Shown piece by piece: positions 1 through 29,535 of a stretch of 29,535 nucleotides of DNA (positions are counted from its first letter, which is position 1; the number at the start of each line of letters is the position of its first letter). Made by a program: the position numbers and the translations under genes. This DNA is from Candidatus Aerophobota bacterium. Its GTDB lineage: Bacteria; Aerophobota; Aerophobia; Aerophobales; B3-G15. The notes under the pieces are model-generated. The model searched no databases. It saw only the letters and a list, made by a program, of their open reading frames with translations, and was not told the DNA's origin. Location of the stretch: positions 1 to 29,535 of the forward strand of contig JACUUP010000009.1 in the NCBI GenBank assembly GCA_014859225.1. Reading direction: 5' to 3'.

Positions 1-1890
1 CGGGTTGATTTATCCAAAAAAGAGATAAAAGTGGAGGAGCGAGATGAGCTTTTTTACCGCACCTACATGGGGGGCTCTTGCCTGGGGACATATTATCTTT
101 TAAAGGAGATGAAACCAGGACTTGATGCGTTCAGTCCTGATAGTATTATCGTTTTTGCAGGAAGTGTGGTAAATGGGGCGCCCGTTCCCGGATTTGCTCG
201 CTCCGGTATAGTTTTTAAATCTCCCCTGACAGGTGCAATAGCAGATACCCAGGCGGCAGGTTATTTTGGACCGGAGCTAAAGTTTGCCGGGTTTGATGCT
301 ATTGTTGTTAAAGGGAAATCAGATAAGCCAGTTTACCTCTGGATACATGATGATAAAGCTGAGCTGCGTGATGCCTCCCACATCTGGGGAAAAACTACAG
401 GTGAGGCGCAGAATACAATAAGAAAAGAGCTTGATGATGAAAAAATTATTGTTGCTTGCATAGGACAGGCAGGGGAAAATCTTGTTCGTTATGCCTGTGT
501 TTTAAATAATCTAAAGCATGCCTGGGGAAGGCTCGGCTCAGGAGCGGTTATGGGCTCCAAAAACCTTAAAGCTATAGCAGTTAGAGGACATAAAAAGCTT
601 GAGATGAAGGATAAGGATAGCGTTTTGTCCATAGCAAGGCATTTCTCCAGCAACTTCATGAAAGAAAGCCCTGATAATATTGGTCTGCATGATTTGGGGA
701 CTGCCCAGTATGTTAGAGGGCAAAATGAGGATGGTCAGCTTCCCACCCATAACTTCCAGACAGGCTTTTTTGAGGAGGCAGAGGATATCTCGGGTGAGAG
801 GATGAAAGATACAATTCTTGTGAAAAATGAAGCTTGCTATGCGTGCTCGGTGAGATGTAAAAGAGTGGTCGCGGCTAAAGAGCCCTATGAAGTTGACCCT
901 GAATATGGTGGACCTGAATATGAAACCTTATGCATGTTAGGCTCTGATTGCGGCGTGGGTGACCTTGTTGCAGTTTGCAAGGGTAATGAGCTTTGTAACA
1001 AATACGGTCTTGATACAATATCAACTGGTGCAAGCATTGCCTTTGCCATGGAGTGCTATGAGAAGGGAATTATTACCAGGGAAGATACAGGAGGGATTGA
1101 TTTAAGATTTGGTAGTGGAGATGCTCTGGTAAAAATGATAGAAAAAATTACTAAAAGAGAAGGCTTGGGTGATATTCTGGCAGAAGGGGTGAAAAGGGCA
1201 GCAAAAAAAATAGGCAAGGGTGCAGAGAAATTTGCCATTCATGCTAAAGGAGAGGAATTCCCCGCCCATGAGCCCCGGGTCAAAGGAAACCTTGCTTTAA
1301 TGTACACTCTTTGCGCCATGGGTGCAGACCATGTTCAGGCGGAGCATGACGGAGCTTTTACTCCGGGTGCAGACCCATTTTTTGCAGAAAGGGTAGCGCC
1401 CCTGGGTATTCTTGAGCCGCTTGAGCTTAGCAGTATAGACCATAAAAAAGTGAGAAGGTTCTTTTATTTTCAGAGTGTTTTTGGGATAATGGATACTTTG
1501 ACATTGTGCTTCTTTACCTTTGCTCCCTGTCGCTACTTTACTTTCAGGGAGCTGGTGGAGCTGGTGAGAGGTATAACCGGCTGGGAGACCAGTTTGTGGG
1601 AGCTAATGAAATTGGGAGAGCGAAAGCATATCATGTTCAAGGCGTTTAATGCAAGAGAAGGATTCACTAAAAAGGATGACTGGCTTCCTGATAGGGCGTT
1701 TGAGGGTCTTTTAAGTGGTCCAAGGAAAGGACAGAAGCTTGACAGGGAAAAGCTCAAGGAAGCAGTAGACCTTTATTACGAAATGGCAGGCTGGAATGAT
1801 GATGGGGTTCCCACCAAAGGAAGACTTGCCGAACTTGACCTTTTCTGGGTAGCTGAGGAGCTAGAAAAATATGGTAAGTATAAAAAATAA
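1..1890 (+). CDS. Aldehyde:ferredoxin oxidoreductase family protein, 5' end outside window
   Basis: This is a tungsten- or molybdenum-pterin enzyme of the AOR family, which oxidises aldehydes to acids with ferredoxin as acceptor. The reading frame is open to base 1: codons before the GTG at 31 read RVDLSKKEIK, which matches the usual AOR N-terminus, so the real start lies upstream and the GTG is internal. Family signs are the early glycine-rich segment (YMGGSCLGTYYLL), CxxCxxxC at 835-858 (ACYACSVRC), three of the four 4Fe-4S ligands, and the fourth cysteine at 1507-1509 in DTLTLC, before the C-terminal region. The length from the GTG, 619 residues, is normal for the family. The next gene encodes a MoaD/ThiS-like protein, a common AOR partner. 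The aldehyde substrate cannot be read from sequence. A link to the nearby aldehyde dehydrogenase locus is possible but unproven. Confidence 0.93.
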   Translation, partial: RVDLSKKEIKVEERDELFYRTYMGGSCLGTYYLLKEMKPGLDAFSPDSIIVFAGSVVNGAPVPGFARSGIVFKSPLTGAIADTQAAGYFGPELKFAGFDAIVVKGKSDKPVYLWIHDDKAELRDASHIWGKTTGEAQNTIRKELDDEKIIVACIGQAGENLVRYACVLNNLKHAWGRLGSGAVMGSKNLKAIAVRGHKKLEMKDKDSVLSIARHFSSNFMKESPDNIGLHDLGTAQYVRGQNEDGQLPTHNFQTGFFEEAEDISGERMKDTILVKNEACYACSVRCKRVVAAKEPYEVDPEYGGPEYETLCMLGSDCGVGDLVAVCKGNELCNKYGLDTISTGASIAFAMECYEKGIITREDTGGIDLRFGSGDALVKMIEKITKREGLGDILAEGVKRAAKKIGKGAEKFAIHAKGEEFPAHEPRVKGNLALMYTLCAMGADHVQAEHDGAFTPGADPFFAERVAPLGILEPLELSSIDHKKVRRFFYFQSVFGIMDTLTLCFFTFAPCRYFTFRELVELVRGITGWETSLWELMKLGERKHIMFKAFNAREGFTKKDDWLPDRAFEGLLSGPRKGQKLDREKLKEAVDLYYEMAGWNDDGVPTKGRLAELDLFWVAEELEKYGKYKK

Positions 1891-1908
1891 TTGAAGGTGC
1901 ACAGCGCA

Positions 1909-2163
1909 ATGAAAGTTAAAGTAAAACTTAGACTTTTAAAAATAAATGATGAGCTTACTGTAGAGCTCGAGGAGAGCTCTACAGTAAAGTCTTTACTGGA
2001 TAAACTGCTTTCAATGTATGGTGAGGATTTAAGAAGATTAGTTGGCAGTCCTGAGAAAGGATTCAGGGTAATGGTTATGGCAAATGGACAGATGGTTAAA
2101 TATGACCATAGATTAAAAGACAATGATGAGCTTTCTCTAATTTTACCTGTTGCGGGGGGATAA
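1909..2163 (+). CDS. MoaD/ThiS-family sulfur carrier protein
   Basis: This is a small beta-grasp sulfur carrier of 84 residues ending in the Gly-Gly tail (LPVAGG) that E1-like enzymes adenylate and convert to a thiocarboxylate. I chose the ATG at 1909, preceded by AAGGTG about 10 bases upstream. A TTG at 1891 in the same frame would add six residues but directly abuts the AOR stop and has no matching ribosome binding site. The gene follows the AOR gene by 18 bases, so the two are probably co-transcribed. Proteins of this family beside AOR genes are taken to supply the pterin dithiolene sulfur of the tungsten cofactor, so that is the likely role here. ThiS-like function is less likely because no thiamine gene is nearby. 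No MoaE or E1 partner is encoded in the window. Confidence 0.85.
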   Translation: MKVKVKLRLLKINDELTVELEESSTVKSLLDKLLSMYGEDLRRLVGSPEKGFRVMVMANGQMVKYDHRLKDNDELSLILPVAGG

Positions 2164-2239
2164 GAACTCGGACGCCGGCATACCTACATAAAAAGAGAAC
2201 ATTCCACCTTCCCCTTATAACAAGAATATGAAAAGGTGC

Positions 2240-2272
2240 TTGACAAAAATTGAGGTCGTGGTAGATTATATT
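2240..2272 (+). promoter_or_regulatory. Candidate sigma-70-type promoter of the DeoR-xylulokinase operon
   Basis: TTGACA at 2240-2245 is followed after 16 bases by TAGATT at 2262-2267 (4 of 6 matches to TATAAT). It lies about 90 bases upstream of the regulator start. The motif TAGATTAT at 2262-2269 recurs at 6651 and 17939, ahead of the two transporter operons, so the site may overlap an operator. The rest of the 2164-2359 gap is AT-rich and shows nothing else I can name. Confidence 0.55.
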
Positions 2273-2359
2273 CAAACAAAGAAGATAATAATAGAACATA
2301 AATTTGCATAGTACATAAGCACATAAAAAGGTAGACAATTACAATACGGAAGGGATAAA

Positions 2360-3118
2360 ATGCTGGCAAAGGAACGACAACGGAAAATTTTACAGGAAAT
2401 CAAAAGTCAAAGTGCCATCAAAGTTTCACAGCTCGGCAAATTATTTAGTGTATCCGAAATGACTATCAGGAGGGACCTTGAGAAGTTAAATGAGCAGGGA
2501 TTAATAGAGCGAGTCTATGGAGGTGTGCTTTCTATAGACGGAACAGCTTTTGAGCCCACATTCCTGGAGAAAGAGACTGTAAACATGGAGGAGAAACGAA
2601 GAATTGGCAGAATGGCAGTTTCTCTTATTAAAGAAAAGGATACAGTTTTTTTTGGCCCGGGGACAACTGTAATGCAGATTGTCAAAAATTTAGGCAATAA
2701 ACATATAACTTGCCTGACAAACGCTTTAAACATTGCTTTTGAGCTGGCGAAACTACCCAATGTCAGGCTTTTTGTTATTGGTGGGGAGCTCAGGTCAGGT
2801 TCTTGTGCCATGATAGGACCTGAGACCGAGGAGTACCTCCAGAGGTTTTATGTTGATAAATTTTTTGTTGGTGTAAATGGTTTGTCAGTGAAGCATGGAA
2901 TTACTATCCCTAACTCTTGTGAAGCTGTAGTTTATCGGGCAATGACAAAGCTATCCAGGGAAACTATTGTTGTTGCTGACCACACCAAAGTTGAAAATGT
3001 TAGTTTTGTGAAAATATGTGATATAGACTCTGTGGATAAATTAATAACGGATTCGGGTATCTCCGAAAAGTATGTTCACGAACTGAAGGAAAAAGAAATT
3101 AAAGTGATAGTTGTTTGA
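2360..3118 (+). CDS. DeoR-family transcriptional regulator
   Basis: This 252-residue sugar-operon regulator has an N-terminal winged helix-turn-helix (about residues 5-56, recognition segment SVSEMTIRRDLEKL) and a C-terminal DeoRC domain that normally senses a phosphorylated sugar. Visible DeoRC signs are FFGPGTTV (about 97-104), TNALN, the GGELR segment and VNGLSVKHGIT. The full length is typical. The ATG at 2360 follows GGAAGGG at good spacing. It is the first gene of a run with the cupin, aldehyde dehydrogenase and xylulokinase-like genes and is the only sugar-type regulator in the window, so it probably controls that run and perhaps the transporter operons. The ligand is unknown. A phosphorylated ketose made by the kinase two genes downstream would fit the family's usual logic. 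Confidence 0.92.
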   Translation: MLAKERQRKILQEIKSQSAIKVSQLGKLFSVSEMTIRRDLEKLNEQGLIERVYGGVLSIDGTAFEPTFLEKETVNMEEKRRIGRMAVSLIKEKDTVFFGPGTTVMQIVKNLGNKHITCLTNALNIAFELAKLPNVRLFVIGGELRSGSCAMIGPETEEYLQRFYVDKFFVGVNGLSVKHGITIPNSCEAVVYRAMTKLSRETIVVADHTKVENVSFVKICDIDSVDKLITDSGISEKYVHELKEKEIKVIVV

Positions 3119-3188
3119 TTTTGTAATTCAGTGTTACATAGTGTGCTTCAGGTCTGATTACAGCCTGTGTAGTAAATGGAGAGGTTAA

Positions 3189-3593
3189 ATGTACAAGATA
3201 AACATAGAGGATATGCCAGCTGATACCTGCAAGAGGTCTTTTCGCTATTTTGCAAAAGAGAAAAAAGGGGAAACTCTCAGAGATACATACTGGTTGATAA
3301 CCTCTGATAATTCTCCTTCCAGGAACCTGAAGATGGGCTATACCATAATTTATCCTGAAGGAAAGACAACAGGTCACTCTCACGAGGAGATGGAAGAGGT
3401 TTATTTTGTCATCTCCGGGAAGGGGAAAATGGTCATTGGAGATGAGGAATTTTGTGTAAAAGAGGGAGATGCCTTCTATGTTCCTCCAGGACCTTATCAT
3501 GTTACTTACAACACCGGACTTTTGCCTTTGTCTTTTCTCTGGGTCACAGGAAAGCTTGATTTGAAACTAAAAGATAACAAAAAAGAGAAATAG
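3189..3593 (+). CDS. Single-domain cupin protein
   Basis: This 134-residue protein is a small metal-binding beta-barrel with both cupin motifs intact. Motif 1 supplies His63, His65 and Glu70 (GHSHEEMEEVYFVISGKG) and motif 2 supplies His104 within GDAFYVPPGPYHVTYN. These four residues normally hold Fe, Mn, Zn or Ni. Cupins of this size in sugar loci include sugar isomerases, epimerases and mutarotase-like proteins, but nothing in the sequence selects one. The start at 3189 is supported by GGAGAGG seven bases upstream. It lies nine bases before the aldehyde dehydrogenase gene and so is probably in one operon with it. A role in isomerising or ring-opening the imported sugar or its aldehyde product is inference. 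Confidence 0.85.
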   Translation: MYKINIEDMPADTCKRSFRYFAKEKKGETLRDTYWLITSDNSPSRNLKMGYTIIYPEGKTTGHSHEEMEEVYFVISGKGKMVIGDEEFCVKEGDAFYVPPGPYHVTYNTGLLPLSFLWVTGKLDLKLKDNKKEK

Positions 3594-3602
3594 AAAACTC
3601 CG

Positions 3603-5048
3603 ATGAAAAAGCAACTAATGTTGATTAATGGCAAGTGGGCTGAATCATCCAATGATGAATGGTTGGAAGTTGTTAACCCGGCTACAGAAGAGGTTTTTGC
3701 TAAAGTTCCTGTTGCCACACCTGAAGATGTTAAAAAAGCTGTTTGTGCGGCTCAAGATGCTTTTTTTCCCTGGGCGAAACTTTCACCCGCACAGAGGGCT
3801 GATTATCTTTATCGGGCAGGTGAAATTATCCTGCAAAAAAGTGCCGAGATTGCAAGAACACTCACCACTGAGCAGGGGAAACCCCTCAAGGAGGCAGAGG
3901 GTGAAGTTAAAGGCTCAGCGAAAGTTATGCGTTACTTTGCCGAGGAAGTTCAAAGAATATATGGAGATATAATCCCCGCTACGGAAGCTAAAATTAAGAG
4001 TTTTGTCATTCACCAGCCAGTAGGAGTGGTGGCAGCCATAACTCCCTGGAATTACCCGGTGCAGCTTCTTGCATGGAAAGTGGGAGCGGCTCTTTCCGCC
4101 GGGTGCACGGTAGTAGCCAAGCCTTCCTCTGAGACTCCTCTTTCTCCTCTTGAATTTCTGGGCTGTTTCATAGATGCAAAAATTCCTGCTGGAGTGGTAA
4201 ATGGGTTGGTTGGTCCGGGAAAAGTTGTTGGGGATGCGCTTATTAAACATCCAGCGGTAAGGAAGGTTGCCTTTACCGGTTCCACAGAAGCGGGTAAAAA
4301 GGTAATGAGTGCCTGTAGTGGCAACTTTAAAAAAGTATCTCTGGAGCTTGGTGGTCAGTGTCCCTTGATTGTCTTTTCTGATTGTGATTTTGAAAGAGCG
4401 ATAAAAGGGGCGGTAAGAAGGTCATTTAGAAATATGGGCCAGGTGTGTAATGCCGTAAACAGGATTTATGTGGAGGAGAAAATTTATGGTAAATTTATAG
4501 AAAAATTTGCGCAGGAAACAGGCAAACTTGTTATTGACAATGGCTTAAAAAATCCTTCCGCAGACCTTGGGCCTATGGTGAGCCAGGATGCTCTTGATAA
4601 GGTTATTGAGCATATAGATGATGCGCTTAAGAAAGGAGCCAGAATTGTTTGCGGTGGGGAAAAGTTAGAAGGGGAGAAATTCAAAAAAGGGTTTTTCTAT
4701 AAACCTACCATTGTGGTGGATGTAAATCACAGTATGCTCATAATGCAGGAGGAAACCTTTGGTCCAGCGGTTGGAGTGATGTCCTTTAAGGATTTAGCCG
4801 AGGCGATTAAGCTTGCCAATGATACACAATATGGGCTTGCTGCATATCTTTACACCAACAATGTGCATATTATCCACAAAGTTTGCGAGGAGCTTGAATG
4901 TGGCTCTGTGGGAGTTAACAATGTGGATGTGGCAACTATAAATGTTCCCTATGGAGGTTGGAAGGAAAGCGGGGTAGGGCAAGAGTTGGGCAGACAGGGG
5001 CTTGAGGAATATATGCAGATAAAACATATTAAATTAGAATTTTTTTAA
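3603..5048 (+). CDS. NAD(P)-dependent aldehyde dehydrogenase
   Basis: This 481-residue cytosolic enzyme oxidises an aldehyde to the acid. It shows the full ALDH-superfamily signature: TPWNYP (substrate and cofactor loop), FTGSTEAGKKV (cofactor binding), the general base Glu248 in LELGGQCP, the nucleophile Cys282 in MGQVCNAVN, and EETFGPAVGV near the C-terminus. The 34-residue spacing from Glu248 to Cys282 is canonical. Overall it resembles succinate-semialdehyde, lactaldehyde or glycolaldehyde dehydrogenases more than CoA-acylating enzymes. It sits between the cupin and kinase genes, with short gaps on both sides, which suggests it clears a small aldehyde formed during sugar or polyol breakdown. 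The ribosome binding site is weak (GAGAAA region), so translation may be coupled to the cupin gene. The true substrate is unknown. Confidence 0.93.
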   Translation: MKKQLMLINGKWAESSNDEWLEVVNPATEEVFAKVPVATPEDVKKAVCAAQDAFFPWAKLSPAQRADYLYRAGEIILQKSAEIARTLTTEQGKPLKEAEGEVKGSAKVMRYFAEEVQRIYGDIIPATEAKIKSFVIHQPVGVVAAITPWNYPVQLLAWKVGAALSAGCTVVAKPSSETPLSPLEFLGCFIDAKIPAGVVNGLVGPGKVVGDALIKHPAVRKVAFTGSTEAGKKVMSACSGNFKKVSLELGGQCPLIVFSDCDFERAIKGAVRRSFRNMGQVCNAVNRIYVEEKIYGKFIEKFAQETGKLVIDNGLKNPSADLGPMVSQDALDKVIEHIDDALKKGARIVCGGEKLEGEKFKKGFFYKPTIVVDVNHSMLIMQEETFGPAVGVMSFKDLAEAIKLANDTQYGLAAYLYTNNVHIIHKVCEELECGSVGVNNVDVATINVPYGGWKESGVGQELGRQGLEEYMQIKHIKLEFF

Positions 5049-5063
5049 ATTCAGGATATAAAA

Positions 5064-6599
5064 ATGAATAAAGAGTGTGTTCTTGGGCTTGATATTGGCA
5101 CATCCAGTTGTAAGACTATTTTGCTGGATAAATCTGGCGAAATAAAGGGAAGCTATACTGTAGAGCATCCAATATCTTTGCCCAGGGCTGGTTGGACAGA
5201 ACAGAATCCGCAGGACTGGTGGATAGCGGTAAAAAAATCTATAAGGGGACTTTTAGAAAAAACCGGTAACGGGAAATACATAAGGGCAGTTGGGTTGAGT
5301 GGTCAGATGCACGGTCTTGTGGCACTGAATAAAGCAGGAGAGGTTTTAAGGCCTTGCATTTTATGGAATGACCAGCGAAGTGCACCTCAATGTGAGCAGA
5401 TTTACCAGCTTGTTGGTGGGGAAGAAAATCTTTTGCGACTCTCAAACAACAGTATGCTCCCGGGCTACACTGCGGGCAAGATTTTGTGGGTTAGAGAAAA
5501 CGAACCTCACATATACGAGAAAATAAAAAAAGTTTTAGTTCCCAAAGATTATATTCGCTACAGGCTTACAGGTGAGTTTGCCACTGAAGTGTCCGATGCC
5601 TCAGGAACAGGTCTTTTTAATGTTAAAGAAAGAGTTTGGTCAGATAAACTGCTTGAGATACTAAAAATTCCCAGAGAGCTTTTGCCCAACTGTTACGAAT
5701 CTCCGGAAGTTTCAGGAAATCTTTTGGATAAAGTGGCTGAGGAACTTGGACTTCCCTTTGCTCTTCCTGTGGCAGGAGGGGGAGGAGATGCAGTTATTCA
5801 GGCTGTTGGAGCTGGTATCACAAGCGAAGAGACTGCGTTGGTAGTAATAGGGACTTCGGGCGTTGTCTCTTTGAGTCTGCCTTGTTATTTTGATAATCCT
5901 GAAGGGAAGCTTCAGTTTTTCTGCAATGTAATGCCAGGTAAATGGCTTGCATTTGGCTGCAGTTTAAATGCAGGTGGTGTTCTAAGGTGGTTCAGGGACA
6001 GCCTCGGGGAACTGGAGGTTGCTCTGTCAAAAAACTTAAGTGAAAGTTCCTATGATATTTTAACCCTGGAAGCGAAGAAGTCTTCTCCCGGGTCAAATGG
6101 GCTAATTTTTCTTCCTTATCTTTCTGGAGAGCGTTGTCCCCACACTGACCCTGATGCAAGAGGGGTTATCGTAGGTTTGGGACTTAACAGCAGAAAGTGC
6201 GATATTGTAAGGAGTGTATACGAGGGGGTAGTTTATAATCTAAAAAGTGTTCTGGAATGTGTGGGTCAAATTGGTATCCATCCTGAGAAGATTCGTGCAT
6301 CCGGTGGCGGGGCAAAAAGCTCTTTCTGGAGGCAGATACAGGCAGATGTTTTTAATAAAGAGGTAACTACTGTGCGCTATAGTGAAGAAGGAGCTGCTTT
6401 AGCAGCAGCAATTGTTGCCGGAGTAGGAGTGGGACTTTGGTCTTGTGTAGAGGAGGCAACGTCTCTTTTTCCCATTGAGAGCAGGACAGAACCTATCCCT
6501 GATAATGTAAAAGTTTATGAAAAAATGTTTAACACCTATAAGAAGCTCTACGGGCAATTAAAACCAGTCTTTAGCGAGTTAAGCTCTTTTTCATTGTAG
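5064..6599 (+). CDS. xylB: Xylulokinase-like FGGY-family carbohydrate kinase
   Basis: This enzyme would phosphorylate a ketose, most likely D-xylulose to xylulose 5-phosphate, for entry into the pentose phosphate pathway. The 511-residue length and two-domain FGGY layout are standard. Xylulokinase-like segments are GLDIGTSSCKTILLD (phosphate loop), GLSGQMHGLV, ILWNDQRSAPQCEQI, VLVPKDYIRYRLTGEFATE and SDASGTGLFNV. The catalytic base is probably Asp242 in AGGGGDAVIQAVGAG, and the second-domain nucleotide loop is RASGGGAKSSFW. It follows the aldehyde dehydrogenase by 15 bases and is the last gene of the operon, before a new promoter at 6628. No xylose isomerase is visible, so the ketose would have to come from a polyol dehydrogenase or another locus. 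Other FGGY substrates cannot be excluded. Confidence 0.87.
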   Translation: MNKECVLGLDIGTSSCKTILLDKSGEIKGSYTVEHPISLPRAGWTEQNPQDWWIAVKKSIRGLLEKTGNGKYIRAVGLSGQMHGLVALNKAGEVLRPCILWNDQRSAPQCEQIYQLVGGEENLLRLSNNSMLPGYTAGKILWVRENEPHIYEKIKKVLVPKDYIRYRLTGEFATEVSDASGTGLFNVKERVWSDKLLEILKIPRELLPNCYESPEVSGNLLDKVAEELGLPFALPVAGGGGDAVIQAVGAGITSEETALVVIGTSGVVSLSLPCYFDNPEGKLQFFCNVMPGKWLAFGCSLNAGGVLRWFRDSLGELEVALSKNLSESSYDILTLEAKKSSPGSNGLIFLPYLSGERCPHTDPDARGVIVGLGLNSRKCDIVRSVYEGVVYNLKSVLECVGQIGIHPEKIRASGGGAKSSFWRQIQADVFNKEVTTVRYSEEGAALAAAIVAGVGVGLWSCVEEATSLFPIESRTEPIPDNVKVYEKMFNTYKKLYGQLKPVFSELSSFSL

Positions 6600-6627
6600 A
6601 TATAATTTCTTATCATTATTTAACCTG

Positions 6628-6656
6628 TTGACAAAAAGGGGAATATATAGTAGATT
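6628..6656 (+). promoter_or_regulatory. Candidate promoter of the first transporter operon
   Basis: TTGACA (6628-6633), a 17-base spacer and TAGATT (6651-6656) lie 190 bases before the first solute-binding protein gene. The -10 region is followed by TCATCAATAAACAG, similar in layout to the regulator promoter at 2240, where TAGATTAT is followed by ATTCAAACAAAG. Initiation near 6663 would give a leader of about 185 nt that includes the hairpin at 6732-6782. The rest of the 6600-6846 gap holds that hairpin and the ribosome binding site AGGAGG of the next gene. Confidence 0.6.
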
Positions 6657-6731
6657 ATCATCAATAAACAGAAATTAACAACAATAAAAATAGACCTCAG
6701 TATTTTCACAGTAAAAATAGTTCATAGGAAA

Positions 6732-6782
6732 GTCAGGATAAAGTCAAAAAGGAGGTGAGGGGAGAGAAGGACTAATCCTGAC
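6732..6782 (+). ncRNA. Leader hairpin presenting a Shine-Dalgarno-like loop, copy 1
   Basis: The arms GTCAGGAT (6732-6739) and ATCCTGAC (6775-6782) pair perfectly over 8 bp. An AA/A internal loop follows, then AGTC (6742-6745) pairs with GACT (6770-6773). The 24-nt loop (6746-6769) carries AGGAGGTGA at loop positions 5-13. No start codon lies at a useful distance after it. The GTG inside the motif opens only six codons. The second operon has a hairpin of the same geometry at 17985-18040 with unrelated stems. A role as a ribosome-binding mRNA stabiliser or an element that modulates SBP translation is inference. Confidence 0.6.
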
Positions 6783-6846
6783 CTGGGTGAGAAAAAAGGG
6801 ATTCCTCTAAAAAAGAGTGTCCAGTATTTAAACAGGAGGAATAATT

Positions 6847-8304
6847 ATGAGAAACAGAGCCATTAGAAGTTTGGGTGTGCTGGTAATGATTGCGGCTATG
6901 GTTCTTTTGATTGGGGGTCAGGTTTTTGGCGCTGAAAAGAAATTTAGCTTAGCCGATGTTCCGCCGATAGCAAATAAGAGGCCAATCCATGTAGCTTTGG
7001 AGGCAGGTGGCGCAGCAGACTTGATAATCCCCTATCTTAAGAAGTTTGAAGACCACACAGGAGTTAGGGTCACTTCCGAGTCCATGGTATTTGCCTCTCT
7101 TTATTCTAAGGTAATTGTGGAACTAATAGCAAAAACTGGAGCATATGACCTTGTTGTTACTGAAACTTCCTGGACAAATGAGTGGGAAGATTTTCTTTAC
7201 CCCATGGATGAACTGGCTAAAAAGTATGACCCCGAAGGAGTAAAAGGTTTTAAAGAATATTTAGCAGGTCATGACCCGGGCCTATTACGTATGTGCTCCA
7301 CCATTGATGGAACATTGATGGGAATACCCTACTACACATATACTCTCATATACATCTATCGTAAGGATGTATTTGACTATCCCTTAGAGAAGGAAAATTT
7401 TAGAAAGAGATATGGGTATGAGTTAGCTCCAGCCCAAACCTGGAGACAGCTTCACGACCAGGGTGAGTTTTTTACCAGGAAAAGAGGCGAGTTGTTAAAG
7501 GGTACGGTTCTTGAGAAAGACATTTATGGTTTAAGTATGATGGCTGGTAGATATCCTCACGTTCAAGATGAGGTGACTGCGAGATTGTGGAGCAGGGGTG
7601 GACGTTGGGCCAGGGCAGTAAGGGATGATAGAGGTGAACTTATAGGTTTTAAGATAACGGAAAAGGATAAAGAGCTACTTCAGTGGGCTTTCGAGGATTA
7701 TGTAAGGGACCTTGCGTTTGCTCCGCCTGGAACCTTGGCCGGATATTGGGATTTTGCCACAGCGCAGTTCGTGGCTGGAAACACCATCATCATACCTCAC
7801 ATATACAATTCTTTGTGGAATTGGGCTTCTTCCGTTGAAGACGAAATTACTGGTGCCAAGGCGGCTGCTGCTTTAGTTCCGGGTAACCGACCTTATACCG
7901 GGGCTTTCCATTTCTCTCCCAGCATAGATAGTAGAAATCCCGAGGCAGCTTACTGGCTCTTAAAGTACATTGGTTCTTATCAAAATCAAAAGGAAATGGC
8001 TGAAGGGGGATGGGTCTCTGTAAGAAGGGATGTTCTGGAAGAGCCTCAATATAGGGACCCAAAGTGGCATCGTCAATTTGGATGGGCACCTCCCTCGCTT
8101 GACACATGGGATGAGCAGTTGGCGGATGTGGATGAGTATCTACACTTTAACAGTGATGCATTCGGTAAGCTCTATGAGATGATGACCATTATATGTCATG
8201 AGAATGCAATTCGGCAAAGGACGCCGGCAGAAAGTGTGGAGGCGTGGGTTAGGACATTCACCGACCTTCAGACAAGACATGGGAAGCTACCAGTCTTAAA
8301 GTAA
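6847..8304 (+). CDS. Extracellular solute-binding protein of polyol/sugar ABC importer, cassette 1
   Basis: This 485-residue family-1 solute-binding protein captures the substrate outside the inner membrane. Residues 1-28 form a Sec signal peptide (MRNR start, hydrophobic VLVMIAAMVLLIGG, probable cleavage after VFG). There is no lipobox cysteine, so the mature protein should be free in a periplasm. The body carries shared landmarks of this transporter group, including KYGYELAPA-type and FFTRKRGELLKG segments, as in GlpV-like binding proteins. It is homologous along its whole length to the cassette 2 protein at 18148 but clearly diverged. The start follows AGGAGG at 6835-6840. It heads a run of genes through the importer and probably into the catabolic genes. 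A polyol or sugar substrate is inferred from the family and neighbours. Confidence 0.9.
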   Translation: MRNRAIRSLGVLVMIAAMVLLIGGQVFGAEKKFSLADVPPIANKRPIHVALEAGGAADLIIPYLKKFEDHTGVRVTSESMVFASLYSKVIVELIAKTGAYDLVVTETSWTNEWEDFLYPMDELAKKYDPEGVKGFKEYLAGHDPGLLRMCSTIDGTLMGIPYYTYTLIYIYRKDVFDYPLEKENFRKRYGYELAPAQTWRQLHDQGEFFTRKRGELLKGTVLEKDIYGLSMMAGRYPHVQDEVTARLWSRGGRWARAVRDDRGELIGFKITEKDKELLQWAFEDYVRDLAFAPPGTLAGYWDFATAQFVAGNTIIIPHIYNSLWNWASSVEDEITGAKAAAALVPGNRPYTGAFHFSPSIDSRNPEAAYWLLKYIGSYQNQKEMAEGGWVSVRRDVLEEPQYRDPKWHRQFGWAPPSLDTWDEQLADVDEYLHFNSDAFGKLYEMMTIICHENAIRQRTPAESVEAWVRTFTDLQTRHGKLPVLK

Positions 8305-8322
8305 GAAAAAAAGGTGAATAAA

Positions 8323-8365
8323 AGGTATCCCTGGGGTAAAGATTATAATATCTCCAGGGGTACCT
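8323..8365 (+). promoter_or_regulatory. SBP-permease intercistronic hairpin, copy 1
   Basis: AGGTATCCCTGGGG (8323-8336) pairs with CTCCAGGGGTACCT (8352-8365) as a continuous 14-bp stem with two G-U pairs and a 15-nt loop. No uridine run follows, so it is not a classic terminator. It sits 18 bases after the SBP stop. The matching junction in cassette 2 has the hairpin at 19617-19657 with almost the same 3' arm. Such structures often protect upstream SBP mRNA and so raise SBP over permease levels, as in the malE-malF region. Confidence 0.75.
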
Positions 8366-8442
8366 CTCTATCTTAAAGCGAGGGCTACCCATAAGGGATA
8401 ACCGAACATTTATTAGCGTAATAAACCAAAAGGGTAACTTGC

Positions 8443-9384
8443 ATGTTAAATCGTGGAGATAAAGTTGGGGTAGAAAGGGAACCCGTGAAATTGCGGGGTA
8501 GAAAAACAGTTTGGCAACTTCTCACGGGTGAGAAGTATATCAGATGGGCTCTTGTAGTACCACTCTTAATAGTATTGGCGGCATTTATGTTCTATCCCCT
8601 GTTTTACTGCTTGTATATGTCTTTTCAATTCTATGTTTTAAGAAAACCGTCTGTTTTTATTGGAATGGAAAACTATAGGATGGTATTGCACGACATGGTG
8701 TTCTGGCTGGCTCTTGGTCGCACCTTTTATGTGTTAGTCGTCTCTATAGCTGTTGAATTAGCTCTGGGTATGGGAATCGCACTTTTGCTTAACCGTGAAT
8801 TTAAGGGACAAAACACCATACGGGGAGTTTGCCTTTTACCTCTTCTAATATCACCACTTGCTATGTCCTTGATGTGGAATTACATGCTTCACGTTCAATT
8901 TGGTATAGTAAATCAAGTTATGGTGTGGATTGGTCTTGACAGAGTTGAGTGGTTTGCAAGTCCAAAAACTGCCATATATTGCATCATGCTTATTTCCATC
9001 TGGCAATGGACTCCTTTCTCTATATTTGTTATCCTTGCAGGTTTGAAAGGTATGCCAAAGGACGCACTTGAGGCGGCAAATGTTGATGGAGCCTCTCGCT
9101 GGTTTATTTTTCGGAAATTAACTTTGCCGTCATTGATGCCTCTTATCATCATTGTCATCTTGCTGCGGACGATGTGGTTAATAAGAATATTTGACCCTCT
9201 CTATGGAACCACGCGAGGTGGTGTGGGAACAGAGCTATTAGATTGGATGGTTTACAGAATTGCTTTCGTTTTCTTTGATGTGGGAAAAGCAGGAGCGCTG
9301 GCAATATTTTCTCTATATATAACCATTGTTCTTTGTGCTGTCTTGTTCCGACAGTTGATGAAAGCTCTGGGAGCAGCAAGATAG
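8443..9384 (+). CDS. ABC importer permease, MalF/UgpA type, cassette 1
   Basis: This 313-residue inner-membrane subunit forms half of the substrate channel. After a short charged cytoplasmic tail it shows about six hydrophobic segments, the first at about residues 35-58. The EAA coupling motif is EAANVDGASRWFIFRKLTLP, with its first Glu at residue 210; this loop contacts an ATPase. The C-terminus RQLMKALGAAR is shared with the cassette 2 homologue at 19692. The ATG at 8443 is supported by that homologue's matching N-terminus (MLxxGD) and by AAGGG upstream. It is followed after 41 bases by the second permease gene. It should pair with that permease and the two ATPases downstream. Confidence 0.92.
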   Translation: MLNRGDKVGVEREPVKLRGRKTVWQLLTGEKYIRWALVVPLLIVLAAFMFYPLFYCLYMSFQFYVLRKPSVFIGMENYRMVLHDMVFWLALGRTFYVLVVSIAVELALGMGIALLLNREFKGQNTIRGVCLLPLLISPLAMSLMWNYMLHVQFGIVNQVMVWIGLDRVEWFASPKTAIYCIMLISIWQWTPFSIFVILAGLKGMPKDALEAANVDGASRWFIFRKLTLPSLMPLIIIVILLRTMWLIRIFDPLYGTTRGGVGTELLDWMVYRIAFVFFDVGKAGALAIFSLYITIVLCAVLFRQLMKALGAAR

Positions 9385-9425
9385 TTAGTTTTTGACAATT
9401 CCACTTAGCATAAAAGGAGGATAAA

Positions 9426-10229
9426 ATGAGGCGAGCACTATTTTGGTTCGCCGTAGTTATTATCTTAGTTGGATTCCTATGGCCAATAGTCTGGGTATAT
9501 GTGACCTCGTTAAAATCAGTTGCCGATATTTTTAGGCCCGAAAAATTAGTTTTTTCCCCTACTCTTTACAACTACCGGTATTTGGTTACCGTCAGGCCAT
9601 CTATAATGGAATTCAGGAATGCTCTGATTATAACCTTTGCCAGCACAGCTCTGGTGATGGCTGTCTCACTACCCGCTGCCTATAGCTTTTCCCGATTCAA
9701 TACAGGTGGGGGACATCTACTTTTTATAACTATTTCCACGAGGATGTTCCCCGGTGTAGTAGCAGCACTACCTTTCTTTTTTCTTTTTAGAAATATGGGG
9801 CTTTTGGATACACACATTGGATTAGTTTTACTATATTTGTACTTTAATATGTCATTTGCCACCTTTTTATTATATGGATTTTTTAGAGAGATTCCGGAAG
9901 AGCTTGAACACTCTGCTATGGTGGATGGGTATAGCAGGTTGGCTACCTTCCGCAAGGTTATATTTCCATTGATAAGGCCAGGAGCAGCAGTTACAACTAT
10001 ATTTTGTCTTATATGGGCATGGAATGAGTTTTTCTTTGCTTTTCTCTTTACCCGCAGAGTTGCCAGAACAGTTTCCGTAGGGTTAGCAGTGTTCTGGGGC
10101 TCTGTAGAGATTCAGTGGGGACCAATGGCTGCAATGATGAGCCTTGCTATTTTACCGACATTAGCTGCTGCCTGGTTCATGCAGCGATTCATAATCCGCG
10201 GACTCACATTTGGAGCGGTAAAGGGATAG
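9426..10229 (+). CDS. ABC importer permease, MalG/UgpE type, cassette 1
   Basis: This 267-residue second channel subunit has about six membrane segments. The coupling loop reads EHSAMVDGYSRLATFRKVIFP from residue 161, with His in place of the usual first Ala of EAA. The cassette 2 homologue has EYAAMVDG in that position. Both end in MQRFIIRGLTFGAVKG, a typical MalG-type C-terminus. A strong ribosome binding site (AAAGGAGG) precedes the ATG. The following 113 bases before the small membrane gene are unusually long for this operon and hold only a weak CCAG/CTGG hairpin. It works with the MalF-type protein encoded just upstream. Confidence 0.92.
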   Translation: MRRALFWFAVVIILVGFLWPIVWVYVTSLKSVADIFRPEKLVFSPTLYNYRYLVTVRPSIMEFRNALIITFASTALVMAVSLPAAYSFSRFNTGGGHLLFITISTRMFPGVVAALPFFFLFRNMGLLDTHIGLVLLYLYFNMSFATFLLYGFFREIPEELEHSAMVDGYSRLATFRKVIFPLIRPGAAVTTIFCLIWAWNEFFFAFLFTRRVARTVSVGLAVFWGSVEIQWGPMAAMMSLAILPTLAAAWFMQRFIIRGLTFGAVKG

Positions 10230-10342
10230 CAAGATAAAGCCTTTTTACTTTGAAGCATAAGAGGGTTTGTGCGTTGGAACCAGGTTTCTGGAACGGGCGA
10301 TGAGCCTGAGTGGCAAAATTGGAGGATATGAGGTGATTAAAA

Positions 10343-10531
10343 ATGGAATGGGGGGATAGGCTTTTTTGGGGGATGGTGTTTTTTATTGGTATTATTTTTT
10401 TCTGGGTTGGGCTTTTGGAAAGATTTGCTCCTCTGTGGGTTGGAGTAATAATAGGATTTTTTGCCCTGTTTTTCATGCTAAAATATGGTCCTCGCCCTAA
10501 GGAAAAAGAAGAGAAAGGAAAGGGAGCCTGA
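10343..10531 (+). CDS. Small membrane protein resembling part of DUF2160, cassette 1
   Basis: This 62-residue protein has two predicted membrane segments (about residues 8-24 and 30-46) and a charged cytoplasmic tail, KYGPRPKEKEEKGKGA. From memory, the opening GDRLFWG, the central W-G-L and the ending of segment 2 resemble the C-terminal half of DUF2160 proteins. Those are encoded in GlpSTPQV-type glycerol importer operons of alphaproteobacteria. GAGGTGAT upstream supports the ATG. It is placed exactly between permease and ATPase genes, and a diverged homologue holds the same place in cassette 2, which shows it is a real gene and part of the importer. Its role is unknown. The last 20 residues fall within the 2,287-bp identical repeat, while the earlier part differs between copies. 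Confidence 0.78.
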   Translation: MEWGDRLFWGMVFFIGIIFFWVGLLERFAPLWVGVIIGFFALFFMLKYGPRPKEKEEKGKGA

Positions 10532-10535
10532 TAAG

Positions 10536-11657
10536 ATGGCCGAAGTTAAAGTTGAAAATTTAACTAAAAGCTATGGAAGACTTGTAGCGGTTAATGATGT
10601 TAGTTTTAGCTGTAAGGATGGTGAGTTTTTCACTTTCTTAGGTCCATCTGGTGCAGGAAAAACCACAACCCTTGAGCTCATTGCCGGGATAAAAAAGCCT
10701 GATTCCGGGAAAATATACATCGGTGATGAGCTTGTTAATGAGCTTCCTCCCCAGGAAAGAGATGTTGCCATGGCTTTTGAGAACTACAGCCTTTATCCAC
10801 ATTTTTCTGTCTATGAGAACATTGCCTTTCCCTTGAAAGCTCCCACAAGGAAAGAGAAACTATCCTCCAAAGAGGAAAGAAAAAGAGTTGAGGAGATGGC
10901 AAATCTTTTAGGGATTGGTGAGCTTCTGGACAGACGCCCCCAGCATTTAAGTGGCGGGCAAAGACAAAGAGTCTCCCTTGCCCGGGCCATGGTGAGAAGG
11001 CCAAGGGTTTACCTTTTAGATGAGCCCATAGCTCACCTTGATGCTAAACTAAAAGTAGCAGCAAGAACAACCCTTAAAAGACTGGCCACAAAACTTGGAA
11101 CAACCATCATTTATGTAACCCATGACTACAAGGAAGCCTTAGCTTTATCTGACCGCATCCTCATTTTAAGAGCTGGTTTGGTTGAACAAATTGGAACAGC
11201 CGAAGATGTTTATTTATCTCCGGTAACTGATTTTGTAGCAAGGCTCATAGGTGATCCTCCCATTAACCTGATAGATGGTGAGCTTGTTAGCGTGGATGAT
11301 AAGTTTTTATTTAAAGTCAATGATGAGTTTTCTTTTGAGATTCAAAAAGAAATCCTGGAAAAAGCACAAAGGATAGCCCGGCAGGAGAATGGTAAACTTA
11401 AGGTGCGTATTGGAATAAGACCTGTTTATGTTGGAGTGTCCGAGGAAAAGCTATCTCCCAACTCCTTCCAGCTTCCCGTTTATGCAGTTGAGCATGAGGC
11501 AGATAGCAGCATAGTTACCTTTGAGCTAAAAGATACCTTCTTGATAGCAAAAAAGAATAAAAAAGTTAACTGGGGCATTTCAGATAAAGTCTACCTTGAC
11601 TTTGACCAGACTCATATTCACTTTTTCAAAAAAACCTTAGAACTATCTAAAAGGTAG
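10536..11657 (+). CDS. ABC importer ATPase A (MalK-like), cassette 1
   Basis: This 373-residue nucleotide-binding subunit powers the importer. It has Walker A GPSGAGKTT (residues 36-44), signature LSGGQ (138-142), Walker B ending in Glu163 and the switch His196 in YVTHD, followed by a C-terminal TOBE-like regulatory domain (from about residue 235). The Q-loop reads AFENYSLYPH with Glu82 where MalK has Gln. I chose the ATG at 10536, after GGGAG, because the reading frame extension to 10485 overlaps the small membrane gene and lacks family similarity. It lies five bases from that gene's stop. A different ATPase follows immediately, so the working unit is probably an A/B heterodimer. An identical copy is at 21703-22824. 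Confidence 0.93.
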   Translation: MAEVKVENLTKSYGRLVAVNDVSFSCKDGEFFTFLGPSGAGKTTTLELIAGIKKPDSGKIYIGDELVNELPPQERDVAMAFENYSLYPHFSVYENIAFPLKAPTRKEKLSSKEERKRVEEMANLLGIGELLDRRPQHLSGGQRQRVSLARAMVRRPRVYLLDEPIAHLDAKLKVAARTTLKRLATKLGTTIIYVTHDYKEALALSDRILILRAGLVEQIGTAEDVYLSPVTDFVARLIGDPPINLIDGELVSVDDKFLFKVNDEFSFEIQKEILEKAQRIARQENGKLKVRIGIRPVYVGVSEEKLSPNSFQLPVYAVEHEADSSIVTFELKDTFLIAKKNKKVNWGISDKVYLDFDQTHIHFFKKTLELSKR

Positions 11658-11661
11658 GATA

Positions 11662-12753
11662 ATGAGTAGAGTTGATGCTAAAAATATATGGAAAATTTAT
11701 GCCGGAGGTGTTTTAGCCGTAAAAGAGGTAAGTTTTCACTGTGAAGATGGGGAATTTTTAGCCATCCTTGGTCCTTCTGGGTGTGGAAAATCATCCACAC
11801 TGCGCATGATTGCCGGGCTTGAGGATATAACTAAAGGTGAGCTTTTATTTGATGGGAAGCTGGTTAACAAGCTCTCCCCGCGTGAGAGAAATATCGCCCT
11901 TGCCTTTGAAACCTATGCCCTTTATGCCCCCTTAACTATTTATGAGAACATTGCCTTTCCCCTTGAGGCAGGGGGGATGAAAAGAAAACAAATAGATGAA
12001 AAAGTTAAACAAATTGCCGATATGCTTGATTTAACCGATGTTTTAAATAGGAAGCCCTCCCATTTAAGTGGTGGTCAGCAACAAAGGGTTTCCCTTGCCC
12101 GGGCACTTATTAGAGAACCAAATGTTTTTTTGCTGGATGAGCCCTTATCCCATATGGACCAGAGGGTGCGCGTTCTTCTCAGGGCAAGAATTAGAAGAAT
12201 CCATGATGAGCTTAAAGCTACAACAATCTATGTTACCCACGACCAGGAAGAAGCAGTATCCCTTGCTGACAGAATAATCGTTATGCATCTGGGTGAGATT
12301 CAGCAAACCGGGACAGTTGATGAGCTCTGGAATCATCCTAAAAATATATTTGTGGCAGGTTTTTTAGGTGAGCCAGCCATGAACTTTCTTGAGACAAAGA
12401 TTGAAAAACCAACGCAAATTTCCCTAACAACAGGAGAAAAAAAAGCTACTTTTGAGCTAAGAGGTAAAGTTGATGAGAAGTATGTTGGATGTGAGGCTAT
12501 CCTGGGTATAAGACCTGAGAGGATTGTTGTTTTAGCCGATAAAAGGGATGAGCAATCTGCTCCTTCCCTAGTTGAGGTGGTAGAGCCCTTAGGCGAGACC
12601 AAAATTGTAACAGTTAAACTTGATGATGTTGAGCTTAAAGTGGTTAGCTTGCGTGAGGTAGATACTGCGGTAGGAAAAACCATCTACCTCAAGTTTAAAC
12701 CCGAGGATATTCACCTTTTTGATAAGCAAACAGAGAAGGCTCTTTTAGCATGA
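11662..12753 (+). CDS. ABC importer ATPase B (MalK-like), cassette 1
   Basis: This 363-residue nucleotide-binding subunit partners ATPase A. It has Walker A GPSGCGKSS (from residue 37), signature LSGGQQQR (from 135), Walker B ending in Glu160, switch His193 in YVTHDQEEA and a C-terminal TOBE-like domain (MNFLETKI onward). All catalytic elements are present, so both sites of the heterodimer look competent. As in ATPase A, the Q-loop Gln is replaced (AFETYALYAP, Glu83), and the following PH is AP. The start is four bases after the ATPase A stop with AAGGTAGG upstream, so translation is probably coupled. Two ATPase genes per importer is the GlpS/GlpT arrangement rather than the single shared MalK type. 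An identical copy is at 22829-23920. Confidence 0.93.
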   Translation: MSRVDAKNIWKIYAGGVLAVKEVSFHCEDGEFLAILGPSGCGKSSTLRMIAGLEDITKGELLFDGKLVNKLSPRERNIALAFETYALYAPLTIYENIAFPLEAGGMKRKQIDEKVKQIADMLDLTDVLNRKPSHLSGGQQQRVSLARALIREPNVFLLDEPLSHMDQRVRVLLRARIRRIHDELKATTIYVTHDQEEAVSLADRIIVMHLGEIQQTGTVDELWNHPKNIFVAGFLGEPAMNFLETKIEKPTQISLTTGEKKATFELRGKVDEKYVGCEAILGIRPERIVVLADKRDEQSAPSLVEVVEPLGETKIVTVKLDDVELKVVSLREVDTAVGKTIYLKFKPEDIHLFDKQTEKALLA

Positions 12754-12800
12754 GTGAGCCACTTTTCAAAGGAAAAATCTCAAAATTAAGGAGGTAGAGC

Positions 12801-13526
12801 ATGTTAAAAGTCAATGAGTGGGGGTATAGTAATCCGGTAATTTCACCTCTTTACCCTCCGCCACCTTTGTACTGGATAGATTTTCAGGTGCAGATGATTG
12901 TTTATGAGACCAATATTTCCAATGTAGAAAAACTTCTTCCCCACCCCTTAGAGCCAAATGGTAATAAAGTGGTTACCTGGATATCGGATGAGCCTTTCAC
13001 CAATCAGGGAAGTGGTAAGGAAGCAGCAATTTATGTTCAGGCAAGATACAAGGATTATGTGGGTGTTTATGAACCATTTTTATATGTGAACTCAGAAATT
13101 CCCCTCTGTGGAGGGCGAGAGATCTGGGGGTATTGTAAAAAGATAGCTAATGTTTCTTTGCATTTTGAAAAAGAACAGGTAAGAGGAGAAGTAGAAAGGG
13201 TTCGCACCAAAATAATGAAGTGTCTATGTATTCGTGAGGTTCCAGCAAAGTTAGAAGAAGTTCCTTTAGGTCCTATATTTTCTCTTAAGGTAATTCCCGG
13301 TGCGGCAGAAGATGAGCCTCCTTTGAGACAGCTTATTCTTACTGAAGGTGAAGTAACAGCCAAGGAGGGTATGTTTTATAAAGGAAAAGGCTCGGTAGAT
13401 TTTGAAAGGTCAGAAATAGACCCTACCTATATTCTTGCGCCAGAGAAAGTGATAGCTGGTTATTACGGGATAATGAGTTTTGTCTTGCCTTACGGGAAAA
13501 TTATTTATCGCTATGAGGATGTATAA
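12801..13526 (+). CDS. Acetoacetate decarboxylase-family protein
   Basis: This 241-residue protein belongs to the acetoacetate decarboxylase-like superfamily, whose members form a Schiff base with a keto substrate. The key segment is GGREIWGYCKKIANV, where Lys113 and Lys114 match the catalytic pair Lys115/Lys116 of the clostridial enzyme, and Arg and Glu precede it in the same order. One change stands out: Cys112 replaces the usual Pro before the lysine pair. It begins 47 bases after ATPase B with AAGGAGG upstream and is probably in the same transcript. Some superfamily members are aldolases or dehydratases rather than decarboxylases. Beside a creatininase-type hydrolase and an SDR it may process a keto-acid intermediate of polyol breakdown. 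The substrate is unknown. Confidence 0.85.
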   Translation: MLKVNEWGYSNPVISPLYPPPPLYWIDFQVQMIVYETNISNVEKLLPHPLEPNGNKVVTWISDEPFTNQGSGKEAAIYVQARYKDYVGVYEPFLYVNSEIPLCGGREIWGYCKKIANVSLHFEKEQVRGEVERVRTKIMKCLCIREVPAKLEEVPLGPIFSLKVIPGAAEDEPPLRQLILTEGEVTAKEGMFYKGKGSVDFERSEIDPTYILAPEKVIAGYYGIMSFVLPYGKIIYRYEDV

Positions 13527-13570
13527 GCTTTTTGCCAAAAATTATGAGTGAGTTCAAAATTGAATAGCTC

Positions 13571-13626
13571 GGACAGGCGGGGACGCCCGTCCTACCCACA
13601 AAGTAGGACAAGCGTCTCGCGTGTCC
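13571..13626. repeat. GC-rich interrupted palindrome (REP-like)
   Basis: The arms at 13571-13595 (GGACAGGCGGGGACGCCCGT...) and 13603-13626 (GTAGGACAAGCGTCTCGCGT...) are imperfect inverted repeats around a 7-nt loop. The left arm contains its own smaller palindrome (GGAC...GTCC). It is much richer in GC than its surroundings and lies in the gap between the decarboxylase-like and creatininase genes. It resembles dispersed extragenic palindromes, but no second good copy is in the window. Confidence 0.6.
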
Positions 13627-13652
13627 TGAAATATAAGTTACAGGAGGAGAAA

Positions 13653-14765
13653 ATGCCTGGCGAAAGAAAAACTGGTATGTGGATAACTACGGAAAATCCT
13701 GCTATTATCTTTGAAGATAGTGCCGTGGGAAAAATGAAAAAAGAAGTTTGGGATGCATCAGAGGAGGAAATTGGTGCTATCTTAAAGGAGTATGAGATTC
13801 CTTCACCCCCGGAGCTGGGAAAAGCGGGAAGCTACATTCAAACCACACCTCGCCACAAGCTTGTGGAGAACCGACGCAAAAACGACGTTGTCCTTATTAC
13901 TATAGGCTCAACCGAGTGCCATGGAAGACATGCTCCTTCGGGTCACGATAGCTTTCAGGTAAGTCAGGTACTGGAAGGGGTGAGAAGATACACTGCAAAA
14001 AAAGGAAAACCTGTGAACCTCGCTTTTAACCCCATAAATTATGGAGCACATCCCTATCATCATATAGGGATACCTGGAACAGTGATTATTCCCCCGGATG
14101 TTGTGAAAGAAACGCTGATTTATGTTATGCTGGGTCTATGGAATGACGGTTTTCGCAAGCAGATTATTGTAAACAACCACGGACATTTTTGGGTAATGGA
14201 AACCGCGCTGCATGAATTTATGTATCGGTATCAGTTGCCTGGTGTTTTCCAGGTGCTTGACTGGCCGAAAGCCATAAGGGAATTTTTAGTGCCTGGAGTA
14301 AGGGAAGATTCTCTTGAGACACCTTTTGTTCATGCAGATGAGACTGAGACTTCCTGGGGACTTCTACTTTTTCCTGAAATGATAGACATGGAGGTGGCAG
14401 AAAAAGCACAGCCAAAAAGATTTCTTCCGGGTGACCACTGGATGGATGCAGCAGAATCTTTCCACAGACCTCATCGCTGGTCAGAAGGAGAAGGACATGC
14501 AGCCATTGAGCTTTCTGGAACTCCCGAAGGAGTGGTAGGAGACCCTACGCGGGCAAGTGCAAGAAAGGCTAAAAGACCCGTAGTAGCTCTTCTTAAATAC
14601 TTAACCTTGTGTGCAGATGAGATTCTTGAAGCATTTCCCCCGGGCAAAGTCCCTCCCGTAGAAGAGGTTACTTTGCGGACTGCTAAAGAGATGGAACCTT
14701 ATTTGAAAGAGCCACAAAGCAAAGGTTGGAAGAGTGTTTATTCGTTACCGAGAATAGGGATGTAG
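13653..14765 (+). CDS. Creatininase-family metal-dependent hydrolase, IolN-like
   Basis: This 370-residue enzyme belongs to the creatinine amidohydrolase family. Likely metal ligands are Glu88 and His90 in GSTECHGRH, Asp99 in SGHDSF, His176/His178 in NNHGHF and Glu232 in HADETETS. The start at 13653 follows a strong AGGAGG. The open frame reaches back to 13548, but that part crosses the palindrome at 13571 and is not family-like. N-terminal KKEVWDA, the GAHPYHHIG segment and the C-terminal RPHRWSEGEGHAAIE and ALLKYLTL recall, from memory, 3-dehydro-scyllo-inosose hydrolase (IolN) of the Thermotoga inositol route, which opens a diketo-inositol ring. The next gene is a UxuB-like SDR, which would fit that route. 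True creatininase activity is unlikely here. Hydrolase family certain, IolN role moderate. Confidence 0.8.
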   Translation: MPGERKTGMWITTENPAIIFEDSAVGKMKKEVWDASEEEIGAILKEYEIPSPPELGKAGSYIQTTPRHKLVENRRKNDVVLITIGSTECHGRHAPSGHDSFQVSQVLEGVRRYTAKKGKPVNLAFNPINYGAHPYHHIGIPGTVIIPPDVVKETLIYVMLGLWNDGFRKQIIVNNHGHFWVMETALHEFMYRYQLPGVFQVLDWPKAIREFLVPGVREDSLETPFVHADETETSWGLLLFPEMIDMEVAEKAQPKRFLPGDHWMDAAESFHRPHRWSEGEGHAAIELSGTPEGVVGDPTRASARKAKRPVVALLKYLTLCADEILEAFPPGKVPPVEEVTLRTAKEMEPYLKEPQSKGWKSVYSLPRIGM

Positions 14766-14799
14766 TAAGCAGGTATTCAAAACTTTTGTGGATGAATAA

Positions 14800-15624
14800 G
14801 TGAAAGATATCCTCAGCACATTTTCTCTTAAGGGAAAAAAAGCAGTAGTGACAGGAGGGATGGGAACCTTAGGTTCTGCCATCGCTAAGGGGTTGGGAAA
14901 AGCTGGAGCAAAAGTTGCTATATGTGATAAGGCGAGTACCTCCTCAGTTGTAGCTCATCTGAAAAAAGAAGGCATTAAGGCAAAAGGGTATTATGTAGAC
15001 CTTATGGATAAGAAAAAAATAATGATGTGCCATAATAAGGTAATAAAAGATTTTGGCAGGGTGGATATCCTGGTGAATGCAGCAGGAGGAATGATAGAGG
15101 AAGCGACTACCTCAAAGGATTTGAGCTTTTTTGACCTATCCCTGTCCGGTCTGGAAAAAATGGTGGAGCTGAACCTGTTTGCAGGAGTAATACTTCCCTG
15201 TCAGATATTTGGCAAAAGCATGGTTACAAACGAAGAAGGTGGTTCCATCATAAATATATCCTCAACGAGCTCTTTTCGTCCTTTAAGCAGGGTGCCTGCA
15301 TACTCAGCTACCAAGGCCGCAGTTAATAATTTTACCCGGTGGCTTGCTGTCCATTTTGCCAAAGAATATGGTAAAAATGTGAGGGTGAATGCCGTTGCCC
15401 CTGGTTTTTTCCTGACCCGTATGAACTACCATCTTCTCTTAGATGATAAAGATAATCTTACCGAGAGAGGAAAATCCATAATAGCTCACACTCCTATGGG
15501 TGAGTTTGGTTATCCAGATGATTTAACGGGAGTTTGCATCTGGCTTTCCTCAGATGCAGCAAGGTTTGTTACCGGTGCCCTCATTCCTGTGGATGGGGGA
15601 TTTAGTGCCTTTTCCGGAGTTTAG
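14800..15624 (+). CDS. Short-chain dehydrogenase, D-mannonate oxidoreductase-like
   Basis: This 274-residue NAD(P)-dependent oxidoreductase has the cofactor motif TGGMGTLGSAI, the NAAGG segment, catalytic Ser in INISSTSS, Tyr168 and Lys172 (YSATK), and a C-terminal PVDGGFSAFSGV. The run RVPAYSATKAAVNNFTRWLA and the APGFFLTRMN and HTPMG segments closely resemble the UxuB/YjmF type, which interconverts fructuronate and mannonate. Gluconate 5-dehydrogenase-like enzymes are the main alternative. The start is a GTG with only a weak ribosome binding site, but the protein then begins at the usual place before the Rossmann fold. It is 34 bases after the creatininase-like gene. In the Thermotoga inositol route the ring-opened product ends in fructuronate chemistry, so the pairing makes sense as inference. 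Confidence 0.85.
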   Translation: MKDILSTFSLKGKKAVVTGGMGTLGSAIAKGLGKAGAKVAICDKASTSSVVAHLKKEGIKAKGYYVDLMDKKKIMMCHNKVIKDFGRVDILVNAAGGMIEEATTSKDLSFFDLSLSGLEKMVELNLFAGVILPCQIFGKSMVTNEEGGSIINISSTSSFRPLSRVPAYSATKAAVNNFTRWLAVHFAKEYGKNVRVNAVAPGFFLTRMNYHLLLDDKDNLTERGKSIIAHTPMGEFGYPDDLTGVCIWLSSDAARFVTGALIPVDGGFSAFSGV

Positions 15625-15656
15625 GCAAAGTAACCTGTTCCCTTAAGGAGTTAAGG

Positions 15657-16793
15657 ATGACGGGTAGAGAACAATTTTTAAAGATAGCCCGGTTCCAGTT
15701 ACAAGATGCCCTTTTTATACCTTCCTGGCACCAGTGGTTCTGGTATGATACCTGTGTTCGCTGGACAAAAGAAGGTGCATCACTTGCCCTATTATCTAAC
15801 GAACACAGGGCTGACTATTTCGGATTTAATAGAACAGAGGTAATTCCTGTTAAGTCTAACATTATTTCTCTTGGTCAGTGTTTTGGGCCTCCTTATGTTC
15901 CGCCACTTATTCCACTTTTTGAAAGAAAAATAATAAAGGAGAATACAAGAACAAGGATTGTTATTGGTGAGTCTGGAATAAAATACAGGGAATACAAAAA
16001 AGAGCCTGAGAGGATGCCTGAGTGGCTGGAGTACCCGGTTAAAAATAGAAAGGATTGGGAAGCATATAAAAAACGACTTGACCCTCACATTCCCACCCGT
16101 TTTCCCGCCTGGTGGGAGGATGAGGTAAGGTGCTGGAGGGAAAGGAGCTATCCTTTAGGTCTGGGTGTGGGGAGTTTTTTTGGTTTAATAAGGGAGTTTG
16201 TAGGTCTGGAAAATTTATGTTGTATGTATTACGATGAGCCTGTATTTATCCGCGAAATTTTAGAGTGGATGGAATATTTTGAAATTGAGATAATCAAGAG
16301 GGTGCTAAAAGATGTTCAAATTGATTTTGCCTGGTACTGGGAAGATATGGCTTACAAGACAGGCTCTTTAATTTCTCCTCAAATATTCAGGGAATTTATG
16401 ATGCCCCGTTACAAGAAGATTAACGAGCTTTTAAGAAATAACGGGGTAGAATTAATTCTGGTGGACTCTGATGGTAATACCGAAGAGCTCATACCACTCT
16501 GGATAGAAAGTGGGATAAATGGACAGTATCCTTTGGAAGTAACCGCAGGGATGGATGCAGTGAAACTCAGGAAAAGATACGGCAAAAATTTTATACTTAT
16601 AGGCAATATAGATAAAAGAGCGCTGGCTAAGGATAGGCGAGCAATAAAAGAAGAAGTTATGAAAAAGGTTCCTTTTTTACTTTCTCAAGGAGGATATTTT
16701 CCTGCGGTGGACCATTTTGTTCCACCCGATGTTTCTTTAGAAAATTACAAATATTTCCTGAAAGTTTTAAGAGAAGTTGCAGGCCTCTCATGA
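15657..16793 (+). CDS. Uroporphyrinogen decarboxylase-like protein of unknown function
   Basis: This 378-residue protein has the URO-D/methyltransferase TIM-barrel fold, recognised from MTGREQFLKIAR at the start, the region WYWEDMAYKTGSLISPQIF and the C-terminal GGYFPAVDHFVPPDVSLENY. It is not a likely haem enzyme: there are no other haem genes and it sits in a catabolic operon. Corrinoid-type methyltransferases of this fold bind Zn through H-x-C and a later Cys. Here those places read VDSDGNT (Asp270, Asp272) and VDHF (His353), so the Zn-thiolate site is absent or altered. AAGGAG upstream supports the ATG at 15657. Proteins of this divergent kind are common in sugar and polyol loci of anaerobes, but I know of no assigned reaction. 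Confidence 0.75.
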   Translation: MTGREQFLKIARFQLQDALFIPSWHQWFWYDTCVRWTKEGASLALLSNEHRADYFGFNRTEVIPVKSNIISLGQCFGPPYVPPLIPLFERKIIKENTRTRIVIGESGIKYREYKKEPERMPEWLEYPVKNRKDWEAYKKRLDPHIPTRFPAWWEDEVRCWRERSYPLGLGVGSFFGLIREFVGLENLCCMYYDEPVFIREILEWMEYFEIEIIKRVLKDVQIDFAWYWEDMAYKTGSLISPQIFREFMMPRYKKINELLRNNGVELILVDSDGNTEELIPLWIESGINGQYPLEVTAGMDAVKLRKRYGKNFILIGNIDKRALAKDRRAIKEEVMKKVPFLLSQGGYFPAVDHFVPPDVSLENYKYFLKVLREVAGLS

Positions 16794-16840
16794 ACTGTTA
16801 TGATAGCTAAGTAGAATTATGAAAAAGGAGGTAAGATGAA

Positions 16841-17941
16841 ATGAGCCTCATCATTGGTAATCCATCCAAGTATGTGCAAGGAGCAGGAGCCATTAAGGAG
16901 ATTGGAAAGTATGTGTCGGCAATGGGGGGAACAAAAGCACTTTTAATGGGAGGTCCAACAGCTCTATCTGTGTCTCAGGAGGCAATTAAAGAGAGCCTTA
17001 AACAACACAATATAGATTGTATAGTAGAAAAATTTACAGGAGAGAGCACAAGAAGTGAGGTTAACCGGCTGGTAGATATTGGAAAGAAAAACAAGGTTAA
17101 TTTTTTAATTGGAGCAGGGGGAGGAAAGGCGGTAGATGCAGCAAAGGTAGTCTCCTATTATCTTGAAGTGCCTTTAGCTTTGGTTCCTACTATTGCTGCT
17201 ACAGATGCGGCATGCAGCGCTCAGGCTCCCATATACACAGATGAGCATGTTTTTGAAGAGCTTGTTATTCGTCCGAAAAACCCGGACCTGGTTTTAGCAA
17301 GCACAGATATAATAGCAAAGGCGCCAATAAGGTTTTTTGTTGCCGGGATGGGAGATGCTATATCTACAAAGTTTGAGGCTGAAGCCTGCTGGAAAGCATC
17401 TGTCATAAATTTCCATGGAGGTAGTGTGGGTGAATCAGCTCTTTGCCTTGCCCGCTGGTGCACTGATGCGGTGATAGAGTATGGAGAGGAGGCAAAGAAA
17501 TTCCTCCAGAAAAGGGTAGTAAATGAGGTTGTGGAAAAGGTTGTGGAAGCCTGTGTTTATGCAAGTAGTGTATCTTTCGAGAACTGTGGACTTTCTATAG
17601 CTCATGGTTATCAGGTGGGATTTACCGGCTTGAAGGAGACACAACAGTATCTTCACGGAGAGATCGTTGGTTTTTCTACCCTTGCCCATATAGTTCTGGA
17701 AAATCAGCCAGAGGAAGTGAAAGATAAGGTATTCAGATTTTGTTATTCAGTTGGTTTACCTGTAACATTAGCTCAAATTGGTTTAAAAGATGCACCCAGG
17801 GAGCTTTTGATGAAGGCAATTAACGAATCCTTTGAAAGAATAGGATGGTTCAACAATGAACCATTTCCTGTTACCGCTGATATGCTTTACGAAGCACTTA
17901 TCAAAACAGATAAAAGGGGCAAAGAACTTTTGAAAAGATAG
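16841..17941 (+). CDS. gldA: Glycerol dehydrogenase (iron-type polyol dehydrogenase family)
   Basis: This 366-residue enzyme oxidises a secondary alcohol with NAD, classically glycerol to dihydroxyacetone. It has the GldA layout: NPSKYVQGAGAI at the N-terminus, nucleotide-binding GAGGGKAVDAAK, VPTIAATDAACSA, and the Zn ligands Asp172 (GMGDAIST), His255 (AHGYQ) and His272 (YLHGEIV), which match Asp173, His256 and His274 of Bacillus GldA. An ATG at 16836 is followed at once by a stop, so 16841 is the start, after AGGAGG. The gene lies between two importers of GlpSTPQV-like layout, which makes glycerol or a related polyol a plausible substrate. GldA homologues also use other 1,2-diols and some cyclitol-like substrates, so the assignment to glycerol is not final. 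Confidence 0.88.
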   Translation: MSLIIGNPSKYVQGAGAIKEIGKYVSAMGGTKALLMGGPTALSVSQEAIKESLKQHNIDCIVEKFTGESTRSEVNRLVDIGKKNKVNFLIGAGGGKAVDAAKVVSYYLEVPLALVPTIAATDAACSAQAPIYTDEHVFEELVIRPKNPDLVLASTDIIAKAPIRFFVAGMGDAISTKFEAEACWKASVINFHGGSVGESALCLARWCTDAVIEYGEEAKKFLQKRVVNEVVEKVVEACVYASSVSFENCGLSIAHGYQVGFTGLKETQQYLHGEIVGFSTLAHIVLENQPEEVKDKVFRFCYSVGLPVTLAQIGLKDAPRELLMKAINESFERIGWFNNEPFPVTADMLYEALIKTDKRGKELLKR

Positions 17942-17958
17942 ATTATGATAGTTTTAAT
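17930..17958 (+). promoter_or_regulatory. Candidate promoter of the second transporter operon
   Basis: TTGAAA (17930-17935), 17 bases and TTTAAT (17953-17958) give five of six matches in each box. The site overlaps the end of the glycerol dehydrogenase gene. TAGATTAT at 17939-17946 lies between the boxes, a typical operator position, and recurs near the promoters at 2240 and 6628. Initiation near 17965 would place the leader hairpin at 17985 about 20 nt from the 5' end. The rest of the 17942-18147 gap holds only the hairpin and the SBP ribosome binding site. Confidence 0.4.
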
Positions 17959-17984
17959 TAATATTAACAAGATAGCTAAGAAAA

Positions 17985-18040
17985 AAGCTAAAGACAAAAG
18001 CCGAAGAGGAGGTGATAAGGCAGGTAGGCTACTTTAGCTT
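17985..18040 (+). ncRNA. Leader hairpin presenting a Shine-Dalgarno-like loop, copy 2
   Basis: AAGCTAAAG (17985-17993) and CTTTAGCTT (18032-18040) pair perfectly over 9 bp. A 5-nt/1-nt bulge follows, then AGCC (17999-18002) pairs with GGCT (18027-18030). The 24-nt loop at 18003-18026 has AGGAGGTGA at loop positions 5-13. Loop length and motif position are identical to the hairpin at 6732-6782, although the stems share no sequence. The real SBP start codon is 107 bases further on and has its own ribosome binding site. Confidence 0.6.
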
Positions 18041-18147
18041 GGGGTTAACTACTGAAACGGCAGGTTGTATTGATATTTATGTGAAGGAAACTTCCACCGA
18101 AAGTTAAGTTATACGAAAATATACTCCAATAAAGAAAGGAGTAAAGC

Positions 18148-19602
18148 ATGAAAAAAAGTATGATTGTAATATCGGTCGCGGTAGTGGTGAGCTTTCTTCT
18201 CCTGTTTGCAGGCCAGGTTTTTAGCGCTGAGAAAAGGTTTGGTTTAGCTGATATTCCAGAGATAGCAAACAAAAGGGCCCTGACTTTAGCTCTTGAGGCA
18301 GGAGGGGAAGAGGATACTTTGCTCCCGTTTGTTAGAAAGTTTGAGGAAAAAACAGGAATTAAGGTTAACACTGAGGTTATGCTATTTGCAGTAATGTACG
18401 CTAAGGAAAACATAGAGCTTGTGGGAAAAACCGGAGCCTATGATGTTGTTATTGTGGAAGCTTCCTGGACAAATGAGTGGGCGCCTTACCTTTGGTCTCT
18501 GGAAGAGCTTGCTAAAAAGTATGAGCCTGAAGGAGTGGAAGCGATAAGGCGAGATTTGGCTTATCTTGATGCGGGTCTTATGCGTATGGCTTCCACCCGC
18601 GAGGGAGTAGCTTATGGATGGCCCTATGAGTGCTATACATTAATGATGATGTATCGTGATGATGTATTCAATCACCCTCAGGAAAGAGAAAATTTCAGGA
18701 AAAAGTATGGGTACGAACTTGCTCCTGCTCTTGATTTTAGCCAGTTGCGTGACCAGGCTGAGTTTTTCACCAGAAAAAGGGGAGAACTGTTAAAGGGTAG
18801 ACCGCTCAAGCATGACCTTTACGGTTTAGGTCTTATGGCTGGTAGATTCCCCCATGTTCAGGATGAGATAACCGCCATCCTCTGGGGTATGGGTGGACGT
18901 TGGGCCAGGACAATCAGGGACAAGGAAGGTAATGCAATAGGGTTTAAGATAACCCCGCGAGATAAAGCTCTATTAAAAGCTGCTTTTGAGATATATGTGG
19001 ACCTGCTCCAGTTTACTCCTCCTGGAACCTTAAACGCTTTCTGGGATTTTGTTATGGCACAGTTTTCCGCGGGAAATATCATCATTGCGCCTACCTTGTA
19101 TGATAGTTGTTATCCCTGGATGAGTGCATGGGGACCTGATGTTGCCGCTGATGCCAGGATTGGCGGTGCTCCAACTCCGATGAAGCAACCTTACTGTGGT
19201 AATTTCCATTTTGCCGTTGCCCGGGATAGTAAAAACCCTGAGGGAGCTTACTGGCTTTCCAAGTATATGGGCTCCTATGAGGTTCACAAGGCATGGATAG
19301 AGGCAGGATTTGTCCCCTCGCGCAGGGACGTTGTGGAAGAGCCTATGTATAGAGACCCGGCACTGCATGAGACAACTGGGTGGATACCTACCATGCTTGA
19401 GACCTGGGATTATCAGTATCCATTTGTAAGCACCTATCTACATTTCAATAGCGCTGCTTTCGGCAAAATTTACGATTACATGACTGAGCTGTGTCACAAT
19501 GTTGCAAGGGGCGCTCTGACACCAGAGAGGGGTGTGGAAGAGTGGGTAAAGACTTTTACTGAACTGCAAACAAAGTTTGGAAAACTGCCCGTCTTGAGAT
19601 AA
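18148..19602 (+). CDS. Extracellular solute-binding protein of polyol/sugar ABC importer, cassette 2
   Basis: This 484-residue binding protein is the cassette 2 counterpart of the protein at 6847. The signal peptide spans about residues 1-26 (MKKSM, then hydrophobic VVVSFLLLFAG, probable cleavage after VFS). No lipobox cysteine is present. The two mature proteins align from the RFGLAD/KFSLAD start to the KLPVL end, with shared landmarks YGYELAPA, FFTRKRGELLKG, AGR-PHVQDE and HFNS-AFGK. Many positions differ, including GWPYECYT against GIPYYTYT and the region around residue 320, so ligand preference may differ. GAAAGGAG precedes the ATG. It leads its own operon, from a probable promoter at 17930. 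A polyol or sugar ligand is inferred. Confidence 0.9.
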   Translation: MKKSMIVISVAVVVSFLLLFAGQVFSAEKRFGLADIPEIANKRALTLALEAGGEEDTLLPFVRKFEEKTGIKVNTEVMLFAVMYAKENIELVGKTGAYDVVIVEASWTNEWAPYLWSLEELAKKYEPEGVEAIRRDLAYLDAGLMRMASTREGVAYGWPYECYTLMMMYRDDVFNHPQERENFRKKYGYELAPALDFSQLRDQAEFFTRKRGELLKGRPLKHDLYGLGLMAGRFPHVQDEITAILWGMGGRWARTIRDKEGNAIGFKITPRDKALLKAAFEIYVDLLQFTPPGTLNAFWDFVMAQFSAGNIIIAPTLYDSCYPWMSAWGPDVAADARIGGAPTPMKQPYCGNFHFAVARDSKNPEGAYWLSKYMGSYEVHKAWIEAGFVPSRRDVVEEPMYRDPALHETTGWIPTMLETWDYQYPFVSTYLHFNSAAFGKIYDYMTELCHNVARGALTPERGVEEWVKTFTELQTKFGKLPVLR

Positions 19603-19616
19603 GTAGTTAGAATGAT

Positions 19617-19657
19617 GAGGGACACCTGGAGTAAATTCTTATCTCCAGGGGTTCCTC
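19617..19657 (+). promoter_or_regulatory. SBP-permease intercistronic hairpin, copy 2
   Basis: GAGGGACACCTGGAG (19617-19631) pairs with CTCCAGGGGTTCCTC (19643-19657) over 15 positions with one mismatch and one G-U pair, around an 11-nt loop. No uridine run follows. The 3' arm differs from the cassette 1 hairpin (8352-8365) by a single base in the shared part, while the 5' arm and loop differ more. It starts 14 bases after the SBP stop. An mRNA-stabilising or partial-termination role is inferred from position. Confidence 0.75.
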
Positions 19658-19691
19658 TCGTAAAAACTAACAAAAGGGAGGACTGATGTAA

Positions 19692-20633
19692 ATGTTGACC
19701 CAGGGGGATGAAGCAAAAGTGGAAAGAGCACCCATAGTGGTTGGGAAAAGAAAAACAGTGCTGGAAACTCTTACCAGTGAAAGGTATATTAAATGGTTTT
19801 TTTTAATCCCACTTTTAGTAGTTCTGGGAGTATTTGCCTTTTACCCGCTCTTTTACTGCCTGTATATGTCTTTTCATGAGGCTATTTTAATAAGAGCTCC
19901 TGAGTTTATCGGGTTGGAAAATTATAGAAAGGTACTGCACGATTCATTATTCTGGATGTCTCTTGGTAGAACAGCCCATGTAGTAGTTGTATGTGTAATT
20001 CTTGAGGTAGCTCTTGGTCTTGGAATTGCAATTTTCTTGAACAGGGAGTTCAGAGGGCAAAATACAATCCGGGGACTTTGTCTTTTACCTCTTGTGGTAT
20101 CACCCCTTGCTATGTCGCTGATGTGGAAATACTTCCTTGACCCTCAGATGGGAATAATAAACTTAATGCTAAGCTGGATTGGATTTCCTAAGATTGCCTT
20201 TCTTTCAATGGAAGGAGTTGCACTATATGCCATTATGTTTATGGAAATATGGAAATGGCTTCCTTTCTCTATTTTTGTTTTTCTTGCAGCTTTAAGAGGG
20301 ATGCCCAAAGATGCATTTGAAGCGGCAAATGTTGATGGGGCCTCTTCCTGGTTTACTTTCAGGAAACTAACTTTGCCCATGTTAAAGCCGTTTATAATGA
20401 TCATTGCTCTACTTCGCCTAATGTGGTTGATCAGAATCTTTGACCCACTTGTTGGAACCACTCAAGCTGGGGCGGGGACAGAAACATTAGATTGGTATAT
20501 TTACAGGATTGCATTTATACGGTTTGATATAGGAGAAGGGGCAACGCTGGCTTTAATTGCTCTTTATATGACAATTATTATTGGTGTGCTTTTATACCGG
20601 CAGTTAATAAAAGCCCTGGGAGCCGCAAGGTAG
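19692..20633 (+). CDS. ABC importer permease, MalF/UgpA type, cassette 2
   Basis: This 313-residue channel subunit has the same length as its cassette 1 homologue at 8443. Membrane segments begin at about residue 35 (WFFLIPLLVVLGVF). The coupling loop EAANVDGASSWFTFRKLTLP starts at residue 210, the same position as in cassette 1, and the C-terminus RQLIKALGAAR is nearly identical. The membrane segments are where the two differ most. GGGAGG lies 13 bases upstream of the ATG at 19692. An earlier ATG at 19685 is followed at once by a stop codon and is not used. It is followed after 31 bases by the MalG-type gene, with which it should form the channel. Confidence 0.92.
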   Translation: MLTQGDEAKVERAPIVVGKRKTVLETLTSERYIKWFFLIPLLVVLGVFAFYPLFYCLYMSFHEAILIRAPEFIGLENYRKVLHDSLFWMSLGRTAHVVVVCVILEVALGLGIAIFLNREFRGQNTIRGLCLLPLVVSPLAMSLMWKYFLDPQMGIINLMLSWIGFPKIAFLSMEGVALYAIMFMEIWKWLPFSIFVFLAALRGMPKDAFEAANVDGASSWFTFRKLTLPMLKPFIMIIALLRLMWLIRIFDPLVGTTQAGAGTETLDWYIYRIAFIRFDIGEGATLALIALYMTIIIGVLLYRQLIKALGAAR

Positions 20634-20664
20634 CTGTAAATTTTATGAAAACAGGAGCTAAAAA

Positions 20665-21486
20665 ATGGCAAAAGCGGTGTTACTGAAAAAGACACTATTC
20701 TGGATAGGAGTAGCCATTCTTTTATTTGTTTTTGTCTTTCCTATAGCATGGATATTTGTGACCTCGTTTAAAGGAAGGGTTGATATTATGGTGCCTACCC
20801 GAATATTTTTTATCCCCACTTTAGAAAACTACATTTATGAATTTTATAAGATGCCACTTTTAAGAGAAATGAAAAATAGTGCTATCGTAACTGTTGCCAG
20901 CACAGCTCTGGTGATGGCAGTCTCACTTCCGGCTGGCTACAGTTTTGCCAGGTTCAATACAGGTGAGGGGCATCTTCTCTTTTTCACCTTAACAACGAGG
21001 ATGTTTCCTCCCGCTGTAGCGGCCATACCTTTCTTTTTTGTTTTCAGAAACTGGGGGCTTCTTGATACACATATGGGATTAGTTTTATTATATCTTTACT
21101 TTAATATGTCATTTGCCACCTTCTTATTATACGGATTTTTCAGGGAAATTCCGGAAGAACTTGAGTACGCCGCTATGGTGGATGGTTACAGCAGGTTAAC
21201 TATCTTTCGCAGGGTCATATTTCCTTTGATTGCACCGGGTGCAGCAATTACAACTATATTTTGCCTCATATTTTCCTGGAATGAGTTCTTTTTTGGTTAT
21301 ATATTTACCCGAACAGTTGCAAGAACAGTATCTTTTGGGTTAATATCACACTGGGGCTCTGTAGTGGTTATGTGGGGGCCAATGGCGGTGGGAGTTGGTA
21401 TTGCCATTTTACCTACCCTAATTGGTGGTTGGTTCATGCAACGCTTCATAATCAGAGGTCTAACTTTTGGTGCGGTTAAAGGATAA
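20665..21486 (+). CDS. ABC importer permease, MalG/UgpE type, cassette 2
   Basis: This 273-residue channel subunit is six residues longer than its cassette 1 homologue because of an N-terminal extension (MAKAVLLKKT). The coupling loop EYAAMVDGYSRLTIFRRVIFP begins at residue 167. Segments VASTALVMAVSLPA and GLVLLYLYFNMSFATFLLYGF are strongly conserved between the cassettes, as is the C-terminal MQRFIIRGLTFGAVKG. AGGAGC precedes the ATG. The gap to the small membrane gene is only 23 bases, against 113 in cassette 1, so the extra bases there were either inserted in cassette 1 or lost here. Confidence 0.92.
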   Translation: MAKAVLLKKTLFWIGVAILLFVFVFPIAWIFVTSFKGRVDIMVPTRIFFIPTLENYIYEFYKMPLLREMKNSAIVTVASTALVMAVSLPAGYSFARFNTGEGHLLFFTLTTRMFPPAVAAIPFFFVFRNWGLLDTHMGLVLLYLYFNMSFATFLLYGFFREIPEELEYAAMVDGYSRLTIFRRVIFPLIAPGAAITTIFCLIFSWNEFFFGYIFTRTVARTVSFGLISHWGSVVVMWGPMAVGVGIAILPTLIGGWFMQRFIIRGLTFGAVKG

Positions 21487-21509
21487 AAAACTAAAAAGGA
21501 TTGTAAGCC

Positions 21510-21698
21510 ATGACCTGGGGAAATAGACTTTTCTGGGGACTTATCTTTTTCTTTGGTTTTCATCTTGTGTGGCTTGGTGTTTTAGAGAAATTTGGCCCGG
21601 TATGGATTGCCACAGTTGTAGGTGCTTTTTTTGTTTTTTTCATGCTAAAATATGGTCCTCGCCCTAAGGAAAAAGAAGAGAAAGGAAAGGGAGCCTGA
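21510..21698 (+). CDS. Small membrane protein resembling part of DUF2160, cassette 2
   Basis: This 62-residue protein has two membrane segments and a charged tail, identical in length to the cassette 1 protein at 10343. Residues 1-42 differ at many places (MTWGNRLFWGLIFFFGFHLV against MEWGDRLFWGMVFFIGIIFF), while the final 20 are identical because the 2,287-bp repeat begins there. Retention of length, topology and the W-G-NRLF/DRLF start under this divergence indicates selection for function. Its position between permease and ATPase genes suggests that it contacts the transporter complex. The resemblance to DUF2160 is by eye and from memory. Its function is unknown. Confidence 0.78.
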   Translation: MTWGNRLFWGLIFFFGFHLVWLGVLEKFGPVWIATVVGAFFVFFMLKYGPRPKEKEEKGKGA

Positions 21699-21702
21699 TA
21701 AG

Positions 21703-22824
21703 ATGGCCGAAGTTAAAGTTGAAAATTTAACTAAAAGCTATGGAAGACTTGTAGCGGTTAATGATGTTAGTTTTAGCTGTAAGGATGGTGAGTTTTTCAC
21801 TTTCTTAGGTCCATCTGGTGCAGGAAAAACCACAACCCTTGAGCTCATTGCCGGGATAAAAAAGCCTGATTCCGGGAAAATATACATCGGTGATGAGCTT
21901 GTTAATGAGCTTCCTCCCCAGGAAAGAGATGTTGCCATGGCTTTTGAGAACTACAGCCTTTATCCACATTTTTCTGTCTATGAGAACATTGCCTTTCCCT
22001 TGAAAGCTCCCACAAGGAAAGAGAAACTATCCTCCAAAGAGGAAAGAAAAAGAGTTGAGGAGATGGCAAATCTTTTAGGGATTGGTGAGCTTCTGGACAG
22101 ACGCCCCCAGCATTTAAGTGGCGGGCAAAGACAAAGAGTCTCCCTTGCCCGGGCCATGGTGAGAAGGCCAAGGGTTTACCTTTTAGATGAGCCCATAGCT
22201 CACCTTGATGCTAAACTAAAAGTAGCAGCAAGAACAACCCTTAAAAGACTGGCCACAAAACTTGGAACAACCATCATTTATGTAACCCATGACTACAAGG
22301 AAGCCTTAGCTTTATCTGACCGCATCCTCATTTTAAGAGCTGGTTTGGTTGAACAAATTGGAACAGCCGAAGATGTTTATTTATCTCCGGTAACTGATTT
22401 TGTAGCAAGGCTCATAGGTGATCCTCCCATTAACCTGATAGATGGTGAGCTTGTTAGCGTGGATGATAAGTTTTTATTTAAAGTCAATGATGAGTTTTCT
22501 TTTGAGATTCAAAAAGAAATCCTGGAAAAAGCACAAAGGATAGCCCGGCAGGAGAATGGTAAACTTAAGGTGCGTATTGGAATAAGACCTGTTTATGTTG
22601 GAGTGTCCGAGGAAAAGCTATCTCCCAACTCCTTCCAGCTTCCCGTTTATGCAGTTGAGCATGAGGCAGATAGCAGCATAGTTACCTTTGAGCTAAAAGA
22701 TACCTTCTTGATAGCAAAAAAGAATAAAAAAGTTAACTGGGGCATTTCAGATAAAGTCTACCTTGACTTTGACCAGACTCATATTCACTTTTTCAAAAAA
22801 ACCTTAGAACTATCTAAAAGGTAG
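21703..22824 (+). CDS. ABC importer ATPase A (MalK-like), cassette 2
   Basis: This 373-residue ATPase is identical to the product at 10536-11657, including silent sites as far as I compared. Walker A, LSGGQ, Walker B and the switch His are intact, and the Q-loop position again carries Glu82. It starts at the ATG five bases after the small membrane gene stop. Because the protein is the same in both cassettes, one ATPase pair can in principle serve both sets of permeases, and the duplicate mainly sets dosage and co-expression with the second channel. Confidence 0.93.
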   Translation: MAEVKVENLTKSYGRLVAVNDVSFSCKDGEFFTFLGPSGAGKTTTLELIAGIKKPDSGKIYIGDELVNELPPQERDVAMAFENYSLYPHFSVYENIAFPLKAPTRKEKLSSKEERKRVEEMANLLGIGELLDRRPQHLSGGQRQRVSLARAMVRRPRVYLLDEPIAHLDAKLKVAARTTLKRLATKLGTTIIYVTHDYKEALALSDRILILRAGLVEQIGTAEDVYLSPVTDFVARLIGDPPINLIDGELVSVDDKFLFKVNDEFSFEIQKEILEKAQRIARQENGKLKVRIGIRPVYVGVSEEKLSPNSFQLPVYAVEHEADSSIVTFELKDTFLIAKKNKKVNWGISDKVYLDFDQTHIHFFKKTLELSKR

Positions 22825-22828
22825 GATA

Positions 22829-23920
22829 ATGAGTAGAGTTGATGCTAAAAATATATGGAAAATTTATGCCGGAGGTGTTTTAGCCGTAAAAGAGGTAAGT
22901 TTTCACTGTGAAGATGGGGAATTTTTAGCCATCCTTGGTCCTTCTGGGTGTGGAAAATCATCCACACTGCGCATGATTGCCGGGCTTGAGGATATAACTA
23001 AAGGTGAGCTTTTATTTGATGGGAAGCTGGTTAACAAGCTCTCCCCGCGTGAGAGAAATATCGCCCTTGCCTTTGAAACCTATGCCCTTTATGCCCCCTT
23101 AACTATTTATGAGAACATTGCCTTTCCCCTTGAGGCAGGGGGGATGAAAAGAAAACAAATAGATGAAAAAGTTAAACAAATTGCCGATATGCTTGATTTA
23201 ACCGATGTTTTAAATAGGAAGCCCTCCCATTTAAGTGGTGGTCAGCAACAAAGGGTTTCCCTTGCCCGGGCACTTATTAGAGAACCAAATGTTTTTTTGC
23301 TGGATGAGCCCTTATCCCATATGGACCAGAGGGTGCGCGTTCTTCTCAGGGCAAGAATTAGAAGAATCCATGATGAGCTTAAAGCTACAACAATCTATGT
23401 TACCCACGACCAGGAAGAAGCAGTATCCCTTGCTGACAGAATAATCGTTATGCATCTGGGTGAGATTCAGCAAACCGGGACAGTTGATGAGCTCTGGAAT
23501 CATCCTAAAAATATATTTGTGGCAGGTTTTTTAGGTGAGCCAGCCATGAACTTTCTTGAGACAAAGATTGAAAAACCAACGCAAATTTCCCTAACAACAG
23601 GAGAAAAAAAAGCTACTTTTGAGCTAAGAGGTAAAGTTGATGAGAAGTATGTTGGATGTGAGGCTATCCTGGGTATAAGACCTGAGAGGATTGTTGTTTT
23701 AGCCGATAAAAGGGATGAGCAATCTGCTCCTTCCCTAGTTGAGGTGGTAGAGCCCTTAGGCGAGACCAAAATTGTAACAGTTAAACTTGATGATGTTGAG
23801 CTTAAAGTGGTTAGCTTGCGTGAGGTAGATACTGCGGTAGGAAAAACCATCTACCTCAAGTTTAAACCCGAGGATATTCACCTTTTTGATAAGCAAACAG
23901 AGAAGGCTCTTTTAGCATGA
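22829..23920 (+). CDS. ABC importer ATPase B (MalK-like), cassette 2
   Basis: This 363-residue ATPase is identical to the product at 11662-12753. The catalytic motifs are complete, and Glu83 replaces the Q-loop Gln. It is the last gene of the second importer operon. After its stop the sequence diverges from cassette 1 and runs into a MITE-like element, with no catabolic genes following. No clear intrinsic terminator is visible at the end of the operon. Confidence 0.93.
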   Translation: MSRVDAKNIWKIYAGGVLAVKEVSFHCEDGEFLAILGPSGCGKSSTLRMIAGLEDITKGELLFDGKLVNKLSPRERNIALAFETYALYAPLTIYENIAFPLEAGGMKRKQIDEKVKQIADMLDLTDVLNRKPSHLSGGQQQRVSLARALIREPNVFLLDEPLSHMDQRVRVLLRARIRRIHDELKATTIYVTHDQEEAVSLADRIIVMHLGEIQQTGTVDELWNHPKNIFVAGFLGEPAMNFLETKIEKPTQISLTTGEKKATFELRGKVDEKYVGCEAILGIRPERIVVLADKRDEQSAPSLVEVVEPLGETKIVTVKLDDVELKVVSLREVDTAVGKTIYLKFKPEDIHLFDKQTEKALLA

Positions 23921-23932
23921 GTATTTGAGGGG

Positions 23933-24104
23933 GTCAGGTCTTGAGCATTTGACATGTAATTTTTCACACTCTCACTTCCTAAGAAAAAATCATCCTGCCC
24001 TTGTTTTAAAGTTTAAATAAATAGCTCTGCTTAATACTCTGTAAAAAGGCATCAGGAATAAATTCAGTTAAGATAGAGGAAATGTCAAATGTCCAGGACC
24101 TAAC
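23933..24104. mobile_element. MITE-like element with 23-bp imperfect terminal inverted repeats
   Basis: GTCAGGTCTTGAGCATTTGA... (23933-23955) is matched by the reverse complement of 24082-24104 (GTTAGGTCCTGGACATTTGA...) at 19 of 23 positions without gaps. The enclosed 126 bases are AT-rich and contain no ORF. No clear target-site duplication is visible. It is a non-autonomous element or an old REP-type sequence, as no transposase is in the window. It fills nearly all of the 23921-24128 gap between the importer operon and lemA. Confidence 0.6.
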
Positions 24105-24128
24105 TCTTTGAAAGTTGAGGTGAGATAC

Positions 24129-24686
24129 ATGGTAGTATGGATAGCTCTAACAGTAATAGTGGTTGGCATTTTGGTAGTGATAGTTGCTATTTATAACAAA
24201 TTGGTTGATTTAAAATTTCGGGTGAAGCAGGCCTGGTCAGATGTGGATGTGCAACTTAAAAGAAGATATGACTTAATTCCAAATCTTGTGGAGACAGTAA
24301 AAGGTTATGCATCCCACGAGAGAAAAACTCTGGAGGAAGTTATAAATGCAAGAAGTAAAGCGATGCAGGTAACAGAGCCGGGTGAGAAAAAAGGTGAGGC
24401 AGAGAACTTTTTATCATCAACTTTAAAAAGTCTTTTTGCTCTTGCTGAAAGCTACCCCGAACTGAAGGCTAATCAAAACTTTATTGAACTGCAGTCCACC
24501 CTGGCAAAACTTGAGGAAGACATTCAACTTGCCCGTCGTTACTACAACGCTGTAGTCAGGGATATGAATATAATGACCGAAGCTTTTCCCAGCAATTTAA
24601 TTGCAAGCTGGTTTGGATTTAAGAAAGCTGAATACTTCTTGCTCCCCTCAGAGATAGAAAGAGAAGTTGTTAAAGTTAAGTTTTAA
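24129..24686 (+). CDS. lemA: LemA family protein
   Basis: This 185-residue LemA-family membrane protein has an N-terminal membrane helix (about residues 4-24, VIVVGILVVIVAIYN) followed by a mostly helical soluble domain that begins with the diagnostic KQAWSDVDVQLKRRYDLIPNLVETVKGYA. The ending FGFKKAEYFL is also typical. I chose the ATG at 24129 after GAGGTGAG. The TTG at 24108 in the same frame lies just past the MITE-like element and adds a non-family extension. The function of LemA proteins is not established. They commonly stand next to DUF2207 or TPM-domain membrane proteins, as here. The two genes, 20 bases apart, are unrelated in theme to the sugar locus. Confidence 0.92.
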   Translation: MVVWIALTVIVVGILVVIVAIYNKLVDLKFRVKQAWSDVDVQLKRRYDLIPNLVETVKGYASHERKTLEEVINARSKAMQVTEPGEKKGEAENFLSSTLKSLFALAESYPELKANQNFIELQSTLAKLEEDIQLARRYYNAVVRDMNIMTEAFPSNLIASWFGFKKAEYFLLPSEIEREVVKVKF

Positions 24687-24706
24687 TTAAAATACAGGAA
24701 CTTATT

Positions 24707-26449
24707 ATGATAAGATGTGCACACGTTGCAGGTCTTTTTGTTATATTCTTACTTTTTATTTTTGCCTTTGCTGCTTTTCCCTGGGTCATCCAGGATTTTA
24801 CCTCACAAATCAACATAGGCAAAGATAGCACCCTCAGCGTAGTTGAAAAAATAACGGTAGATTTTCAAGCAGAGTCTTCTCGGGGAATCTACCGGGATAT
24901 TCCGGTTAAATATAAAAGAGGAGCTTATAACTATAATTTGCGTTTGAAAATTTTTTCCGTAGAGGATGAGACAGGAGAAGATTACCAGTTCAAGGTCACA
25001 AACGAGGGAAGATATATAAGGATAAGAATTGGCAATCCTGATAGGTATGTTCAGGGTATTAACACTTATCACATATTTTACCAGGTTAAGCGTGCCATCA
25101 ACTACTTTGAAAGTCATGATGAGCTCTACTGGAATGTTACAGGAGATGAGTGGGATGTTCCAATTATAAGAACAGAAGCTGTGGTTGGCTTTCCTGATAG
25201 GATTACCCAGGAGGAGTTTTTTGAGGAGCTTTCCTGGGAAAGTTTCAGTGGGCCATGGGGCTCCATCACATCAAGGGCAAACGTGTATGAAGAGGATGGA
25301 AATATTATCTTTAACGTGGAAAACCTTCGCCCACGAGAAGGTTTAACTATCCTTGTATCTTTTCCCAAAGGATATCTGGATGTGCCCCACCCTCTCCTTG
25401 AAACCTTGTGGTTTTTCCAGGACAATGGATTTTTTGTTTTGCCCATCGTAGTTTTCATATTTATGTTTTTGCTCTGGCTTGCCACAGGGAAAAATCCTGA
25501 TGTGCGCCGCTCGGTTATGGTTAGATACCATCCTCCAGCCAAGCTGACACCTTCAGAAGCTGGCACCATTGTTGATGAAAGAGTTGATATTACTGATATT
25601 ACTGCCATGGTGATTGACCTTGCAGTGAGGGGTTATTTTAAAATTAAACAGGTAGCCTCAACAAAGCTTCTTTTTCTTTCCAAAAAGGATTATATTTTTA
25701 ACCTTTTAAAAGAGGATTATCCTAACGATGCCAACTTAAAAAAACATGAGCGTTCCTTTCTTATGGGTATTTTTGAAGGTGGGAAAAAAGAGGTTGCCCT
25801 TTCCTCTTTGAAAAATAAATTTTACCTGCATCTTTCAGGTATAAAAAATTCCGTCTATGCTGAGCTAACCAGGGAGGGATATTTTTCTGCCCAACCTGAT
25901 AAAATAAGAAAAGTTTATTTTGGCTTCGGGCTTTTTCTTATATTTATAGGATTTTTTCTTGCCAGAGCTTTTGTTAGATTAGACATTATGGTGTCTATGC
26001 CCCTGTCAGGAGCCATCATTATAGCTTTTTCCTTTGTAATGCCCAGACTTACGCTAAAGGGCGTAAACATCCTTTATGAGCTTCTGGGTTTAAGGGAGTT
26101 TATAAAAAGAGTAGAAAAAGACCGTCTTAGAAAACTTCTGCAGGAAGAGCCTCTTTTATTTGATAAAATTTTACCTTATGCCATGGCGATGGGAGTGGCT
26201 GATGAATGGGCAGAGGCTTTTCAGGATTTATATACAACGCCTCCTAACTGGTATGAATCTTCTCTCTGGGTGGGGGGGCGCTTCCATACACCGGTTTTTG
26301 TTGCCGAGCTGGGAGAAAGTTTACGCATGATGGGAGATACTCTCTCTTCCTCACCCCCTCGCGCCTCAGCTTCCTCGGGGAAAAGCGGTTTTGGTGGAGG
26401 TGGGTTTAGTGGTGGAGGTTTTGGTGGAGGTGGCGGAGGAAAATGGTAA
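24707..26449 (+). CDS. DUF2207-family membrane protein with Gly-rich tail
   Basis: This 580-residue protein has a signal-like N-terminal helix (about residues 6-26) and an extracytoplasmic beta-rich DUF2207 domain (IGKDSTLSVVEKITVDF, YRDIPVKYKRG). A membrane segment follows at about 245-262 (LPIVVFIFMFLLWLATG), then a cytoplasmic domain with YHPPAKLTPSEAGTIVD, then two more helices at about 402-445. The C-terminus is GFGGGGFSGGGFGGGGGGKW, the Gly-rich ending common in this family. It follows lemA by 20 bases and probably works with it in the envelope, but no biochemical role is known. It is full length. It converges with the ArsR gene, and the 29 bases between them show no clear terminator. 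Confidence 0.9.
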   Translation: MIRCAHVAGLFVIFLLFIFAFAAFPWVIQDFTSQINIGKDSTLSVVEKITVDFQAESSRGIYRDIPVKYKRGAYNYNLRLKIFSVEDETGEDYQFKVTNEGRYIRIRIGNPDRYVQGINTYHIFYQVKRAINYFESHDELYWNVTGDEWDVPIIRTEAVVGFPDRITQEEFFEELSWESFSGPWGSITSRANVYEEDGNIIFNVENLRPREGLTILVSFPKGYLDVPHPLLETLWFFQDNGFFVLPIVVFIFMFLLWLATGKNPDVRRSVMVRYHPPAKLTPSEAGTIVDERVDITDITAMVIDLAVRGYFKIKQVASTKLLFLSKKDYIFNLLKEDYPNDANLKKHERSFLMGIFEGGKKEVALSSLKNKFYLHLSGIKNSVYAELTREGYFSAQPDKIRKVYFGFGLFLIFIGFFLARAFVRLDIMVSMPLSGAIIIAFSFVMPRLTLKGVNILYELLGLREFIKRVEKDRLRKLLQEEPLLFDKILPYAMAMGVADEWAEAFQDLYTTPPNWYESSLWVGGRFHTPVFVAELGESLRMMGDTLSSSPPRASASSGKSGFGGGGFSGGGFGGGGGGKW

Positions 26450-26478
26450 CCAGAGTAACAATCGCCACAACCCCTTAA

Positions 26479-26760
26479 TCATTTATTGAGTAAATTATTA
26501 AATTCTCCCATAAATTGCTCCACATTTTCTTTATTGGCTGAGTAATGCATCCAGTAACCTCTTTTTTCTGCATATACTAATCCTGCTTCTCTTAAGATTC
26601 TAAGATGCTGAGACACGGCGGGCTGAGACACCTCAAGAGAACGTACTATGGCATTGACACAGAGTGTTTTTTCCGTGAGAAGCAAAAAAATCTTCAATCT
26701 TGTAGGGTCGGAAAGGGCTTTACATATTTTTGTTATATTTTCTAATTTTGACCTGTTCAT
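26479..26760 (-). CDS. ArsR-family transcriptional regulator
   Basis: This 93-residue winged-helix repressor has KALSDPTRLKIFLLL (helix 1-2), recognition helix VSQPAVSQHLRILREAGLV, and the wing with EKRGYWMHYS. The metal-site helix reads TLCVNAI, with one Cys instead of ELCVCDL, so the classical arsenite/cadmium alpha-3 site is missing and the inducer is unclear. A 20-base palindrome between its probable -35 and -10 boxes (26803-26822) suggests autorepression. It stands alone: the minus-strand Mrp gene ends 222 bases upstream. An ABC-2 exporter lies further upstream and could be a target, but nothing in the sequence shows that. Confidence 0.92.
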   Translation of the reverse strand: MNRSKLENITKICKALSDPTRLKIFLLLTEKTLCVNAIVRSLEVSQPAVSQHLRILREAGLVYAEKRGYWMHYSANKENVEQFMGEFNNLLNK

Positions 26761-26799
26761 ATCTTTTGGGGGAGAATAATTATATCTACATTTACTTAT

Positions 26800-26827
26800 A
26801 AAATACTAACAAATAATAGTATGTCAA
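26800..26827 (-). promoter_or_regulatory. ArsR-gene promoter with palindromic operator
   Basis: On the minus strand TTGACA (26827-26822) is followed after 16 bases by TATTTT (26805-26800). Between and overlapping them is ATACTA-N8-TAGTAT (26803-26822), a perfect 6-bp inverted repeat. This is a textbook position for an autorepressor. The remaining bases to 26981 show a repeated CTTAAG and a weak GGTAT/ATACC hairpin but no gene. Confidence 0.6.
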
Positions 26828-26981
26828 TACAGCTGGTAGAATCGTGAAGTTTCGGAAGATAAAGTTTCAATGGGAAATGCAGAAAAGACCTGGCAAATCC
26901 ATGTATAATTACTTAAGACTCTTCTCCCCTTAAGATTTATGAGGTATCAGTTTTTGGAATACCGTATCATTTCGCATATCT

Positions 26982-27830
26982 TTATATTCTTGTCTTCTCT
27001 CCAATTTCTTTGAGGATGGAAGCTGTTACCTTACTCATATACCGGGCTGCAGAACCTTCCCTTTGAGCTATAACAAAAGGTTTTCCTTCATCACCTGAGA
27101 TGACAATATAAGGGTCAAGGGGCAATCTTCCTAAAAAAGGAACACCGAGCTCTCTGGCAGCTTTTTCTCCTCCACCTTTTTTAAAAAGCTCAATCTCTTT
27201 TTTGCAATGAGGACAAATAAAGCCGCTCATATTTTCAACAATGCCAATTATGGGGACATTAACCGCCCTGGCAAAATTCACTGCTTTGCGGGAGTCAAGC
27301 AGGGCAACCTCCTGGGGAGTTGTAACGATAATTGCTCCAGTTAAATCTGGTATAAGCTGGGCACAACTTAAAGGCTCATCCCCTGTACCCGGGGGTGAGT
27401 CAATAATTAGATAATCTAAGCTACCCCAATCAACGTCTGAGAGGAACTGGCTTATAAGCTTCATCTTCAAAGGCCCTCGCCAGATAACCGGGGTATCGGC
27501 GTTCTTAAGAAGAGGTGAGATACTCACCACCTTTACTCCGGGAGGGACAAAGATAGGTTCTATTTTCCCGTCAGGAAGCGCTCCCAATTTTGTACCTTCG
27601 GCTCCCACCATCTTAGCTATATTTGGGCCGTGAATATCAACATCTAAAAGAGCTACCTTTTTATCCTGAAGGGCTAAGCTAAAGGCAAGATTCACCGCAA
27701 CTGTTGTTTTCCCTACCCCTCCTTTTCCACTTATTACAAGGAGTTTGTGGGCAATGTTTTTCATATTCTCTTGTATCCTCTCCTGCACCCGCTCCTGTGA
27801 GGACGTATCCTGGCTTGTTTTCTCTGTCAT
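26982..27830 (-). CDS. mrp: Mrp/NBP35-family Fe-S carrier ATPase
   Basis: This 282-residue P-loop protein is thought to carry and transfer 4Fe-4S clusters to apoproteins. It has the deviant Walker A GKGGVGKT (residues 35-42), DVDIHGPN, the DSPPGTGDE switch region and the CPHC pair (Cys206, Cys209) that bridges a cluster in the dimer. The N-terminal DUF59 domain of long Mrp proteins is missing, and the protein begins with about 34 charged residues instead. A good ribosome binding site (AAAGGAAAGG) precedes the ATG at 27830 and a strong promoter lies at 27864. A supply of Fe-S clusters would fit a metabolism that uses AOR, but this is a housekeeping gene and no specific link is shown. Confidence 0.93.
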
Positions 27831-27863
27831 ATGTAGCCTTTCCTTTCTTTATATTTCCTTTTT

Positions 27864-27891
27864 AGTATATGTTATAAATTATTTTTGTCAA
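27864..27891 (-). promoter_or_regulatory. Probable sigma-70-type promoter of mrp
   Basis: Read on the minus strand, TTGACA (27891-27886), 16 bases and TATACT (27869-27864) lie about 34 bases before the mrp start codon. This is the best promoter match in the window. The rest of the gap to 27958 is AT-rich with no further feature I can support. Confidence 0.7.
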
Positions 27892-27958
27892 TTTGAGTTG
27901 CATTAAAAACTATCCTTTGCTACCATAAGATATGTTTGTACTTGGGGACAGAAATTAC

Positions 27959-28687
27959 CTATTCAAACCTTCTGCGAAGTAGCTTCATTGCTGGAAAAAT
28001 AAAAAGCACCAAAAATCCTACGAGAGCTACAATGTCTATGAAAAAAACTCTACTACAGATTCTTGAAAAAGACCACTGGAGTCCCCCAATCGTATAGGTG
28101 AGAGGCATCGTATGGGCAAGATACCTCAGCTTATCGGGCATAGCTGATACGGGATAAACAACGCCCGAGAGAAATATCATTAAAAAGCGGGGCAGGTTGA
28201 GCAAGGTCTGAGCTTCAAACGCCTCCTTTACCAAAACACATAAAAGCGCACCCAGAGAGGAGAAAACAAGAAGTGATAAAATGAGTGTTAGTGTAAGATA
28301 AAAAATATTAGGAGAGAGTTTCAGGATAAAGCATGACGAAAAAGTTACTATAGTAACCATCATAAGACCGAAAATGGAGCCTCCCAGTACTTTTCCCAAA
28401 AGAACAGTGGAAGAGCCAATAGGTGCCAGGAGTAGTCTTTCCAGCGAACCAAGACGAAGCTCAAAATTAATAACCACAGCCTCTGCAGCAGTTGTGCTAA
28501 ATAAAATTGTCATGGCAATAAGTCCAGGCACGAGCTGTGTAAAATCTTGTGGGTTTCTAAGGTAGAAGGCTAAAATCCAGGCAAAGGGAAAAACTACTCC
28601 CCAGCTAACTGCGGGAGGTTTGAGGTAATATGTCCTCATATCTTTCAAGACAATATAGTATATAGCTCGCAGATTGTCAAACCACAT
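27959..28687 (-). CDS. ABC-2-type transporter permease
   Basis: This 242-residue membrane subunit of an ABC exporter has about six hydrophobic segments, including WGVVFPFAWILAFYL near residue 30, the long ILSLLVFSSLGALLCVLV region in the middle and VALVGFLVLFIF at the C-terminus. FLSGVVYPVSAMPDKLRYLAHTMPLTY is typical of the ABC-2 fold. The gene starts one base after the stop of the ATPase gene on the same strand, so the two are translated together. Such exporters move drugs, lipids or polysaccharides, but no substrate can be assigned. It belongs to a different system from the sugar importers. Confidence 0.9.
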   Translation of the reverse strand: MWFDNLRAIYYIVLKDMRTYYLKPPAVSWGVVFPFAWILAFYLRNPQDFTQLVPGLIAMTILFSTTAAEAVVINFELRLGSLERLLLAPIGSSTVLLGKVLGGSIFGLMMVTIVTFSSCFILKLSPNIFYLTLTLILSLLVFSSLGALLCVLVKEAFEAQTLLNLPRFLMIFLSGVVYPVSAMPDKLRYLAHTMPLTYTIGGLQWSFSRICSRVFFIDIVALVGFLVLFIFPAMKLLRRRFE

Positions 28688-28688
28688 A

Positions 28689-29535
28689 TTATCTTTTCCC
28701 TTTCTCCGTTGCCATAATAGCTGGACTTAAACCTGTAATCTTAATAAAGGCATCCTCAAGAGTTGTTCTTATACTCTGGATTACCCTTATTTCAATTCCT
28801 TTATTTTTGGCAAAGGTTACTATCTCACTGTATATTTCACTGGGAAGACCCCCATAGATTCGAATTTTTCTATCATTTATGGGAACTACTTGAGCATAAT
28901 GCAATATAGTAGATATATCTTGTAGAAATTCAGAAATTTTTTGAGCGAATTCAAATTCAATTACTGATTCTTTCTCAGTAAGATTTTTTAAAGCCTGCGG
29001 CGTATCAGTTTTTATAATTTTTCCCTTAACCAAAATGGCAATTCTGTCACATAAAAGGTCTGCCTCCTCAAGGTAATGGGTGGTAAGAAAAATGGTTAAT
29101 CCTTCTTGATGAAAGCTTCTGATTAAATTGCGCACAGAGCGAGCAGCTATGGCATCAAGACCCACTGTTGGCTCGTCAAGAAAAAGAAGACGAGGTTGGT
29201 GTATTAATGAAGAGGTAATAGTCAAGGCTCTTTTCATACCACGGGAGAGGGTGCGAAAAAGATCATCTTTTCGCTTATCAAGTCCAAATGTTTTTAACAG
29301 GTCTTTTGCTCTTTTTTTCCGTTCACTGCGGGATACACCGTAGAGTGCTCCCATAAACAAAAGATTATCCAAGCAGGACAGTTCATCGTAGAGGTTTGAG
29401 GTCTCTGGAACAACTCCCACATATCTTTTGGCCCGGGTAATCTCTGAGTTAATATCAAAGCCTAAAACAGAGGCTTCTCCTTCTGTAGGAGTGGAAAGCC
29501 CAGTAAGCATCCTTATGGTAGTGGTTTTTCCTGCC
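28689..29535 (-). CDS. ABC exporter ATPase, 5' end outside window
   Basis: This is the ATPase partner of the ABC-2 permease. The first in-window codons on the minus strand, from 29534, read AGKTTTIRMLTGL, the end of a Walker A motif, so the ATG at 29510 is internal and the true start lies beyond the window. Downstream are the signature LSRGMKRAL, Walker B LLFLDEPTVGLD and the switch LTTHYLEEADLLCDR, as in the drug/ABC-2 (DrrA/CcmA) class. A C-terminal domain of about 90 residues follows. At least 282 residues are present and all visible motifs are intact. It is co-transcribed with the permease gene. Confidence 0.93.
   Translation of the reverse strand, partial: AGKTTTIRMLTGLSTPTEGEASVLGFDINSEITRAKRYVGVVPETSNLYDELSCLDNLLFMGALYGVSRSERKKRAKDLLKTFGLDKRKDDLFRTLSRGMKRALTITSSLIHQPRLLFLDEPTVGLDAIAARSVRNLIRSFHQEGLTIFLTTHYLEEADLLCDRIAILVKGKIIKTDTPQALKNLTEKESVIEFEFAQKISEFLQDISTILHYAQVVPINDRKIRIYGGLPSEIYSEIVTFAKNKGIEIRVIQSIRTTLEDAFIKITGLSPAIMATEKGKR

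What the first reader, a model, noticed from the sequence alone, without database searches (positions are those of the whole stretch)
6732..6782. Conserved leader-RNA hairpin with an isolated Shine-Dalgarno loop ahead of both SBP genes
The leaders of the two SBP genes can each fold into an 8- or 9-bp outer stem, an asymmetric bulge, a 4-bp inner stem and a 24-nt loop. In both, AGGAGGTGA occupies loop positions 5-13. The stems share no sequence (GTCAGGAT/ATCCTGAC here, AAGCTAAAG/CTTTAGCTT at 17985), so the pairing is preserved while the bases changed, the mark of a selected RNA structure. No start codon lies at a proper distance and no leader peptide is shared. By analogy with the Stab-SD of Bacillus cry3A mRNA, a 30S subunit bound in the loop could protect the transcript, or the loop could tune SBP translation. 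I know of no described element with this form.
Basis: partly seen in the sequence, partly recalled or inferred. Interest (0 to 1): 0.82.

Follow-up and report, generated by a model that had tools for sequence, protein, structure and literature searches.

The report
Phylum-wide leader RNA presenting ribosome-docking loop
In front of many nutrient-uptake genes, bacteria of the uncultured phylum Aerophobota carry a previously undescribed folded RNA that holds an unused, near-perfect ribosome-binding sequence in a hairpin loop, which suggests a shared way of recruiting ribosome subunits to, or protecting, the messages of abundant cell-surface proteins.

Summary
Both window hairpins have the stated anatomy. 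A covariance model built from five orthologous or paralogous leaders finds the hairpin in all 17 Aerophobota genomes tested (174 copies at E<=0.01), but in only 1 of 273 other genomes at E<=0.001. Pairing is kept while bases change: 11 of 12 pairs have changes on both sides. The loop octamer GGAGGUGA is near invariant in 102 copies and pairs with the 16S tail far better than the genes' own SDs; no leader ORF follows. About nine in ten copies stand upstream of solute-binding-protein (SBP) genes of many substrate families, usually 85-130 nt before the start codon; others precede groES or enzymes. In 67 leaders a second, unreported covarying hairpin (P2) and a conserved single-stranded tail follow 3-6 nt later. 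The two window leaders lack canonical P2. Best mechanism (inferred): the loop docks 30S subunits, raising translation and/or stability of these messages. Cry3A-type protection from RNase J is not supported as such: no RNase J passes the family cut-off in 17 genomes. CsrA is absent, there is no Rfam match, and no description was found in the papers searched.

The parts
6732..6782 (+). P1 hairpin of SBP gene 1: outer stem 6732-6739/6775-6782, inner stem 6742-6745/6770-6773, 24-nt loop 6746-6769
   Evidence: sequence; MFE fold z -3.7; model match 68.6 bits with R1 (training member) and 53.9 bits with R2
6750..6758 (+). loop SD AGGAGGTGA, no start codon at working distance
   Evidence: octamer near invariant in 102 copies
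6628..6656 (+). promoter-like TTGACA-17-TAGATT, 73 nt upstream of the matched hairpin start
   Evidence: consensus match only
6834..6839 (+). SBP gene 1's own SD AGGAGG, next to its ATG
   Evidence: sequence
6847..8304 (+). SBP gene 1 (SBP_bac_1, signal peptide), the gene served by the leader
17985..18040 (+). P1 hairpin of SBP gene 2: outer stem 17985-17993/18032-18040, inner stem 17999-18002/18027-18030, loop 18003-18026
   Evidence: sequence; model match 64.4 bits with R1 (training member) and 66.3 bits with R2
18007..18015 (+). loop SD AGGAGGTGA
17930..17958 (+). promoter-like TTGAAA-17-TTTAAT, 26 nt upstream of P1
   Evidence: consensus match only
18096..18115 (+). relic of the conserved single-stranded tail (ACCGAAAGUUAAGUUAUACG) seen after P2 in related leaders
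   Evidence: weak model match 9.4 bits, filters off; tail consensus
18148..19602 (+). SBP gene 2 (SBP_bac_1, signal peptide)

Best explanation
P1 is the 5' domain of a structured leader RNA family of Aerophobota that keeps an orphan, maximal Shine-Dalgarno sequence unpaired in a purine-rich hairpin loop. Most likely a 30S subunit docks on the loop through its anti-SD tail. No start codon is in reach, so it does not initiate there; it either passes to the gene's own RBS (P2 folds away about 58 nt, so that the P2 base lies about 30-60 nt from the ATG) or shields the 5' part of the message from decay. The effect would be high output of the first, stoichiometrically abundant protein of the operon (SBP, GroES). 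Shown: the structure, its selection, the loop sequence, gene association, spacing and absence of a leader ORF. Inferred: 30S binding and its consequence.
For: Model hits in 17/17 Aerophobota genomes (174 copies), 1/273 others. P1: 94.5% of cells paired, 11/12 pairs with two-sided changes, 86 such cells against 20.7 in shuffles. In an all-against-all comparison of 55 joined leaders the strongest covariations are the drawn P1 and P2 pairs. Loop octamer counts G100 G99 A93 G101 G101 U97 G101 A98 of 102; the most frequent change is A to G at the base opposite U of the anti-SD, which still pairs. Predicted duplex with the 16S tail: median -17.4 kcal/mol for the loop, -11.2 for genes' own SDs, -3.3 control; loop stronger in 104/106. 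16S ending GGATCACCTCCTTT is found in 7 of these genomes. About nine in ten of 107 downstream proteins are SBPs of different substrate classes, and groES occurs, so the common factor is abundance rather than a ligand. P1 sits a regular distance from the start codon (70/113 at 85-131 nt), whereas promoter-like sites lie at varied distances. P2 follows P1 by 3-6 nt in most of 67 leaders and covaries.
Against: No direct evidence of ribosome binding. The genes' own SDs are predicted as accessible as the loop (unpaired probability 0.66 against 0.67), so a classical standby need (structured RBS) is not shown. About half of SBP_bac_1 genes in two genomes lack the element. The stem, bulge (AAUAA), loop 3' part (UAGRUA), P2 loop and tail are conserved in sequence beyond what SD presentation needs, which could mean a protein or ligand is recognised. 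A few loops break anti-SD pairing (GGAGGCGA in three G005 leaders).
Confidence: 0.5

Rival explanations
1. Regulated switch: P1 + P2 + tail bind an unknown protein or small molecule that senses nutrient or growth state and gates translation of many uptake operons; the SD-like loop is part of the recognition site or is masked and unmasked.
For: Conserved unpaired segments beyond the SD: AAUAA bulge, UAGRUA in the loop, UUGAAARAUUAA in the P2 loop, RAAAAAUGAACNAUGUC tail. The set of target genes looks like a regulon. P2 and tail are kept next to P1.
Against: Targets have unrelated substrates and include groES and enzymes. No alternative pairing or pseudoknot shows up among the covariations. Several leaders, both window copies included, lack canonical P2. 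CsrA, the known protein that reads GGA loops, is absent from all 17 genomes. No Rfam family matches.
Confidence: 0.27
2. Stab-SD proper: a 30S subunit bound at the loop blocks a 5'-to-3' exonuclease, as in Bacillus cry3A.
For: Orphan SD in a 5' leader with no initiation site. Promoter-like sites are enriched upstream (32 of 117 at score >=10 against 8 expected), many with the -10 only 9-40 nt before P1, so P1 can lie near the 5' end.
Against: No RNase J above the family cut-off in 17 genomes; only two distant beta-CASP proteins. RNase Y is present in 14. P1 keeps its distance to the start codon, which a 5' roadblock would not need.
Confidence: 0.13
3. Target of a C-rich trans-acting small RNA that kisses the G-rich loop.
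For: A G-rich loop in a stable hairpin is a typical sRNA docking site (general knowledge).
Against: A seed complementary to GGAGGUGA would also hit the SDs of many other genes; no such RNA was sought or found; the octamer equals the 16S complement.
Confidence: 0.05
4. Leader peptide or attenuator: the SD drives a short ORF.
For: A GTG lies inside the octamer in each copy that carries GGAGGTGA.
Against: That GTG overlaps the SD itself and its frames differ in length and sequence. Excluding the GTG made by the SD motif itself, only about 17 of 118 loops have any start codon at 5-12 nt.
Confidence: 0.02

Closest known systems
Stab-SD of Bacillus thuringiensis cry3A mRNA (reviewed in PMC4113751; Agaisse and Lereclus 1996)
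   Same: An SD-like sequence in the 5' UTR, complementary to the 16S 3' end, that does not direct initiation; upstream of genes for abundant proteins
   Different: Here the SD is held in the loop of a conserved covarying hairpin, followed by a second hairpin and tail, at a regular distance from the start codon, and found in a phylum with no RNase J above the family cut-off
Ribosome standby sites (de Smit and van Duin model; from general knowledge)
   Same: A 30S landing place upstream of the real RBS
   Different: Known standby sites are mostly unstructured and not a conserved family; the own RBS here is not predicted to be structured
Riboswitches and other structured leaders in Rfam 15
   Same: Covarying multi-hairpin 5' leaders with conserved unpaired segments
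   Different: No Rfam match; targets share no metabolite; the most conserved segment is the complement of the anti-SD
CsrA/RsmA binding hairpins
   Same: GGA in a hairpin loop in 5' leaders
   Different: 24-nt loop instead of a short loop, full GGAGGUGA octamer, CsrA absent in all 17 genomes

Membership tests
Stab-SD | SD-like sequence in 5' UTR complementary to 16S tail and not followed by an initiation codon | tested here: met
Stab-SD | lies at or near the 5' end of the transcript | tested here: inconclusive
   promoter-like sites often 9-40 nt upstream of P1, but not in all leaders; no transcript data
Stab-SD | 5'-3' exonuclease RNase J present to be blocked | tested here: not met
   0/17 genomes above TIGR00649 cut-off; two distant beta-CASP proteins only
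Stab-SD | binds 30S and lengthens mRNA half-life | not testable with these tools
   needs toeprinting and decay assays
Ribosome standby site | accessible 30S site upstream of a structured own RBS | tested here: inconclusive
   loop accessible (0.67), but own SD equally accessible (0.66) in predicted ensembles
Riboswitch of a known class | matches a known aptamer family | tested here: not met
   no Rfam match at gathering in the window; none below E 0.9 in 11 related loci
Metabolite riboswitch (any class) | downstream genes share one metabolic theme | tested here: not met
   SBPs of many substrate families plus groES, dehydrogenases and GH65
CsrA target hairpin | CsrA encoded in the genome | tested here: not met
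   PF02599 in 0/17 Aerophobota genomes, while found in three control genomes
Leader-peptide attenuator | conserved short ORF started from the SD | tested here: not met

The most novel reading that the evidence does not exclude
A categorically new class of leader RNA whose effector is the 30S subunit itself: a phylum-wide family of about 10 copies per genome on average in which a folded hairpin presents a decoy or docking SD, with P2 and the tail as relay, setting the output of uptake and other envelope genes as one post-transcriptional regulon. A same-form hairpin with unrelated stem sequence before a porin gene in another phylum (L235) hints that the principle may be wider.
Probability: 0.35. 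Interest if true: 0.9.

Novelty: new variant of a known kind. Interest (0 to 1): 0.8.

Why it matters
It adds an undescribed structured RNA family, conserved across a whole uncultured phylum and attached to the genes by which these bacteria take up food. If the loop docks 30S subunits, it is the first conserved, folded ribosome-docking leader that I know of. It would let one test whether orphan SD sites act by recruiting, parking or protecting, in a background apparently lacking RNase J and CsrA. It also suggests how SBPs could be expressed above their permeases from the same operon.

Tried and rejected
Leader peptide (no conserved start or frame). CsrA site (no CsrA). Known RNA family. Stems unrelated in sequence (rejected). 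Pseudoknot between SD loop and other parts (none among top covariations). SD sequestration by the pyrimidine stretch just before the SBP1 SD (seen in the window fold, but own SDs over 106 leaders are not unusually paired). Plasmid collection search with the leader: nothing. Literature: no paper found on Aerophobetes riboswitches or ncRNA, nor on an SD-loop leader. 400 kb of the other-phylum genome G140 gave only the one clear SD-loop hairpin already found.

Full report
Observation. The two hairpins are exactly where and as described. Hairpin 1 is its own minimum-energy structure with z -3.7; hairpin 2 is weaker alone (z -1.6). The window is a contig of an Aerophobota ('Candidatus Aerophobetes') genome: the closest named SBP relatives, 83-85% identical, lie in two Aerophobetes MAGs.

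Homologous leaders. SBP orthologues in G011, G012 and G014 and paralogues in G011 and G001 keep GGAGGUGA 67-96 nt before the gene. A structural alignment of five leaders pairs 92% of cells with six pairs changed on both sides. The rows in that alignment were padded with N so that equal structural positions line up. The intermediate stems show that the two window stems are homologous.

Phylum-wide family. Model R1, built from those five, found strong matches in all 17 genomes of the order and only weak ones (best E 0.0065) in 44 other genomes. After adding 60 hits, model R2 found 174 copies in 17/17 genomes at E<=0.01 and one copy in 273 other genomes at E<=0.001. Many hits fell upstream of SBP genes that had been listed independently by the protein search. 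On 102 copies, 94.5% of cells pair and 11 of 12 pairs have two-sided changes. These alignments were fitted to the model, so counts lean towards it; the slide and shuffle controls and the all-against-all covariation ranking point the same way.

Consensus. P1: AAGCU[AG][AG]A, AAUAA bulge, GGCC, about 4 purines, GGAGGUGA, GAAAGNUAGRUA, GGCC, 2 nt, UUAGCUU, GGG. The octamer is near invariant, and its most frequent change (A to G) keeps anti-SD pairing. Predicted duplex energy with the 16S tail is -17.4 kcal/mol against -11.2 for the genes' own SDs; the loop wins in 104 of 106. No start codon is placed to use it.

Second domain. After P1 by usually 3-6 nt, 67 leaders carry P2, a long two-part hairpin, and then a conserved unpaired tail RAAAAAUGAACNAUGUC. 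The segment folds with median z -2.4 against +0.2 for the region upstream of P1. All 20 pairs show two-sided changes, 254 cells against 93 in shuffles; that table includes 16 rows not adjacent to P1, some of them antisense matches to the near-palindromic hairpin. The window leaders lack canonical P2; the second keeps a trace of the tail.

Context. Of 107 downstream proteins 58 match SBP_bac_1, 20 SBP_bac_5, 5 DctP, 5 Peripla_BP_4, 5 SBP_bac_6 and 3 Peripla_BP_6, with some overlap; the rest include GroES, dehydrogenases, a GH65 enzyme, an aminotransferase and a porphyromonas-type deiminase. By hand comparison, about half of SBP_bac_1 genes in G007 (about 21 of 40) and in G000 (6 of 12) have the element. 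P1 end to ATG is 85-131 nt in 70 of 113; the P2 base lies 29-63 nt before the ATG in about four fifths of the leaders with P2. Promoter-like sites upstream are enriched about fourfold at score >=10, many with the -10 9-40 nt before P1. One leader has two P1-P2 units in tandem (L194).

Mechanism. Shown: the structure, its selection, the near-invariant anti-SD complement, lack of a leader ORF, association with SBP and other probably abundant products, and regular spacing. Inferred: 30S docking. Abundance of the products is itself an assumption from general knowledge. Regular spacing to the start codon favours an act on translation of the gene over a bare 5' roadblock; the cry3A-type roadblock also lacks its exonuclease here (RNase J 0/17 above cut-off; RNase Y 14/17; RNase E/G 0/17). 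Incomplete MAGs limit all absence claims, though the same absence in 17 assemblies is hard to explain by gaps. Conserved unpaired segments beyond the SD keep a protein- or ligand-gated reading open.

Novelty. No Rfam match and no paper found in the library searched. It works most like Stab-SD or standby sites, but is not filed as a member of either: one Stab-SD feature was tested and not met, and the standby feature was inconclusive.

Noticed in passing
window 10469-12755 and 21636-23922: The two ABC-ATPase genes of the two parallel operons are an exactly identical 2287-bp block, bounded almost at the gene ends, while the flanking SBP and permease genes have diverged: recent gene conversion or duplication, or an assembly effect.
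   Followed up: partly
L189 (G003:C14:13516-13578 and downstream): The same P1 + P2 leader stands before groES, a non-transport gene.
   Followed up: yes
L194 (G004:C201): Two P1-P2 units in tandem before one SBP gene.
   Followed up: partly
L172 (G007:C65:21993-22045) and L226 (G003:C30:6306-6349): P1 followed by a P2-like hairpin and tail without a recognisable ORF downstream: orphan leader or decayed gene.
   Followed up: partly
L235 (G140:C4:27968-28030): In a genome outside Aerophobota, a hairpin of the same form (UUUCUGGU/ACCAGAAA, GCC/GGC, AGGAGGUGA in the loop) lies about 130 nt before a porin-like gene, with unrelated stem sequence.
   Followed up: partly
loci L094-L152, about 10-30 nt upstream of P1: A recurring A/U-rich string like (U)AGAUCUUUU precedes P1 in many leaders; promoter or further RNA element not resolved.
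   Followed up: no
17 Aerophobota genomes: RNase Y in 14, but no RNase J, RNase E/G or CsrA above family cut-offs: an unusual RNA-decay set.
   Followed up: partly
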